DNA of 64,000 nucleotides from an uncultured Bacteriovoracaceae bacterium (GTDB lineage Bacteria > Bdellovibrionota > Bacteriovoracia > Bacteriovoracales > Bacteriovoracaceae). The notes beneath the pieces were generated by a model. That model was given only the letters and a program-made list of their open reading frames with translations, did no database searches and was not told where the DNA came from. Within the stretch, counting starts at the first letter, position 1; the number at the start of each line of letters is the position of its first letter. This document shows positions 1 to 64,000 of the stretch, piece by piece. The stretch is taken from NCBI GenBank assembly GCA_937931205.1, contig CALHBF010000002.1:62001-126000 (forward strand), given 5' to 3'. The translations under genes and the position numbers were made by a program.

Positions 1-665
1 ATGTTGTTGATCGTTGACTGAAGACGGTTTTGAAGAGCACCGAAGTCAGCACGAATCCCTGAAACGTTTTGAATAGCTTGGTCAATTGCTGCTAGTGAGT
101 TCTGAGAAGAAATCTTATCAGATACTGAAGCAAGGTTAAGACCTAGAGCTGCTACGTTAACGTCTGCACTTGAAGCATCAAATGTTAATCTGTCGCTTAA
201 AGGATCGTTTCTTGTACCAATTTGGATATCAAATACTGAACCTGTACCGTTAAGTAGTGGCACACGGTTAAACTCGGTAGAGTTAGCAATACGATCTACT
301 TCTGAAAGAAGTTGTTCGAATTCCACGTTAAGGAACTTTCGTTCTGTTGGCCCGATAGTATCAGAAGCAGCTTGTACAGCAAGCTCTCTAAGTCTGATCA
401 TGATGTTACCAACTTCCGATAGTGCACCTTCAGCGATTTGCACTAGAGAGATACCGTCTTGAGCGTTTCGCTCCGCCTGACCAAGACCACGAATTTGAGC
501 TTTTAAATTTTCCGAGATTGCTAACCCAGCAGCGTCATCCCCTGCACGGTTAATTCTGTTACCAGAAGAGAGTTGCTCTAAAACTTTTTGCTGAGCACCC
601 TTCGTTTGACCTAAGTTCCTTTGCGCATTTAGCGATGAAACGTTAGTGTTAATACGTAGACCCAT
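1..665 (-). CDS. fliC: flagellin, N-terminal part (runs off the left edge)
   Basis: Structural subunit of the flagellar filament, exported by the flagellar type III system and polymerised outside the cell. The reverse strand from 665 reads MGLRINTNVSSLNAQRNL, the classic flagellin start, followed by SSGNRINRAGDDAAGLAIS and AQDGISLVQIAEGAL, the conserved D0/D1 helices. About 221 codons are present; the variable centre and C-terminal domain lie outside the window. The ATG is preceded by AAGGAGG at a good distance, which fixes the start. A sigma-28-like promoter lies about 75 bases upstream. The family call is certain; which flagellin paralog it is cannot be told from this part. Confidence 0.97.
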   Translation of the reverse strand, partial: MGLRINTNVSSLNAQRNLGQTKGAQQKVLEQLSSGNRINRAGDDAAGLAISENLKAQIRGLGQAERNAQDGISLVQIAEGALSEVGNIMIRLRELAVQAASDTIGPTERKFLNVEFEQLLSEVDRIANSTEFNRVPLLNGTGSVFDIQIGTRNDPLSDRLTFDASSADVNVAALGLNLASVSDKISSQNSLAAIDQAIQNVSGIRADFGALQNRLQSTINN

Positions 666-739
666 AAATCCTCCTTGAATGGGTTCCCTATTCATTCCTT
701 GAATAGGACCAAGAATCATTCGTGACTCTTGTGACTATC

Positions 740-766
740 TTTTCGACAATGGAGGCAAAGACTTGA
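740..766 (-). promoter_or_regulatory. sigma-28 (FliA)-type promoter of the flagellin gene
   Basis: On the minus strand the sequence reads TCAAGTCT, exactly 11 bases, then GTCGAAAA. Compared with the FliA consensus TAAAGTTT-N11-GCCGATAA, each half matches 6 of 8 bases and the spacing is exact. It lies upstream of the flagellin ATG at 665, leaving a leader of roughly 65 bases. Late flagellar genes are usually read by this sigma factor, so position and content agree. Confidence 0.65.
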
Positions 767-837
767 GTATGAATGTAAAAATTTTTTACATTTTTTTAAA
801 ACAAGACTTAACCTTTTGATTTTACGGAGTTTTAAGT

Positions 838-1839
838 ATGGGCAAAATTTGCCTTCCCCTAAATAATCTTAAAGACCAACCCCAGTTTTGGGGTCAAACT
901 CTCGCCCTCATTGAGAAAAGTTTTAAATATCGGCCTGAATTTTCTTTTGAGAGAGACTTCATCACTCTCATGAACCCAGAAAACGCGCATCATCTCTACA
1001 TTCTGATAGAGAATGAAAAAGTTGTTGCTCACTTGGGAGTAAAAATTAGAGATATCAACATCAACAATCAGAAAATTTCCATTGCGATGATGGGAGGGAT
1101 TGCCGTTGATGAAGCATATCGAGGAAAAGGTTTATTCTCTTATCTGATGAGTGAAGTAAAAAAAATTCATCATCATCAAGTTGCTGCTTTCATTCTTTGG
1201 AGTGATCTTCCTTCTATGTATGAGAAACATCAATTTTATCTCTGTGGTTCTCAGTATCCATTCGCGCGAAAAAATGAAAAGAACACTTACGAACTTCTGA
1301 TAAATGCCTCGAGTGATGAGAAAAATAAAATACGTACTATTCATCAAAACTTTTTTCAAAAACATTTTAGTTATGTTGAAAGAACGGAAAGTGATTGGGA
1401 GCAACTCTTTCAAACAAAGAGTTCACAAATCTGGGTGAATGATCGACATAATATCACTAGTTACTTTGTTCAAAACAAAGGACAAGATTTAAAAAACATT
1501 ATTCATGAATATGCCACCCTCGAGAATAGAACAGAACTCTTGAAGAAAATAGCTCACTGGGGAGAAGTCTGGATGACTCAAGACTACTTCCATGAAGACA
1601 ATGCTCATTTTCAATTTATCTTGGCAGCGGGAGAGCTGTTTTCTGAACTTGTTAATAAAGTCACTCAGGGCGAAATTAAAGTCAGTAAAATGGATCATCA
1701 GGACTGTCATTTTAAATTTAAAGAGACTGATTACATTATGAGTTGTTCCGAGTTTTTTAGTGGAGTCTTCGGACCTGGTCGCTTTAGCGAGCTAAAAGAC
1801 ACTAAAAGCTTATTTATCACCGGCTGGGATAGCATCTAA
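838..1839 (+). CDS. GNAT-family N-acetyltransferase with long C-terminal extension
   Basis: Probable acetyl-CoA-dependent acetyltransferase; substrate unknown. Residues about 55-115 carry the GNAT core, with strand GGIAV (86-90) followed by the acetyl-CoA pyrophosphate loop AYRGKGLF (93-100), the motif A signature. At 333 residues it is about twice the size of a minimal GNAT domain; the C-terminal 200 residues are not recognised. It has no signal peptide, so it should be cytoplasmic. The start has GGAG about eight bases upstream. It is divergent from flagellin across a 172-base gap and is followed by an inverted repeat that may end its transcript. No operon partner. Confidence 0.8.
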   Translation: MGKICLPLNNLKDQPQFWGQTLALIEKSFKYRPEFSFERDFITLMNPENAHHLYILIENEKVVAHLGVKIRDININNQKISIAMMGGIAVDEAYRGKGLFSYLMSEVKKIHHHQVAAFILWSDLPSMYEKHQFYLCGSQYPFARKNEKNTYELLINASSDEKNKIRTIHQNFFQKHFSYVERTESDWEQLFQTKSSQIWVNDRHNITSYFVQNKGQDLKNIIHEYATLENRTELLKKIAHWGEVWMTQDYFHEDNAHFQFILAAGELFSELVNKVTQGEIKVSKMDHQDCHFKFKETDYIMSCSEFFSGVFGPGRFSELKDTKSLFITGWDSI

Positions 1840-1849
1840 CTACCCAAAA

Positions 1850-1874
1850 CCAAAAGGTATGCCGTACCTTTTGG
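1850..1874. repeat. 25-base perfect inverted repeat, copy 1 (possible terminator)
   Basis: CCAAAAGGTA, loop TGCCG, TACCTTTTGG: a perfect 10-bp stem with a 5-base loop, 10 bases after the stop of the acetyltransferase gene. The same 25 bases occur in inverted orientation at 18279-18303, again just after a stop codon. A T-rich stretch (TCTCTTTTGG) follows, but there is no clean T run. It may work as a terminator in either direction or be a dispersed REP-like element. Confidence 0.7.
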
Positions 1875-1963
1875 ATCTCTTTTGGATTACCTCATCCGCG
1901 ATTCGGAATTTCATAAGTTGTAAGTAATTGTTATCTAATTGGGGTAAATTTTTTTTTAATCAT

Positions 1964-1993
1964 TTAACCATATATTACCGATTCGTTTATAGA
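1964..1993 (+). promoter_or_regulatory. candidate sigma-70-type promoter for the 2023 lipoprotein gene
   Basis: TTAACC, 18 bases, TATAGA, ending 30 bases before the ATG at 2023. The -10 matches the consensus well and the -35 moderately. The same -35 hexamer occurs in front of the gene at 17542. Weak evidence on its own. Confidence 0.3.
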
Positions 1994-2022
1994 GTAAAGC
2001 ACTCAAACGAAAAGGAATCCTA

Positions 2023-3711
2023 ATGCAGTCTCAGGCTACAAGCTTGATTAGAAGTAGAGGTTATATTAACCTCTTAACTCTTCTATTGCTTGTTCTCACT
2101 GCTTCTTGCTACAAAAAAATTTCTTTCAAGCTTCGTAAAGACTCCATCGCGACCTCATCACACATCAGTGCTTCCAATATCGACCTCACTCATTCGGCCA
2201 TTAAAATGGGTAATGAATTAGTCATCACCCTTCCTTACTCAAGCTCCACAGGGGATCTTGCTTCAAGTTGCTCGGTGATTGTTCCCAATGAACTTACAGC
2301 CTCAACTCCCTGCTCATGCACAAGTGGGATCTGTACTGTAGGCATCACCCCGGCCACAGGTCATTCGGGAAATATCAGTTTTGATTACCGATTGGAAACT
2401 TCAACAGGAGCACAGTCAAGCCTTGCTCAAGTTGACCTGTTGGTGATAACTCCTTTCGTCACAGTTTGGGAAACAACAAATACCTTGCCAGGCTCTTCCA
2501 CAGATCATCAGATAGAAATCCCGCTACACGCATCAAGCACATATAACTTTGAAATTGATTGGGGAGACGGAACAATTGAGACAATCACCTCACCAGTTTC
2601 TCTTGTTCACACTTATGCCACTTCAGGTGAAAAAGAGATCATGATTACAGGGGATTTCCCAAGAATCTATTTTAATAACTTAGCTGAGCGACAAAAACTC
2701 ATTGAGATTAAATCTTGGGGTCATATTCAATGGCAATCTTTTGAAGACGCCTTTTGGGGTTGTGCCAACTTGGAAGTGACTACCCAAGATACACCAGATC
2801 TCAGTCAAGTAACGAATCTTCGACAAATGTTTAGGAGTGCTTCAGGAATGACAGGACTGGGAGCGAATTGGGATTGGAATACCGCTGCTGTGACTAATAT
2901 GAGCAATATGTTTCAGAGTGCTTCTGCTTTTAATCAGAATATCGATTCATGGGATACTTCTGCAGTGACTAATATGAGTAATATGTTTAATTTCGCTTCT
3001 GCTTTTAATCAGAACATCGGTTCATGGGATACTTCTGCTGTGACTAATATGAGTAGTATGTTTAATTACGCTTCTGCTTTTAATCAGAACATAGGTTCAT
3101 GGGATACTTCTGCTGTGACTGATATGAGTCATATGTTTTCTGGAGCTTCAGCTTTTAATCAGGACATAGGTTCATGGAATACCGCTGCTGTGACCAATAT
3201 GATGCAAATGTTTTTTTATGCTTCTGCTTTTAATCAGAACATAGGTTCATGGGATACTTCTGCTGTGATTTATATGAATGGTATGTTTATTTATGCTTCT
3301 GCTTTTAATCAGAACATAGGTTCATGGGATACTTCTGCTGTGACTTATATGCATGGTATGTTTTTTAATGCTTCTGCTTTTAATCAGGGCATCGGTTCAT
3401 GGAATACCGCTGCTGTGATTAATATGAGCGATATGTTTCGGAATGCTTCTGCTTTTAATCAGGACATCGGTTCATGGAATACCGCTGCTGTGATTAATAT
3501 GAGCAATATGTTTTGGAATGCTTATGCTTTTAATGGGGGCATCGGTTCATGGAATACTGCTGCTGTGACTGATATGAGTTATATGTTTTGGAATGCTTTT
3601 GCTTTTAATCGAGACATCACCACCTGGACTGTCAATCCCAACGTTACAAGTTGTTCGAATTTTGGATTAAATGCTGGAATCAGACCTGCATTCTCAAGTT
3701 GTGCTCCGTAG
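2023..3711 (+). CDS. surface lipoprotein with PKD-like domain and DUF285 (BspA-like) repeats
   Basis: Predicted exported lipoprotein of 562 residues, probably surface-exposed; function unknown, adhesion or matrix binding is a guess from BspA-like proteins. The N-terminus has a hydrophobic segment ending in LTASC, an imperfect lipobox with the acceptor Cys near residue 29. Next come a Cys-rich region (SCSV, CSC, ICTVG), a PKD-like stretch with EIDWGDG and a following [11 protein letters not shown] strand, and then a chain of 25-residue units of the form [18 protein letters not shown] plus a variable xxMFxxA end. Nine units are regular, with degenerate units at both ends. It is homologous along its length to the lipoprotein at 31253-32359. 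The start has AAAGGA in front of ATG. It is a stand-alone gene between two hairpins. Confidence 0.85.
2923..3597 (+). repeat. nine tandem 75-base in-frame coding repeats
   Basis: Each unit starts TCTGCTTTTAATCAG or close to it and encodes 25 residues, so the array keeps frame whatever its copy number. Neighbouring units are nearly identical at the DNA level through SAFNQ.IGSW(D/N)T(S/A)AV and differ mainly in the last 7-9 codons. Two sub-types alternate: units with GATACTTCTGC and units with AATACCGCTGC. This suggests unit shuffling or duplication by recombination. Confidence 0.9.
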
Positions 3712-3734
3712 GAGATGCTAAGACAGATCTGTAT

Positions 3735-3765
3735 GCCGTAAAGATCACAAAGATCTTTAAACGGC
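3735..3765. terminator. bidirectional hairpin between convergent genes
   Basis: GCCGT-A-AAGATC, loop ACAAA, GATCTT-TAA-ACGGC: a long stem with a small internal bulge, between the lipoprotein stop (3711) and the end of the UbiB-like gene (3774, minus strand). It lies where a shared terminator is expected but lacks a strong T run. The start contains TATGCCGTA, also the loop region of the inverted repeat at 1850. Confidence 0.55.
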
Positions 3766-3773
3766 AAAATTCC

Positions 3774-5486
3774 TTAGAGCTTTCTGATCATAAAAATTCT
3801 AATCATCAGATAACTAGCAGAACCCCAAAAAATCCAAGAGAGCATGGGTACTGTTTGAATGGTGAGATTGCTAGCATCCTTAATAAAGAATGCTCCGCCT
3901 AAGATAAAGACGCTCGCTAAAAGCGACATCCCAAGGCCATAGAAGGCGCGATTCAGTCTTTCCGAAAAGACATCCAGATCCTTAACTCGAAACTCTAGCG
4001 CATAGTTATTTTTAGAAACTTCTTTCAAGAACCATTTGATATGCTTAGGCACCAGACGCAGTGATGTCAGAACATCTTTAGTCATCCACATCACTTCTTC
4101 TTCAGCGTTTTTCTTTGAAAGAAGTTCTTTGACCAATGGTTCAATATCTTTATCCAAAACTTTAAAGATATTAACATCGAGGCCAATCGACTTACCTACT
4201 CCATCAAGAGTCATCAATGCTCTAAAGATAATGAACCACTCACGTGGCAGATAAATTCGATGTTTTGAAAGAGTTGAAATCAGTCCTCTAATCAGTTCCG
4301 TCATATTCGTTTCTTTAACTGATAGACCAATATAAGGAGAAATTGCGTCTTTAATATCCCTGATCAATTCTTCATGATCAGGAATGACGTCATAATCAGC
4401 GACTTCTAAAAACTCATAAACCAGATTGTCAAAATTGTAGGTGAGAACAGCATAGAGAATGGCAATGAGATTGGTGCGATTTCTTTTGGAAAGATTTCCC
4501 ATTAAACCAAAGTCAATGATTCCAATTCGACCACTCTCAAGGACAAAAAAGTTTCCACCATGAAGATCTGCATGAAAAAATCCATCGGCCAGCAAAGTGT
4601 GGGTGAATAGCTCAATACTTCGTTCAAGCTTGACCACCATATCGGGACCAAGTTCTTCCAATGAATGAAACTCATTGAAAGGTTTTCCATCCAAGAATTC
4701 CAAAACAAGAATTTCTTCTGTTGAATATTCTTTATAGACTTCAGGGACTTTCAAAAATTTTTCTTTATCAATACGAGCTAGATTACTTTTTAACTTTTCT
4801 GCATTCTGAGCTTCAATTTTAAAATTAAGCTCATTCATAGTGTTCTTAAAGAAATCTGAAATCATGCGCGACATTCCTAAGAATTTTAATTCTTCTGAAA
4901 CACGCTCAATTTTTTCAACGATAAAATAAATAATTTCAAAGTCAGTAGTGAGAGTCTTCCTGATTCCAGGCCTTCTCACTTTCACAACAACTTTTTTACC
5001 GTTTTTGAGTACTGCTTTATAAACCACACCAATGGATGCAGTTCCGATTGGATTTTCATCAATTGATTCAAAAACTTCATTCACTGGACGACCAAGATTC
5101 TGCTCAATCACGCTCATCGCAGTGGCAAAGGGAATACCACTAACCTGATTCTGTAGAAGTTTTAACTCGCGGATCATGGCAGGATCAAGAATATCCTCAC
5201 GAGTGGCCATCAGCTGACCCATCTTAATAAAACTCGGACCTAATCTTTCAAAAGACAGACGTAGTTGACGACCAAAAATTCTCCACCATTCTTCGCTGGT
5301 GAGATCTTCACGCTTTAAGTCTCCCACTCGACTAGGTAGCACAAAACCAGGAATCAATTTATCCAGACCAGATTTAACAATTAACTCGGAGAAGCCATGA
5401 CGACTCAATACCGTCAGAATCTCCCTGAAACGGGAAACATTCTTGATCGTTTTAGAAATGCCTAAACCTGTTTTGATTAAATCCAT
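3774..5486 (-). CDS. UbiB/AarF/ABC1 family atypical protein kinase-like protein
   Basis: Membrane-associated member of the UbiB/COQ8 family, which supports quinone or lipid biology through an atypical kinase/ATPase fold. Family hallmarks are visible: KMGQ (88-91) in the KxGQ helix, the Ala-rich nucleotide loop GTASIGVVYKAVL (148-160), VKVRRPG with the ion-pair Lys near 169, HADLHGGNFF as catalytic loop and IDFGLMG as the metal-binding DFG. Two hydrophobic segments close the C-terminus (about 520-565). At 570 residues it is normal length. No ubiquinone genes are nearby, so the symbol ubiB is not applied; the organism may use menaquinone. The gene stands alone and its ATG at 5486 is divergent from the gene at 5561. 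Confidence 0.9.
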   Translation of the reverse strand: MDLIKTGLGISKTIKNVSRFREILTVLSRHGFSELIVKSGLDKLIPGFVLPSRVGDLKREDLTSEEWWRIFGRQLRLSFERLGPSFIKMGQLMATREDILDPAMIRELKLLQNQVSGIPFATAMSVIEQNLGRPVNEVFESIDENPIGTASIGVVYKAVLKNGKKVVVKVRRPGIRKTLTTDFEIIYFIVEKIERVSEELKFLGMSRMISDFFKNTMNELNFKIEAQNAEKLKSNLARIDKEKFLKVPEVYKEYSTEEILVLEFLDGKPFNEFHSLEELGPDMVVKLERSIELFTHTLLADGFFHADLHGGNFFVLESGRIGIIDFGLMGNLSKRNRTNLIAILYAVLTYNFDNLVYEFLEVADYDVIPDHEELIRDIKDAISPYIGLSVKETNMTELIRGLISTLSKHRIYLPREWFIIFRALMTLDGVGKSIGLDVNIFKVLDKDIEPLVKELLSKKNAEEEVMWMTKDVLTSLRLVPKHIKWFLKEVSKNNYALEFRVKDLDVFSERLNRAFYGLGMSLLASVFILGGAFFIKDASNLTIQTVPMLSWIFWGSASYLMIRIFMIRKL

Positions 5487-5560
5487 TTGAGTCGCTTTTT
5501 ATTCAATAGTAAGTTAAAATAGTCTGACGAACAAAGACACAGGACTTCGGCAAAAATTGC

Positions 5561-6070
5561 ATGACTAAAAAACTGCTCTTTTTACTCTCATTTCTTCTTA
5601 TCATCCGCCCTTCTTGGGCTGCGGATACCTGTAGTCGCACGGCCATTATTAACTATCAAGAAGTGTTAGTCGACGTTAGTAATTCCGGTCGAGGAGAAGG
5701 CTTAAGGTTTTATTTAGAAAAAGACCCAGTGGCCAAAGATCTCTTAGATGAATATCAAGACAATAACCGTCCTACTTGGACAGGTGCAGCTCTCTCAACC
5801 GCTGGAACGGGAGTGATGCTGGCCGGACTTTTAAGAAGTTCGGAAGGACGAGGCGAAGCCCTCACCGGTCGAACCACCCTATTGGTAGGTGGAGTGGCGA
5901 TGATTGCTCTCAGTTACTTAATTTCCAAAACTAAACAGCACAACAATGAGCACCTTCTCCATAAGTCGGTTGAAGAATACAATAAAAGAAACACTCCTCG
6001 AATTTACCTTGCCCCTACGGAAAGTAATGGTAAATTTGGTGTTGGTATCGGCATCGGCCAGGAGTTTTAA
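5561..6070 (+). CDS. exported hypothetical protein with signal peptide
   Basis: Not recognised. The 169-residue product starts with a clear signal peptide ending PSWAA near residue 21. The mature part has a Cys near its N-terminus and two moderately hydrophobic segments (about 75-90 and 106-121, the second LLVGGVAMIALSYLI) that could be a membrane hairpin. The C-terminus is Gly-rich (GKFGVGIGIG), resembling an outer-membrane strand. It is first in a same-strand run and its stop overlaps the next start in a TAATG arrangement, suggesting translational coupling. No strong ribosome-binding site precedes its ATG. Confidence 0.7.
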   Translation: MTKKLLFLLSFLLIIRPSWAADTCSRTAIINYQEVLVDVSNSGRGEGLRFYLEKDPVAKDLLDEYQDNNRPTWTGAALSTAGTGVMLAGLLRSSEGRGEALTGRTTLLVGGVAMIALSYLISKTKQHNNEHLLHKSVEEYNKRNTPRIYLAPTESNGKFGVGIGIGQEF

Positions 6071-6360
6071 TGAGTGCAAATTGTTATAAATGTGGAACAG
6101 AACTACCTAAAAGTTTTAGTGTGTTCATTGCACGTTCAGACACTTGCACGCAGTGCAGAACTGATATCCGCTGTTGTCGTATGTGCCAGTTTTATGATGT
6201 GAAGGCCTATAACGAGTGCCGTGAAAGTAATGCTGACCGTATTGTAGAGAAAGAGAAGGCGAACTTTTGTGATTACTTTAAGCTCACCAGTTCGTATAAT
6301 GATCCCAATAAGGAACGCCAAGACCAATTGGCCCGTGCTGCGGCACTGTTTAAAAAATAA
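6070..6360 (+). CDS. small cysteine-rich zinc-ribbon-like protein
   Basis: The 96-residue protein has nine cysteines at 5, 8, 26, 29, 35, 36, 39, 50 and 67. C5-x2-C8 with C26-x2-C29 looks like one zinc ribbon. C36-x2-C39 with C50 and C67 could form a second metal site. It has no signal peptide, so it is probably cytoplasmic. It is coupled to the upstream gene by TAATG overlap and lies 24 bases before greA. The operon suggests a link to transcription or genome maintenance, but no function is claimed. An iron-sulfur site is an alternative to zinc. Confidence 0.75.
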   Translation: MSANCYKCGTELPKSFSVFIARSDTCTQCRTDIRCCRMCQFYDVKAYNECRESNADRIVEKEKANFCDYFKLTSSYNDPNKERQDQLARAAALFKK

Positions 6361-6384
6361 TCACTAACAAACAGGATTAGAATC

Positions 6385-6858
6385 ATGATCGAATGTCCAA
6401 TGACATTGGCAGGAAAAAAATTACTTGAAGCTGAACTTGATCAACTCATTAAAGTTGACCGCGAAGATATTAAAGTTGCCATCTCTGAAGCTCGTGAGCT
6501 TGGAGATTTGAAAGAAAATGCTGAGTACCATGCTGCTAAAGAACGCCAGTCACATATTGAAGGCCGTATTATGGATCTTCAGTCAAAAATTGCCCGTGCT
6601 CGTGTTGTTGATACAACAACAATTAAAAGTGAAAAAATTATTTTTGGAGCATTCGTAAAAGTATATGATCAACAAAAAGACATTGAAGTATCTTTCCAAA
6701 TTGTTGGTGAAGATGAGGCAATGACTGATAATAAAAAAGTCTCTTACAACTCTCCATTAGGAAAAGCTCTTATTGGTAAGGAAGTGGGAGATGAGGCCAT
6801 TGTAAAAGCTCCAAAAGGCGATCTTGTTTATGAGGTCCAAGACATCCGTTACTCTTAA
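6385..6858 (+). CDS. greA: transcription elongation factor GreA
   Basis: Rescues backtracked RNA polymerase by stimulating cleavage of the nascent transcript through the secondary channel. The 157-residue protein has the usual size and domain order: an N-terminal coiled coil with the acidic tip in SEARELGDLKENAEYHAAKE (about 34-53), whose Asp and Glu face the active site, then a C-terminal FKBP-like domain with SPLGKALIGKEVGDE. An AGGA ribosome-binding site precedes the ATG. The 3' end overlaps the start of recG. Confidence 0.97.
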   Translation: MIECPMTLAGKKLLEAELDQLIKVDREDIKVAISEARELGDLKENAEYHAAKERQSHIEGRIMDLQSKIARARVVDTTTIKSEKIIFGAFVKVYDQQKDIEVSFQIVGEDEAMTDNKKVSYNSPLGKALIGKEVGDEAIVKAPKGDLVYEVQDIRYS

Positions 6859-8923
6859 TTGGAATAGCTCTCTACTAGAATTAAGTAAGGGGAAGGCTCC
6901 TTCCCCTACTCTATCCAAACTCTTGGAAGCTGGCGTCTCAACACTTTACGATCTGATCTGGATACTTCCCCTTAGAATTCATAAAATGCCAAAAGTCATG
7001 AGCTTTCAACATGCTCAATTTGATGAGTATTTTAAAGGACAAGGAAAAGTTATTCACGTCGATATTAAGCCTGCATTCGGAAGAAGGTTTAAGAATAAAT
7101 TTTTGCTCTATAATGGAATTGTTGTTGCTCAAGATAGTTTAAGTTTAGAAACCATCACACTTCGCTGGTTTAACCTCTATCCATCTCAAAAAAAACAATT
7201 TGAAGCCTTAAACGAAATTCAATTTTTAGGTCAAGTTCAAGAATATAAAGCTCAAAAACAAATCATTAATCCACAAATTCTGACTGAAACTCACGACCAG
7301 TCAGCTAGTTATATTATTGAATATCCTACAGTTAACAAGACTGCCGGTGCCCATATCAAAAAAGTTATTCACTCTCTTCCAGCTTATCTGTGGAAAGATA
7401 TACCTCAAAAAATTGATGAGCTCGGCTATAACGATAAGATGACCTTAGGAGAAGCTTTTCAAATTCTTCATGGGAAAACTCCAAGTGAAGAATTCACTCC
7501 TGAGCTTAAAAGTCAGGCAATCAATCGACTGGCCTATGAAGAGTTTCTGGAAGATCAACTCAAGATTATTACTCGTCGAAAGTTTCTCAAACAAAAAGTT
7601 GCTCCGGTATTTTCGGTTACAGCTCCCCAGTTAAAGAAGCTCACTTCAGCACTTCCCTTCACCCTCACTGCTGATCAGGATAAAGTTCTCAATCAGATTC
7701 TTTCCGACTTTAAACTCGGCCGTCCCATGATGAGAATGGTTCAAGGTGATGTGGGCTGTGGAAAAACAGTGGTGGCCTTAGTGGCTTCACAAGTTGTGAT
7801 CAATCATGACAAACAAGTAGCTTTGATGTGTCCGACAGAAGCTTTAGCCCTGCAGCACTTCGAGAGTTTCAAAGAGATCAATCCTGATCTTAAAATTGAT
7901 TTGCTCCTCGGTTCAACTAAAGCAAAAGAGAAAAGAGAAATCTTATCTCGACTTAAAAATGGCTCCACCCAACTAGTGATCGGAACTCACTCTTTATTTC
8001 AAGACTCAGTAGAGTTTCAAAATCTTGGTCTTGCCATCATTGATGAACAACATAAATTTGGAGTTGAGCAGCGCTTAAGACTGCTTGCCAAAGGCGAAGG
8101 ATGTCACTGTCTCATTATGACAGCAACTCCGATTCCTCGCACGCTTAGTCTTGCTCAATATGGTGATCTTGATATTTCTTCTATCAAAACGATGCCTGCA
8201 GGAAGAATTCCTATCAAGACTCGTATCACGGAAAAAGAAAATTATTCTAAATACATTGAGTTCATTAAACGTCGACTCTCAATGGGTGAGCAGGCCTACT
8301 TTGTCTTTCCGGCCATTGAAGAAAGCGAAGTCATGGATCTGTCTAACGTCAAAGAGAGCCTTAAAAAATACCAAGATGTTTTCCAAGGTTTTGAAGTCAG
8401 GGCCCTGCATGGACAAATGAAAGCGGATGAGAAAGAAGCGGTTCTTCATGAATTTAAAAATCTCAAAGCTCATGTCCTTATTTCAACATCTGTAATTGAA
8501 GTTGGGATCAATATCCCTAATGCAACAGTCATGAGTATTTATAATCCAGAAAGATTTGGACTCTCCTCCTTGCACCAGCTACGCGGTCGAGTGGGACGAG
8601 GTCACAAACCAGGATTCTGTTTTCTGGTTTTAGAAAGAGAAATTGGCCCCGAGGGTATGCAGCGTCTAAAAGTTATAGAAGAGAATCTGGATGGTTTTGT
8701 GATTGCTGAAGAAGATCTCAAGTTCCGTGGCGAAGGTGATTTATTCGGAGTAGACCAGTCAGGCACCACCAAATTCCGTCGTGTCGCCAACTACCTCACC
8801 CACACTCATATCTTGGAAGAAGTCATAGCCGATCTCGAAAAACTGCAAAACTCGCACCCTCAAATTTTAGAACCGCATTTTACCCGACTGGCCTTGGATC
8901 AGAAAATCCTTGATACTATTTAG
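6830..8923 (+). CDS. recG: ATP-dependent DNA helicase RecG
   Basis: Branch-migrating helicase that remodels stalled replication forks and Holliday junctions. The 697-residue frame holds the N-terminal wedge region, then superfamily 2 motifs: Walker A GDVGCGKT (about 306-313), DEQH box (about 404), TATPIPRTL, and motif VI in LRGRVGRG. The C-terminal FRGEGDLFGVDQSG is typical of RecG. The start is uncertain: ATG at 6830 lies inside greA and has only a distant AAGG; an in-frame TTG at 6824 is the alternative. Overlap with greA by about 29 bases points to co-translation. Confidence 0.95.
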   Translation: MRSKTSVTLNWNSSLLELSKGKAPSPTLSKLLEAGVSTLYDLIWILPLRIHKMPKVMSFQHAQFDEYFKGQGKVIHVDIKPAFGRRFKNKFLLYNGIVVAQDSLSLETITLRWFNLYPSQKKQFEALNEIQFLGQVQEYKAQKQIINPQILTETHDQSASYIIEYPTVNKTAGAHIKKVIHSLPAYLWKDIPQKIDELGYNDKMTLGEAFQILHGKTPSEEFTPELKSQAINRLAYEEFLEDQLKIITRRKFLKQKVAPVFSVTAPQLKKLTSALPFTLTADQDKVLNQILSDFKLGRPMMRMVQGDVGCGKTVVALVASQVVINHDKQVALMCPTEALALQHFESFKEINPDLKIDLLLGSTKAKEKREILSRLKNGSTQLVIGTHSLFQDSVEFQNLGLAIIDEQHKFGVEQRLRLLAKGEGCHCLIMTATPIPRTLSLAQYGDLDISSIKTMPAGRIPIKTRITEKENYSKYIEFIKRRLSMGEQAYFVFPAIEESEVMDLSNVKESLKKYQDVFQGFEVRALHGQMKADEKEAVLHEFKNLKAHVLISTSVIEVGINIPNATVMSIYNPERFGLSSLHQLRGRVGRGHKPGFCFLVLEREIGPEGMQRLKVIEENLDGFVIAEEDLKFRGEGDLFGVDQSGTTKFRRVANYLTHTHILEEVIADLEKLQNSHPQILEPHFTRLALDQKILDTI

Positions 8924-8924
8924 T

Positions 8925-9332
8925 ATGATTCAATTTGAAATAACCGAAAGTCCGGATCAAGATGTTGTTGGTGACTATCACCTCTTTAAGAACGAGATTT
9001 ATCTCGGAACTCTTCTTACGGACATTATTATCAAAGATCCGGAAATCAGAAAAAGCCATGCCTTTATTGAAGTGGTAGAAAATGTTTTACTTTTTCATCC
9101 CCAAAAAGATGTTCCGTTTTATTTATTGAATGGAAAACGCGCCCTGACCATTAGAAAACTGAAAGCAGGCGATGTGGTACAAATGGGGCAAACAAAAATT
9201 AAAATTATAGGTTTTAGTTTTTCTGCCAATCAAACTCGAAAAGAAATATTAGATAACAAACTCCAACAATTTATGAATCAGCAGGACGCAAGACTCGATG
9301 TGATCGAGAAACTTGGCCAGCTAATGAAGTAA
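8925..9332 (+). CDS. FHA-like domain protein
   Basis: Small (135-residue) cytoplasmic protein that resembles a forkhead-associated phosphothreonine-binding domain. After an N-terminal strand, GTLLTDIIIKDPEIRKSHAFIE (about 27-48) matches the FHA pattern of a glycine turn, a hydrophobic strand and then RxSHA. The canonical Gly-Arg before the serine loop is not obvious, so phosphopeptide binding is uncertain. A C-terminal helix follows. The ATG at 8925 lies one base past the recG stop codon and begins the conserved N-terminus. The partner kinase is unknown. Confidence 0.6.
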   Translation: MIQFEITESPDQDVVGDYHLFKNEIYLGTLLTDIIIKDPEIRKSHAFIEVVENVLLFHPQKDVPFYLLNGKRALTIRKLKAGDVVQMGQTKIKIIGFSFSANQTRKEILDNKLQQFMNQQDARLDVIEKLGQLMK

Positions 9333-9336
9333 AACT

Positions 9337-10227
9337 ATGTTTGAACACTTATTTGCAAGCTTCTTTAAGACACCTGATAATCAACAAATCTTCTACCTTC
9401 GAAACGTAAAAGAGTTTGATCAGTCTAAGCCCATACTTATTTTTAACTATGGTCTCGTTTGCAGTAACCACCACTGGAGTTTCCAAGTAACCTTTTTTGA
9501 TAAGCTTGGTTATCAAATACTTCTTCACGATTATCGCGGTCATTTTCAATCCACCATGGGTGCAGTTGAAGAAGTAACCTTCGCTCAGATGGCCAGTGAT
9601 ATAAAAAACCTTTGTGATCATCTTCATATTAAGAAGGCAATCTTCCTTGGGCATAGCATGGGAGTTAATGTCTCTTTGCAGATTGCCAAAGATTATCCTG
9701 AACTGGTGCAGAGTCTTATTCTTATCTCTGGTACTTATATGCCGGTAAAAGACATCATGTTCGACACCAATCTGATGGAATACATCATGCTAGTGGCGAC
9801 CCTCTTTCATCAGCGCTATCCTGAGGTTTTGCAAAAAATTTGGAAAACCGGCGGCCTTAACCCAATCGTGCGAGAAATTATTCATACTGCCGGCTTTAAT
9901 AGAAAGAAGGTTTCTCGAGAATTTATTGAAATCTATTTAAATCGAATGGGTCAGCTGGGTGTTGAAATATTCTTCAAACTAATTGATGAAATGAGTAAAC
10001 AAAATATCACTTCATCGCTGGTGCGAATTGATGTCCCAACACTTGTAATCGGTGGATTAAAAGATGGAGTTATCCCCAACCATCTTCAAAGATCGCTGGC
10101 AAATATCCTTAGTGATTCAGAAACTTATTATTTAAAAACAGGCTCTCACGTTCCGCAAGCGGACTTCCCTGATTTTATCAATGAGCGAATTGAACTCTTC
10201 TTTCAGCAAAAACTTAATCTAAATTAA
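9337..10227 (+). CDS. alpha/beta hydrolase
   Basis: Cytoplasmic serine hydrolase of the alpha/beta fold; substrate not predictable. The 296-residue protein shows the nucleophile elbow GHSMG with Ser107, the acid in GGLKDG (Asp243) and the base in GSHVPQ (His271), so the catalytic triad is complete. HDYRGHFQS early in the protein is the usual oxyanion-side loop, and a helical cap lies between about 130 and 215. It follows the FHA-like gene by four bases and ends the operon. Its last 14 bases overlap the convergent gene on the other strand. Confidence 0.85.
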   Translation: MFEHLFASFFKTPDNQQIFYLRNVKEFDQSKPILIFNYGLVCSNHHWSFQVTFFDKLGYQILLHDYRGHFQSTMGAVEEVTFAQMASDIKNLCDHLHIKKAIFLGHSMGVNVSLQIAKDYPELVQSLILISGTYMPVKDIMFDTNLMEYIMLVATLFHQRYPEVLQKIWKTGGLNPIVREIIHTAGFNRKKVSREFIEIYLNRMGQLGVEIFFKLIDEMSKQNITSSLVRIDVPTLVIGGLKDGVIPNHLQRSLANILSDSETYYLKTGSHVPQADFPDFINERIELFFQQKLNLN

Positions 10228-11461
10228 TATTTTTAAGTTCGATAAGAGGTTTGAAAATTCGTTTTATAGCAGAACGAACTTGCGATTTTTTATACTCTTC
10301 GTGACTTGCTTCACCTTGCGTGTTCTGAACGTGTGAATCCTTATCAGTAAGCTGCACTTCAAACGGATAGAAGAATCGTACATCACGAGAAATTGGTGTG
10401 GTATCAATTGAAAGTAAGGCCTGAGAAACAGGATTCTCACGATCGGCAATGGCCTTTTTACGAACCTCATTAAATGAAGACATGAATGGATTACGATACT
10501 TAATCAACTGTCTTCCCGTAAAATGAATGGCACGGTAATCATCGCTTGAGTGCTGATTATCATGACGAGATAAACCAGGAACACACTCTTCCATCAAATT
10601 ATTGAGCTCTTGATAAAAGATCTGTTGTGGCCAATCTTCTCTCATTGATCTCTTATAAAGAGTGAACATTCTTTTTCTTAAACATACTAGATCAACCAAA
10701 GTATTCTGAGAGCGAGATGGCTTGATGTTATTAACGGTCACCACATTGTTTTTTACAAGAAAGCGAATGACACGAAGTGCATCAAGCTTATTCTCAGTAA
10801 CAATTCTCACCCCAATCCTATCAAACAGCTCCTCAGCAACATTTTCTTTTTTGTGAAGTAGTTTAATGATGATGGAGTCTCTTGTTTTTTTCGCTTTCGT
10901 TTGAAAGTCGACAAGAGGGATTGATTGCCCATGATCATTTCGCAAAAATAGATTGTTCTGATCATCACGATGAATGAATTTATAAAAGCGATCAAAAATT
11001 TGTTGTTGGATTGTAGAGAAGTAACGGTAACGGAGATCTTTATCAGTATGAAGAATAGTGTGCATCACTTTCAAGACGACACTCGCCCATAAAGCTTCCT
11101 CAGTATTAACTTTAAAACCCTGGGCCCTGCCGTTAGCAGAGAGGAAAAGATCACTAATATTAGTTATGGTAAATAAAAAATGAGGCAAACGAAGATCAAG
11201 GCCTTCGGTATTACCTTCTTTTAAGAAATAACGACGAATAAATTGAATGGCCTCTTGGAAAATTCCGAACAGCTCAGCGTTTTCTACGGGATCATTGATA
11301 TCAAATCCGTAACCGTAGAGAAAATGGGCCACATCATCCTTGGTCATCAGGTCCGACAGATAATTAGTTCCCTCCAAAGATGACTTGCCGCTGCAAATCA
11401 TATCGAAGGTTTCCCAGTTAAAAGCATATTCTTGTAAATAATCTGGACGTGACCCCATCAT
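10214..11461 (-). CDS. divergent RelA/SpoT-synthetase-like protein
   Basis: Predicted cytoplasmic protein of about 415 residues. The C-terminal half carries, in the right order, motifs resembling the (p)ppGpp synthetase fold: DRIGVRIVT (from Asp214), DDYRAIHF (about 307-314, like the GYRSLH loop that stacks the pyrophosphate-acceptor base), FEVQL (Glu368, like ExQIR) and GEASHEEYKK (like AAHWKYK). The N-terminal 200 residues are helical and unrecognised; no HD hydrolase motif, TGS or ACT domain is seen. I recall uncharacterised families of this kind in related bacteria, but the name is not certain. An in-frame TTG at 11470 is the alternative start. It is convergent with the hydrolase gene. 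Function in nucleotide signalling is inference. Confidence 0.6.
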   Translation of the reverse strand: MMGSRPDYLQEYAFNWETFDMICSGKSSLEGTNYLSDLMTKDDVAHFLYGYGFDINDPVENAELFGIFQEAIQFIRRYFLKEGNTEGLDLRLPHFLFTITNISDLFLSANGRAQGFKVNTEEALWASVVLKVMHTILHTDKDLRYRYFSTIQQQIFDRFYKFIHRDDQNNLFLRNDHGQSIPLVDFQTKAKKTRDSIIIKLLHKKENVAEELFDRIGVRIVTENKLDALRVIRFLVKNNVVTVNNIKPSRSQNTLVDLVCLRKRMFTLYKRSMREDWPQQIFYQELNNLMEECVPGLSRHDNQHSSDDYRAIHFTGRQLIKYRNPFMSSFNEVRKKAIADRENPVSQALLSIDTTPISRDVRFFYPFEVQLTDKDSHVQNTQGEASHEEYKKSQVRSAIKRIFKPLIELKNINLD

Positions 11462-11521
11462 TTTTGCCAATTCTTATAATTCAAATTAAAGTCTAATATA
11501 AGGCAAACTAACGTATAAAAT

Positions 11522-12016
11522 ATGAAAGATCAAAATTTAAACATTCCCGATAGAGTCATCATTTTCTTTTTAAGCTGGTTTTACTCCGGTAAGTTCCCGA
11601 AAGCACCTGGAACTATTGGAAGCCTTGCTACTCTTCCTCTTATTTATTTATTCGCAAAATACGGAATAAATATTTACTCTTTACTTGGAATAATTCTACT
11701 CATGTATGTTTTGGCCTGTTGGGCAACGGAGTACATCCAAAAGAAACATCACCTCCATGACCCTCAATGGATTGTTATTGATGAAGTCATTGGTATGCTT
11801 ATTACTTGGTCTTTTGTTATGAAGACCGATATCGCTAGCCTCTTTCTTGTTTTTTTCATGTTTCGCTTTTTTGATATCATCAAATTCTGGCCTGCTTCTT
11901 ATTTTGACAGAATGAAACATGGCCTCGGAACGATTACTGATGATGTTGTTTCAGCTATCTACGCTGGAATCACGTGCTTATTAGTCCAGTATTTTTTCGG
12001 ACCAAGTGCGCTATAA
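11522..12016 (+). CDS. pgpA: phosphatidylglycerophosphatase A
   Basis: Inner-membrane lipid phosphatase that converts phosphatidylglycerol phosphate to phosphatidylglycerol. The 164-residue length and motifs fit: KAPGTIGSL near residue 26, WIVIDEVIGMLI (about 83-94) with the acidic metal-binding residues, and GTITDDVVSAI near the end, set among four hydrophobic segments. No strong ribosome-binding site precedes the ATG. It lies 122 bases upstream of recA, with a separate recA promoter in between. Confidence 0.93.
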   Translation: MKDQNLNIPDRVIIFFLSWFYSGKFPKAPGTIGSLATLPLIYLFAKYGINIYSLLGIILLMYVLACWATEYIQKKHHLHDPQWIVIDEVIGMLITWSFVMKTDIASLFLVFFMFRFFDIIKFWPASYFDRMKHGLGTITDDVVSAIYAGITCLLVQYFFGPSAL

Positions 12017-12076
12017 GCTAACTATTTCAAATTGTTAAAATCCGTAAATTTTCCGTAAAAATTGCATGAAAGCATA

Positions 12077-12105
12077 TTGTCGAACACTTTGGGCGATGTT
12101 AATTT
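12077..12105 (+). promoter_or_regulatory. candidate recA promoter
   Basis: TTGTCG, 17 bases, TAATTT, placing the start of transcription near 12112 and the recA ATG about 27 bases further on. The -35 has four consensus bases and the spacing is ideal. The predicted start falls inside the palindrome at 12108-12119, which would suit repression. Confidence 0.4.
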
Positions 12106-12107
12106 CT

Positions 12108-12119
12108 TTGTATATACAA
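12108..12119. promoter_or_regulatory. 12-base palindrome, candidate operator upstream of recA
   Basis: TTGTATATACAA is a perfect palindrome 20-31 bases before the recA start and overlaps the predicted transcription start. Its TGTATATACA core resembles the outer bases of an enterobacterial LexA box but is shorter. The TTACN3GTAA box known for Bdellovibrio LexA is not present here. Operator role is inference. Confidence 0.35.
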
Positions 12120-12138
12120 GAGAGAAGGAGAACCACTC

Positions 12139-13242
12139 ATGTCATTGAATCAGACAAACACAACTGATGCTTCTAACAAAAAGAAGGCCCTGGATCTGGC
12201 ACTTGCTACAATTGAAAAGCAATTTGGTAAAGGTGCTATCATGCGTTTGGATGCAAACCAAACTGCAGAAAAAATTCCGGCCATTTCTACTGGTTCTCTT
12301 GGAATTGATCTTGCCCTAGGGATTGGTGGTATTCCTCAAGGTCGTATTATTGAAATCTACGGACCAGAATCTTCTGGTAAAACAACAATGACTCTTCACA
12401 TTGCAGCTGAATGCCAAAAAGCTGGTGGAACAGTTGCTTTCATTGATGCCGAGCACGCTCTTGATACAGTTTATGCTCAAAAACTTGGTGTTGATGTTCC
12501 AAATACACTTATCTCTCAACCAGATTCTGGAGAACAAGCTTTAGAAATCGCAGATATGCTTGTTCGCTCTGGTGCTGTTAATCTCCTTATCGTTGACTCA
12601 GTTGCTGCTCTTACTCCGAAAGCAGAACTTGAAGGAGACATGGGTGATTCTCACATGGGTCTTCAAGCAAGACTTATGTCTCAAGCTCTAAGAAAACTAA
12701 CTGGTTCAATTTCTCGTTCAAATTGTACAGTTATCTTCATTAACCAGCTTCGTATGAAAATTGGTGTTATGTTCGGTAACCCTGAAACAACGACTGGTGG
12801 TAACGCTCTTAAATTCTACGCTTCTGTTCGTATGGATATCCGTCGTACAGGTGCTATTAAAGATGGCGATAGCGTTATTGGTAACAAAACAAAAATCAAA
12901 ATCGTTAAGAACAAAGTGGCTCCTCCTTTCAGAGAAATTGAATTCGACATCATGTATGGTGAAGGTATTTCAAAAGAAGGCGATCTTCTTGATGTAGCTG
13001 CAAACGAAGGTATTGTTGAAAAAGCTGGTGCTTGGTACTCTTATAACAACGCCAAAATCGGCCAAGGTCGTGAAGCTTCTAAAGAACACCTAAGACAAAA
13101 TCCATCTCTTATGACAGAGATCCGTGCAAAAGTTCTAGCAAAACACGGAATCGGTAAAATGGAAGCTCCAATGAATGTAGATATGTCTACAGGGGAAATC
13201 CAGGAAGATAAACCAGCTCCTAAGAAAGCAAAAGTTCAATAA
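12139..13242 (+). CDS. recA: recombinase RecA
   Basis: Strand-exchange protein for homologous recombination and activator of LexA self-cleavage. The 367-residue protein has the N-terminal helix region with [11 protein letters not shown], Walker [10 protein letters not shown] (about 74-82), LIVDSVAAL as Walker B, loop L1 with [14 protein letters not shown], and loop L2 near [17 protein letters not shown]. The C-terminus ends in a mixed-charge tail. AAGGAG lies nine bases before the ATG. A strong intrinsic terminator follows immediately and recX lies just beyond it. Confidence 0.99.
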
Positions 13243-13249
13243 TTTTTGA

Positions 13250-13276
13250 GGCCACCTTCGGGTGGCCTTCTTTTTT
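13250..13276 (+). terminator. intrinsic terminator after recA
   Basis: GGCCACC, loop TTCG, GGTGGCC, then TTCTTTTTT. A 7-bp GC-rich stem closed by a UUCG tetraloop and followed by a T run is a textbook intrinsic terminator. The T run ends four bases before the recX start codon. Confidence 0.92.
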
Positions 13277-13279
13277 CAC

Positions 13280-13765
13280 ATGAATCAAAGAATCTATAAT
13301 TACTCACTTCATCTACTCGCTCGTCAGGATTATTCAGAATACAAGCTGAAGAAGAAACTCCTTTCTAAACCAGATAATACTCTTGAAGAAGTTAATGAAG
13401 TTATTGAAAAACTTCTTGAGAAAAAACTTCTTAATGAAGAAAATTATAAAAGACTCTTTATCAAAAAATGGATTTATAAAGGAGAATCATTCTCCAAGAT
13501 TTCCATGCGGGCCAAAGCAGAAAAATTAGAAATATTTGCGGAAGAGTTTCAAATCATTGAAGAGGAAATGGGGATTAAAGAAGAGGATTCCTTAGTTTCT
13601 CTTATTCATAAAAAATTGCGATCAAAAGAAATTCCTAATGGTTTTCCTGAGAGGCAAAAGTTAAAAGAAAAAGTTTTAAGATTTCTCATCTCTAAAGGTC
13701 ACGATTACAGTGATGCCAAAGATGGAATTGAGAGATATTTTAAAAGCAGTAAATCAGATAGCTAA
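13280..13765 (+). CDS. recX: regulatory protein RecX
   Basis: Modulator that binds and limits RecA filaments. The product is about 161 residues, the usual size, helical and charged. The N-terminal IYNYSLHLLARQDYSEYKLKK matches the RecX pattern in which A-x-R-x-hydrophobic-S-x-x-E-L-x-x-K-L marks the first repeat. Position directly after recA supports the call. The ATG at 13280 is preferred over an in-frame GTG at 13262, which lies inside the recA terminator stem. No ribosome-binding site is visible, so expression probably depends on read-through. Its stop codon overlaps the end of the convergent kinase gene. Confidence 0.88.
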   Translation: MNQRIYNYSLHLLARQDYSEYKLKKKLLSKPDNTLEEVNEVIEKLLEKKLLNEENYKRLFIKKWIYKGESFSKISMRAKAEKLEIFAEEFQIIEEEMGIKEEDSLVSLIHKKLRSKEIPNGFPERQKLKEKVLRFLISKGHDYSDAKDGIERYFKSSKSDS

Positions 13766-16272
13766 CCATGAAGTTTCTTTTTTAGCCTAACCTCAAAGAT
13801 AGTTCCTTTACCTAAATCACTCTGAACTTTAATCTCTCCCTGATGAGCATCAACAATATTTTTACAAATATAAAGACCAAGGCCCAAACCACTAATTCCA
13901 CTGTTATGCCCTACTCTCTCAAAGCGATCAAAAACCTTTCCCTGATCTTGCGGAGAAATTCCTACCCCTTGATCTTTAACTGCAAAAACAACCGAATCAG
14001 GATACTCGAATAACTCAATCTCAATAGGCCTATTATTACCATATTTAAGTGCATTCGAAATAAGGTTGGTTAGAACCTGTTCTATTCTAAAAGCATCACA
14101 CTCCACTAGCACAGGAGACGATTTCTCAAACTTGGCACCTTGATTATCAAGTCTTTTATCGCCTTGATATCTTTCCAATACCCCAATGATAATTTTATTT
14201 AAGTCATTCACATGAAATAATAAATCCATTTTCCCCGAACTGATTTTACTAACGTCCAGAAGATCATCTACTAGATATCTCAGACGCTTTAGTTCTTTGA
14301 CTGATTTTTCAATATAGGGAGCAATGACATTCGATTTTTTTAATGTCCTATGGCTCAATTCCAAAAGAAGTCCCAAAGAAGTAATCGGAGTTTTTAATTC
14401 ATGGCTCGCCATCGAAATAAATTCATCTCTTACTTGTAGGGCATCTTTTAATTCTTCTTCAATTTTTTTTATCGGGTCGATATTTACGCCTGAGCCATAC
14501 CATTTAATGATTTTGCCTTTATCGTTTTTGGCCGGGATAGTTCTTACTAAAATCCACTGATAATCTCCATTACGAGTACGGATTCTCATTTCCATTGTGT
14601 AGGGAGTTCCATTTTTTATCGCCTTCAACCATAGCTCTCTTACCTTTGGCAGATCGTCTGGGTGAATCACTTCAGCAGCAGAGATCTCTTCGTAAAGATC
14701 ATTCCCCAATCCCGTTACTTCTTTCCATCTGCGATTATAGTACTCAGAAGTACCGTCGGGTGAACTAACCCAAATATAGTGATCAACTGAATCAGCAAGA
14801 ACTTGAAACGCTTTATACTGACGTAGTAGTTCTGACTCAATAATGTAACGTTTTAGTTTTTTTACAATCCCTATTTCACTCTGCTTCCAAGGGATTGATT
14901 TAAGCCTTATATTTTTCAGATCTACGTTAGCCCGCAAATCAACCGCCCAATTTTCTATCCCAATCATTTCAGGACGAAACCAAAGAATAAAATTATTTAT
15001 CCCATAAGGAAAATTGATCGCAAGCAATCCTGGGACATGTTCTTTGAATTTGGCAGATGGCGGATAAATACGTGACAAAGAATCTGTCACAAACACTTCA
15101 TCCTCTTCATTGGCCTTAATCCAAGTCACTAGTTGAAGGATTTCTTTTTTCGTCGGTGTATTTCCTTCAAGAAACCATTTTCCATCATAACACATGGCCA
15201 TTGATGACCCTTCAACAGGATTGAGATCCAGTAAAGAAGGACTGTCTTTAGTCAAAGCTTCAAAAAGTTTATTTGATAGTTCTATCTTTCGTTGAATTTT
15301 CTCAAATATATCTAATTGTTTTTGAGAGTATTGATAATCCTCTAGTTTAACTTTTGAGGTAATTAATGTTGAAACAACTTTACCAAGAATTTGAATGGCA
15401 GATTTCTCACATTGCCCAATCATTTTCTCACTACGATGATGACAAGCAATCAATCCCCATAACTCACTTCCATTCATAATTGTAATAGAGAGAGAGGCTC
15501 CGACTTCCATTTTCTTCAGAGAATCTAGATGAAAAGAAAAAGGACTTCGCAAAAGAGTCTTACCTAAATCAGTCACAAGATTTGTTCGAGGATTAATCTC
15601 TGGAATCATCGATGATGGAGTATAAGAAACATTTGGAGTAAACCTCAATGTATTCTCGCAATACATTCTCTTAACCAGATCAGGAGCATTGGTAGCAGGA
15701 AAACGAAGACCTAGATAAGATTTCCATCCTTTGACCATTAGTTTCTCAGCAATCACTGTCCCATTAAACTCTTCATCAAACCGATAAAGCATCACTCGAT
15801 CAAAACCAGTTATATTTTGAATTTCCTCAATAACAGTCTGATAGAGTTCTTTTAAACATTTTGTTTGCTCTATCCGATCAATGATCAAACTCAAACTTCC
15901 CATTACCTGATAAGAAGGACATTCTTCTTTAAGAGGAATTACCTCGACCACCAATTGGTTTTCATTTCTAGTTAATGAAAACTCGAGTAATACTTTCTGC
16001 CCTGACATCTTATGATGTAAGTCTAAGATAAATACAGAACTAGTCTCTTTACTAAAATAAGGAAATGTTTCGAAAGAGTATTTTTTTTCTAAGAAAATAC
16101 GAAAATCTTCACCAATTACTTCCTGAACATTATAATCAATGAAATGACTGATATTTTGACTGACTTGTTCAATAATTAAATTTGGGAGAGAAACAACTAA
16201 TAGAAAACCAAAATCCTGAATAGTCTCAGAAATTTGACTTGGCCTTTCACCACTATTTGTTATGTCACCCAT
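13762..16272 (-). CDS. phytochrome-type sensor histidine kinase lacking the chromophore Cys
   Basis: Sensor kinase of 836 residues, cytoplasmic. Domain order: PAS (about 15-115), phytochrome GAF (about 125-300), PHY (about 310-470), a second PAS (about 485-600) with YYNRRWKEVTG and HPDD, HisKA with SHELKTP (His624) and an HATPase with NLISNALKYG, DQGVGI and GLGLGLYI. Kinase motifs are intact. The light-sensing part is altered: the bacteriophytochrome N-terminal Cys is replaced by Ser7, PASDIP reads PATNAP (Asn195), and the PHY tongue lacks PRxSF. Tyr163, His248 and His278-His279 are kept. A TGA two codons before the ATG rules out a longer N-terminus. No receiver gene is adjacent. Confidence 0.9.
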   Translation of the reverse strand: MGDITNSGERPSQISETIQDFGFLLVVSLPNLIIEQVSQNISHFIDYNVQEVIGEDFRIFLEKKYSFETFPYFSKETSSVFILDLHHKMSGQKVLLEFSLTRNENQLVVEVIPLKEECPSYQVMGSLSLIIDRIEQTKCLKELYQTVIEEIQNITGFDRVMLYRFDEEFNGTVIAEKLMVKGWKSYLGLRFPATNAPDLVKRMYCENTLRFTPNVSYTPSSMIPEINPRTNLVTDLGKTLLRSPFSFHLDSLKKMEVGASLSITIMNGSELWGLIACHHRSEKMIGQCEKSAIQILGKVVSTLITSKVKLEDYQYSQKQLDIFEKIQRKIELSNKLFEALTKDSPSLLDLNPVEGSSMAMCYDGKWFLEGNTPTKKEILQLVTWIKANEEDEVFVTDSLSRIYPPSAKFKEHVPGLLAINFPYGINNFILWFRPEMIGIENWAVDLRANVDLKNIRLKSIPWKQSEIGIVKKLKRYIIESELLRQYKAFQVLADSVDHYIWVSSPDGTSEYYNRRWKEVTGLGNDLYEEISAAEVIHPDDLPKVRELWLKAIKNGTPYTMEMRIRTRNGDYQWILVRTIPAKNDKGKIIKWYGSGVNIDPIKKIEEELKDALQVRDEFISMASHELKTPITSLGLLLELSHRTLKKSNVIAPYIEKSVKELKRLRYLVDDLLDVSKISSGKMDLLFHVNDLNKIIIGVLERYQGDKRLDNQGAKFEKSSPVLVECDAFRIEQVLTNLISNALKYGNNRPIEIELFEYPDSVVFAVKDQGVGISPQDQGKVFDRFERVGHNSGISGLGLGLYICKNIVDAHQGEIKVQSDLGKGTIFEVRLKKKLHG

Positions 16273-16435
16273 TTTTCAACCGCGATTGTAACTGAAGCAT
16301 TGTTCGCACTAGCAGACAATTATTTTAACCTTTTACTCTATGTATTCCTAGTAAGATAAAACAAAGGTTGCCTTAAGATTCTATCTGCGCTGCACACAAC
16401 AAATGTCTACTAATTTGATAGCTGTTCAATATTCA

Positions 16436-16447
16436 AGCGCTAGCGCT
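16436..16447. other. 12-base GC-rich palindrome
   Basis: AGCGCTAGCGCT is a perfect palindrome about 80 bases before the start of the 16527 gene, in an otherwise AT-rich intergenic stretch. It may be a protein-binding site; there is no further support. Confidence 0.3.
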
Positions 16448-16526
16448 CCCTTAACTTATGAAAATCATGTCGGAAATTATTGGCACTTACCTTGCTCATA
16501 TCCAGAACGAACAAGGAAAGGTTTTT

Positions 16527-17429
16527 ATGATGTTTCTAGCACTTCTTATTTCAATGATGAGTCTGTCTGTAACTGCTGCAGAAGAATTTCATATCCCTAA
16601 AGAAGTCTCGATGATCATGAATAAGAAACTTGCTTCTCATGGCCCAAATTGTTGGGGAACAGCACTTTATTTGAAAGGTGTTTCAAAGCGTCCACGCTTT
16701 GTCAGCGATGCTGAAATTAAATATTGGCAAGAGTCCTCACTTTGCCGTCCCTTAGAAATTACCGATCAAATTCTTCCTGGCGATATTATGAATGTCTATG
16801 GGCCAGAGTATGTTTTTGAGACAGATTTTAAGTTAGATGAGCAACAAAAATTTATTAATTTCTTTGAACCTGATCGTTACAAAGAAATTAATAAAACGAG
16901 CTATTCTGGTTTTCACCGACTTCTCCATTCTGAGACTTTTGTGAATAAGAATCAGGTCTTCGGAAAGGAATCTCCGAATAAAGACGACGCTTTCAAATTA
17001 ACAAAAATAAATGAGGTCTATGGTAGACCACGCGACTTAAGTGAGTGTCAGGAATCCCCCACCCTGACACCTCACCTACGTCAATTTGATAATCTTCCAC
17101 GAGGTGTAAAAGGCTCAAAGTGCTCATACTTCACGAAGGTTTTTCGCTGTCAAAATTTCTCAACTCTTCCTCTCAATCAGGAAGATAAGGCCTTGATGGA
17201 ACAAGTTTTCAAACATCAAAACCGCATCTTTGAAGCAGTAGTTTCAAAATCAAAAGCTCTATCAAAAGCAGAGAAAAAAGTGATTCGCGAATTTGCTAAT
17301 ACCCACTTGCAAGAAATTAAACTGCAAGTTTCGAGTGTTCATAATGAAGAAACACGAATGGTTCTCAGTTGGAAATTCTTCTCAGTCTATGCACTGATCG
17401 AAGGAATTACCTGGCTGGAAACTGTCTAA
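16527..17429 (+). CDS. secreted protein, possibly a papain-like (NlpC/P60-type) Cys enzyme
   Basis: Not firmly recognised. With the start at ATG 16527, which has AAGGAAAGG five bases upstream, the 300-residue product has a clean signal peptide ending VTAA near residue 18. A longer frame from ATG 16458 would hide the signal peptide. The mature part contains PNCWGTALYLKG (Cys42), ILPGDIMNVYG (about 85-95) and LLHSETFVN (His134), an order (Cys, PGD, His) reminiscent of NlpC/P60 cell-wall peptidases. Further cysteines near 198 and 216-230 may form disulfides. The C-terminal third is helical and charged. Enzyme activity is inference. The gene appears to be transcribed alone. Confidence 0.6.
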   Translation: MMFLALLISMMSLSVTAAEEFHIPKEVSMIMNKKLASHGPNCWGTALYLKGVSKRPRFVSDAEIKYWQESSLCRPLEITDQILPGDIMNVYGPEYVFETDFKLDEQQKFINFFEPDRYKEINKTSYSGFHRLLHSETFVNKNQVFGKESPNKDDAFKLTKINEVYGRPRDLSECQESPTLTPHLRQFDNLPRGVKGSKCSYFTKVFRCQNFSTLPLNQEDKALMEQVFKHQNRIFEAVVSKSKALSKAEKKVIREFANTHLQEIKLQVSSVHNEETRMVLSWKFFSVYALIEGITWLETV

Positions 17430-17463
17430 GAGTTAGACAGCACTGTAAAAACAATCTACGTTT

Positions 17464-17490
17464 CATGTATTAACCCCCCATAAATACATG
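17464..17490. promoter_or_regulatory. candidate operator: inverted repeat over the -35 box
   Basis: CATGTATT, 11 bases, AATACATG: perfect 8-base half-sites with a 19-base centre-to-centre spacing, about two helical turns. It covers the -35 hexamer of the promoter at 17470-17498, so a bound dimer would block or recruit RNA polymerase. Confidence 0.4.
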
Positions 17491-17498
17491 CCTATACT
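17470..17498 (+). promoter_or_regulatory. sigma-70-type promoter for the 17542 gene
   Basis: TTAACC, 17 bases, TATACT. Five of six -10 bases and four of six -35 bases match, with ideal spacing. Transcription would begin near 17505, at the foot of the hairpin that follows. Confidence 0.5.
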
Positions 17499-17502
17499 TG
17501 GC

Positions 17503-17535
17503 ACTCCTCTTGCTCAATAAAAGGGCAAGAGGGGT
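17503..17535 (+). promoter_or_regulatory. leader hairpin enclosing the ribosome-binding site
   Basis: ACTCCTCTTGC, an 11-base loop, GCAAGAGGGGT: an 11-bp stem with one G-T wobble. The right arm contains AGAGGGG, the apparent Shine-Dalgarno sequence, seven bases before the ATG at 17542. The structure should hide the ribosome-binding site and lies at the very 5' end of the predicted transcript. Confidence 0.55.
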
Positions 17536-17541
17536 CAGAGT

Positions 17542-18273
17542 ATGAGTAAGAAAAATTGGACAATTTGGGGAACAGCTTTTCTTTTCACCGTTATCGGTAC
17601 TTACAACTCTGTTGTTATCGATTCAAAATCAGTTCTTGATAATGCTCACCATTCACTAGTTAAGCGCCTTGATCACGAAGGAGTTAATCGTCCTGCTCGT
17701 ATGGTTGCTTCAACTGTTAAATGGCAAAAAATTCGTCCTGTAGCCCCACAGAAACAAGTGGCCATCATCACTCAAAAGCCTGAGTCAACACAAGAATCAT
17801 TGGCGGTAGAGTCAGTAGTAAGTGAGAATTTAAATCTCATTTTGGTAGAAGTTATTAATCCTGAAAAATTCAAAGATGGCCTGGCATCAACAGACTTCTC
17901 AGGAATGCTGACGACCAACGGTGGACAAATTGAAACCCTAGAAATTGCCCTTCCGGAAGGTCTTGGAGTTTCAGCTTCATATTCAGAAATCAGTGGGAAT
18001 GTTTTTGAGTACGAATCAAATGGTGAAACTCAAAGTGGAATGCTTTATCAAGTTGATCAAAACGCTTATATGGTGAGCTTTACTGCCGGCCCGATGGCAG
18101 GAACTCGTCTACGTTTCCAAAGCTCTGAGGCCATCCAAGAATTAAGCTCTGAGCCTGAAACTCAACTGGCCGACGTGGGTCAATTTGGTCAAGAAGGCTA
18201 TGAGATGGAAGAAATGGCCAATCTCGATCGCGATCTTCAAAAACAAGCACTAGATGAAGGCTTTAAATTCTAA
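17542..18273 (+). CDS. membrane-anchored or exported hypothetical protein
   Basis: Not recognised. The 243-residue product has an N-terminal hydrophobic segment (about 6-25) without a clear cleavage site, so it may be an inner-membrane anchor. A basic Pro/Gln-rich linker follows, then a compact strand-rich region (about 100-195) with FSGMLTTNGGQIETLEIALPEG and SFTAGPMAGTRLRF, and an acidic tail with QFGQEGYEMEEM. It has its own promoter, operator-like repeat and leader hairpin, so expression is probably controlled at more than one level. An inverted repeat follows the stop codon. Confidence 0.7.
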   Translation: MSKKNWTIWGTAFLFTVIGTYNSVVIDSKSVLDNAHHSLVKRLDHEGVNRPARMVASTVKWQKIRPVAPQKQVAIITQKPESTQESLAVESVVSENLNLILVEVINPEKFKDGLASTDFSGMLTTNGGQIETLEIALPEGLGVSASYSEISGNVFEYESNGETQSGMLYQVDQNAYMVSFTAGPMAGTRLRFQSSEAIQELSSEPETQLADVGQFGQEGYEMEEMANLDRDLQKQALDEGFKF

Positions 18274-18278
18274 AAAGT

Positions 18279-18303
18279 CCAAAAGGTACGGCATACCTTT
18301 TGG
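18279..18303. repeat. 25-base perfect inverted repeat, copy 2 (possible terminator)
   Basis: CCAAAAGGTA, loop CGGCA, TACCTTTTGG: the exact reverse complement of the element at 1850-1874, five bases after a stop codon. Both copies are followed by ATC and, 16-22 bases on, by CCGCGA, so the similarity extends loosely beyond the stem. Confidence 0.7.
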
Positions 18304-18411
18304 ATCGATAATTCTGCACCGCGAATTCTGAGCGATGGGCAAGTAAATTTTGTATTTTTCCGTCTGTGAACATGTTAATCTTTTTTAGCATTTTCAATCA
18401 GAGGGAATACT

Positions 18412-21024
18412 ATGCGCGCTCAAGACATTCGCAATACTTTTTCAAATTACTTTATTAAAAATGGTCACGTTAAGGTCAAGTCATCTAGCCTTGTTCCTCA
18501 TAACGATCCGACTCTCCTCTTTGCCAACGCAGGGATGAACCAATTTAAAGATTATTTTACAGGTAAGGCCAATGCCACTGACAAAAGAGCCGTCACAATT
18601 CAGAAATGTGTGCGTGCTGGTGGAAAGCACAATGACCTTGAGAACGTAGGCTTCACCGCTCGTCACCATACTTTCTTTGAAATGATGGGGAACTTCTCAT
18701 TTGGTGATTACTTTAAAACTGACGCCATTAAGTTTGCTTGGACCCTTCTTACTGAAGAACTAAAAATCCCTAAAGATAAACTTCTTGTTACTGTTCATGA
18801 TTCAGATGATGAAGCTTATAAAATTTGGAATGAACAGATGGGCATTCCGAAAGAACGTATTTTCCGTCTCGGAGATAAAACAAACTTCTGGGAAATGGGA
18901 GACGTAGGCCCATGTGGACCTTGTACTGAGATTTTCTTTGACCATGGTCCTGAAAGATCAACGGGAGTTCCAGAGGGTCACCAAGAAATTGATGATGAAG
19001 GCAGATACGTTGAAATTTGGAACAACGTATTCATGCAATTTGAAAAATATTTGGAGAATGGCGAGATCAAAAGAAAGCCACTTCCAAAACCTTCTGTTGA
19101 TACAGGAGCGGGTCTTGAACGAGTAGCTGCTGTGGTTCAAGGTAAATACTTCAACTATGATACCGATGTGTTTGAACCTGTGATGAAAGCGATTGCTAAA
19201 CTTTCTGGGAAGGACTACTACACAACCACTTCTGAAGAAGTTAAATCATCTTTCCGTGTTGTTGCCGATCACATCAGATCAAGCACGATGCTCATTACTG
19301 ATGGAGTAATTCCTGCCAATGATGGTCGTGGCTACGTACTTCGTCGTATTATCCGTCGAGCTGTTCGCCACCTTTCTCTTCTAGGCTTAAATGACATTAG
19401 CTTCTATAAACTCGTTCCAAGTGTCTTCGAATCTCTAGGTGAAGAGTATGGCGACAACATGGCCAATGCTTCACTTGCTGAAAAACTTTTAAAACTTGAA
19501 GAAGAAAAATTCAGAAAAACTCTTGATACTGGTCTTTCTTTAATTAATGAAGAAATCAACAAACTCACTAAAGGTCAGAAGTTCTCTGGAGAGACGGCCT
19601 TTAAACTTTACGATACTTTCGGTTTCCCGATGGATTTAACTGAAGTGATTCTTCGTGAAAAGAATCTTGAACTTGATTCAGCTGGTTTTGAAGCGGCCAT
19701 GAAGCGCCAAAAAGAGCAGTCAAAGAAAGGCTCTAAATTTAAAGTTCAAGAAGACAATGCTAAAGCTTTTTATGACGTTAAAGAAAAGCATGGTGAAACA
19801 AAGTTTGTTGGCTACTCTGATACAAAAGTTGAAGCCAAGCTTTTAGAGAAACTCGAACTGGGAGAAGTAACTTACCTTATTTTTGATAAGACTCCTTTCT
19901 ATGCTGAAGGTGGTGGTCAAGTTGGTGATAAGGGTGCCATTTATCTTAAAGGTGTAAAACTCGTTGATATTGAAGATACGGTAAAGCCAGTTGATGGACT
20001 TTTCGCTCATCAGGCAACTGAGGCTGACTCTGTTTCTGTAGGTGAGACATACTCACTTATCATCAACACTCAAGATCGTGAGTTAACAAAACGCAATCAC
20101 TCTGCCACTCACCTTCTTCAAGCCGCTCTAATTAAGACTCTAGGTGATCATATTAAACAAGCTGGTTCATCAGTTGGCCCTGATCGTCTTCGTTTCGACT
20201 TTACTCATTCTGAAAGTTTAAAGCCTGAAGAAATTAAAGCGGTGGAAGATCTGGTTAATCAATCTATTGCTCAAGCACTTCCAGTTAAAGCTGAAGTCAT
20301 GAGCAAAGATGCTGCTTCGGCTAAAGGAGCTATGGCCCTTTTCGGAGAAAAATATGGAGATGAAGTACGTGTCCTTTCGATGGGAGATTTCTCTCTAGAA
20401 CTTTGTGGTGGTACTCACGTCAGCAATACTCAAGAAATCGGTCTCTTTAAAATTATCATTGAGACATCTCTGGCTTCAGGTGTTCGTCGTATTGAAGCGA
20501 TTACTTCGACTACTGCCATTGATTATCTTAATCATCGTTCAAGCGTTCTGGCCGAGCTTGAAAGAAACTTTGGTGCGAAAGAAGAAAAAGCATTGGAGAA
20601 AGTATTCCAGCTTCAGCAAGATGCTAAAGATAAAAACAAGCAGATTGAAGCTCTTAATGACAAGATTCAAAACTTTGAATCTGCAAATCTCTTCAATAAC
20701 CAGATTACTCTAACTAATGGTATGAGTCTGGCGATGGTGGAATCAAGTGATGCTGATCAAGGAAACATGAGAAAGCTTTCTGATATTTTCGTTGATAAAT
20801 TCCCGAAAGGAATTCTTTTCCTTTATGCAAAAGACAGCGAGAAAGCATCGTTTATCTTCAAAACAAATAAGAATAATAAAGATGTGAACTGCTCTGCCCT
20901 GATTAAAGATTCACTTGCAACACTTGGTGGTCGAGGCGGCGGTAAGCCTGATATGGTTCAGGGTTCAGTTTCTTTAGAAAACATCAATGAGCTACTCAAG
21001 CTAGTTAAAGGAGCTCTATCGTGA
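18412..21024 (+). CDS. alaS: alanine--tRNA ligase
   Basis: Charges tRNA-Ala with alanine. The 870-residue protein has the full domain set: class II catalytic core with FANAGMNQFKDYF and the HHTFFEMMGNFSFGDYF motif 2 region, a tRNA-recognition domain, the editing domain with the HSATHLL zinc motif (about 563-569) and CGGTHV (about 664-669), a coiled coil, and the C-terminal DHHA1 region with GGRGGGKPDMVQG. GAGGGA precedes the ATG. Its stop codon overlaps the GTG start of the next gene (GTGA). Confidence 0.99.
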   Translation: MRAQDIRNTFSNYFIKNGHVKVKSSSLVPHNDPTLLFANAGMNQFKDYFTGKANATDKRAVTIQKCVRAGGKHNDLENVGFTARHHTFFEMMGNFSFGDYFKTDAIKFAWTLLTEELKIPKDKLLVTVHDSDDEAYKIWNEQMGIPKERIFRLGDKTNFWEMGDVGPCGPCTEIFFDHGPERSTGVPEGHQEIDDEGRYVEIWNNVFMQFEKYLENGEIKRKPLPKPSVDTGAGLERVAAVVQGKYFNYDTDVFEPVMKAIAKLSGKDYYTTTSEEVKSSFRVVADHIRSSTMLITDGVIPANDGRGYVLRRIIRRAVRHLSLLGLNDISFYKLVPSVFESLGEEYGDNMANASLAEKLLKLEEEKFRKTLDTGLSLINEEINKLTKGQKFSGETAFKLYDTFGFPMDLTEVILREKNLELDSAGFEAAMKRQKEQSKKGSKFKVQEDNAKAFYDVKEKHGETKFVGYSDTKVEAKLLEKLELGEVTYLIFDKTPFYAEGGGQVGDKGAIYLKGVKLVDIEDTVKPVDGLFAHQATEADSVSVGETYSLIINTQDRELTKRNHSATHLLQAALIKTLGDHIKQAGSSVGPDRLRFDFTHSESLKPEEIKAVEDLVNQSIAQALPVKAEVMSKDAASAKGAMALFGEKYGDEVRVLSMGDFSLELCGGTHVSNTQEIGLFKIIIETSLASGVRRIEAITSTTAIDYLNHRSSVLAELERNFGAKEEKALEKVFQLQQDAKDKNKQIEALNDKIQNFESANLFNNQITLTNGMSLAMVESSDADQGNMRKLSDIFVDKFPKGILFLYAKDSEKASFIFKTNKNNKDVNCSALIKDSLATLGGRGGGKPDMVQGSVSLENINELLKLVKGALS

Positions 21025-22736
21025 AGTTCGTTTTACTCTCACTCCTAACACTCTTCTCTTGTACAAAAAAAGACAAAAAAGAAGACAACACTCTTTCTCT
21101 TTCACTTTCGAGCGGGATTTCTACATTAGATCCCGCCAACTGTTACGATACCGTCTGCTCCGTGCCGGTCAGCCAGGTTTACGAAACTCTTTTTGAAATG
21201 GAATACTTGAAGCGTCCATATACGCTCAGACCTCTTCTCGCGGAAAGTTTCCCAACCATTTCTCGCGACAGAAAGACTTATACTTTTAAAATCAAAAAAG
21301 ATGTTCGCTACCACGATTCAGAGTTCTTACCTGCCGGTAGAACACTGAAGGCAGCTGACTTTGTTAACCAAATCAAGCGTCTTGCCTTCCTTCCTACCGC
21401 AAGCCAAGGCTGGTGGTTATTTGATGAGAAGATCAAGGGTCTCAATGATTGGCGTAACTCTGTAGGGACTGATCTGGAAAAGTTTTTCAAAACTGATGTC
21501 GCAGGTCTTCGTGTTATTGATGATCACACTTTTGAAATTGAATTAATTCAGCCTTACCCACAACTACTTTACGCTCTTGCCATGAATTTCACGGCACCTA
21601 TTCCGGAAGAAGGGATTAAGGGAACAAAAAATGAATTAACCAATAATTTCTTTGGAACTGGCCCTTATTTCATCACTCACTACAACCAGAACCAAGAAGT
21701 TCTTCTCAAGAAAAATCCGCACTACATCTCAAGTACCTATCCCACTCAAGGTGATAGATATGCTAATGAGAAATCTCTCCTAAAAGATGCTGGAGCAAAA
21801 CTTCCTTTCATTGAAAATATCCGTTTGACTGTGATGAAAGAAACACAGACAGCGTGGTTGAATTTTATGAAAAAGAAAATTGATATCATGACTCTCAGTA
21901 AAGACCACTACCATGTGGCGCTAACTCCAGAGGGAAAACTAAAGCCAGAAATTATTCAGGATCAAATTCAATTACAAGCTTCACCTACTCTTATCTACTG
22001 GTGGTTGCAGTTTAATATGAAAGATCCTGTTGTTGGCAAGAACATCAATCTTCGTCGTGCAATTGCTCATGCGGTAAATATTGATAAGTATATCGAGATC
22101 TTCACGTACAACATCGCTCAGCGTGCTAACTCAATCTACCCACCAGGAATTCCTGGCTACTCTCCCTCTCAGGAGCTACCTTATAAGTATGATCTAGAGC
22201 TTGCTAAGCAGTACCTAGAAAAGGCCGGATATCCGGGCGGTAAAGGTCTTCCAGCTCTGACTTATGATGTTCGCGGCAGTGAAACAATTCAGCGTCAGAT
22301 GGGCGAATATATCAAGCAAGAGCTAGCGCAAATCGGAATACAGGTAAATGTAAGCCTTAACTCTTTCCCTGCTTTCTTAGAGAAATCTCGCAAGGGTGAT
22401 CTACAGTTCTGGCAAGGCGGATGGGTTCTTGATTATCCAGATGCTGAGAACGTTCTACAACTTCTTAACTCTGCTAATTTACCTCCAGGACCAAATTCAA
22501 GCTCATACACTAATGCTGAATTTGACCAACTTTTTGATGTTCTCAGAACGCTGGAAGATGGCCCGGAGAAGTTTGAGTTAATGAAAAAAATGGAAGAGAT
22601 CGTGAATAAGGATCTTCCTTGGATTATGCAGTACTATTCAAGAAACTACGTTCTCTCGCATGAGTACCTCAAGAACTATCGCTACTCAGATATCATTTCA
22701 AACCATCTTAAGTATTTGAAAATTCAGACAAAATAA
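21021..22736 (+). CDS. oligopeptide/nickel-type ABC transporter substrate-binding lipoprotein
   Basis: Periplasmic solute-binding lipoprotein of family 5 (OppA/DppA-like), 571 residues. A short signal peptide ends at the lipobox LFSC (Cys14). Family features include the early STLDPANCYD region, LAESFPTISRDRKTYTFKIK, the central NLRRAIAHAVNIDKYI and a C-terminal WQGGWVLDYPDAEN. Two cysteines in CYDTVC may pair. No permease or ATPase gene is nearby, so it is an orphan component here. GTG start overlaps the alaS stop, implying translational coupling to a housekeeping synthetase. Confidence 0.9.
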   Translation: MKFVLLSLLTLFSCTKKDKKEDNTLSLSLSSGISTLDPANCYDTVCSVPVSQVYETLFEMEYLKRPYTLRPLLAESFPTISRDRKTYTFKIKKDVRYHDSEFLPAGRTLKAADFVNQIKRLAFLPTASQGWWLFDEKIKGLNDWRNSVGTDLEKFFKTDVAGLRVIDDHTFEIELIQPYPQLLYALAMNFTAPIPEEGIKGTKNELTNNFFGTGPYFITHYNQNQEVLLKKNPHYISSTYPTQGDRYANEKSLLKDAGAKLPFIENIRLTVMKETQTAWLNFMKKKIDIMTLSKDHYHVALTPEGKLKPEIIQDQIQLQASPTLIYWWLQFNMKDPVVGKNINLRRAIAHAVNIDKYIEIFTYNIAQRANSIYPPGIPGYSPSQELPYKYDLELAKQYLEKAGYPGGKGLPALTYDVRGSETIQRQMGEYIKQELAQIGIQVNVSLNSFPAFLEKSRKGDLQFWQGGWVLDYPDAENVLQLLNSANLPPGPNSSSYTNAEFDQLFDVLRTLEDGPEKFELMKKMEEIVNKDLPWIMQYYSRNYVLSHEYLKNYRYSDIISNHLKYLKIQTK

Positions 22737-22743
22737 GTTCTTC

Positions 22744-22769
22744 TTCCTTGGGCCCACAAGCCCAAGGAA
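22744..22769 (+). terminator. hairpin after the binding-protein gene
   Basis: TTCCTTGGGC, loop CCACAA, GCCCAAGGAA: a perfect 10-bp GC-containing stem seven bases after the stop codon. No T run follows, so it may be a weak terminator or a 3'-end stabiliser. Confidence 0.6.
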
Positions 22770-22826
22770 TTCACTCAAGTTCCTTCTCAAACTTCCGATA
22801 AGCTTAATCAAGATATAGGAGTTTTT

Positions 22827-23207
22827 ATGAAGGTCCTCATTTTATTAAGCTGCATTTTCTTCTGCCATTCAACGTTTGCTAAAGACTTCGTGATTTTCAG
22901 TATGGCGCAAGACCTTTCCATGGGTCATGAAAATGAAGTGATTCGTAAAAACTACTACGTTAATCTCGGTAAAGGACAAGGAGTCAGCAAGGACAGCGTA
23001 CTTGATGTTCATCGTGTGATCTCAGTTCAAAACCCTTACGATAATAAAAGAAGAGTAAACTACAAGGTTAAAATCGGAGAATTAAAAATCCTCCATGTCA
23101 GTGATGATGCTGCCATTGCAATGGTTAATTCTCTAGAGGAAGAACAAGTTATTTTCGAGCTACCGCAATTTATGATCGGTGACCACGTTAGTGTTAATGT
23201 GAAGTAA
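22827..23207 (+). CDS. small periplasmic protein, FlgT C-terminal-like
   Basis: The 126-residue product has a signal peptide ending TFAK near residue 19 and an ATAGGAG ribosome-binding site five bases before ATG. The mature part reads VNLGKGQGVSKDSVLDVHR, then KIGELKILHVSDDAAIA, a pattern of a GxGV turn and an IGxLxVxxV strand seen in SH3-like C-terminal domains of FlgT and related envelope proteins. That relation is a suggestion from pattern only. No flagellar genes are adjacent. Its last 14 bases overlap the convergent gene at 23194. Confidence 0.65.
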   Translation: MKVLILLSCIFFCHSTFAKDFVIFSMAQDLSMGHENEVIRKNYYVNLGKGQGVSKDSVLDVHRVISVQNPYDNKRRVNYKVKIGELKILHVSDDAAIAMVNSLEEEQVIFELPQFMIGDHVSVNVK

Positions 23208-23439
23208 TATCGTCCAGATCATGACTCGTTAGAATACTTCCCATCAGAATACCATCCTCATACGCTCTGACTTGCACTCGCATCAGATAGTCATGTCCAG
23301 TTTTAAGAGCAGTTTCTGACGTTAATTCCATAGAGTTCACTTGAAGGCCTAAATAGACTCCTTTAAAATGGAAGATATACTTAATCTGAGAGCTTTTTTT
23401 GATCTTCTGGCATCGAGATATTACTATGACATTTTTCAT
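23194..23439 (-). CDS. small hypothetical protein, 81 residues
   Basis: Not recognised. The frame is supported by AGGGAG about six bases before the ATG on the minus strand and by a plausible soluble composition: IVISRCQKIKKSSQIKYIFHF followed by amphipathic strands and an acidic C-terminus. It may be a small beta-rich domain. No signal peptide. It is convergent with, and overlaps by 14 bases, the preceding gene, and is divergent from the acyl-CoA synthetase gene. It could still be a chance frame. Confidence 0.5.
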   Translation of the reverse strand: MKNVIVISRCQKIKKSSQIKYIFHFKGVYLGLQVNSMELTSETALKTGHDYLMRVQVRAYEDGILMGSILTSHDLDDITSH

Positions 23440-23545
23440 GTAATTCTCCCTGCAAAACAGAAGAAATGAGAAGAAAGGTAATTCTCTGATTTTTAATAAT
23501 CGTGACTAGAGACACTAAAAACTCTAACGACAAAGGACTCACAGG

Positions 23546-25363
23546 ATGATCCAGGGATCAAAAACTATCGGTAACCTACTTCAACAGCGCGTGAACAGGA
23601 CTCCTGATAACAACGCTATTGGATGGATTGAAGGCCTTGAAGTTAAGCACCTTTCATTTGCTCAATATAAAAAAACAATCGCCAAACTTGCTCTAGGACT
23701 TTTAAAAATTGGAATGCAGCCAACTGAAAAGGTTTCTCTTTTTTCACAAACGAGAAAAGAATGGCATCTGCTCGATATGGCAGTCCTGAATTCTCGCGCT
23801 ATCCTCGTGCCAATTTACCCAAGCTACCTTGGCCATGAAGTGGATTATATTTTCACCCACTCAGATAGCTCAATCATGATCGTGGAAGACAATAAACAAT
23901 TTGAAAAAATTCTTCCTGAATTAGAAAAATGGAAAAATTTAAAACTTATCATCGCCATTGATGAACTTCCTTCTGAGTCAGTCAAAAAAATCAGAAATGC
24001 GATTAAATTTCATACTTATAAAGAAGTTCTAGATGTAGGTTCAGAGGAGGTTAAAAATAATCCGGATGCCTTCGATAACCTTATTCTTAATCAACGTGCT
24101 GAGGATATTGCCTCAATTATTTATACTTCCGGAACGACTGGTGAGCCCAAAGGTGCAGTGATCACTCATAAGGGATTTGCAACGATGCTCTCAAACGTTG
24201 TTGCTAGTACGAACGGGGCCTTTAGTGAAAAAGATGTGACTCTCACTTTCCTTCCTCTCTCTCACGTTCTGGGAAGAGCTGATTCTCTACTACCACTCGC
24301 ATTTGGTATTGAGTCAGTTTATGCCGAATCTCTTGAGAAGATGGTCGACAACATCGCACTGGTGAAACCAACTGTTATGCTTGCCGTTCCACGTATCTTT
24401 GAAAAGATCTATGGCAAGGTGATGGAACAAATCAATAACGGAAGCTTTATCAAAAAACATATTTTCAATTGGGCACAAACAGTGGCCCAAAAATATTTTG
24501 ATAAACTTGATCAAGACCTCTCTCCTTCAACAAGAGAGATCATTGAATATAAAGCGGCCTATGCTGCAGTTTTTTCAAAAATCTATAATCGCTTTGGTGG
24601 AAGAATTCGCTATTTCGTCTCAGGCGGAGCTCCGCTAGCAGTAGAAATCATCAAATTTCTTCGTTATGCCAACCTCACTATTCTTGAAGGTTATGGACTA
24701 ACTGAAACGATTGCTCCTTGTTTCCTCAACCCGATGTCTAAGCAAATTGCCGGAACCGTTGGACGCCCAATGGGTGAAGTAGAAGTAAAGTTTGCTGAGG
24801 ATGGTGAAATCCTTGTTCGCACAGAAGCGATGCTCACCGAGTACTATAAAAACCCGAAAGCCACTGCTGACAACTTTGTAGATGGATGGTTCAAAACAGG
24901 TGATATCGGAGAATTTAATTCTCAAGGCTACCTACGCATCACTGACCGTAAAAAAGACATTATCATTACTAGTGGTGGTAAAAACGTAGCTCCTCAAAAA
25001 ATTGAAAATATCGCTAAAACGAAGGCCCATATCTCGCAAATGGTGGTCATCGGAGAGAAGAGAAACTTCTTAACGGCATTGATTGGTATTGAGAAGGAAG
25101 CTTTTATTCCTGATCTTGAGACCTTAGGCCTATCTCCCAATGTTACAGTCGAGGAGCTTGCATCGCATCAAGGGGTTCGCGATATTATTCAGAAAGAAAT
25201 AGATGAAGTGAATACGGAACTTGCTCGTTTTGAGTCGATCAAGAAATTTACTATTATTACAGAGGAGTTCACTACGGATAACTTCCTGACTCCTTCACTA
25301 AAAGTTAAAAGAAAGGTTGTCACGGAGCGATACAAAGCTACAATTGAAGCAATGTATCAATAA
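23546..25363 (+). CDS. long-chain acyl-CoA synthetase (AMP-forming)
   Basis: Activates fatty acids to acyl-CoA through an acyl-adenylate, a role in lipid uptake and turnover. The 605-residue protein carries the AMP-binding P-loop YTSGTTGEPKGAV (about 193-205), GYGLTET (about 385), WFKTGDIGEFNSQGYLRI and DRKKDIIITSGGKNVAP (about 470-486), the hinge and C-terminal Lys motif. Sequence style fits the FadD15/FACS bacterial subgroup. AAGGA precedes the ATG. It lies 70 bases upstream of rpoZ, which has its own promoter. Confidence 0.93.
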   Translation: MIQGSKTIGNLLQQRVNRTPDNNAIGWIEGLEVKHLSFAQYKKTIAKLALGLLKIGMQPTEKVSLFSQTRKEWHLLDMAVLNSRAILVPIYPSYLGHEVDYIFTHSDSSIMIVEDNKQFEKILPELEKWKNLKLIIAIDELPSESVKKIRNAIKFHTYKEVLDVGSEEVKNNPDAFDNLILNQRAEDIASIIYTSGTTGEPKGAVITHKGFATMLSNVVASTNGAFSEKDVTLTFLPLSHVLGRADSLLPLAFGIESVYAESLEKMVDNIALVKPTVMLAVPRIFEKIYGKVMEQINNGSFIKKHIFNWAQTVAQKYFDKLDQDLSPSTREIIEYKAAYAAVFSKIYNRFGGRIRYFVSGGAPLAVEIIKFLRYANLTILEGYGLTETIAPCFLNPMSKQIAGTVGRPMGEVEVKFAEDGEILVRTEAMLTEYYKNPKATADNFVDGWFKTGDIGEFNSQGYLRITDRKKDIIITSGGKNVAPQKIENIAKTKAHISQMVVIGEKRNFLTALIGIEKEAFIPDLETLGLSPNVTVEELASHQGVRDIIQKEIDEVNTELARFESIKKFTIITEEFTTDNFLTPSLKVKRKVVTERYKATIEAMYQ

Positions 25364-25369
25364 TCCCCT

Positions 25370-25398
25370 TTGACAAAAATCGGTATCTCCTTTAAAAA
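25370..25398 (+). promoter_or_regulatory. rpoZ promoter
   Basis: A perfect TTGACA, 17 bases, TAAAAA, about 35 bases upstream of the rpoZ ATG. The -35 is exact and the spacing ideal. Confidence 0.6.
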
Positions 25399-25433
25399 TG
25401 GAGATTCCCTATTTCAAAATATGAGGTCTATAT

Positions 25434-25646
25434 ATGGCACGCGTCACTATCGAAGATTGTTTAGAACATGTTGAAAACCGTTATGAACTAGTACACCTAA
25501 CTGCAAAACGTGTAAAACAGCTTCGCGAAGGTGAGCAAGCTCAAGTTCGTAGTAAGAATAAAGAAGTTGTTACTGCACTTAGAGAAATCGCTGCTCAGAA
25601 AGTTAAGCACGCAGTTAAGAGCGAGTACGACTCAGAAGAATTCTAA
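25434..25646 (+). CDS. rpoZ: DNA-directed RNA polymerase omega subunit
   Basis: Small subunit that helps RNA polymerase assemble and, in many bacteria, takes part in ppGpp binding. The 70-residue product shows MARVTIEDCLEHVENRYELV, the omega signature, followed by the AKRVKQLREG helix. It ends in an acidic tail, as usual. ATG is preceded by GAGG at short distance. A symmetrical terminator follows. Confidence 0.97.
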   Translation: MARVTIEDCLEHVENRYELVHLTAKRVKQLREGEQAQVRSKNKEVVTALREIAAQKVKHAVKSEYDSEEF

Positions 25647-25667
25647 TCAATTTAAAATTTCTGATAT

Positions 25668-25699
25668 AAAAAAAGCCCTCCGTATGGAGGGCTTTTTTT
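25668..25699. terminator. bidirectional terminator shared by rpoZ and lon
   Basis: Seven A, GCCCTCC, loop GTAT, GGAGGGC, seven T. The stem is perfect and both strands end in a T run, so it can stop transcription of rpoZ from the left and of lon from the right. Confidence 0.95.
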
Positions 25700-25703
25700 G
25701 TTC

Positions 25704-28244
25704 TTATCTTTTCTTTAAACCAATCTTCAACACTTCATCAAAATGTTTCACAGGATAGAACTTCATTCCTTTTCTGTGACGTTCAGGAACTTCTTTAAGA
25801 TCCTTCTCGTTCTGCCAAGGAAGAATGATCTCTTTAATACCAGCACGCTTAGCTGCTAGTACCTTTTCTTTAATACCACCTACTGGAAGAACTTTACCAG
25901 TTAAGCTTAACTCACCAGTCATCGCAATATCCCCACGAACCATCTGCTTAGTAGCAAGTGAGTAAAGTGCAAGGGCCATCGTAATACCTGCTGATGGACC
26001 ATCTTTAGGAGTAGCACCTGCTGGTAAGTGAAGGTGAATCTGGTGATTGGCCAGGAAGTCTTGAGCTTCTTCAGGACAAGGGCCTGCTGGCTTAGTCTCC
26101 TCAACTTTCTTAGGCTTCGCTTTTGCCTTAGGCTTCATACTTTCAATCTCGGCCTGAAGAAGAGACTGAACATATGAATAAGCAAGATTTGCAGATTCAT
26201 TCATCACATCTCCTAACTGACCTGTGAGCTTGAAGCCTTTTCCTTTAAGAGGAATTGATTCAATGAAAAGAATATCTCCACCGAATGACGTCCAAGCGAG
26301 ACCTGTTACAATTCCTGGCTGAAGTGGCTTTTGTGCCTTATCGGACTCAAATCTCTTCGGTCCCAATACTTTTTCAAGATCATTCACAGTCGGTGAGAAC
26401 TTCTTAAACTTCTTATTAGATACTTTGTCTAAAGCAGCTTTACGGCAAAGTTTTGCCACAAACTGTTCCATCACACGAACACCTGGTTCACGAGCGTAAT
26501 CAGAAACGAGTGCTTTAAGAACAGGAACACCTAGAGAGAAATCCTTAGTTGTTAATCCGTGCTTCTTTAACTGCTTAGGAATAACCCATTTATTAGCAAT
26601 ACTGATTTTCTCTTCAATGGTGTAGCCTGAGAGTTCAATCAACTCCATACGATCAAGTAGAGCTTCCGGAATTTCTCCCACATAGTTCGCTGTCGCGATG
26701 AAAAGTACTTTTGATAAATCAAAAGGAACATCAAGATAATTATCAATGAATGTTTTGTTCTGCTCAGGATCTAGTACTTCTAGTAGGGCCGAAGCAGGAT
26801 CACCTTGGAACGATTTACCGATCTTATCAATCTCATCGAGCATAATAACAGGGTTGTTCACTTCAACACGTTTTAGGGCCTGAATTAGCTTACCAGGCAT
26901 TGCTCCCACGTAAGTTCTACGGTGACCTTTGATCTCTGCTTCATCACGCATTCCCCCGAGAGAGAAACGATAGAATTTACGACCTAAAGCTTTGGCAATT
27001 GAGTGACCTAGGGATGTCTTACCAACACCTGGAGGACCTGCTAAACATAGAATAGTACCATCGTATTCTGGCTTTAGTTTTCTTACTGCTAGGAATTCAA
27101 GAATACGCTCTTTCGGGCGCTCAAGACCGTAATGATCTTTCTCAAGAATTTTTTTAGCACTTTCGATATCAACATCATCTTCGCTCTCTTTATCCCAAGG
27201 AAGTTGAACCATCCAGTTAAGATAAGTGCGAGTAACGTTGTATTCAGGTGAGGAATCAGGAATTGATTCCAGACGCTCTAGTTCTTCGAAAGCTGCTTTC
27301 TTAGCATCTTCCGGCATATTAATTTCTTCAAGAGTCTCGCGAATTTTTTTAATATCTTTAGCTTTGTCATCTTCATCTAGACCAAGCTCAGAACGAATAA
27401 CTTTTAACTGTTCACGCAAGAAATACTCACGCTGATACTTATTAACTTTATCATTTACTTCATCAGTGATTTTCTTCTGAATATCAGCAACGTCTTTCTC
27501 ACGTTTTAAATAGACGAGAAGTTTTGCAAACCTTTTCTTAACAACAAGTGTTTCTAGGAAGTCTTGAGCTTCAGGAACATCAAGAGAAAGAGCGAAAGCA
27601 ACTAAGTCTGCAAGTGAACCCGGTGACGGAGAATTCAACATCGCAAGCTTCATTTCTTCATTGAAGTATGGATTGATTTCTGAAAGCTTCTTTACTTGAT
27701 TAATAACTGAACGAGTATAAGCATCAAGCTCTTCATCAGGCTCATGAATATCGTTGAAGACTTCCGTACGTGCGATAAGAAGAGGAGAATCTGCAGTAAA
27801 CTCTACAGCTCTGTATCTCTTCATTCCGTGAACAAGTAAGTTCACAGAACCATCTGGAAGCTTAAGCTTCTTAATAACCTTACACATTACTCCTACACGA
27901 TAAACGTCTTTAGAAGTAATTCCTTTGGGAGAAATTTCAGTCAATGAAGCATGTTCATAACTATCTTCCTCTTCCTCTTCAACCTCTACGACTTCGTCCA
28001 TCTCCTGAAAGACTTCTTGGCCTTCAGGATACTCTTTAAACTTAACTAAGTTTAAAGCAACATAACTATTCTTTGATAAGTAGCTATCAAGCTCAGGAGT
28101 ATATTTATCCTCAGTAAGAATGATAGGAGCAATCATGCCCGGGAAAATAGGACTATTCACGATAGGAATAATCACCACCTCAGAAGGAAGATCGTTCACA
28201 GGATTAGATTCAGAATTGGCACGAGCAGTTAGATCTTTGGCCAT
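25704..28244 (-). CDS. lon: ATP-dependent protease Lon
   Basis: Cytosolic AAA+ serine protease that degrades misfolded and regulatory proteins. The 846-residue protein has the N-terminal substrate domain, Walker [10 protein letters not shown] (about 402-410), Walker [11 protein letters not shown], and a protease domain with KDGPSAG (Ser near 749) and the Lys of GGIKEKVL (near 791), the Ser-Lys dyad. Two features differ from Escherichia coli Lon (784): an acidic run near residue 80 (VEVEEEEED) and a Lys/Pro/Ala-rich insert before the protease core. GAGGG precedes the ATG. It follows the AMIN-like gene by 18 bases. Confidence 0.98.
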
Positions 28245-28262
28245 GATACCCTCTTTTTGTAA

Positions 28263-28733
28263 TTAACGAATGTCGAGAACTAAGCGGCCGGGATTTTCTA
28301 GATAGAAAACATCAAAGCTCGCCTTAGACTTTAAATTCACTTCAACTGTTACATTTTTTCCATCGACAGAAATGAAATCAATCGACTTAACAAACTTCGA
28401 ATTTTTTAAAACTGGCTGCGTCGTTGCGACACTTGTCTCAAACAGATCAATGGAAATTTTTTTATCTTTTCCAGAAATATGTCCATAAACTTTGGGAATA
28501 GTCTGCGAAGCAAAATCTAAAACAACTCTTTCATAACCACGATCAGGAACATTGGAACTTCTCACACCAGTGATACTGCTGCCTGAAAGAATTGAGTTAT
28601 AATGAAATACTCCCGAATCTAAAAAGATCGATTTTTTACGACTCGAGATCTTCCAGATTCTCTCTTCCATAAGATTCTGAGCAAAAGACTCAAGACTGAA
28701 AACGAAGGACAATAAAATCAGAGTAATTTTCAT
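28263..28733 (-). CDS. exported AMIN-like domain protein
   Basis: Periplasmic protein of 156 residues. With the start at 28733 (AGGAGAG just upstream) it begins with a signal peptide MKITLILLSFVFSLESFAQ. The mature region has the pattern of an AMIN domain: YERVVLDFAS, KISIDLFET, VKSIDFISVDGKNVTVEVNL and a final PGRLVLDI. AMIN domains bind peptidoglycan or secretin partners (as in PilQ and AmiC). An in-frame ATG at 28745 exists but would spoil the signal peptide. It lies 18 bases upstream of lon on the same strand, probably co-transcribed. Confidence 0.7.
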   Translation of the reverse strand: MKITLILLSFVFSLESFAQNLMEERIWKISSRKKSIFLDSGVFHYNSILSGSSITGVRSSNVPDRGYERVVLDFASQTIPKVYGHISGKDKKISIDLFETSVATTQPVLKNSKFVKSIDFISVDGKNVTVEVNLKSKASFDVFYLENPGRLVLDIR

Positions 28734-28784
28734 AACTCTCCTCATGAGGGTTTAACTCTCTATTATTCTATTCAAAAGATGGAA

Positions 28785-30476
28785 TTAAGACAAAGTCTTC
28801 TTGTTTTTTTTGAGGTCCCAAAACAATAGGCTCAGTAAAAAGCCAAGAGTCAAAGACATCAGTCCACTTCCTGGCCCTGATGATGGTGGAGGTAGTTGTG
28901 TGGTCCCACAGCTTGGAGTCTGCAGACCATCTTGTTTTTGAGTGGTACTTCTTTCATTGTCAGTTACATCATTCTTAGCAACTCGATAAGTAAAAGGAGC
29001 ATCGAGACAAGAAACATTATCCGACAATAACTGTTGGTCATTTGCCAGATTTGTTATCTGTCCCAAGCGATTTTCGGCAAGACCAGCAATCAAAAGATAA
29101 GGATACTGAGTATTAGGAGTCACAAATTCACTTATTGCAGGAAAGATTTTACTAAGTAAAACTTCGCCGACAGTTCGTGCCCTAATATGAACTTCAATTT
29201 CATTAAGAGAAGTATCTGCACTGAGTGGCAAGAGATATTCTAGATCGGTTTTTAAAGTCAAAGTGAGAGGATCTTCACTGATACCGACAGTGGTGACCTC
29301 TTCCCCATCTACTAAAATCATCATTTCATAACTCAGGGGATTCCCGAACATATGGGCCACGAGATTTAATTTTAAAAACTTATTGGCAGGATTAATCGCC
29401 CGTAGATCCAGTTTAAACTTGTCCCAATTAGACCAAGTACTAAGGCTCGAAAAATAACCAATTTGTGTTTTTTCAACAATATTTTCTGAGAAAGAGTCCC
29501 AGAACATCAAAGAATCAGGTTCACTCCCAAGCTTTGATTCAGCATAAGCTGGAGAAGATCGTAAACTGCAACTGATACTTACAACGCCCACATCGACATT
29601 CATGCGATTGTCACTTAAAGCAATTGACTGAGCACTACCACTTTCCTCAACTCCACATGCTGTAAAAAATCCGCCTTTATAAGCTGTAGGACAGAAGTTA
29701 GATTGAGTGTTTGCATAATAAGAAGGAAGGTCACTTACCCTCACCGTAGGCGAAATATACAAATAATAGGAATCATTTAGCTCCAGACCTTGAATGCTAA
29801 AATTTCCTTCTTCATCACTAACCGTTGAAATCGCTTCACCAGTTTTCCGAGAAATGGCCTTTACCTGGGCACCGAGTACTGGAATATACTCTCCACCCAT
29901 TACTCTTCCTCTTATTCTTCCCCAATTTGAACTATAAAGACTTTTTGCTCCCGCAACGTCATCAGCGCCTAACAAGTGTTGACCGGCAAATGATTCATAG
30001 AACATAGTTGAACTTAAAACTTCTGAATGATTCAGACCAATAAAATGTCCTAACTCATGAGAGAGGACATCGCCTAAATAGATCTTCAAATTTTTTTGAG
30101 CATCCTTGCTGGCGCTTAATGGAGCATTGTTATTGATTTTGACTATGGCCTTCTGGATAACTCCAGCAGAGTTGAAATTAATCTCAGTCACTCCAATCAC
30201 TGAAGAACCATAACGAGAAAAATCATTTTCAAATTGAATCTTATGAACCGAGGGTGCTGATTTTAATTTAAGTCGTGTACCGGTTTGTGTCCAGGCCGAA
30301 AGAGACTCTTCAACAATCTCTCGTGTTTTTAAAGATGATATCTGTGAGGGACTGTTAACCAGCTCTAAATTGATGTCATTTTCTGGGAAATAAAGTTTCT
30401 GACCACTTTTAGTAACAGTGTTCTGATGTGCGAAGACATGGCCTGTGAATAAAAAGCTGAATAAAAGAAGCTTCAT
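28785..30476 (-). CDS. matrixin-like zinc metalloprotease with C-terminal membrane anchor
   Basis: Exported protease of 563 residues. Signal peptide ends VFAH near residue 17. The catalytic domain has HELGHFIGLNH (about 141-151), the HExxHxxGxxH zinc site, with STMFY as the Met-turn. Next is a carboxypeptidase-regulatory-like beta domain (RIRGRVMGGEYIPVLGAQV to GNFSIQGLEL, about 185-235), then a large unrecognised region. The end is a Pro/Ser/Gly-rich spacer, a hydrophobic segment and basic KKNKK, as in C-terminal sorting signals, though without the Cys of MYXO-CTERM. GGGGGA precedes the ATG. It lies 12 bases downstream of a smaller gene with a similar C-terminal anchor. Confidence 0.85.
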   Translation of the reverse strand: MKLLLFSFLFTGHVFAHQNTVTKSGQKLYFPENDINLELVNSPSQISSLKTREIVEESLSAWTQTGTRLKLKSAPSVHKIQFENDFSRYGSSVIGVTEINFNSAGVIQKAIVKINNNAPLSASKDAQKNLKIYLGDVLSHELGHFIGLNHSEVLSSTMFYESFAGQHLLGADDVAGAKSLYSSNWGRIRGRVMGGEYIPVLGAQVKAISRKTGEAISTVSDEEGNFSIQGLELNDSYYLYISPTVRVSDLPSYYANTQSNFCPTAYKGGFFTACGVEESGSAQSIALSDNRMNVDVGVVSISCSLRSSPAYAESKLGSEPDSLMFWDSFSENIVEKTQIGYFSSLSTWSNWDKFKLDLRAINPANKFLKLNLVAHMFGNPLSYEMMILVDGEEVTTVGISEDPLTLTLKTDLEYLLPLSADTSLNEIEVHIRARTVGEVLLSKIFPAISEFVTPNTQYPYLLIAGLAENRLGQITNLANDQQLLSDNVSCLDAPFTYRVAKNDVTDNERSTTQKQDGLQTPSCGTTQLPPPSSGPGSGLMSLTLGFLLSLLFWDLKKNKKTLS

Positions 30477-30488
30477 GTCCCCCTAACA

Positions 30489-31190
30489 TCATCTTCCTCG
30501 CTGTACTCGGTAGCCGGCCAATGCTCCTGCTATGCCTAATGAGACAAGAAGCCAGAATGTACTCGACTGAGAAGATGCCTCTTCACTATTGTCCAGTGAC
30601 TCATCAATGGAAGCAATGGAGCGATTTTTGCCTTGGGCTTTTTTGGCCTTTTCATGATTTTCTAGAGAGCGAACAGTCTTTAGGCTAGAGCCCTTAACTC
30701 CCTTCACTTTCATTTCAAAATCAATAAGTCTGATCTGGCTAACCTTAGGATCTTTAGGGAATACCTGATTCACCAGCAATGTTTCTTTACCGTAGTTGAT
30801 AAGCTTAAAGCTCCCCAACGCTAGATTAAGACCCCATAATCGGTTGTCGATATTTTTGGCCATGATAACAACTTTTTCACCTGAGCTAAAAGTTGGAACA
30901 CCATCCACTGCTACAGTTTGACCTTCCCAAGTTCCTCCTGGGTAATGAACAAGAATCTCTTCGAGGCCAAATAGCTCCGAATTGAGACCAAATTCTTTGG
31001 AAAGTTTGAAAACCATCTGCGTGGCCACTTGTCCGTCTTCCACCTGCACACTTCTTTGTTCCAGAAAGTGGCCAATGAAAACGCTATCAGCTTCTTTTAG
31101 CTGATTATCAATACTAGTTCTCATAAAAGTAGTGGCATAAAGCGTTGAACTTATTGATAAGAAAAAGAATGATAAAATCCATTTGGTCAC
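30489..31190 (-). CDS. exported hypothetical protein with C-terminal anchor, partner of the protease
   Basis: Family not recognised. The 233-residue product has a signal peptide ending TLYA near residue 19, a strand-rich domain with ADSVFIGHFLEQRS, HYPGGTWEG and GEKVVIMAKN, a Lys-rich linker, a Ser-rich spacer and a final hydrophobic segment FWLLVSLGIAGALAGY followed by RVQRGR. This is the same end architecture as the protease encoded 12 bases downstream, so the two probably share export and anchoring. The start is GTG at 31190 with GGGAGGG upstream. A role as protease substrate, inhibitor or chaperone is only a guess. Confidence 0.7.
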   Translation of the reverse strand: MTKWILSFFFLSISSTLYATTFMRTSIDNQLKEADSVFIGHFLEQRSVQVEDGQVATQMVFKLSKEFGLNSELFGLEEILVHYPGGTWEGQTVAVDGVPTFSSGEKVVIMAKNIDNRLWGLNLALGSFKLINYGKETLLVNQVFPKDPKVSQIRLIDFEMKVKGVKGSSLKTVRSLENHEKAKKAQGKNRSIASIDESLDNSEEASSQSSTFWLLVSLGIAGALAGYRVQRGR

Positions 31191-31201
31191 GGCAAACCCT
31201 C

Positions 31202-31219
31202 CCGATAATTCCTTATCGG
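31202..31219 (-). other. intergenic hairpin just upstream of the ribosome-binding site
   Basis: CCGATAA, four-base loop, TTATCGG, with GAGGG directly after the stem on the minus strand. It lies between the lipoprotein stop and the GTG start at 31190, and may end part of the upstream transcripts or affect translation of the next gene. No T run. Confidence 0.45.
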
Positions 31220-31252
31220 AAGAGTCAGCTAAATTCTTAAATCATAATTTTT

Positions 31253-32359
31253 TTAATTGATAAAAGCTGGTTGAGGGAGCACCCATACACTGGCATTATG
31301 ACTGAAGTTATTGAAAAGAACTGTGTTCCCAGTATTCCATAAGCTCAAATCTTGATTAAAAGAGGATGCCCTCAAGAACATACTCGACATATCCGTTACC
31401 TGAGCTGTATCCCAAGAACTGATGTTCCCATTAAAAAGCGTGGCATCTTCAAAAGCACGAGACATTTGCTGAACTTCTGATGTGTCCCACTGCCAATTGG
31501 CACTGGCCCCTGTCATTGCAGTGGTTTCAGAAAAAATAGCAGCGATCGAAGTTACCGCTGTCAAATCAGGAGTATCCTGAGCGGTGACTTGCAGATTAAT
31601 GGCTCCGTGAAAGGCGTTACCAAAATTTTGCCAAACAATGCTTCCCCAGGATTTTATCTCTAATAGTTTTTGTCTCTCTGCGCCCCGATTAAGATAGAAC
31701 TTAGGAAAAGTTCCATAAATCTTAACCTCATAAATTCCGGCCACAGCATAATCATGAACAGATCCTGTAAAACCATCAGCAGATGTTACGTTATTGCTCA
31801 TTCCATCTCCCCACTCAATGGTGAAATCGTATTCAAGTCCCATTCCTGTATCAACAGGCAGTCGAATTTGATTCAAGGGGTAGAACGAATATTCTCTATT
31901 ACGTGTATCCCACACAGTTACAAATGGTCTGTCGATTTTGAAAGAGACTGCAGATTGGTTTGATACTTCTCCATTAGTATTCTCAATTTGATAATTAAAT
32001 TTCCCATCTCCTGTAGCATTGGCAGTAGAACTGACGCCCACTGTACACTCTCCTACAACATCACACTGACAAGGATTCGTGATCGACAAATTTTCTAAGT
32101 CGTTAATCGAACAACTGGCAGCGAGAGCACCACTACTGTCTTCATAATCTAAATGAATAAGATTTTCTTCCCCCATCTTCACTTGAGAAGCCACTATATC
32201 TTGTGTAACTACGATGAGTGCTGGTGGAGTTGGCTTCGGCGGAATTAAACTGCTGTCTCCCCCTGCAATGGCACCACCCTTTGGTGTAGGAAAAGTTCCA
32301 TTACCAAAACAAGACACAAGAAATAACAAACAAAAAAGGGCAGGAATTCTCATGACCAT
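31253..32359 (-). CDS. lipoprotein with PKD-like domain and short DUF285 repeat region
   Basis: Paralog of the lipoprotein at 2023-3711, 368 residues. The signal peptide ends at a good lipobox LVSC (Cys17). The mature part repeats the sister's plan: four-Cys region (SCSIN, CQC, ECTVG), PFVTVWDT, PKD-like TIEWGDG, ERQKLLEIKSWGSIVW and TAQDTPDLT, then only about three 25-residue units such as LFNGNISSWDTAQVTDM and SSFNQDLSLWNTG. The shared middle blocks are strongly conserved while the repeat tail is much shorter. A second ATG lies two codons in. No strong ribosome-binding site is visible. Confidence 0.82.
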   Translation of the reverse strand: MVMRIPALFCLLFLVSCFGNGTFPTPKGGAIAGGDSSLIPPKPTPPALIVVTQDIVASQVKMGEENLIHLDYEDSSGALAASCSINDLENLSITNPCQCDVVGECTVGVSSTANATGDGKFNYQIENTNGEVSNQSAVSFKIDRPFVTVWDTRNREYSFYPLNQIRLPVDTGMGLEYDFTIEWGDGMSNNVTSADGFTGSVHDYAVAGIYEVKIYGTFPKFYLNRGAERQKLLEIKSWGSIVWQNFGNAFHGAINLQVTAQDTPDLTAVTSIAAIFSETTAMTGASANWQWDTSEVQQMSRAFEDATLFNGNISSWDTAQVTDMSSMFLRASSFNQDLSLWNTGNTVLFNNFSHNASVWVLPQPAFIN

Positions 32360-32428
32360 TATTCGGAATATTGAGAGAAGAAATTTAATTTTTCTTAACA
32401 GACCCTAAGTAACTACCTGAATTTGAGA

Positions 32429-35056
32429 TTATATAGGGCCCTCTTTCCAATGAAATCCATTTTCCCCATCGAGCTTAAACTGCACCAGCTTTTCAAAGGT
32501 CGGAGAAGTATCAATCACTAAAATAGTGTTATCAAACTCAGTGAGGTCATTGAGAAAAATCCCAATCTGCACTAGCTCTTTATCTGATAATCCAAATGAG
32601 AGATTCTCAAAAATGATCAATGAATTGGTAATATTTTTAAGAAGTTTGTTGAGAAGATAAATTCTTTGCCTTTCTCCTCCTGAAAGAGAGTTCAGAGGTC
32701 GCTCAAGACTTAGATAATCTAAATTTAAAAGTTTTAGATATTCCCACACTCTCCTGAATTTAGGAGTAAGACTAATTCTCTCCAAGACTTCCGAAATCGG
32801 TTTTGAATAAGCTTCACTTAGGGTCATCTTGCCATCACTCAGATTAGCGTAGATAGGCTTAATTTTTAAACCACGACATTCCTCGCACTCAAGCACAATA
32901 TCTTCCAGATACTGCATCTCGATAGTAATACTCCCCTTACCTTCACACTTCGGACACATTCCTAATTCGGAGTTACTGGAAAGATGTCCTTCCTTTAAGT
33001 TCATACTTTTAACCATCGGAAGCTTCAAGAAATGCTTGCGGATAACACTTGAGAGCTCAGTCATTGAGCCAATAGTTGAACGCGAGGTAAAACGATTTAA
33101 ATCACTGGAGACGATAATGACATCTTCAATTTTTTGATAATTTTTAAGACCTTTAATTTCATATGGAGTCTCGTCAATCTCTTCGCCTAGAACTTTTTTG
33201 GAAATTTCATTAGCGATGACCTTCACAAATAAAGAAGTTTTACCAACTCCTGAAGGTCCATCAATCCAAGTCAATTGATTCAATGGAATTTTGATATCCG
33301 TAAAGTTTTTGCCAAATATGTTTGCTTCTTTAACTTCAATAAACTTGAGATCACTGACTTCTTTTCGTTTCCTCTTAATCTCTAATGGTGCTCGCCCTTT
33401 AAAAAAATCTTTCGGACTTCCTTGATAAAGAACCTCTCCTCCCTCTTTTCCAGAGCCAGGCCCCATCACAATCAATTGATCACTCAAATTCTGAACAAGT
33501 TCCGAGTGATCAATCAAAATCACTGAATTTCCTTGATCAAGAATTTTGCGCAGACCATTGATGAGTTTATGAATTTCCTCATGACGAAGTCCAAGACTTG
33601 GTTCATCTAAAATAAAGAGTGAATCTGTACCTTTAAAAGAAAGATATTTAATGAGGAGGAGACGTTGATATTCTCCCGCCGAAATTGATTTTACTTTTCT
33701 AAGCAAACTCAAGTGACCTAAACCCAAGTCTCGGGCCGTCTGTAATTTCTCAACGATATCGTTTAAGATTCGGGAATAGCTGCTGTAATTTTGTGACTTA
33801 TCCACATTCACTTTCGTAAATACCTCAAAGGATTCATCCACAGTCAGCTTCATAATCTCTTTGATGGAATAAAAACTTTTATCTACTTCAATAAAATAAT
33901 GAAATACATTGGCATTTAATCGTGTTGTTTCACAAACATCACACGCTTCTTCTTTTTGCAATTGGCGAATGTAAATACGAACAGAAGGCTTATAGCGCTT
34001 ACTTTCCAGATAGGCCTTTAATTCACCATATCCGCAGAATCCTCCCTTACCTTCTTCCAAAAGTTTGAAAAAAGACTTAGGCATTTTCTTCAACGGGACA
34101 TCAAGGGGAATTCCTTCTTTTTTGGCCATTTTATGGAAAGCCTCAAGCTCTCCGTGAAAAGGTGAATAGTTTAAAAACTTTAAACCACCTTCTTTGATCG
34201 TAAGTTCAGAATCAATCAGTTTGTTTTCATCATAAACAAGTTTCGCACCATAACCATTACAGTGAGAACAGGCACCTAATGCTGAATATGGAGAAAAGGC
34301 ATTGGCACTTGTTACGGGGTGAGATTCAAAGTCACACTGAGGACAATGTTTGTGACGACTAAAATGAATTCTTTCAAGTTTAGAATTTGAAAACAAATAA
34401 AGCGAAACCCCACTTTCAAGCAACTTCAGTTCACTAAATTTTTGATCAATGCTTGAGATATTATTCCACTTAAAACGCATGACCTCCCACAGATCATCTT
34501 CGGGAGAAAAATCGACAATGCTCTGGGACTTTTCGGAGTAACCTCTGGCAGGGAGAAAGCCTTCACCCATGACCTGAGGATAATCTTGTTTACTGATAAG
34601 AATATGGCCGATGCCATCTTTACTTTTCTGGGCCAACTGCTGCGATGGTGAACTGATTACCAGTTCTTCCAAATGCTTCGGGCATAACTCCTGAGCGGCT
34701 GCAAAAAAGAAGTTCTGAAGCCCGTCTGTTAGCTTCATAATATCTGAGACCACATTACGTGACCCGACGATAGGGTTAATCTGCGGAAGTCCAAATACCG
34801 GCAGTACAGGGTTAATAGAATCAACATCCACTGCACTTGGACGCTCAGTAAAAAACTTCAATGAATTAGGAAATGAATTAACAAATCTTCTCTTCGATTC
34901 GGTCAATAATGTATGAAACGCTAGTGATGTTTTTCCAGAACCTGAAGGACCGCTTAAACAAACAAGCTGATGAAGAGGAATATTAATATCGATATTTTTT
35001 AAATTATGAACTCGTGCGCCCTTAATTTCGATAAAGCGCGTATCTACTTTTTTCAT
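32429..35056 (-). CDS. divergent UvrA-like ABC ATPase with degenerate second site
   Basis: Homolog of excinuclease subunit A, 875 residues against about 940 for UvrA. NBD1: Walker A GPSGSGKTS (36-44), Zn module CPQC/CSHC, signature SAGEYQR, ILDEPSLGL and LIDHS, all plausible. NBD2: Walker A DGPSGVGKTS (about 600), Zn module CPKC-x19-CEEC and SLSGGERQR, but Walker B reads IIFENLSFGL where DEPT is expected, and the switch His is replaced in VIDTSPTF. The usual C-terminal tail is shortened. It is probably a UvrA paralog rather than the main repair protein. It stands alone on the minus strand. Confidence 0.85.
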   Translation of the reverse strand: MKKVDTRFIEIKGARVHNLKNIDINIPLHQLVCLSGPSGSGKTSLAFHTLLTESKRRFVNSFPNSLKFFTERPSAVDVDSINPVLPVFGLPQINPIVGSRNVVSDIMKLTDGLQNFFFAAAQELCPKHLEELVISSPSQQLAQKSKDGIGHILISKQDYPQVMGEGFLPARGYSEKSQSIVDFSPEDDLWEVMRFKWNNISSIDQKFSELKLLESGVSLYLFSNSKLERIHFSRHKHCPQCDFESHPVTSANAFSPYSALGACSHCNGYGAKLVYDENKLIDSELTIKEGGLKFLNYSPFHGELEAFHKMAKKEGIPLDVPLKKMPKSFFKLLEEGKGGFCGYGELKAYLESKRYKPSVRIYIRQLQKEEACDVCETTRLNANVFHYFIEVDKSFYSIKEIMKLTVDESFEVFTKVNVDKSQNYSSYSRILNDIVEKLQTARDLGLGHLSLLRKVKSISAGEYQRLLLIKYLSFKGTDSLFILDEPSLGLRHEEIHKLINGLRKILDQGNSVILIDHSELVQNLSDQLIVMGPGSGKEGGEVLYQGSPKDFFKGRAPLEIKRKRKEVSDLKFIEVKEANIFGKNFTDIKIPLNQLTWIDGPSGVGKTSLFVKVIANEISKKVLGEEIDETPYEIKGLKNYQKIEDVIIVSSDLNRFTSRSTIGSMTELSSVIRKHFLKLPMVKSMNLKEGHLSSNSELGMCPKCEGKGSITIEMQYLEDIVLECEECRGLKIKPIYANLSDGKMTLSEAYSKPISEVLERISLTPKFRRVWEYLKLLNLDYLSLERPLNSLSGGERQRIYLLNKLLKNITNSLIIFENLSFGLSDKELVQIGIFLNDLTEFDNTILVIDTSPTFEKLVQFKLDGENGFHWKEGPI

Positions 35057-35093
35057 GGGGTACAGAATCCCATAATTGAGGGGAAGTAGAAAC

Positions 35094-35121
35094 GAAAAAG
35101 GCCCCGAAATTCGGGGCCTTC
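35094..35121 (-). terminator. intrinsic terminator after rpsI
   Basis: On the minus strand AAGGCCCCG, five-base loop, CGGGGCCTT, then TTTCG. A strong 9-bp stem with a short T run, about 28 bases after the rpsI stop codon. Confidence 0.88.
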
Positions 35122-35148
35122 TCGATAACGTATAAATCTTGTTTGAAA

Positions 35149-35550
35149 TTAACGTTTAGAGAACTGGTAAGACTTACGTGCACCAGAAAGACCGTATTTT
35201 TTACGCTCAACTTTTCTAGAGTCACGAGTAAGGAATCCAGCTGCTTTAAGCTCTGGACGTGAACCATTCTCAAGCTTAATTAAAGCACGAGCGATACCAA
35301 GACGGATTGCTCCAGCTTGACCAGTAACACCACCACCACGAACGTTGATTTTGAAATCATAGTTCTCGCTAACTTTAAGCAAGTTAATCGGTTGGTTTAC
35401 GATGTAACGGCTAGTTGCTTTTGGGAAATAGTTTGTTACTTCGCGGTTGTTGATAACGATTTTTCCGTTCCCACGTGAAACATAAACACGTGCTACTGCC
35501 GACTTACGACGACCAATAGTGTGAACATCATATGATTTAGCTTTGCTCAT
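35149..35550 (-). CDS. rpsI: 30S ribosomal protein S9
   Basis: Small-subunit protein whose basic C-terminal tail reaches the P-site tRNA. The 133-residue product has GRRKSAVARVYVSRGNGKI near the N-terminus, INVRGGGVTGQAGAIRLGIA in the middle and the end KKYGLSGARKSYQFSKR, all canonical. AAAGGGA precedes the ATG. It follows rplM by 16 bases, the standard L13-S9 operon. Confidence 0.99.
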   Translation of the reverse strand: MSKAKSYDVHTIGRRKSAVARVYVSRGNGKIVINNREVTNYFPKATSRYIVNQPINLLKVSENYDFKINVRGGGVTGQAGAIRLGIARALIKLENGSRPELKAAGFLTRDSRKVERKKYGLSGARKSYQFSKR

Positions 35551-35566
35551 ATCTATTCCCTTTCAA

Positions 35567-36013
35567 TTATCCGTTAATTTTTAGAGTTTCAGGCTTTTGA
35601 GCTTCGTGACCGTGAGTCGGGCCAACAACAACTTTAAGCTTTGTGAATTGTTTACGGCCTAGAGTGTTCTTTCCAAGCATACCGCGAACAGCTTCTTCAA
35701 CGATAGCTGTTGGGTGCTTAGCAAGTTGCTCTTTAGCTGTACGAGATTTAATTCCACCAATGTGGTTAGTGTGCCAGAAGTAACTCTTCTCGTCCCACTT
35801 CTTACCAGTGAATTTTACTTTCTCAGCATTAACAACAATAACATAGTCACCAGCATCGTTGTGAGTAGTGAAAGTAGGCTTGTGCTTACCTCTTAATACT
35901 TTTGCAACTTCTGATGCTAGACGACCTACAACCATATCTGTAGCGTCTACAACGTACCACTTTTTGTTAGCCATTTCGGCTTTTGTGATCGTGTAAGAAC
36001 TTTGCTTGATCAT
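35567..36013 (-). CDS. rplM: 50S ribosomal protein L13
   Basis: Early-assembly large-subunit protein. The 148-residue form starting at ATG 36013 has GGAAGG six bases upstream and begins MIKQSSYTITKAEMANKKWY, matching the family N-terminus. WYVVDATDMVVGRLAS and GMLGKNTLGRKQF are canonical motifs. An in-frame start further upstream at 36076 would lie inside the promoter and is rejected. First gene of the rplM-rpsI operon. Confidence 0.98.
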   Translation of the reverse strand: MIKQSSYTITKAEMANKKWYVVDATDMVVGRLASEVAKVLRGKHKPTFTTHNDAGDYVIVVNAEKVKFTGKKWDEKSYFWHTNHIGGIKSRTAKEQLAKHPTAIVEEAVRGMLGKNTLGRKQFTKLKVVVGPTHGHEAQKPETLKING

Positions 36014-36047
36014 AATCAACCTTCCATTAATTAATAAAATTTTTTCC

Positions 36048-36076
36048 CTTATAAATATAATGCGGCCATACGTCAA
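36048..36076 (-). promoter_or_regulatory. rplM-rpsI promoter
   Basis: On the minus strand TTGACG, 17 bases, TATAAG: five of six bases match in each hexamer. Transcription would start about 30 bases before the rplM ATG. Confidence 0.75.
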
Positions 36077-36127
36077 GAGTTCAACACTAAGCCAGCAAGC
36101 TAAGGATGCTAGCGCGAGAACACAGCT

Positions 36128-36156
36128 TTCTTTTAATTGTACGGGGGTTAAAAGAA
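36128..36156 (-). terminator. hairpin at the end of the TamA/BamA-like gene
   Basis: TTCTTTTAA, 11-base loop, TTAAAAGAA: a perfect 9-bp but AT-only stem that includes the stop codon at 36148. Weak as a terminator, but it is the only structure between the long minus-strand run and rplM. Confidence 0.4.
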
Positions 36157-38958
36157 GCCAATTGACACATGGAAGCGACCAGGGTCCTCTAATCTACCAT
36201 TGAGGCCCTTCTTTCTCAAGAGTTTTATCCCATAGTCGAAATCTAATGTTCCAACTGGGGTTAAAATTTTAAAAGTCACACCGACTGAATCTCGTAAATC
36301 ACCGAAATCAACTGAATCCACGAACACGCGCCCCGCATCATAAAAAGCGCCTACTATGAAATTATCACTGATGAAATAGCGTGGCTCGATCTTTAAGTTG
36401 GCAAGATAGGCCCTATCTTGAATTCGAAACTCGGAAATATCTCGACCATCGGGCATACGGTTAATCTCTTCATCCTGGAAACCTCGTACGATATCCATAC
36501 CAGAAAGTCGGAAAACTTTAATGTTGGGAATGTATCCTCTTCGCAATGGCTGACCTTCCCAGCTTCCGGCCACTTTTTCTCTACTCAAATTCTCCTGAAT
36601 ACCACCCACTAAAGAAATGGCCACAGTCCCATTTTTAAAAGGAATATAAAAACGATTTCGAGAAATAAGCTTGTAATAGTTAATCGTCAGCTCATCAGTT
36701 TCTTGTGAAAGGAAATACGGATTGGCGTATTCGACTGACATGTTAAAGAAAGCACCAGAAGTAGGGTTAACTTGCGAGTTACGAAGGTCATAAGTAAGAA
36801 TTGGAGTAAATGCTCCAATCTTAAAACTTCCGTTATCAATCGCTTCTGTAGCATTAAACTGAGAAATGGCTTCTAACTGATATCGTAATGAAGCTGAAAG
36901 ACGCTTCGTTATATCTCGAGTAAAAGTTGTATTGAATCTAGCGATATCCGCATCAAAAGCATAAAAACGGCGACGCTGGTAAGCGAGTCCTGTCTGTAGA
37001 TCAACCATCGTATCAAAAAGATCGCTCTTATTATATGTCAGTGACGTATTATGCTCCAACAGACGGATTCCCATACTTCTTCTATTATGATCGAGAGTTT
37101 GAAAGTCCAAGCGTTGGTTTACTTGCGATCTCAGCGTTAAGGCCTGATTGGTTCCAGAAATATTCTGATAGGAAGCAGTTGCTGAGAGTTTTACCCCTAA
37201 GTCAGTTCGGTAACCGGGAGCAATCTCTACAAGCCCATAATCTCTTTCTACCACTTTAATAATAAGATCTGTATGTTCATCACTTGAGTTATGTCTCATC
37301 GGATTTACCGATACAGAGTTAAAAAGTCCCGTAGAACTGAGCATCGACTCAAGAGCATGTGTCTTATTAGGAGTGATGATATCACCACGTTTGAGTTGAA
37401 TCTTTTTTTGTAAAATTCTTCTTTGAGTTTTTAAATTACCAATAAATATGGGTCTATTTAATTTTACCAAAGGGCCCAGGTTGACGATAAAATGAATGTT
37501 TACTTCAGCCCCATTGGGCGAATATTCAACAATCGAGCTGTCATTGACATTACTTACTTCCGCAAAATAATACCCTTTATTCTGCAAGAACTTATTGATG
37601 TCTCTGATATCATCAGACAAAGCAATTGGATTAAAAGGAAGATCAAGTTTGTTCTTGATAAGATCTAATAGCTCGTGTTCATGCTCGGAAGGAACTCCTG
37701 TAAACTGAATACTTCTGGTATTTGCTCTTCTGCCTTCTTGAATAATGTATTCAACCTTCGCTGAAGATTTATCAGGACTAAAATTTGTGTAAGGACCGAG
37801 GATCTTAATGAGAACATATCCTTCCGAGATATATTTCTTCTTAAGAAAATCCGTAAAATAACTGAAAAATTCCTGATCATAAAAACCAAGCGAGGCCAGT
37901 TCAAAAGCTTCCTTGTCAAAAAGCTTCTTTATCTTTTCTTCGGAAATAAAATTCGAACCAGTAAAGCTTACCGACTCAAGTCTGGTTCGTAAGCCTTCTG
38001 TGAATTTGATGCGATAAAGAAGTACTTTTTCGTCATACTTATTTTTAAAATTCTGACGATTGATCTTCATAGAGAGGTTATAATAAGCAAGTTTTTTATA
38101 GTGCTCCTGCATTTCAGCACGAATCACTGACTCACTCATCGGCCTTTTATACTGTCTAAAGAGTCCGGTGATCAGATTCAGCATATCTGAGCGATTTTCA
38201 CGCTCAATCCCTTCAAACTCAAATGCAAAAAGCTGTTCATTATCTACTTTGATATCTAATTGAACTTCTTTCTTATCAATGATCGGATTCATCTCAAGGC
38301 TAATAAGGTAATAGCCATAGGAGAAAAGATCTTTCTGAGCTTCATCTAGAAGGATTCGGAATTTATTATAATCAAATGGCTGGTGATAAAACTTATTAAA
38401 CTTTCTTTCTAAGAAACGTTTTACGAACTTTGAATTAGCTGTTGAATTAATCTTCTGAAAGATTCGAGGTTTATCGAGAATAATCTTTACTCCGATTTCA
38501 ACTTCATCATCCTTGTCATTAACCTCAATTTCAATCTCATGCTCTGGATACCCTAAGGCTTCCAGTTTCTTTTGAAACGCTACTTTCGTTTCCCCTAACA
38601 GAGATGGTTCAAAGAAATCACCTTCTTTGAACTTGACTACATCGTATGGGTCTACATCTAAGGCCGATCCTGGATAAATGATCCCCACTGATTTAACAAT
38701 GGGCTTTAAAGAAAATTGAATCGACAATTTTTGATTATCGTCTATTTCATAGAAAAATGACTTATAGCCGCCATCATTGGCAAGAACCTTAATGCTCTCA
38801 CGAAAGTGAAAATAACTACGATACTCTCCTTTGAGAGTAGTGAACTGCTTTTTGCGACTTTGACAGTACTTAGCAGGCGAGCACTCTACTTCTACCTTAT
38901 CAATCTGATAGGCCCAAGCAGAAAGGCTGAATAGAAAGGCAAATAACAAAGCCATCAT
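36148..38958 (-). CDS. outer-membrane assembly protein of the BamA/TamA (Omp85) family
   Basis: Omp85-family beta-barrel protein of 936 residues with a signal peptide ending SAWA near residue 16. Several POTRA-like units follow, for example FTGSNFISEEKIKKLFDK, IQFTGVPSEHEHELLDLI and PIFIGNLKTQRRILQKKI. The C-terminal barrel has the lid-lock motif VRGF (in DIVRGFQDEE) and ends in RFHVSIGFF with a terminal aromatic. At 936 residues it is larger than E. coli TamA (577) or BamA (about 810). The start overlaps the tamB stop (ATGA), so it is probably the TamA partner of that TamB. Confidence 0.88.
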   Translation of the reverse strand: MMALLFAFLFSLSAWAYQIDKVEVECSPAKYCQSRKKQFTTLKGEYRSYFHFRESIKVLANDGGYKSFFYEIDDNQKLSIQFSLKPIVKSVGIIYPGSALDVDPYDVVKFKEGDFFEPSLLGETKVAFQKKLEALGYPEHEIEIEVNDKDDEVEIGVKIILDKPRIFQKINSTANSKFVKRFLERKFNKFYHQPFDYNKFRILLDEAQKDLFSYGYYLISLEMNPIIDKKEVQLDIKVDNEQLFAFEFEGIERENRSDMLNLITGLFRQYKRPMSESVIRAEMQEHYKKLAYYNLSMKINRQNFKNKYDEKVLLYRIKFTEGLRTRLESVSFTGSNFISEEKIKKLFDKEAFELASLGFYDQEFFSYFTDFLKKKYISEGYVLIKILGPYTNFSPDKSSAKVEYIIQEGRRANTRSIQFTGVPSEHEHELLDLIKNKLDLPFNPIALSDDIRDINKFLQNKGYYFAEVSNVNDSSIVEYSPNGAEVNIHFIVNLGPLVKLNRPIFIGNLKTQRRILQKKIQLKRGDIITPNKTHALESMLSSTGLFNSVSVNPMRHNSSDEHTDLIIKVVERDYGLVEIAPGYRTDLGVKLSATASYQNISGTNQALTLRSQVNQRLDFQTLDHNRRSMGIRLLEHNTSLTYNKSDLFDTMVDLQTGLAYQRRRFYAFDADIARFNTTFTRDITKRLSASLRYQLEAISQFNATEAIDNGSFKIGAFTPILTYDLRNSQVNPTSGAFFNMSVEYANPYFLSQETDELTINYYKLISRNRFYIPFKNGTVAISLVGGIQENLSREKVAGSWEGQPLRRGYIPNIKVFRLSGMDIVRGFQDEEINRMPDGRDISEFRIQDRAYLANLKIEPRYFISDNFIVGAFYDAGRVFVDSVDFGDLRDSVGVTFKILTPVGTLDFDYGIKLLRKKGLNGRLEDPGRFHVSIGFF

Positions 38959-41900
38959 TTAAATGTCCAACGAAGCTTTACGTCACCGCCAATGGAGTTA
39001 TCAATCACGTCTACAAGACCTTCTTCATTGGTACGCAGTTCATACACCCCCTCAAGTTGCATTTTCTTGTTGAGGTTGTAGGTTAAGTTCATGCTCTGAC
39101 GTTGACCAATACTTCCACCCATAGTCGAAGACACTGATAAAGTCATGGCATCATCTAATCTCTTTTTAAGTTCAATTTTTGTGGCCGATCGAGTTCTACC
39201 AAGAGTCCCCTGTCCGTCTTGCGAGCGTCCAGTTAGCATCGATGAAGTTTGCGATTGCTCAAAAACTGTTCCGAGATTGACCTGAAGTCCAAACTGCTTA
39301 TTGAGAATATCAGCAATTCTGAATCTATCAAATACAAAAGACCCTACTCCTACTGAAGTTAAGTTCTGCTGCTCTCGAGGATTAAGTGTTCTCTGAATCT
39401 CATCCGTATACCCAAAAGCAATGAGTGAGAAAATCGAATTTCGTGGTAGTGGCGGATCTGAAGTTAAATCAAAATTAAATCTTTCCAGATCTCCATACGC
39501 CTTGGCCTGAATATTAAAGTTTGAAATAGTCGTTGTGGCCTGGATATCGAAATCAGGATTTGAAATTTCTTTTTTGGGAGAGAAATTAAAATCAGCGCCT
39601 ACAATTATGTATTCATTGTTCTTAAAGAAAATTCTTGAGCTGTTCGAAGGTGCATAAAGTCTTCCCTCCCCCTTAGGCCGCAGCGGATTTCCTGTCAGTC
39701 TTACCTGACCCTTCAAATAGACATCCAACATCGAGTTGGTAATAGCAATAGGGTTCTCGGCCTTAACATTTAAGCCAAGATTGAACATCTTCCCGAGAAT
39801 TGAATCCTGATCTTCTGGTAAATAACGAATCTGAGATACTGAAGCAGACTTTCCAGTAAACTCATCAAGCTCATTAATGATACTTGCTTTATTGATCAAG
39901 ATTTCACCTGAGATGTTATAAGGAAAGTTATTACCGAGAATAATTCCTTCACCTGAAAGGTTCACCGAAGACTTTCCTAATATCGGTACCTCAGTTCTAT
40001 CAATCATGTACTTGAGATTTACATCAGGCTCTTTTCCATCGAAGTAAATGTCTCCCAAAAACGAAACTTTACCTGTATCCAGATGGGCCACAAGCTCTTT
40101 AACATTTAGCTTTTTGTCTAAAAGGTCCAAATCAAATTTGAGATCATTAATATTGGTCGGAAGATTCTCTACAGCAAGCGACATTCCCTTACTGGTCGTT
40201 TTGAAATAAATCTTATAATCATCCTTGTTTCCATCAAAGCGAGAAATAAACTTGAAGCGCCCATCACTAGAAATGATCATCGGAAATAACACTTCTAGGA
40301 TTTTGGCATTAACCGTCATCTCCTGATACATGCTCACTTTCTTTCCGAACTCTCCAGAGCCGGTTGTTTTCAAATGAAGATCAGGTGAATTGGCATCGAA
40401 AATCCATTTCGTAATCTTATTATCTTTCACAATGTATTCAGGAAGTTCACTTTCATAATGAAAGTTGAACTCCGGGTGATTGAAAGAAATTTCTTTAAAG
40501 TTAGCAATCAAGTCGAAATGATGAAGATCAGAAGTAAAGTTAGATGATCCATCAAACTTAAATTTCCCTGTTAGTTCCTCAGAATCCAGATGATGACCTA
40601 ATAAAGCGACCCAATGAGGCTTAATATCCTCAACATCAATTCCTAAATTAACAAATGACTTCTCTAAAGGAGAGAAAGCATATTTAAAGGATGAGATAAT
40701 AGACTTACCAAAAATATTAAGAGAGCCAGAAACTTCAAATGGTCTGATGTTGATATCAAAAAATGAATCATGATAGTTATAGTTTTGATAAACAGTCTGC
40801 CTAAGTGAATTTTTTAAATCAATGGAGAAATCCAACTTCGAGCCTTGGCCATTAATCCCACCAGACATCAATCCATCAATATTGATTCCATAATTCCTGG
40901 TAAAGGAGAAACTTGATAACAGCAGGTTATCCCAAAGAAAGCCCACTCTTAAATAATCATTAACTAAATTATAAGAAAAATTACCTGTAATATAGGACTG
41001 GTCTTTCTTGATCTTTACTTTGTTAAATGAAAGCTCTCTTTTCTTAAACTCCAGCTCCATTCCCGCTTCATTAAAAAACTCTGAATAGGCCATCACATCA
41101 TGGGCATTTAAGTTGGCCTTGATTTTCAAATCATCTAAATTAATTTTCCCGTAGATATAAGCATCTATTTTTGTCTTAAAATCTAGATCTTTTGGCAAAA
41201 AGGAAAGTTTTGAAAAGATAGGATTAAGAATCTTCACCACATCACTATGGTAGGCCAAAGGTGAATCAATCCCAAGGGCGATATCAGAATTTTTCCAACT
41301 GATACTTCCTGATCCACTGATCGGAGTTGCCCCCATTAAAGCTTCCACTTTATTGATAACAACCATTCCCTGAGAGATTGGAATACTAATATCAATATCA
41401 GCATCTCCAAGCTGATAACCTAAAACAGAGAAGTTTGAAAACTTACCATCAAAGTCCAGTCTTGTTTTTTTAGTGGGACCCTTAACTGTTAAGTTCAGCT
41501 TTCCTTGCCCTGCCAGCTCTGTCTTGGCGATATTACCGAGATCAGAAAAATTAATTTGAGCATTCTTTACTTCAAAGAAGAGATCTTTAGAATTGGCAAA
41601 TCCAGTGGCCGTCAGTTTGGAATCCAAAAGACTGATATCTGCCTTCATTTGAAATTCTTTGTTAACGACAGCAAATTCTGAGTTAAAGAATTGCCCTTCA
41701 TCAACTTTTAGAATTTGAAAATCATTCTCTCCCACTTCTAAAGTTAGATTCTTAACAGTGAAGTTATTCTCTGGAACAAAGGCGAATCCATTCTTAATTC
41801 TCTTAACAGTTATTTTTCCGTAAAGTTCCGCATCAAGCACATCGAGAAATTCCAAGTATCTAAGAGCATCACGTAATTTTAGTCCGTTTGCATCTAGCAG

Positions 41901-42968
41901 TAATGGCTCATTAAAGAAACTCCACTTAGGAAGTGAGAAGAGAGTCACGGGTCTGATTAATTCAGCACTTCCTTTTCCTTCTTTCACAAATAGGCTTTTT
42001 AGATCCAGATTCCCATCTTTAAAGGTCATCCTTCCTCGTAACTCGTCCGCTTTGAGAATATTGGATTTGAGCTTCTCCACAAAAAGCTCTACATCAGCAC
42101 CATAATTATTCTCATCGTAGTTAATATCAAAAAGAACAGAGGCTACACCTCCATCAATTTGCAAGAAATCAGGAAGTTTCATCTGGCGATGACTTGCATT
42201 GAGATAAATTTTTGATTCACCTTTAACTGAAGCACGAGCACGGCTTAATTTGGCATAATCTTCAACTTCACCCTTAAGAAGAACTTGGTGAATGTCATGT
42301 TGAATTTTTAATCGCTGAATAAGAATATTCTCTCGACCGACTTCTAAATCACCCCAGATCTCATCAATTTTTAAATTTTCTATAAGTGAGAGATTTGAAA
42401 CATGAAAGCGCGAGGTCAACTTACCTTTCTCTTCAAAGATTTTAAAACGCTTAAGATTAATCTCTTTGCCGTTATAGTTGACGAGCGTGTTTTCTAAAAG
42501 CAGGGTATCAACATGAAAAGGTAGGTTTTGAACTGTTTCAAAAACTTTATCGATAACTGCCTTTGGAATTTCAGCAGGGGTTTCATCTTTTTTCTTTTTT
42601 TTCTTTTTCTCTTTTAAACGAATATCAACAACGGCCTGATCAACACTCAGCTCACCAAAAGAAATCTTGCGCTCTTCAATCTCGATCAAGCTCAGATAGA
42701 TTCCGACCTGGCCTAGTTCGGCCCACACATATTCCTTCTCACTGATTTCCTTGCTGATCTCTACCTTATTAAATTCAATACCTGGCGGGAATACACTAAT
42801 ATTCATCTGCCCTAAAGAGAGCTTAACGCCTGTCTTTTTATGAGAGATATCAGTCACTACTTTGGTAACAAGTCGGGCAAAAGAAGGTGTTTGGACGAAA
42901 ACACCCAACGCAACAAAAGTCGCAATCATAATGAATAAGAATGCGGCAATGATTGCATTAAATCTCAT
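38955..42968 (-). CDS. tamB: translocation and assembly module protein TamB
   Basis: Large AsmA/TamB-family protein (1337 residues), anchored in the inner membrane by one N-terminal segment (about 7-27) and spanning the periplasm as a beta groove; the family moves phospholipids or assists autotransporter assembly. The C-terminal DUF490 region is recognised by PLRPKGEGRLYAPSNSSRIFF, PLPRNSIFSLIAFGYT and a final beta stretch. A run of lysines (KEKKKKKKKDE, about 125) with an A8 tract interrupts the N-terminal region. It overlaps the upstream gene by 11 bases and the Omp85 gene by four. Confidence 0.9.
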   Translation of the reverse strand: MRFNAIIAAFLFIMIATFVALGVFVQTPSFARLVTKVVTDISHKKTGVKLSLGQMNISVFPPGIEFNKVEISKEISEKEYVWAELGQVGIYLSLIEIEERKISFGELSVDQAVVDIRLKEKKKKKKKDETPAEIPKAVIDKVFETVQNLPFHVDTLLLENTLVNYNGKEINLKRFKIFEEKGKLTSRFHVSNLSLIENLKIDEIWGDLEVGRENILIQRLKIQHDIHQVLLKGEVEDYAKLSRARASVKGESKIYLNASHRQMKLPDFLQIDGGVASVLFDINYDENNYGADVELFVEKLKSNILKADELRGRMTFKDGNLDLKSLFVKEGKGSAELIRPVTLFSLPKWSFFNEPLLLDANGLKLRDALRYLEFLDVLDAELYGKITVKRIKNGFAFVPENNFTVKNLTLEVGENDFQILKVDEGQFFNSEFAVVNKEFQMKADISLLDSKLTATGFANSKDLFFEVKNAQINFSDLGNIAKTELAGQGKLNLTVKGPTKKTRLDFDGKFSNFSVLGYQLGDADIDISIPISQGMVVINKVEALMGATPISGSGSISWKNSDIALGIDSPLAYHSDVVKILNPIFSKLSFLPKDLDFKTKIDAYIYGKINLDDLKIKANLNAHDVMAYSEFFNEAGMELEFKKRELSFNKVKIKKDQSYITGNFSYNLVNDYLRVGFLWDNLLLSSFSFTRNYGINIDGLMSGGINGQGSKLDFSIDLKNSLRQTVYQNYNYHDSFFDINIRPFEVSGSLNIFGKSIISSFKYAFSPLEKSFVNLGIDVEDIKPHWVALLGHHLDSEELTGKFKFDGSSNFTSDLHHFDLIANFKEISFNHPEFNFHYESELPEYIVKDNKITKWIFDANSPDLHLKTTGSGEFGKKVSMYQEMTVNAKILEVLFPMIISSDGRFKFISRFDGNKDDYKIYFKTTSKGMSLAVENLPTNINDLKFDLDLLDKKLNVKELVAHLDTGKVSFLGDIYFDGKEPDVNLKYMIDRTEVPILGKSSVNLSGEGIILGNNFPYNISGEILINKASIINELDEFTGKSASVSQIRYLPEDQDSILGKMFNLGLNVKAENPIAITNSMLDVYLKGQVRLTGNPLRPKGEGRLYAPSNSSRIFFKNNEYIIVGADFNFSPKKEISNPDFDIQATTTISNFNIQAKAYGDLERFNFDLTSDPPLPRNSIFSLIAFGYTDEIQRTLNPREQQNLTSVGVGSFVFDRFRIADILNKQFGLQVNLGTVFEQSQTSSMLTGRSQDGQGTLGRTRSATKIELKKRLDDAMTLSVSSTMGGSIGQRQSMNLTYNLNKKMQLEGVYELRTNEEGLVDVIDNSIGGDVKLRWTFK

Positions 42969-44322
42969 CTAACCTCTTTTGCATTTTAGAGCTTAAACGA
43001 TAATCGGCATCAATTTTTTGGATTTCAGAAATAACTATTTTGGCAGCTCGCTTTTCACCTAATTGGATTAATAGCTCTGCCTCCAAATAGGAAAACGAAA
43101 GCATATCCGTTTCAAGAACTGAGCGCTCGATAGCCTCATAACAATAATCAAGAGCTAGGCGGTAGTCATGAGACTTCATTAAAGCATGAGTGGCCAGATA
43201 ACTTCCTTTCAAGAACTCTTCATCAGTAGTGGCCAGATCCCGAACACACTGGGCACAAAAGAGTGCAGACTTAGGAAAATCAGATTGAATAAAACTCACT
43301 GATAGATTCAGCCAACCGGTTAAGTCATATTCCAGATGTTTGAGATTATCCAAAATATCTGAATCAGAGTTACTTTCATCCACTTCATGGATCAAATTAT
43401 CTCCATCATAGTCCTCATTGACCCCAGAAAGAGTAAGATCAATTTCTGTTGTTGGTAAGAATTCTTTGATGACTTCTTTTTTAGCTGTAACAAAATACTT
43501 TTTGAGATGCGGATAGTATTTTTCAAAAAGAACAAAGTTATAGTCAGTATTGAGCTTAAAGCTATCCGCATAAGATGCAGATGCTGATTCTAGCCCTAGC
43601 TTATCCAGCAGATTGAGCACTATTGCTTTCATTGATATATCTTCAAAGTAAAGAACTAGCTCAATAAGTTTTTTGTAATCCTTAGCTTCTTTGATTCCCT
43701 CAAGATATAGCTTAAGCAGTGAAGCTGTTATCCGAGAGCCATTATTAAATGGGAAGGCCTCAATAATTTGATAAAGTTGCTGAATTTTATCAGTTCTGTT
43801 TTTAACATTATAACTTTGGAAACAATCCTGAATGATGCGATTGATCCTGCTTTCTAAATCAGTTGTCCAGCCACGATCAGCTTCCAGTGCAATTTCTTGT
43901 AACTCTAATTTAAAATCACTTGAAAAATACTTCTTTCGAAGTTCTTGCACATTGATGAAAACTCTTGGGATCTTTCTTTCATAAAGATAGAGATAGAAGT
44001 TTGAAATACTTTTATACAGTTCATCTAAAGCACCCAATCGCGCGTAGAGATTAAGTTCTAAAATTTTTACTTCAACCGTCTGAGCATTAAGTTTAAAAAG
44101 TAAATCAAGGCCGTGATGTGGATCTTGTTCTTGGATTATTTTAATAAAAGAAACAGTCTCTGGATAAGGAAGCTGAGAATCCTGCAGCAGATGGATTTCA
44201 ATATAAAGGCCCAGCAGCTGGTCGCTCTTATGCATAAGCATAGTTTGCTCTACCAATTGCTGGGCCTCTATGTATCTTTGTTCGGCCATCATGAGCCGAA
44301 TTTTTTCTATTTGTTCAACCAA
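42958..44322 (-). CDS. helical hypothetical protein, TPR-like, upstream of tamB
   Basis: Not recognised by family. The 454-residue product has no signal peptide or membrane segment and is largely helical, with repeat-like helix pairs at both ends (EQRYIEAQQLVEQTM near the start, DYRLALDYCYEAIERSV and LIQLGEKRAAKIVISEIQKI near the end) suggestive of TPR repeats. A central acidic region contains DEDYDGD-like residues near 305. The TTG start at 44322 is supported by AGGAAG seven bases upstream. The 11-base overlap with tamB suggests a cytoplasmic or scaffold role linked to it. Confidence 0.65.
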   Translation of the reverse strand: MVEQIEKIRLMMAEQRYIEAQQLVEQTMLMHKSDQLLGLYIEIHLLQDSQLPYPETVSFIKIIQEQDPHHGLDLLFKLNAQTVEVKILELNLYARLGALDELYKSISNFYLYLYERKIPRVFINVQELRKKYFSSDFKLELQEIALEADRGWTTDLESRINRIIQDCFQSYNVKNRTDKIQQLYQIIEAFPFNNGSRITASLLKLYLEGIKEAKDYKKLIELVLYFEDISMKAIVLNLLDKLGLESASASYADSFKLNTDYNFVLFEKYYPHLKKYFVTAKKEVIKEFLPTTEIDLTLSGVNEDYDGDNLIHEVDESNSDSDILDNLKHLEYDLTGWLNLSVSFIQSDFPKSALFCAQCVRDLATTDEEFLKGSYLATHALMKSHDYRLALDYCYEAIERSVLETDMLSFSYLEAELLIQLGEKRAAKIVISEIQKIDADYRLSSKMQKRLDEI

Positions 44323-44360
44323 TCTTGCGCTTCCTACGTCTAATTAAATACTCGATTTAA

Positions 44361-45722
44361 TTATACGTTAAAAAGCTTCTGGGATAAATAATTGGTCGAA
44401 AAAGTACTCTCAATAAAGTCAGAATCATCCAATATTTCCTTATGTAGGTTGATATTGGTTTGAATCCCACTTACCACTGTCTCATTAAGCACTCTGCGGG
44501 CCCTGGTAATACAGTTTTCACGATTATCGGCCTGGACAATGATCTTAGAAATCATAGAGTCATAGTAAGGCGGTACAGTATAGCCAGTGTAAATATAATC
44601 ATCCGTTCTCACACCAATTCCACCTGGACGGTGATAGTGAATGATATTTCCTGGAGATGGCATACCTGTTTTAGGATCTTCCGCATTAATACGGAACTCC
44701 ATCACGTGATTTCTAAAAAGAATGTCTTTTTGCTTAAAGCGCATCACATCCCCTTGGGCGTGACGAATCATTTCAGCAATCAGGTCAATTCCCGTACGAC
44801 CTTCAGTTACTGGATGCTCTACTTGGATACGAGTATTCATTTCCATGAAATAGAACTTCTGAGTATCTTGATCGTATAAGAATTCAACTGTTCCTGCTGA
44901 ATCGTAATTTACGAATTTAGCAAGTCTTACGGCCGCATCACAGATTTCTTGGCGAACTTCGTTCGTTAGAACTGGAGATGGAGCTTCCTCTAGAATTTTT
45001 TGGAAACGACGCTGGATTGTACAGTCACGCTCACCTAAGTGAATTACGTTTCCGTGCTGATCAGCTAGAATCTGTACCTCGATGTGACGAGGATTTTGAA
45101 CGTACTTTTCAATGAAAAGTGTACCATCTCCAAAAGCCGCTTTTGCTTCTTCTGTTAGACGAGCGATCGTTGTATGAAGAACTGACATTTCATCAATTCT
45201 CTTCATTCCACGTCCACCACCACCAGCACTTGCTTTAATAAGAACCGGGAATCCCATTTTCTTAACTTCAGCTTCGATCTGAGCTTCGGCCATACCTTTA
45301 ATATGAATTGGCTCAAGAGTAGGTACATTTGCTTTTTTTGCAGTGATTTTTGATTCAATTTTATCACCCATCGAGTTGATACACTCAACAGATGGACCAA
45401 TAAAAGTTACTCCCCACTTCTCACACATACGAGCGAACTCGGTGTTTTCTGATAAGAAACCATAACCAGGGTGAATAGCATCAGCACCTGTGATTTCGGC
45501 TGCAGATAGAATTTGAGGAATGTTCAAGTATGAGAAAGTCGATTTTGCAGGGCCTACACAAACAGACTCATCTGCCATTTTTACATGGAGAGAATCCTCA
45601 TCTGCTGTAGAGTGAATTGCAACAGTCTCAATACCTAATTCACGACAACTTCTGATTACTCTGATGGCAATCTCACCGCGGTTAGCGATGAGAACCTTCT
45701 TAAATTTCTTATGTGCTTTCAT
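44361..45722 (-). CDS. accC: biotin carboxylase subunit of acetyl-CoA carboxylase
   Basis: Carboxylates biotin on BCCP with ATP and bicarbonate, first half of malonyl-CoA synthesis. The 453-residue ATP-grasp protein has VLIANRGEIAIRVIRS at the start, the Gly-rich lid ASAGGGGRGMKR (about 165-176), HLGERDCTIQRRFQK, FMEMNTRIQVEHPVTE (about 288-303) and the C-terminal domain with DSMISKI. The start overlaps the accB stop (TAATG). Confidence 0.98.
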   Translation of the reverse strand: MKAHKKFKKVLIANRGEIAIRVIRSCRELGIETVAIHSTADEDSLHVKMADESVCVGPAKSTFSYLNIPQILSAAEITGADAIHPGYGFLSENTEFARMCEKWGVTFIGPSVECINSMGDKIESKITAKKANVPTLEPIHIKGMAEAQIEAEVKKMGFPVLIKASAGGGGRGMKRIDEMSVLHTTIARLTEEAKAAFGDGTLFIEKYVQNPRHIEVQILADQHGNVIHLGERDCTIQRRFQKILEEAPSPVLTNEVRQEICDAAVRLAKFVNYDSAGTVEFLYDQDTQKFYFMEMNTRIQVEHPVTEGRTGIDLIAEMIRHAQGDVMRFKQKDILFRNHVMEFRINAEDPKTGMPSPGNIIHYHRPGGIGVRTDDYIYTGYTVPPYYDSMISKIIVQADNRENCITRARRVLNETVVSGIQTNINLHKEILDDSDFIESTFSTNYLSQKLFNV

Positions 45723-46195
45723 TAGTTAGGTCTAATTTTAAATAGTGGCTGTCCGTATTCAACTAGAGACTCATTGTCGCAACAAATTTCAACGATCTCA
45801 CCAGACTTATCAGCCTCGATTTCGTTCATGATTTTCATCGCTTCAAGAATACAAAGTGACTGTCCAACAGTAACTTTATCTCCCACTTTTACGTATGTCG
45901 GTTTACCCGGAGATGGAGCATTGTAGTAAGTCCCCACGAATGGAGATTTTACCACATGAAGGCCAGCATCAGATGAAGCAGCTTTTGCTGGAGCCGCAGC
46001 TGTTGCAACTGGAGCTGCTTGAATAGGAGCTGCAATCGGTTGAATAACTGGGGCAGCAACTGCAACTTGAGCAGGAGCAGCAACGCCAGATACGAAACTA
46101 ACTTTAACTTTAAAATCTTTGCTCTGAACTTTTAATTCAGCAACACCATGGTCACGAGCGATTTTAACGATTTCTCTTAATGATTTAACGTCCAT
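45722..46195 (-). CDS. accB: biotin carboxyl carrier protein of acetyl-CoA carboxylase
   Basis: Carries biotin between the carboxylase and transferase sites. The 157-residue protein has an N-terminal helical region, an Ala/Pro-rich linker (about 38-75) and the biotinyl domain with EAMKIMNEI, where Lys121 is the biotinylation site. Translationally coupled to accC and three bases after efp. Confidence 0.97.
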   Translation of the reverse strand: MDVKSLREIVKIARDHGVAELKVQSKDFKVKVSFVSGVAAPAQVAVAAPVIQPIAAPIQAAPVATAAAPAKAASSDAGLHVVKSPFVGTYYNAPSPGKPTYVKVGDKVTVGQSLCILEAMKIMNEIEADKSGEIVEICCDNESLVEYGQPLFKIRPN

Positions 46196-46198
46196 TGA

Positions 46199-46765
46199 TT
46201 AAGCCTTTGCTCTCTCTACATACTCGCCTGTACGAGTATCGATTTTTAAAATTTCTCCCTCTTTAATGAAAAGAGGAACGTTTACTTGTAGACCTGTTTC
46301 CATGATTGCTTTTTTAGAGCCACCAGCAGCTGTATCACCTTTCATACCTGGATCAGTTGATTCAACTTTAAGGTTGATGAAATTTGGAAGCTCGATAGAG
46401 ATAGGTCTTCCGTTATAATAAAGAATGTAAACTTTGATACCTTCTTGAAGGAAGTTTTTAGAATCACCAACTTGATCGTGAGTTAAGTGAACCATTTCAA
46501 AGTTAACTTGGTTCATGAAGTTGAAACCATCTGGATCAGCGTAGTTATACTCCATCTCTATTTCTTCCATATCAGGTTTACCAACTGTATCAACACCTGC
46601 TTTGAAAGTTCTTTCTAGTGATTGGTTTGTTTCAAGATTTCTTAGACGAGTACGAACGAAAGCAGAACCTTTACCAGGATTAACGTGTTGGAAATCCACG
46701 ATGATCCATGGCTTACCTTCCAGTTCGATCTTTAACCCCTTTCTAAAATCTGTCGTTTGATACAT
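46199..46765 (-). CDS. efp: translation elongation factor P
   Basis: Helps ribosomes stalled at polyproline. The 188-residue protein has the three KOW/OB domains; loop NPGKGSAFV puts the modifiable Lys at position 32, so beta-lysylation or another modification is possible. The end DTRTGEYVERAKA is canonical. It lies between aroQ and accB with gaps of only 4 and 3 bases. Confidence 0.98.
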   Translation of the reverse strand: MYQTTDFRKGLKIELEGKPWIIVDFQHVNPGKGSAFVRTRLRNLETNQSLERTFKAGVDTVGKPDMEEIEMEYNYADPDGFNFMNQVNFEMVHLTHDQVGDSKNFLQEGIKVYILYYNGRPISIELPNFINLKVESTDPGMKGDTAAGGSKKAIMETGLQVNVPLFIKEGEILKIDTRTGEYVERAKA

Positions 46766-46769
46766 GCAC

Positions 46770-47207
46770 TTATTCCTTTTTATCTAGCAGTGACTTGACT
46801 GCTAAGTAATAACTCTGTTTTCCGAATCCGCTCATTATGGAGGATGCGGCTTTTGCCGTCAATAATGTATGCCTAAAGCTCTCGCGAGCATAAATTTGGC
46901 TCAAATGTACTTCAATAATGGGTATTTCTAAAATTTTCAGTGCGTCATGGATCGCCACTGAGGTATGAGAATACCCCCCCGGATTAATAACTAACGCATT
47001 GATATCAGATTGGTGAGCTTTCTGAATTTTAGTGACAATTTCACCCTCAATGTTGGATTGATACCACTCTAAAGTGAGGGTCGGCTCATTTAAAGTTTTC
47101 TCGGTAAACTCTTTGATATCGTCTAGGGAATCTTTCCCGTAGACCATAGGTTCCCGTTTCCCAAGCATGTTTAAATTGGGTCCGTTAATTATTAAAATTT
47201 TGTTCAT
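46770..47207 (-). CDS. aroQ: type II 3-dehydroquinate dehydratase
   Basis: Third step of the shikimate pathway, dehydration of 3-dehydroquinate. The 145-residue protein starts ILIINGPNLNMLGKREPMVYG, with the catalytic Tyr at 23 and the lid Arg nearby, and has NPGGYSHTSVAI and EVHLSQIYARESFRH. The full length matches dodecameric type II enzymes. The shikimate dehydrogenase gene lies at 61262-61939. Confidence 0.97.
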   Translation of the reverse strand: MNKILIINGPNLNMLGKREPMVYGKDSLDDIKEFTEKTLNEPTLTLEWYQSNIEGEIVTKIQKAHQSDINALVINPGGYSHTSVAIHDALKILEIPIIEVHLSQIYARESFRHTLLTAKAASSIMSGFGKQSYYLAVKSLLDKKE

Positions 47208-47211
47208 GATT

Positions 47212-48246
47212 TTACCTTAGCTGATTGGCCCGTTCTCTAATTTCAGCAAGAAAGAAGTTAAACTTGTCTTCAACAATATCAATTCGTGGAGGTTTAGATT
47301 TAACTTGGTTTTCAATTATCGAAATCAATTCATCATGTCCATCTTGTTCATCAAAAGATGCAACTTTTTTGGCCATGACTTCCATTAGCTTTCTTCTGCT
47401 TAGCTGGTCATCCGGGTTAAGTTCAAGGATTTTTTCTAAGAGTTCTGTTGCTTTATCAAAGTACTCTTGAGCACAGTAGAGATCTATGAGTGTGTGAGAA
47501 ATAATTGGTTCATCGGCATGAAGCTCGCTGGCGTTAACTTCTTCAATATCGCCAAACTCTTCAAATTCATCGGCATAGAAATCATCTTCCAGACCTTTTT
47601 CATGGACAGTTGGTGCGCTCTGAACAAAATCGATTTTCTCATCGACTCTATTCATTTGCCACTCATCCTCAATATCCATTTGAGGAGCTGGTAACTCTTC
47701 TTTCTTGCTTGGAGCTTCAATAATTTTCGGTTGATTAAAATTAACTTGAACCCAGTCATCTTCCGAAGTTTCAATGATCTCTCTATCAGGAGCTTTAATC
47801 AGTTGATCACTTGAGAATTGCTTTACTCCAACTTGTAAATCGTCCTCAATCTTCTTAACTTGAGAAGCAAAGTACTTATCCTGAGGATTTAAAAAGAGAA
47901 GATACTTGAAGGTATCAAGAGCTTCTTCAAGATGACCCAACTGCATACAAGACTCTGAGAAGAGCTTTTGCATTTGAACATTATCAATATTCTTAGCGAG
48001 TAGAGGCTTGAGAGTTTCATAAACCAGCTGATACTTCTCTTCATCAAAATAACAATGAGCAAGTACTAGATGACCTAAGACATAATCAGGATGATGCTTA
48101 ATTCCGTTTTTTAAAACTTTGTAAGCTTCATCCAAGAGACCAAATTTTCTATAACTCTCAGCAAGCGGAGCAAAAACTCGCGATCGGGGATTTTTATCAT
48201 ACATCCCTTGATACTTAACTAAGAGATTTGAGTTCTTCTTAACCAT
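47212..48246 (-). CDS. tetratricopeptide-repeat protein
   Basis: Cytoplasmic-looking protein of 344 residues. TPR units are clear in the N-terminal third, for example SRVFAPLAESYRKFGLLDEA, GHLVLAHCYFDEEKYQLVYE and CMQLGHLEEALDTFKYLLFL, and again at the C-terminus (DLYCAQEYFDKATELLEKIL). An acidic low-complexity middle (about 150-235) links them. It lies 15 bases after pilQ and 4 bases before aroQ. A role in pilus assembly is suggested by position only. Confidence 0.85.
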   Translation of the reverse strand: MVKKNSNLLVKYQGMYDKNPRSRVFAPLAESYRKFGLLDEAYKVLKNGIKHHPDYVLGHLVLAHCYFDEEKYQLVYETLKPLLAKNIDNVQMQKLFSESCMQLGHLEEALDTFKYLLFLNPQDKYFASQVKKIEDDLQVGVKQFSSDQLIKAPDREIIETSEDDWVQVNFNQPKIIEAPSKKEELPAPQMDIEDEWQMNRVDEKIDFVQSAPTVHEKGLEDDFYADEFEEFGDIEEVNASELHADEPIISHTLIDLYCAQEYFDKATELLEKILELNPDDQLSRRKLMEVMAKKVASFDEQDGHDELISIIENQVKSKPPRIDIVEDKFNFFLAEIRERANQLR

Positions 48247-48261
48247 CTAAAGCCTCTCCTC

Positions 48262-50076
48262 TTAAAGTGGAGAACTGGATGCGCCCTCAGAGGCATTGAG
48301 TGTTGCCTGTCTCTGAGTCATACCCATAGCTTCTTGGTTCATCACTCTTGGAGTCAAGAAGATGATGAGCTCATTCTTTTTCGTATTTGGTGCTTCAGGA
48401 GTTCTGAACAACCAGCCAACCAGTGGCAGATCTTTCATGAATGGAATCCCCGAAATGGTTTCAATTGTCGAAGTCTGATAAAGACCTCCGATCACAATGG
48501 TAGATCCATTCTCAACTAGCACCGTTGTTTTAACGTTTCTACTTGTTTGATCTGGTGGAGAATCGGCAGTTGGACGTGCTCCAAAGGCAGACTTCTTAAG
48601 ATCTAAATCCATAATAACTGAACCATCATTAGTTACATGAGGAGTCACTTGAAGAGTTAAATCCGCTTGAACTTTTTGGAAAGTGGCAAGGGCCGGCTGG
48701 TTACCCGTAGCAGGCTGCTGAACTCTAAAACTTGTTTCTTCTGTACTGTTAATTGTGGCAGTAACTTTATTCTGAGTAACAACCTTAGGAGTGGAGATAA
48801 TGCGTCCCTTAGATTCCGACTCCATTAATTGAAGGTTGAAATCAAGGTTTAACAATCTCTTATAAACAGCAATTGTTGCTCCCATAAATCCTGGGTTAAG
48901 AGCATTCGGTGCTGTACTGAAAGAGAAACCTGGACCTGCAGGTGCTCCATATTGGCTTACAGGATCATATCCAAAACTCACACCACGCTGAAGACCAATT
49001 CTTTTTGAATAATCTTCTGTTGCTTCAACAATTTTCGATTCAATAAGAACTTGTGGAGTCTGAGTATCTAAAACTTCAATAATCTTTTTAATGCGCTCGA
49101 TAGACTCTGGTGTATCGCGAACGATTAAAGAGTTCGTTCTTATATCACGCTGAAGAGCCGATCTCTTCGGAGTAAGATAATCTTTAACGATTTTTTCAAG
49201 ATCTTCTAACTTTGCGTAGTTTATAAGAAATACTTTAGTAAGAAGTGGCACTAATTCTTGTTTTTGTAACTCTTCCTTAATGCTTTCCTCACGCTCAGAT
49301 TCAGCTTCTTTTTTCGTCATAACAAAAAGAATATTCGCATTCTTTCTTGCTACTAAACCTACTACTGAAAAAATAGTATCAAGTGCTTGGTCCCAAGGAA
49401 CGTTGGTCAAAGTTAAGGTAATGGGAGCAGAGTCAGCGGCCACTTTATCGGAAAGAATAATATTAAAACCAGAAGCGTCCACAACCATACTTAAAAGATC
49501 GGCCAGCGGCATCTCTCTTACATTAATGGAGATTTTCTTTCCAATATACTTTTTAGGACCAGATAGAGTTAAGTTCTCTAGAATATCCTCTATGCTAGAA
49601 GACTTGGGTACATTCAATGCAACTGAGTCCTGAATTGTTTTCTCTAAAGAATCTTTTTGATTTTCAAAATTACGAATTTTATCGCGAGAGAAAACACCGA
49701 AGCGATTTTCAATATTGAGTATGATCTGATTGCCTTTCGTCTCAAGCAGTGAGCGCACGTTATCACGCAACTGAACCGCAAAACGAATATCTTTTTCAGA
49801 ACCAGGTTTTTTGTAACCAGAAATATAAACGGCAGGACCCGGGAATTCAGAAGTATCGATTCCTCTTAGCCACTTTGGAGAGATTTTAACTCCCTGAAGA
49901 TCAAGAATAATCTGCTTATCTTCCTGAACATGAAAACGATTAGCAATGACTTGCTTATCTGTTTCAATAATTAATTTTGAGATTTCACCTTCTTGAACAA
50001 AGTTTACAGTCTTAACTTCCTGGGACCATAAAAATTGCGGAATCATTAAGGCAATTAGAAAAAATCCTTTCTTCAT
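48262..50076 (-). CDS. pilQ: type IV pilus secretin PilQ
   Basis: Outer-membrane secretin ring through which the pilus passes, 604 residues. Signal peptide ends FLWSQ near residue 19. An N-terminal AMIN domain (about 24-125) precedes an STN/N0 domain with SINVREMPLADLLSMV, an N1 domain with RDIRTNSLIVRDTPESIERI, and the secretin core ending VLVENGSTIVIGGL, IPFMKDLPLVGWLF and ELIIFLTPRVM. Only one AMIN domain is present. It follows pilP by 44 bases in the pilM-N-O-P-Q order. Confidence 0.97.
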   Translation of the reverse strand: MKKGFFLIALMIPQFLWSQEVKTVNFVQEGEISKLIIETDKQVIANRFHVQEDKQIILDLQGVKISPKWLRGIDTSEFPGPAVYISGYKKPGSEKDIRFAVQLRDNVRSLLETKGNQIILNIENRFGVFSRDKIRNFENQKDSLEKTIQDSVALNVPKSSSIEDILENLTLSGPKKYIGKKISINVREMPLADLLSMVVDASGFNIILSDKVAADSAPITLTLTNVPWDQALDTIFSVVGLVARKNANILFVMTKKEAESEREESIKEELQKQELVPLLTKVFLINYAKLEDLEKIVKDYLTPKRSALQRDIRTNSLIVRDTPESIERIKKIIEVLDTQTPQVLIESKIVEATEDYSKRIGLQRGVSFGYDPVSQYGAPAGPGFSFSTAPNALNPGFMGATIAVYKRLLNLDFNLQLMESESKGRIISTPKVVTQNKVTATINSTEETSFRVQQPATGNQPALATFQKVQADLTLQVTPHVTNDGSVIMDLDLKKSAFGARPTADSPPDQTSRNVKTTVLVENGSTIVIGGLYQTSTIETISGIPFMKDLPLVGWLFRTPEAPNTKKNELIIFLTPRVMNQEAMGMTQRQATLNASEGASSSPL

Positions 50077-50120
50077 ACTTTCTTCCTTAAAAGTTGTCGC
50101 CTAATCTTATTGTATAAACA

Positions 50121-50561
50121 TTATTTAGAAATTGGTATCACTGTTTCCAAATATTCTTCCTGTCCATACACATTGATCATCTTCTCCACAAGGATTACTC
50201 CTCCTGGTAAGATCGCCTTGACCTCAACCCTATCCGGGCCGATTCGATAACCTTCCTTGATTATCACTGCAGGCATTTTATCATTTGAATTAAATTTCAC
50301 AATTGCTCTTCGCTCTTTACCAACCAATACACCCTGAATACGAATATCGTTGATGTTCACCGATTGAAGTAGCTCCTCAGGATCTTGACTGGCTTTGTCA
50401 GTTTTAGATTCTTTTTTAAATTTTACAACAGGAGCCCTAAATGGATCTCTAAGTTCCAAAGGATTCTCTAATTTCGTCTTATCTTTAAAAAATCTCTCTA
50501 TATTGTCTTGGGCCCATACGCAGTTAACTGATAATAAAAGGCAAAGCAATAACTTCATCAT
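50121..50561 (-). CDS. pilP: type IV pilus assembly protein PilP
   Basis: Periplasmic protein that joins the PilN/PilO inner-membrane complex to the PilQ secretin. The 146-residue protein has LRDPFRAP (about 37-44), the loop that binds the secretin N0 domain, and a PilP beta domain with IQGVLVGKERRAIVKF and EGYRIGPDRVEVKAI. Unlike most PilP proteins it lacks a convincing lipobox (SVNC) and instead shows a normal signal peptide ending VWAQ. It overlaps pilO by four bases. Confidence 0.92.
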   Translation of the reverse strand: MMKLLLCLLLSVNCVWAQDNIERFFKDKTKLENPLELRDPFRAPVVKFKKESKTDKASQDPEELLQSVNINDIRIQGVLVGKERRAIVKFNSNDKMPAVIIKEGYRIGPDRVEVKAILPGGVILVEKMINVYGQEEYLETVIPISK

Positions 50562-51196
50562 TCTCCGCCTCCTTCATTTACAGCTCCAGAGGCAGGATTA
50601 TTTTCTAACCTTACTTCTACTTTAAAGTCTGGGTTGAAACGATATGCTTGAATATTAGCAGTAGCATCGATAACTTGAAAACGTCCTTTACGACCGCCTT
50701 GGGCAACATCCATCGAAAGCTCAGAAATATTATAAATTCGAGCAGCCGTTCCAATTCTTTCGAAGAAAATTAGCATCTGAAGAAAAGTTGCTTTCGAAGT
50801 AAGCTTATAATCCTTCGAAATAAAGTAAGTTGTTGCGTTTTCAACACCAGGAACAACATCGGATTCTTTTACGTTCAGTGATGTTAACTCACCTTTAAAG
50901 AAGTTAATAATCTGGTTGTCCACAATTTCTGGTGGAAGTTGCCTTTGAACAGCTTCAATATTCTTTGCGACTTCCTCTACTCGTAACTTATACTCGTCTC
51001 TCTTTTTAATAAACTCTTGAACTTCACTCAATCGTTTTTGACTGGCCACAATTTCATTATCCAAATTTTGTGACTGCATATTCATTTGATCCATGGCCAT
51101 GGAATGCTCATCCCAAAAAACCCATAAACCATAGAGAGCATATAAAATAATTAAGATATGTAAGTTTTTAAAAAACTGTGTCGATAGATTTTTCAT
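50558..51196 (-). CDS. pilO: type IV pilus assembly protein PilO
   Basis: Bitopic inner-membrane protein of the alignment complex, 212 residues. One transmembrane segment (about 10-28) is followed by a periplasmic coiled coil (about 38-90) and a ferredoxin-like domain containing DYKLTSKATFLQMLIFFERI. It overlaps both pilN and pilP by four bases, so the set is translated together. Confidence 0.93.
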   Translation of the reverse strand: MKNLSTQFFKNLHILIILYALYGLWVFWDEHSMAMDQMNMQSQNLDNEIVASQKRLSEVQEFIKKRDEYKLRVEEVAKNIEAVQRQLPPEIVDNQIINFFKGELTSLNVKESDVVPGVENATTYFISKDYKLTSKATFLQMLIFFERIGTAARIYNISELSMDVAQGGRKGRFQVIDATANIQAYRFNPDFKVEVRLENNPASGAVNEGGGE

Positions 51197-51786
51197 TGGT
51201 CAAATCTCCCAATGATAAATTTCACTTCAAACTCTTCAATTCTAGCTTTATCAGCTTCACGAAGCTTATTACCAGTACGCACAATATTTGATCCAGCAAT
51301 AAATACAGAGTCCGAAATACTAGAGACGAAGTTACCTACTGCAGGATAGCTCAAAGCTTCACCTTTGATTGTCATCTCTGTCCCTTTAATGGATATACTT
51401 GTTATCCACAAATCATCGGGGGTGTGCTTAGCAATATAGAGCAGTATTGATGCCGGATTCTTTTTTTCAGAGATAGCATTTTTAACGGCAACAAGTTTTT
51501 GGCTCAAATTCTCTTCTTGGGCCTGTAATTCCTTAATTTGCTGCTCGTAAATTTTGGCTTCTTCAATTTTTCGAGTGAGCCTATTAAGCTCTGTCGATTT
51601 ACTTGCTATCACTTGCTGTAGATTGTCTTTCTCAGTTGTAAGCATAGGGATTAAAGTAAAATCTGGAAGGTATAAAAGAACGATCGCTATCCCAACTGCT
51701 TTAACTTTAATCGCTGAAAAATCAAGTCCGGACAAACCTGCGAGGGCTGTACCTTTTTTGGAAGCTGAGAGGTTAATACGAATCAT
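51193..51786 (-). CDS. pilN: type IV pilus assembly protein PilN
   Basis: Partner of PilO and PilM. The 197-residue protein starts IRINLSA, the conserved N-terminal motif that binds the PilM groove, then has a transmembrane segment (about 30-48), a coiled coil (about 58-105) and a ferredoxin-like domain with DDLWITSISIKGTEMTIKG. Its ATG overlaps the pilM stop by one base. Confidence 0.94.
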   Translation of the reverse strand: MIRINLSASKKGTALAGLSGLDFSAIKVKAVGIAIVLLYLPDFTLIPMLTTEKDNLQQVIASKSTELNRLTRKIEEAKIYEQQIKELQAQEENLSQKLVAVKNAISEKKNPASILLYIAKHTPDDLWITSISIKGTEMTIKGEALSYPAVGNFVSSISDSVFIAGSNIVRTGNKLREADKARIEEFEVKFIIGRFDQ

Positions 51787-52859
51787 TAGAACTTCCTCAT
51801 GGCTAAACCAACGACGATGGAAGCTATAGCGCTAAATTCTTCTGAACTTAAATCAAACTGAGACTCATTAATTTTGATATTATGGAAAAGATCCAAGCGA
51901 TCGACATTGATTCCAAGAGATTGATTTAGCATTTCAATCATTCCCGAAGTCAGTGAATTACCTCCAGTGATGAAACATTGGTCAACTTTTTCAGCTGACC
52001 CAGCCGTAATATAGAAATTCACGTTTTTCTTAATTTCGCTCACCTGAAGTTCAATCTGTGATTGAACGATATTGAGAATTTCTTCAGGAAGATTTCCACG
52101 ACTATCATAAGTCGTTTTAAGATCTTCTGCCTCTTCGTAACTTACGGCCATTTGTCTTTGAATTTCTTCAGTGATTAAACCTCCGCCAATAGGAAGTTCT
52201 TTTGTAAAGAGTGGTGCTCCACGCTTATAAATAACGATCTTAGTACTCGAAGCCCCCATATCAAGAAGTAAAAAACTACCATCTGTTTCTCTGTAGACTT
52301 CTTCGAATACATTTGAGAGGGCCAAAACGTTAAGATCAACAAACTTAGTATTTAACTTCGCTTCTTTAAGAACATCTGAAAAAGCTGCGATAAGTTCATT
52401 ATGAGCAGCGACAACAAATACTTCCTTACCGCCACCTTCGTTATCACCAATGATATCAAAATCAATTCTTGAATCATCAGCACCGAAGGTTATGTATTGC
52501 TCTGACTCCCACATAACATGGTCTTCAATTTCTTCACGAGAACCTTCAGGAACGTTCATTCTTTTTGTCATGGTATTTGGCCCATAGAGACCAATACATA
52601 CATTCTTTGACTTTGTTCCTGTTACACGAATGAGTTCTTTAACTGTATCTGCTACTTCAGAAAACTTTTGAATTTCATCTTCAATAATTGCTGCTTCAGA
52701 AAGTGGAAGAACGGCAAATCTATCAACTTTCAGTTTACCTAAACCGCCACCCAATTCACACAATTTGATACTGTGTGAACCAATATCAATACCTATGACT
52801 CCACCTGAGTTAAGCATTGAAACTAAAGATTCTATTTGGTCTTTAAGTGAGGCTGCCAA
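51786..52859 (-). CDS. pilM: type IV pilus assembly protein PilM
   Basis: Actin-like cytoplasmic ATPase that binds the PilN N-terminus, 357 residues. Motifs: GVIGIDIGSHSIKLCEL (about 20-36, phosphate 1), FLLLDMGASSTKIVIYKRG (phosphate 2) and CFITGGNSL (adenosine). The start is an unusual TTG at 52859, chosen because AAGGAA lies just upstream; the next ATG would remove part of the conserved N-terminal helix. First of the pilM-N-O-P-Q set, 88 bases after pilD. Confidence 0.95.
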   Translation of the reverse strand: MAASLKDQIESLVSMLNSGGVIGIDIGSHSIKLCELGGGLGKLKVDRFAVLPLSEAAIIEDEIQKFSEVADTVKELIRVTGTKSKNVCIGLYGPNTMTKRMNVPEGSREEIEDHVMWESEQYITFGADDSRIDFDIIGDNEGGGKEVFVVAAHNELIAAFSDVLKEAKLNTKFVDLNVLALSNVFEEVYRETDGSFLLLDMGASSTKIVIYKRGAPLFTKELPIGGGLITEEIQRQMAVSYEEAEDLKTTYDSRGNLPEEILNIVQSQIELQVSEIKKNVNFYITAGSAEKVDQCFITGGNSLTSGMIEMLNQSLGINVDRLDLFHNIKINESQFDLSSEEFSAIASIVVGLAMRKF

Positions 52860-52947
52860 AGTCTTCCTTGTCTTTGATAGTTTATTGATGAACTTAGTTA
52901 ATTATAGACAAGGGGTAAATGGGTTATCAAGGATTTAGTGCTTCATA

Positions 52948-53718
52948 TCACAGAAACCATTGCAGTACTTTAGCGTAATAGTCAGGAAAGTAGATCTGAA
53001 AACAGGCCACTAAAATAATAGAAGGGCCAAAGGCTAGTGGTTTTTCTTTGGTCATTTTACCCAAAACAATCAAAATGATTCCGACACTTGCCCCAAGAAG
53101 ACAACTCAGAAAAATATTCATCATGATGCCAGTGGGTCCCAGATAAAGCCCAAGGATGCCAAAAAGTTTTATATCACCGCCACCTAGGCCAACCTGCCCT
53201 CTGAGTTTATAGAATAACCAAGTTACACCGAGTGTTCCAAAAAAACCGAGAGCTGAGCCAATAGCCCAGTAGCTCCAATGAAAATGAAGGACGGCAAAAG
53301 AGAAGAAGGAAATGGCCAAATATATATTGAGCTTATCTAAGAGTAGTTGATGGTCCAAATCGATAAAAAAATGACAAATAAAGATACAGGCCACAAAAAA
53401 GTAAAATGCCGCCATTCCAATGGCTTCATAACTTGGGTCATTAGGGAACAACCAAAATGCAGTTAGGCCGGTCAATAATTCAATTAAAGGATAGCGCCAA
53501 GAAATTCTCTCATGACAAAAAGCACATTTACCGCGTAAGAGAACAAAACTAACAACTGGAATATTGTGATACCACTTCAATTGATTTTTACATTGAGGAC
53601 AATGGGATCTCTTAAAAACGAGATCTTCGTTTTTTGGAAGCCGCAAAATAACGACATTTAGAAAACTTCCAATCAACAACCCAAAAATAAAAACAAATAC
53701 GCTATAAAAAAGTTCCAT
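52948..53718 (-). CDS. pilD: prepilin peptidase / N-methyltransferase PilD
   Basis: Inner-membrane aspartic peptidase that removes the prepilin leader and methylates the new N-terminus. The 256-residue protein has the cytoplasmic zinc module with Cys40, Cys43, Cys65 and Cys68, catalytic Asp in FIDLDHQ (Asp120-Asp122 region) and in GGGDIKL (Asp182), and eight or so membrane segments. Both methyltransferase and peptidase regions are intact. It overlaps the ABC permease by one base (TAATG). Confidence 0.96.
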   Translation of the reverse strand: MELFYSVFVFIFGLLIGSFLNVVILRLPKNEDLVFKRSHCPQCKNQLKWYHNIPVVSFVLLRGKCAFCHERISWRYPLIELLTGLTAFWLFPNDPSYEAIGMAAFYFFVACIFICHFFIDLDHQLLLDKLNIYLAISFFSFAVLHFHWSYWAIGSALGFFGTLGVTWLFYKLRGQVGLGGGDIKLFGILGLYLGPTGIMMNIFLSCLLGASVGIILIVLGKMTKEKPLAFGPSIILVACFQIYFPDYYAKVLQWFL

Positions 53719-54488
53719 TAGTCGATGTTCTTCCTATTAAAGATAAAAATGATCAAAAAGAGTAAAAACAATGAGTAGAACGTTCCATATAAGAACGCGT
53801 TTACTAAATAGCTTGTCTCAATTGTTTTCTGATAGATGGCAAAATCTTTGAGATTGAGTTTATAAAAACCAGGCAAAATGAGATGGTAGGCTTCAAGAAC
53901 AGTATTAAGGTAACCTCTCATTTTTACAAACGAAGTTTCCTGAGTTTCTTTAATCGCATGTCCTAACAATAAAATGAGAAGCGAGACCACAGTCGCCAAG
54001 GTGGTATTGAGAAATAAAGAAAGAAAAACAACTACGAGTAAGAGGAGAATTGCCTCTAAGCAGTTAAAAACAATGGCCCAAATCGTCACTAGATTGACTT
54101 CTCCCCCTAACAGATAAGAGCAAGCTAAAGTCATTAATGAAAGAATTAGAACATTGATTAGCAGAATCGCGATGAGACCCAAAATCTTACCGATGATAAA
54201 AACCCAGCGAGGCACTGGCCTTGAGATGACCATATAAACAGTCCGAGAATTGATTTCATTTGGTAAAAGGGTCGCTCCTAAAAAAAGTGAAATCCCCAGA
54301 GACGAAAGAGAAAGCATTCCTAAACCGAAATCGAGGGCAACTTTATCAGGAGTTCCATAAGTAAACTCGGTGGCAACATAGGTCATCACCATCAAAGCAA
54401 TACCGATAAATAAAGTGATATAGAGAATTTTACTTTTGAAGATCTCTTTAAAAGTATAAAGAGAAATAAGAAGGAGTTTAGCTAACAT
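53718..54488 (-). CDS. ABC-2-type transporter permease
   Basis: Six-helix permease of 256 residues, the membrane partner of the ATPase encoded just upstream. Hydrophobic segments are spaced as in ABC-2 proteins, with GATLLPNEINSRTVYMVISR between segments 2 and 3 being the conserved coupling region. In Myxococcus xanthus ABC genes (pilG/H/I) lie in the pil locus, and the one-base coupling to pilD suggests an equivalent here. Substrate unknown. Confidence 0.88.
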   Translation of the reverse strand: MLAKLLLISLYTFKEIFKSKILYITLFIGIALMVMTYVATEFTYGTPDKVALDFGLGMLSLSSLGISLFLGATLLPNEINSRTVYMVISRPVPRWVFIIGKILGLIAILLINVLILSLMTLACSYLLGGEVNLVTIWAIVFNCLEAILLLLVVVFLSLFLNTTLATVVSLLILLLGHAIKETQETSFVKMRGYLNTVLEAYHLILPGFYKLNLKDFAIYQKTIETSYLVNAFLYGTFYSLFLLFLIIFIFNRKNID

Positions 54489-54489
54489 A

Positions 54490-55398
54490 TTATTTAGACC
54501 TAATATTGTAAAAAATTTCTTCCAGACTTGGTTTGATGAACTCTAGTCCAATAAGCTCCACTTTTTTGTTCAACACTTCTGCCAGAAGAACTTCTCGATC
54601 CTGTTGATTAATCTTGAAAGTAGTAATATTCCCTGCCAATCGAGTGTATTCTTGATGCTTAACCGAAGGAGTGAAACCATAACCTTGAACCTTAACCAAA
54701 TAATCTTTTTGTTCATGAGTATTAAGAAGCGATTGTACTCCACCGTCATAAACCATTTTTCCCGTCTGCAAGAAAATCACTCGATCACAGATTTCTTCAA
54801 TATCCGAGACAATATGCGAGCTAAAAAATACTGTTTTACCGCTTTTGTGAACATCCACGATGACGTCTTTTAACTCTTTCCTTCCAATGGGATCAAGGCC
54901 CGAAAGCGGCTCATCCAGGATAATAAATTCTGGGTCATGAATAATAGTTGAAAGAAAACCAATTCTTTGCAACATACCCTTTGAGTAAGTTTTTAGCTGA
55001 CGATTTAGAGCGTGATCGATTTTAAAGCGTGGTGCCCATTTCAAAATATTCTGATCAATCTGTGATTTCTTTAATTCAGAAAGTCCGCCTAAGAAGTGAA
55101 GAAACTCATGTCCTGTGAGATTAGGATAAAAATAAGGGCGCTCAGGAAGAAACCCTATCTTTTTAAGAATATCATTCTTATTCTTACCAAGCTCACTTGA
55201 GAATTCTAATGCCCCTTGATCAGCCCGAATAAAATCCATGATGATTTTAATTGATGTGGTTTTCCCTGCACCATTCGCTCCTAGAAACCCCACCATGGAA
55301 CCGGTAGGTATTTCAAAGCTCACATTATCAAGAGCGACAAATGGCTGAGAGGTTAAGTCAGTTTTAAAAATCTTGGTGATCTCTTTAAATTTCAACAT
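54490..55398 (-). CDS. ABC transporter ATP-binding protein next to pilus genes
   Basis: ATPase of 302 residues. Motifs: GANGAGKTTSIKI (Walker A, about 43), Q-loop GFLPERPYFY, signature YSKGMLQRIG, EFIILDEPLSGLDP (Walker B) and FFSSHI (switch His). A C-terminal domain of about 80 residues follows, as in CcmA/YxlF-type ATPases. The ATG at 55398 is chosen because MLKFKEITKIF begins the nucleotide-binding fold; a longer frame would run through the divergent gene. The permease starts one base after it ends. Probably related to PilH of Myxococcus by position. Confidence 0.92.
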   Translation of the reverse strand: MLKFKEITKIFKTDLTSQPFVALDNVSFEIPTGSMVGFLGANGAGKTTSIKIIMDFIRADQGALEFSSELGKNKNDILKKIGFLPERPYFYPNLTGHEFLHFLGGLSELKKSQIDQNILKWAPRFKIDHALNRQLKTYSKGMLQRIGFLSTIIHDPEFIILDEPLSGLDPIGRKELKDVIVDVHKSGKTVFFSSHIVSDIEEICDRVIFLQTGKMVYDGGVQSLLNTHEQKDYLVKVQGYGFTPSVKHQEYTRLAGNITTFKINQQDREVLLAEVLNKKVELIGLEFIKPSLEEIFYNIRSK

Positions 55399-55410
55399 AA
55401 TAAAATCATT

Positions 55411-56220
55411 ATGATTAACTCTAAGCTTGGCAATAACATTTTCCTTCTTTTCATAGCTTCTGCTTTTTTTTCTGCAGCAGTTCTTTTGCACCAAAAGAAT
55501 CCAATGCCTAAGCTTGAGCTGCAAATGCAAGATAAGGCGGTGAATATCAACCAAGATGCCCTTCGTATTTTTTCCCTTGGGAACAAAAGACTTATCTCAA
55601 GTCTAATCTGGGTACAAACGTTACTGCAATCGGATGAAATCAAATACAAAAACAATGATGGCAACAACTGGATGTATCTTCGTTTCAAAGCTATCGCCAG
55701 TCTTGATCCTCATTTTTATTACAACTACCTTTGGGGTGGAATGTACTTATCGATCATCAAAGATGATATGAATGCGGCAGCTGATATTTTTGATCAAGGT
55801 CTTCAATATTATCCAGAAGATTATGAACTTAATTATCGTCAAGGTTTTAACTATTACTTTGAACTTGGTGAATTTGAAAAAGGCCTTTCATATCTTTCGA
55901 AGATCGAAAATCACCCCAAGACACCACTATCTATCAAACTCATTATTAACAAACTTCGTTTTGAAACGACTCTTAATTTCGACCTAGCCCTCAATTACCT
56001 TTATCACAATATCCAAAGAGAAAAAGATCCTGTTCTGCAAAACAAATTGGTGAATGACTTCTATGCCCTCAAGGCAGAAAGAGATCTGGATTGTTTAAAC
56101 AACAAAAAAGAGAATTGTGATTATCGTGATGCTGAAGGAAATTCCTACTTAAAAACAGAGAATGGATGGCTTGCTCCTAGAAAGTTTCAACCTTACCGTA
56201 TTCATATTCCTAAGAGATAA
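55411..56220 (+). CDS. membrane-anchored TPR-like protein divergent from the ABC ATPase
   Basis: Not recognised by name. The 269-residue product has an N-terminal membrane segment (about 8-26, FLLFIASAFFSAAVLL) and an alpha-helical periplasmic part with TPR-like pairs (YLWGGMYLSIIKDDMNAAAD and FNYYFELGEFEKGLSYLSKI). The C-terminus contains Cys pairs in LDCLNNKKENCDY. It is the only plus-strand gene in this region and its ATG is only 12 bases from that of the ABC ATPase. Position suggests a pilus-related role, perhaps like PilG. Confidence 0.75.
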   Translation: MINSKLGNNIFLLFIASAFFSAAVLLHQKNPMPKLELQMQDKAVNINQDALRIFSLGNKRLISSLIWVQTLLQSDEIKYKNNDGNNWMYLRFKAIASLDPHFYYNYLWGGMYLSIIKDDMNAAADIFDQGLQYYPEDYELNYRQGFNYYFELGEFEKGLSYLSKIENHPKTPLSIKLIINKLRFETTLNFDLALNYLYHNIQREKDPVLQNKLVNDFYALKAERDLDCLNNKKENCDYRDAEGNSYLKTENGWLAPRKFQPYRIHIPKR

Positions 56221-56221
56221 A

Positions 56222-56249
56222 AAAAGGGCGAACCGAAGCTCGCCCTTTT
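56222..56249. terminator. bidirectional terminator between the TPR-like gene and pilA
   Basis: AAAAGGGCGA, eight-base loop, TCGCCCTTTT: 10-bp stem flanked by A and T runs on both sides, in the 53-base gap between the convergent ends of the two genes. Confidence 0.9.
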
Positions 56250-56273
56250 GAATTAAATTATCAATTGTTTAAA

Positions 56274-56984
56274 TTAATAACCATTAACCACTGTTCTAAC
56301 GTTTTTCGTTGAATCGATCGTTAACGATGAAGCAGTCTGCCCAGTTAAATGTGAAGCTGAAATAAATCCAATTGCTGCCGCCACAAAAACTTGGGTGTTC
56401 GCATCGTTTTGTGTACCGACACAGTTACCTGTAGGAGCAGGTAATGCTAGACCAGCTCTCGTACAGTTACCACCAGCCGCTGCAGCGTTAAGTTGAGCCG
56501 TTGCAGCAGTATTAACCTGCGAACCACCAATACCTTTTCTTGCGAGAAAATAAGTAGCATTAATAGTTGTATCATCTATTGACCCAGCTCCAGCAGGACC
56601 CGTACCGTTAGTAATGGTGTTGGCTTGCGGACAACTAGCGGCATTAAGACCCGAAGCAATTGCTGCATCATGAGCTGCCTGAACACGGTTAGATGCTCCC
56701 GCAAAGAAACCTACTGCATAATAGCGGTTAAATCTTTCAGGATCTGGATCAAACCCCATGTAGCGGAGACAAGTTGCATACATGTTGTAATCAGAGAAAA
56801 ATGATGCTTCCGCAGTGTAAATCGAAGCTAACTGAAGCTTAGCTTCAGAAACTTTCGCTCTTGCCTGATACTTCTTAAAGTTCGGAATCGCTACTGCTGA
56901 GAGAAGACCAATGATTGCAACAACAATCATCAGCTCAACAAGTGTAAAACCACTCTCTCGCTGTTGTTTAAATAAACCCTTCAT
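56274..56984 (-). CDS. pilA: type IV major pilin PilA-like
   Basis: Structural subunit of the pilus. The prepilin leader [11 protein letters not shown] is cut before Phe in [20 protein letters not shown], with Glu5 of the mature protein present. The rest of the N-terminal helix reads [20 protein letters not shown]. The mature globular part is Ala/Asn/Thr-rich and has cysteines in ATCLRY, AASCPQ, GGNCTR and TGNCVG, probably two disulfides. At 236 residues it is larger than many pilins. The ATG at 56984 (AAGGAG eight bases upstream) is preferred over an in-frame GTG three codons earlier. Confidence 0.95.
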
Positions 56985-57001
56985 ACGTACCACTCCTTAT
57001 G

Positions 57002-57022
57002 TTAGTTCATTAAGAGAACTAA
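57002..57022 (-). other. 5'-leader hairpin of pilA
   Basis: TTAGTTC, seven-base loop, GAACTAA on the minus strand, ending a few bases before the pilA ribosome-binding site. It may stabilise the abundant pilin mRNA. Confidence 0.5.
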
Positions 57023-57063
57023 GTTTTCTAACCTTGTGAAATTGAGATTCACACGGATTCATT

Positions 57064-57069
57064 ATTATA
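57064..57069 (-). promoter_or_regulatory. -10 box of a candidate pilA promoter
   Basis: A perfect TATAAT on the minus strand about 80 bases before the pilA ATG. Upstream TTATGA at 18 bases is a poor -35, so an activator may be needed. No sigma-54 (-24/-12) element was found in this gap. Confidence 0.45.
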
Positions 57070-57150
57070 AGAACACAATACCGATACTCATAATTTTACC
57101 ACTTTCCAGATATTTAAAAAGAGGTGGAACCTTTGTACTGGAATAATTTT

Positions 57151-57168
57151 TGCCAATTTTAGTTGGCA
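57151..57168 (-). terminator. weak hairpin after pilC
   Basis: TGCCAA, six-base loop, TTGGCA, four bases after the pilC stop codon. There is no T run on the minus strand, so it may only slow or process the transcript ahead of pilA. Confidence 0.35.
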
Positions 57169-57171
57169 TCA

Positions 57172-58392
57172 CTATTCCGCTCCTCCCGCTGTCATGAAAA
57201 TCGGTAAGTACATAGCAATCAATACAAATCCAATAATCCCACCAAGAACAACGAGGATAATTGGCTCGATTAATTTAGTCAGGTTTTGCACTAACTCTTC
57301 TACTTCTTCTTCAAAAACGTCAGCCACTTTGATTAACATTTGATCCAAGTTACCTGTTGATTCCCCTACCTTAATCATCTGAGTTACTAGTGGTGGAAAA
57401 TAACGAATTCTTTTCAATGGCTCAGTAATTGATTTACCTTCGATCACAGCTTTACGAACTTTTTCTAGATCTTTAGCAATCTGAGTGTTGTCTAAAGTTT
57501 CAATACAAATTTCAAGCGCATCAATAATGGGAACACCTGCCGATAGCATCGTTGCGAGTGTTCTTGTGAAAGAGCCCAGATTCCCCTTAATAACCAGCAT
57601 TCCAAATAAGGGCATCTTCATTGTGAAGATATCCCATTGTTTTTTACCAGATGTTGTTTTGATATAATTCAAGAAGATCATTGTCGTACTGAAGATTCCA
57701 ACAATGAGGAGTAAAGTGTAGTTTTGAAAAAAGTTTGAAATATCGATAACTGTTTGAGTTACCCAAGGGATCTCTTGATTACTCTCTTGCAGGATTGATA
57801 CGAACTGAGGAACCACAAAAGTCATTAACCCAAAAACTACAGCAACACCCACAATCACAACAATCACGGGATAAGTCAGAGCACTCTTTACTTGCTTCTT
57901 TAATTTTTCGGCCTTCTCTAAAAATTCGGCAAGTTTATTGAGAATCGTATCTAAGATACCGGCCGATTCACCAGCACGAACAAGAGAACAATAAAGTTTA
58001 GTAAAACCTATTTGTCCGATCATCGCATCATACAATGATTTCCCCTCTTCAACATGAACTGAAATATTCCGAACAACTTTTCTAAGACTTGGATTCTTTT
58101 CTTGTTGTTCTAAAATTTCTAAACTTTCAAGAATCGGTACTCCTGCATTAATTAGAATCGCAAGCTGACGGGTAAATCTCATCAACTCAGCCTGACCAAA
58201 TGGTTTTGAAAGACCTTTTTCGGCCAAATACTCACCAAGGTCAATCTCGAGAATTGAAGGTGCGCTTATCTTTGTCGCACGAATATTTTGACGACGTAAT
58301 AGTTTACGTGCCTCTTTCTCCGAGTCGGCATCAATCGTCCCCTCAATTTTCTTACCACCGGCCTCAAAGCCTTGATAACGATATTTTCCCAT
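57172..58392 (-). CDS. pilC: type IV pilus inner-membrane platform protein PilC
   Basis: Polytopic T2SF-family protein that couples PilB and PilT to pilin addition and removal, 406 residues. It has two repeated cytoplasmic four-helix domains, the first with FTRQLAILINAGVPILESLE, the second with FTRTLATMLSAGVPIIDALE, each followed by a membrane segment, and the typical end EEVEELVQNLTKLIEPIILV. It lies two bases after pilT. Confidence 0.97.
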   Translation of the reverse strand: MGKYRYQGFEAGGKKIEGTIDADSEKEARKLLRRQNIRATKISAPSILEIDLGEYLAEKGLSKPFGQAELMRFTRQLAILINAGVPILESLEILEQQEKNPSLRKVVRNISVHVEEGKSLYDAMIGQIGFTKLYCSLVRAGESAGILDTILNKLAEFLEKAEKLKKQVKSALTYPVIVVIVGVAVVFGLMTFVVPQFVSILQESNQEIPWVTQTVIDISNFFQNYTLLLIVGIFSTTMIFLNYIKTTSGKKQWDIFTMKMPLFGMLVIKGNLGSFTRTLATMLSAGVPIIDALEICIETLDNTQIAKDLEKVRKAVIEGKSITEPLKRIRYFPPLVTQMIKVGESTGNLDQMLIKVADVFEEEVEELVQNLTKLIEPIILVVLGGIIGFVLIAMYLPIFMTAGGAE

Positions 58393-58394
58393 AA

Positions 58395-59525
58395 TTACTT
58401 CTTCTGTACTCCAGTCATTCTCGCTAATTCTTCTGGGTTATTAGAGAAGGTCATAGCTGTCTCAATTGTAATAAGACCAGCATCCAGTCTTTTCTTAATA
58501 TGCTGGTTCATCGTATTCATACCAGTTTCTTCCTGGCCAATTTGCATTTGTGAATAAATCTGGTGAACCTTATCTTCACGGATCAAGTTTCTAATCGCAG
58601 GAGTAATCCTCAAAATTTCTTGGACCATACAACGACCGCTCGGAACCTTTGGTAGAAGTTGCTGAGCAACTACACCCTGAAGAACGAAGGATAACAATGT
58701 TCTAATCTGTTCCTGTTGATCACTAGGAAAAACGTTAATAATACGGTTGATTGTTTGAATTGTTGAGTTTGTGTGGAGTGTTCCAAAAACAATGTGACCA
58801 GTTTCAGCAATCGTAAGAGCTGCTTCAATTGTCTCCGGATCACGAAGCTCTCCGATAAGCACGATATCTGGATCTTGTCTTAGAAGAGATTTAATACCTC
58901 GAGCGAAGGAATGTGTATCCACACCTACTTCACGTTGATTTACAAGGGATAGCTTATGTTGATGCACAAACTCGATAGGATCTTCGAGTGTAATAATATG
59001 GCTTGCGGAGTTTGCGTTTAATTTATCAATAATAGAAGCTAGGGTTGTAGATTTACCTGAACCTGTTGGACCTGTTACGAGAAATAATCCGGAAGAGACG
59101 TTTACCATTTCCAAGAGAACTGGTGGCAAGTTCAACGCTTCGTAATCAGGAATTAAACTCGGAATAAGACGGAAAACAGCTGCGACTGCACCTTTTGAAT
59201 AGAAAACGTTAGCACGAAAACGAGCTAGCCCTTTAATACCGAATGAAAAATCCAGATCTAAATTTTTTTCTAGATCGGCCTTCTGCTTTTCTGTAAGAAT
59301 CTGATACACAAGTCTCTTCGTATCGTCAGGAGTAAGGGAGCCTACTTTCACCCGAACGATATCACCACTCACACGGATCGAAGGAGCTGAGCCAACTGTG
59401 ATATGAAGATCGGATGCACCACTATCCACCATTACTTTAAATAGCTGTTGAATTTGAAGCTGAGCGACTCCTTCATAAGCTGTTTTGGTCTGGGTTGCCG
59501 TTGCCGTTCCTGTTTTGTCCTTCAT
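58395..59525 (-). CDS. pilT: type IV pilus retraction ATPase PilT
   Basis: Hexameric ATPase for pilus disassembly, 376 residues. Motifs: DSGASDLHITVGSAPSIRV, Walker A GPTGSGKST (about 150), ITLEDPIEFVH (Asp box), VLIGELRDPETIEAAL (Walker B), ETGHIVFGTLHTNS (His box) and the C-terminal AIRNLIREDK with the retraction-linked AIRNLIRE element. Slightly longer at the N-terminus than most PilT proteins. Confidence 0.97.
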   Translation of the reverse strand: MKDKTGTATATQTKTAYEGVAQLQIQQLFKVMVDSGASDLHITVGSAPSIRVSGDIVRVKVGSLTPDDTKRLVYQILTEKQKADLEKNLDLDFSFGIKGLARFRANVFYSKGAVAAVFRLIPSLIPDYEALNLPPVLLEMVNVSSGLFLVTGPTGSGKSTTLASIIDKLNANSASHIITLEDPIEFVHQHKLSLVNQREVGVDTHSFARGIKSLLRQDPDIVLIGELRDPETIEAALTIAETGHIVFGTLHTNSTIQTINRIINVFPSDQQEQIRTLLSFVLQGVVAQQLLPKVPSGRCMVQEILRITPAIRNLIREDKVHQIYSQMQIGQEETGMNTMNQHIKKRLDAGLITIETAMTFSNNPEELARMTGVQKK

Positions 59526-59541
59526 ATTCTCTCCACAAATC

Positions 59542-61209
59542 CTACATTTGATCCGAAGCTGAGTTTGACATTGCTTCTTCTAAAGTGGTTAATCCTTGAG
59601 CTACTTTCGTCAGAGCACTCATTCTAAGTGTCTTCATCCCATCGCGGATGGCCTGTTTTTTAATATCGTCGGTAGAGGCATTTCTTAAAATCAATTCACG
59701 AACCTTGGGAGTTACTTGTAGAACTTCGTAAATCGCAAGTCGTCCTTTATAACCAGTATTATTGCAAATCTCGCAGCCTCTACCTTGAAAGACTTTAATC
59801 TTTGAAGCTGAGGCAGGAGCAAATCCACATGCAATCAATTCGTCTTCAGTAACTTTCTTTTCTTCACGGCAGTTCATACAAATTTTTCGGCATAGTCTCT
59901 GAGCGACAATTACGTTCAGGGCTGCGACTACCAGGAAGGGTTCAATACCCATATTTAACAATCGAGTTACAGTCGCAGGAGCATCGTTGGTATGAAGTGT
60001 TGATAAAACTAAGTGACCAGTCAGAGCAGCTTCAACAGCAATTTCCCCCACTTCTAAATCTCTGATCTCACCCACCATGATGATATCTGGATCTTGTCGG
60101 AGGAAGGCCTTAAGGGCAGAAGCAAAAGTTAGTCCCACTTCCTTTCTGACGTTTACCTGGTTAATACCTTCTAGGTTAAACTCTACAGGATCTTCTGCTG
60201 TGGAAATATTGTTATCAGGGGTATTTAAATCTGCAATAGCAGAATAGAGAGTTGTCGTCTTACCCGATCCGGTTGGACCTGTTACAAGGCACATCCCATA
60301 AGGCTTATAAATACCTTCTTTGAAAACATCGAGTTGTTTTTGCTCAAACCCCAGCTTTGTCATATCAAGTTGAAGGTTAGATGAATCCAGAAGTCGCAGA
60401 ACAATTTTTTCACCAAACAGAGTTGGAAGAGATGAAACACGATAATCAATCGGCTTACCGCCAATCATTAATTTAATACGTCCATCCTGCGGTTTTCTTT
60501 TCTCAGAAATATCCATCTGAGACATAATCTTTAAACGTGATGACACCGGGGCGAGCATACTTTTTGGAGGTTGTGCAACCTCAACTAAGTTACCGTCAAT
60601 ACGAAATCTGATTCTGAAAATCTTCTCGTAAGGCTCAACATGGATGTCGGAAGCTTTTTTCACAAAGGCTTCAGCAAGAACTCTGTTTACAAACGTTACA
60701 ACGTCATCAGAAATATCTTCTGCTTTAATATCTTCTTGAACCTGACTTCCTGAGACTTCAACAATGTTGTTAATGAGATCATCTACTGATTCTTTAACTC
60801 CAAGGTACAACTTTCTCCATGAAGAGATATTGGTCAAAATAAAATCGACTTGCTTTCTAAATACGTTTGTTAATTCTTTTGTCGCTTCTTCAACGACTGA
60901 AGGATCAAAAGTTGCAAGCGTTACTCTGTTGGCTGTTTTCTGAATAGGAATCGCACGATACTTAATGATGTGTCTCTTTTTAAGAGAAGAAATTGTATCA
61001 GTCGGTACTTTGGCATTTTTTAAATCAATGAATGGAATGTTGTATTTCTCAGAACAAAGTTTCGCAAACTTTTGCTCATTAAAATGTGGCATTCCCAGAA
61101 GTTCAAACTCAGAAATCTCATCATCTTTCGTTAAAGAAAGACGCTTCAACTCCTTAAGAGTGGCCATCCCTAAATTGGTAACAACATCAATAAATTCCTG
61201 TCGGATCAT
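59542..61209 (-). CDS. pilB: type IV pilus extension ATPase PilB
   Basis: Motor ATPase for pilin polymerisation, 555 residues. An N-terminal MshEN/T2SSE_N domain is followed by Walker A GPTGSGKTTT (about 313), the Asp box, VGEIRDLEVGEIAVEAALTG, LSTLHTNDA, and the zinc module with CRKICMNC and CEICNNTGYKGR. Shares operon order pilB-pilT-pilC-pilA with other bacteria. Confidence 0.97.
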   Translation of the reverse strand: MIRQEFIDVVTNLGMATLKELKRLSLTKDDEISEFELLGMPHFNEQKFAKLCSEKYNIPFIDLKNAKVPTDTISSLKKRHIIKYRAIPIQKTANRVTLATFDPSVVEEATKELTNVFRKQVDFILTNISSWRKLYLGVKESVDDLINNIVEVSGSQVQEDIKAEDISDDVVTFVNRVLAEAFVKKASDIHVEPYEKIFRIRFRIDGNLVEVAQPPKSMLAPVSSRLKIMSQMDISEKRKPQDGRIKLMIGGKPIDYRVSSLPTLFGEKIVLRLLDSSNLQLDMTKLGFEQKQLDVFKEGIYKPYGMCLVTGPTGSGKTTTLYSAIADLNTPDNNISTAEDPVEFNLEGINQVNVRKEVGLTFASALKAFLRQDPDIIMVGEIRDLEVGEIAVEAALTGHLVLSTLHTNDAPATVTRLLNMGIEPFLVVAALNVIVAQRLCRKICMNCREEKKVTEDELIACGFAPASASKIKVFQGRGCEICNNTGYKGRLAIYEVLQVTPKVRELILRNASTDDIKKQAIRDGMKTLRMSALTKVAQGLTTLEEAMSNSASDQM

Positions 61210-61261
61210 GACTACAAACCTTTGATTTATAGTAACATCTTCGGAATTTTAATCATTTAGT

Positions 61262-61939
61262 TTAGTTTTTGCCTTGCCAAAAGAGTGCAGCAAACTTTGC
61301 TTGCTCCCAAAGGAGTTCTTGACCATCAAAGTAGGCCTTCACTTTTTGAGCTAAATACCTATGAGGATCGAAAGAATAATTGAAATCCCAAAAGATAACC
61401 TGAGAAGAGATGTCACCTTTAAACGTAAAAGAACGTGAACAAGCATTAATTACCAATGCATTATGATCAAGATTTTTGAGATCAAAATTAGTGAGATCAC
61501 CATGAGTAGCACGCGAATATTGGTGAAAAGGAATTTTAAGTTTTTTAGCTATCAGCTCGGTCATTCTTGCCATCACTCCAGAACCCAATAGATGAACTTC
61601 GAGCAAGGAGTTATTTCGGTAAAAATCAGACAAGATTTTTTCAGTAGCAAGGATATCCGTATTGGTTGCCGTTTTATCTTTTAGCGAGATGGTATTGATA
61701 GCACCGATCATTTTTCCCAGATCCGAAACGATCCTGACCTCTTTAACATAAGCTTCTTTATAAGGAGTTGTTATATTAATTCCATCATACTTGAGAGCAA
61801 GCTCATCAAGGGAAGGAAGCTCGGAAATATCCGAAACATCAATTAAGTCATAGGTGACAAGCTGATCTTTCCAAATTTCTTTTTGTAGTTTGGGAGAAAG
61901 AGAGTGAGAAATGTTTTTACCAACAAGTGCCAGTTTCAT
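61262..61939 (-). CDS. aroE: shikimate dehydrogenase, short form
   Basis: NADP-dependent reduction of 3-dehydroshikimate. The 225-residue protein is about 45 residues shorter than typical AroE but keeps SHSLSP (substrate), NITTPYKE with the catalytic Lys, GAINTIS, TNTD with the catalytic Asp, GSGVMAR as the nucleotide loop and a late QAKFA like the end helix of AroE. The dinucleotide domain is trimmed. It overlaps ribF by four bases (ATGA) and lies 52 bases before pilB. Confidence 0.87.
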   Translation of the reverse strand: MKLALVGKNISHSLSPKLQKEIWKDQLVTYDLIDVSDISELPSLDELALKYDGINITTPYKEAYVKEVRIVSDLGKMIGAINTISLKDKTATNTDILATEKILSDFYRNNSLLEVHLLGSGVMARMTELIAKKLKIPFHQYSRATHGDLTNFDLKNLDHNALVINACSRSFTFKGDISSQVIFWDFNYSFDPHRYLAQKVKAYFDGQELLWEQAKFAALFWQGKN

Positions 61940-62856
61940 TTCAAAAAATAATTCCTTGAGTAGTCTACATCTTTTCTGATTTGCTCCACCAGATCATTCA
62001 CCGATGAGAACTTCTTCTCGTCTCGAACTTTTTTAAAGAGTTCTACTTCAATATTCTCTCCATAAAGAAAATCATCAAAATCTAAAAGATGAGTTTCGAT
62101 AAAGATATCATCCGAATTATTGAACGTCGGATTGTGCCCAACATTCGTAATCGAGTTATACGTCATTCCACGATTTGTTGTACGACTTACATATACTCCT
62201 GTCGCAGGAATAATCTGATCCTGAGAAATAAGAATATTTGCTGTAGGAAAACCGATCTTCTTCCCTCTTCCTTCGCCCTTAATTACTGTTCCTTCCAGAC
62301 GAAAAGGACGGGCCAGTAATTCTTTAACCTCTTCCATTTTCCCGCTTAGAATATTCTGACGGATGATAGTTGAAGAAACCATCTTTCCGCTTAATTCAAA
62401 TTTGGGCTGTACTTCAACATGGGCATTCTTACAGGTATCCTTAACGATATCGTAATCCCCTTGTTTATTTGCTCCAAAAGCGAAGTCATAGCCAAGGTAA
62501 ATATCACTAAGACCCGGATGTGGTAAAAGAAACCCTTTTAAAAATTCTTCGGGAGATTGAGTAGAGAAATCACGGTTAAATTCAATCTCAATTAGATAAT
62601 CTACTCCAAATTTTTTAACCAACTCGCGTTTATAAGCATAACTGTTAATCAAAAATCTTTCTTTTCCAGGACAAAGAATCTTTTGGGGATGTGGGACAAA
62701 AGTAACAACGACAAAAACAAGACCTTTTTTATCACATTTCTGACGGATATCTTCGAGTAGATGTTGATGGCCAATATGAACGCCATCAAAGTTACCAATG
62801 GTAACGCCAATCTTTTTATCTGCAGGGATCTCTAAGATATTATGAATGACTTTCAT
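61936..62856 (-). CDS. ribF: bifunctional riboflavin kinase / FAD synthetase
   Basis: Makes FMN from riboflavin and FAD from FMN. The 306-residue protein has an N-terminal nucleotidyltransferase domain with GNFDGVHIGHQHLL (HxGH motif), VSSTIIRQ, and a C-terminal kinase domain with GRGKKIGFPTANI and SITNVGHNPTF. Full length. Its ATG overlaps the end of the batD-like gene by 17 bases. Confidence 0.96.
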   Translation of the reverse strand: MKVIHNILEIPADKKIGVTIGNFDGVHIGHQHLLEDIRQKCDKKGLVFVVVTFVPHPQKILCPGKERFLINSYAYKRELVKKFGVDYLIEIEFNRDFSTQSPEEFLKGFLLPHPGLSDIYLGYDFAFGANKQGDYDIVKDTCKNAHVEVQPKFELSGKMVSSTIIRQNILSGKMEEVKELLARPFRLEGTVIKGEGRGKKIGFPTANILISQDQIIPATGVYVSRTTNRGMTYNSITNVGHNPTFNNSDDIFIETHLLDFDDFLYGENIEVELFKKVRDEKKFSSVNDLVEQIRKDVDYSRNYFLK

Positions 62857-64000
62857 TATAGGTCTCTATCTTTCCAGCAATTTCTCTATAAAACTTCTGA
62901 TTATACTTGTACTTAAAGTCTCTCTTATTCATAGCAAAAAGAGACATATCCGATGAGTTAATGAGTTCAACAAAGTAGGTCTTGGCCTCATCACTAATCT
63001 CTAAGTCATGAATAACCTCTTTTATCGATTTTGTCTCTCTCGTTATCACAGGAGACATCCATTTGATAAACTCTTCTTGGCTAAAATCCTTTTTAAAAGA
63101 GTTCGGAATTTTAGCAGTATTAGTGCTTTGATTCTTGAGCTTAATTCCTGTAAATCCAAGAAGAATCAACAGAGCAATGAGCCCTAGGCCCAAATTAATA
63201 TATTTTTCTAAATGCCACCAACTGAATCCAGAAGTAATATCGGAAAAAATGATCTCTTCATTTTTAGGGGATTGATCATTGTTATTAGTTTTAGGGTTTT
63301 CCTTTTTCTTTTCTTCTGCCTTTGATTCTTTTCTCGCAACTCCTCCAATTTCAAGAGGATTTCTAGTCGTCTTCACTTGAATATACTGGCCACTAGTTGG
63401 CTCAAGATAAGAAAAAGTCAATTCTTTCGAGGGTAAATTCTCTGGAGCCTTAGCAAGATAAGTAAACTTAAATATCTTAGAGGCTAAATTAGCATCTTGA
63501 ATTTTAAGTTCACCATTGGCTTCAAATTCTTCCAAAGCAGCAGATTCAAATAATTTAGGTGCTTCAAAGTTTTCCAAAGCTCCCGGACCATTAACAGTCA
63601 ACACGACTTCTAGGGGTTGATTTACCAACAATTTATTTTGATTCATATCAAGAACAAAATCATGTTTTCCAACTAGCCCAGTAAAATCAGTCGGCACAGG
63701 TTTAGGCCAGGCCATCACATTTAGCTCTATCGACTCACTGGAAAATGTTCTCGTTCTTAAATCTCGAGGAGATCCAAAGAAATTATAGGGATCAGTGTTT
63801 CTACTTTTAGCATAAGTTACGCTAAGAGATAGTGGATCAATTTTTAATTTTCCAGTTTTTTCAGGGAAAATCTTGGCCGCATAAATGAGATTTCGAAGAT
63901 AAATATTTCCATCAACCTCAACTCTCTCCGCACGATCTGGCTCTTGCAGATATCTTTTTAAGAAATGGTTCAGTTTAGGAAATGTTTTTACATCAAGCGT
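62840..64000 (-). CDS. batD: BatD-like protein, 5' end missing (runs off the right edge)
   Basis: Exported, membrane-anchored protein of the Bat (aerotolerance) type. The frame stays open to the window edge; upstream of the first internal Met it reads EKTGKLKIDPLSLSVTY and NFFGSPRDLRTRTFSS, then PKPVPTDFTGLVGKHDF, the typical BatD beta-domain pattern, so the true start is outside. A Lys-rich linker and one transmembrane segment (LGLGLIALLILLGFTGIKL) precede a cytoplasmic helical tail. The other Bat genes are not in view. Its stop overlaps ribF. Confidence 0.85.
   Translation of the reverse strand, partial: TLDVKTFPKLNHFLKRYLQEPDRAERVEVDGNIYLRNLIYAAKIFPEKTGKLKIDPLSLSVTYAKSRNTDPYNFFGSPRDLRTRTFSSESIELNVMAWPKPVPTDFTGLVGKHDFVLDMNQNKLLVNQPLEVVLTVNGPGALENFEAPKLFESAALEEFEANGELKIQDANLASKIFKFTYLAKAPENLPSKELTFSYLEPTSGQYIQVKTTRNPLEIGGVARKESKAEEKKKENPKTNNNDQSPKNEEIIFSDITSGFSWWHLEKYINLGLGLIALLILLGFTGIKLKNQSTNTAKIPNSFKKDFSQEEFIKWMSPVITRETKSIKEVIHDLEISDEAKTYFVELINSSDMSLFAMNKRDFKYKYNQKFYREIAGKIETYNESHS

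Follow-up and report, generated by a model that had tools for sequence, protein, structure and literature searches.

The window, a 64,000-nucleotide stretch of DNA from an uncultured Bacteriovoracaceae bacterium, encodes a phytochrome-derived sensor histidine kinase that, judged from its sequence, probably no longer works as a red/far-red switch and is light-blind. On this reading it is a former light receptor that probably now signals without light. In the alignments, the protein has lost the covalent chromophore anchor, the PRxSF strand of the PHY tongue and the two GAF residues, an Asp and a Tyr, that touch this tongue; the kinase motifs are kept and a PAS_3 domain has been added. The kinase is probably driven through this extra PAS domain or by a non-light cue. 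The gene (13762–16272, minus strand) starts with ATG and runs for 836 codons without a stop, and its features are as follows.

13762..16272, minus strand: 836-residue phytochrome-derived sensor histidine kinase (open reading frame and Pfam domains)
15940..16242, minus strand: PAS_2 domain, residues 11–111 (Pfam)
15373..15855, minus strand: GAF domain, residues 140–300 (Pfam)
14839..15297, minus strand: PHY domain, residues 326–478 (Pfam)
14494..14742, minus strand: extra PAS_3 domain in the PHY–kinase interval, residues 511–593 (Pfam)
14233..14430, minus strand: HisKA domain, residues 615–680, with phospho-acceptor His624 (Pfam and alignment)
13777..14097, minus strand: HATPase_c domain, residues 726–832 (Pfam and alignment)

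The photosensory module and its chromophore pocket

Pfam gives the domain order PAS_2–GAF–PHY–PAS_3–HisKA–HATPase_c, which contains the PAS–GAF–PHY architecture of a bacteriophytochrome photoreceptor; a PAS_3 domain between PHY and kinase was not found in the seven relatives scanned. The best matches among solved structures are PsBphP1 (8u4x; 306.6 bits in two stretches), FiDCB (268.5) and Cph1 (246.1), and the alignments to these three bear out the preliminary description, which had called the GAF and PHY regions phytochrome-like. The predicted model agrees: the photosensory module was modelled from a five-row alignment with a pLDDT of 71.6 and a pTM of 0.66, its predicted fold is still that of a phytochrome PAS–GAF–PHY module, and a Foldseek search returned Cph1, PsBphP, FiDCB and other phytochromes with a best E value of 1.5e-35. 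The in-frame codons up to the start read TGA-AAA-ATG. Thus, the N-terminus of the protein is complete and no in-frame Cys can lie further up, as had been proposed from the TGA two codons before the ATG.

The residues that set the GAF domain and the N-terminus apart are listed here, with counts over the 89 other photosensory modules that we compared.

16252..16254, minus strand: Ser7 at the biliverdin-binding Cys position (Cys in 88 of 89)
15688..15690, minus strand: Asn195 in place of the PASDIP Asp, the motif reading PATNAP (Asp in 89 of 89)
15532..15534, minus strand: Phe247 at the Cph1-type GAF Cys position (alignment; Ile or Val in 84 of 89, Cys in 0 of 89)
15520..15522, minus strand: Ser251 in place of the conserved GAF Tyr, PsBphP1 Tyr259 (Tyr in 87 of 89)

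PsBphP1 and FiDCB have their N-terminal Cys where the window protein has Ser7, the DIP-motif Asp falls on Asn195, and the GAF Cys that Cph1 shares with FiDCB falls on Phe247; the window protein therefore has neither bilin-binding Cys, N-terminal or GAF, and no DIP-motif Asp. The preliminary description had reported all three replacements and had named a Cys aligning at the attachment position as evidence against its reading; our alignments put Ser7 there and agree on the other two. Because the Cys is present in 88 and the Asp in all 89 of the other modules, Ser7 and Asn195 are not chance variants. Counting from the N-terminus, no Cys occurs before residue 118, which leaves no substitute near position 7. 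The photosensory cysteines are at 118, 139, 205, 277, 288 and 361; C277 is the only one compared, and a Cys at that position is common in relatives (83 of 89). Two further GAF positions carry Lys, at 201 (Arg in 89 of 89 others) and at 254 (Asn in 88 of 89 others). These two, Ser251 and the PAS_3 domain are absent from the preliminary description.

The retention of Tyr163, His248, His278 and His279, also claimed earlier, was confirmed. Since Y163, R210, R242, H248 and H278 remain, some tetrapyrrole could still bind. R210 and R242 align with Arg218 and Arg250 of PsBphP1, which anchor the bilin propionate according to excerpts of the structural report (PMC11316798). The role that had been ascribed to the lost Asp, hydrogen bonding to the pyrrole water, fared less well than the loss itself: Asn195 stands, but the source passages describe this Asp in docking of the PHY tongue and say nothing in those parts of a pyrrole water.

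The PHY tongue and the survey of conserved positions

The loss goes beyond what the preliminary description had noted and extends to the PHY tongue, which docks onto the GAF domain.

14887..14949, minus strand: shortened tongue, residues 442–462, with the PRxSF strand missing (W-to-W spacing 20 against 33–41)

The conserved Trp residues at 442 and 462 are 20 positions apart, compared with 33–41, mostly 37, in the other 88 rows measured. The window protein reads NWAVDLRANVDLKN and then directly IRLKSIPW, and FiDCB has at the same place a further stretch including SPRKSF before VRLKSLPW. The returning half of the tongue with PRxSF, about 17 residues, has thus been deleted, and the deletion is in frame. 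A PRxxF motif in the C-terminal part of the row is absent from the window protein and present in 89 of 89 others, a count in which the fourth motif letter is not Ser in every relative. The low pLDDT of the model at residues 444–456 was considered as further evidence and rejected: a control model of L162, which has a normal tongue (PRNSF), made with the same five sequences, also falls below 50 over its tongue (435–465). The five-row alignment cannot resolve tongues, so the tongue pLDDT of the window model is uninformative and only the overall fold was used.

The missing strand and the GAF replacements meet at a known contact. By structure–sequence alignment, Asp203 of PsBphP1 corresponds to N195 and Tyr259 to S251, and the PsBphP1 helix 254–263 to about window residues 246–255 (the PsBphP1 chain has one extra N-terminal glycine); the GAF-helix departures of the window protein are at 246, 251 and 254. 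Excerpts of PMC11316798 describe Ser472 of PRxSF hydrogen-bonded to GAF Asp203 and Tyr259 in the Pfr state of PsBphP1, and the WGG and PRxSF motifs of the hairpin touching the DIP motif and GAF helix 254–263 in the Pr state. Similarly, passages on SaBphP2 have the PASDIP Asp in a salt bridge to the PRxSF Arg in Pr and in a hydrogen bond to the Ser in Pfr (PMC6748860), and those on IsPadC have the same Asp–Arg salt bridge (PMC6005682). Compared with these three structures, N195, S251 and the missing strand mean that both sides of the GAF–tongue contact are lost in addition to the covalent anchor. Tongue loss alone does not abolish photochemistry, as shown by an engineered IsPadC in which a short loop stands in for the PHY tongues: it still carried biliverdin, and half of this could be photo-isomerised, according to parts of the same report (PMC6005682). 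With the tongue strand and both contacting GAF residues gone, even a bound bilin should not drive Pr/Pfr signalling.

To place these losses on a scale, we counted departures from conserved positions, defined as positions with the same residue in at least 90% of the other modules. Of the 89 modules, 28 belong to the same phylum as the window protein; 30 come from the phylum that includes G369, in which L002 lies (Flaviramulus basaltis), and 31 from that of G368, which carries L001 (Paracoccaceae). L036, L072, L073 and L075, which are open at the 5' end, and L142, which has no trimming motif, were dropped before the count. In this survey, which leans towards better-scoring places, 20 of the 48 conserved photosensory positions are altered in the window protein; among the 89 others the median count is 1 and the highest 9. 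The departures include sixteen substituted conserved positions plus the in-frame loss, and there is no frameshift. Smaller comparison sets give a similar outcome: the window protein departs at 14 of 47 positions when compared with 32 own-phylum modules, whose highest count is 5, and at 15 of 42 when compared with 60 modules, whose highest count is 8; two modules reach this 8, one of them (L090) because of trimming at 650 residues. L090 was considered as a second tongue-less protein and rejected, as PRQSF is present beyond the trim.

Fast evolution alone does not explain the departures: L066, with the same branch length of 1.87 as the window row, departs at only 1 of 46 positions, and L154 (1.52) and L087 (1.97) depart at 1 of 46 and 6 of 48, respectively. 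Given the long branch, and since no starred set of the tree contains the window row, we claim no nearest lineage. No close orthologue was found, the best identity in the tree set being 29%; selection on this exact form is therefore unmeasurable, and recent decay is compatible with the data. L035 (G083) was rejected as a same-genus orthologue, since its identity is 34% over residues 122–459 and its gene neighbours are different. The search of plasmids returned 130 records, none reaching 60% identity. Among viral contigs, a single-protein scan found no relative and an alignment-based scan found three (L162, L163 and L164), IMG/VR contigs catalogued as viral, each with a phytochrome photosensory module.

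The survey also turned up other unusual phytochromes. L064 (G195:C4:70707-72071, minus strand) is a second one without the N-terminal Cys, with Tyr there instead; it reads PASDIA, has His for the GAF Tyr and keeps an intact PRASF tongue, and its open frame of 529 residues is too short for a kinase. L092 and L093, from the phylum of G369, are short phytochromes with open frames of 498 and 517 residues and divergent N-termini (EFCGRVPL and EFCGSLPL, compared with the usual NCxxEPIHIP).

The kinase half, the genomic setting and competing readings

The kinase half presents a different picture. Compared with 28 family kinases, it departs at 4 of 45 conserved positions (D597N, R676K, I780V and P831K), none of them catalytic; the comparison rows mostly show 0–8 departures, and L032, with 23, is probably misaligned. 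H624, N736, D767, G769, G771, G795, G797 and G799 are all kept, so that the H-box His and the N, D and G-box motifs of HATPase_c expected of a HisKA-type kinase are in place, in line with the intact kinase described earlier. The PAS_3–kinase half has 35–43% identity to family kinases in its eight best hits outside its own genome. The contrast in departures between the two halves gives a Fisher p of 0.0003, rising to 0.002 when the tongue loss is treated as a single departure, for positions that are not strictly independent and halves that were compared against different sets.

The gene lies between a gene read as recX (a weak Pfam match) and a gene at 17542, followed by alaS; alaS and the nearby recA are named by eye. 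Regions were taken from 13 of the 25 other genomes of the genus; 12 span the interval, and the order recA–recX–g17542–alaS is kept in all 12. Neither the phytochrome gene nor its neighbour at 16458 has a tblastn match (E 1e-6) in the 13 fetched regions, and PHY domains occur in two of the 25 other genomes (G083 and G084). The interval from recX to the gene before alaS, as seen in the window (13766–17541) and in L119–L131, is a variable slot with differing contents and some shared genes. The GC content (0.356) and GC3 (0.281) of the phytochrome gene lie within 1.4 sd of the mean of the 32 window genes, itself included, so the gene is not compositionally foreign; GC3 is 0.263 in the photosensory half and 0.305 in the rest. 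No response regulator was matched among the eight neighbouring proteins scanned. Elsewhere in the window, 10214–11470 has a weak RelA/SpoT-like match that is below the Pfam cut-off (24.8 against 27 bits).

Heme oxygenase is a usual, not a defining, companion of bacteriophytochromes, and the preliminary description had suggested looking for it. Neither PF01126 nor a same-genus heme oxygenase used as query found a match in the window genome, which is 86% complete. PF01126 occurs in 3 of 129 family genomes (G080, G083 and G084), near a phytochrome in G083 and G084. Seven other genomes of the family carry phytochromes, and five of these genomes lack PF01126 as well; their seven N-terminally complete phytochromes keep the Cys, the DIP Asp and a PR..F tongue (PRKHF in L044 and PRSEF in L045), the eighth, L036, being cut at the 5' end. 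For these two reasons, the incompleteness and the five other carriers, the missing heme oxygenase says little, and we rejected it as proof of light-blindness. In L084 (4428–9993, G083:C53), a heme oxygenase is followed by what appear by eye to be a receiver protein, a kinase-less phytochrome and an overlapping hybrid kinase, a gene content resembling the surroundings of Ramlibacter RtBphP1 in the excerpted text (PMC6848086).

The preliminary description had left three options, a non-covalently bound bilin, another ligand, or a light-blind phytochrome with an intact kinase. The last has the most support, since the protein also lacks the tongue strand and the two contacting GAF residues; R210, R242, H248 and Y163 leave room for the other two. 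That biliverdin or another linear tetrapyrrole is bound non-covalently, making the protein a bilin sensor or a non-switching pigment protein, seems unlikely: these residues and H278 are kept, the two Arg matching the propionate anchors in the excerpts on PsBphP1, and the tongue-replaced IsPadC binds bilin in the passages cited above (PMC6005682), but the anchor, the Asp at 195 and the Tyr at 251 were lost together, and the missing heme oxygenase adds weak evidence in the same direction. That the gene has no function at present and is decaying into a pseudogene is about as unlikely. Decay would suit a gene found in one genome, its slot empty of it in 12 relatives spanning the interval, with a long branch and a more AT-rich photosensory half; however, 836 codons run without a stop, the tongue loss is in frame, and the departures spare the kinase motifs. 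Sequencing or assembly error can practically be dismissed, although the genome is a draft in 30 contigs, since sixteen substitutions and an in-frame loss fall at functionally linked sites without a frameshift.

In the light-blind reading, a protein deprived of anchor, docking site and tongue strand would be unable to refold from hairpin to helix, the light-driven change by which the PHY domains are moved. The photosensory module may then serve as a dimerising scaffold or as a sensor of a non-light cue, the PAS_3–HisKA–HATPase part would be constitutively active or controlled through PAS_3, and the kinase would phosphorylate a response regulator encoded elsewhere. We expect such a kinase to be constitutive or to answer to PAS_3 or another cue, since RpBphP4 is said to have turned from light to redox. 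The model of the Ramlibacter study points the same way: in the excerpts, its two phytochromes are phosphorylated without biliverdin in darkness as well as in light (PMC6848086). A sub-case, in which the module has been repurposed for another signal such as redox or a small molecule, as reported for RpBphP4, is less likely than not: 28 of 48 conserved photosensory positions are kept and the frame is open throughout, but no ligand or redox motif was identified and C277 is shared with most relatives. We also suggest, tentatively and as less than an even prospect, that the whole light relay may have been dismantled as a unit and the PAS–GAF–PHY fold kept as a chemosensor or allosteric scaffold gating the PAS_3–kinase. 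If so, the protein would be a natural experiment on which phytochrome parts serve only light.

Comparison with known systems

PsBphP1 of Pseudomonas syringae (8u4x), the best-scoring solved relative at 307 bits, has PAS–GAF–PHY followed by HisKA and HATPase domains, as in the window protein. All four of its residues or motifs named in the excerpts, Cys16, Asp203, Tyr259 and PRTSF, are lost in the window protein. Cph1 and FiDCB (a dual-Cys cyanobacterial phytochrome, 9jry) have the photosensory fold in common with it as high-scoring matches, but the GAF Cys of both is replaced by Phe247, the N-terminal Cys of FiDCB is replaced by Ser7, and the PRKSF of FiDCB is missing. The tongue is also removed in engineered IsPadC, where the deletion is larger and, in the published passages, biliverdin is still bound (PMC6005682); in the window protein the loss is natural, shorter and in frame, and the anchor and docking residues are lost with it.

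RpBphP2 and RpBphP3 were reportedly studied as apo-bacteriophytochromes by Fixen in 2014. Excerpts of a later account state that these proteins are required though their light-quality sensing is dispensable (PMC6879726).

The closest parallel is RpBphP4 of Rhodopseudomonas palustris, reportedly described by Vuillet et al. in EMBO J in 2007 as having changed from a light to a redox sensor. RpBphP4 is reported to be a phytochrome-type histidine kinase that has lost its chromophore and works independently of light, as the window protein probably does, and its loss of the chromophore Cys is matched here by Ser7. The window protein would allow one to ask what a phytochrome fold does once light is irrelevant, and the joint loss of the contacting residues lends evolutionary support to the GAF–tongue relay seen in the structures. 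No phytochrome lacking the strand, the Asp and the Tyr together was mentioned among the matches listed from the open-licence literature, taken as titles and abstract openings, and we know of none that has lost the tongue strand and both contacting GAF residues besides its chromophore. Chromophore loss is thus already reported for RpBphP4; in the window protein the PASDIP Asp, the PRxSF strand and the GAF Tyr have gone as well and a PAS_3 domain is inserted, and the joint loss of strand, Asp and Tyr is probably the new element.
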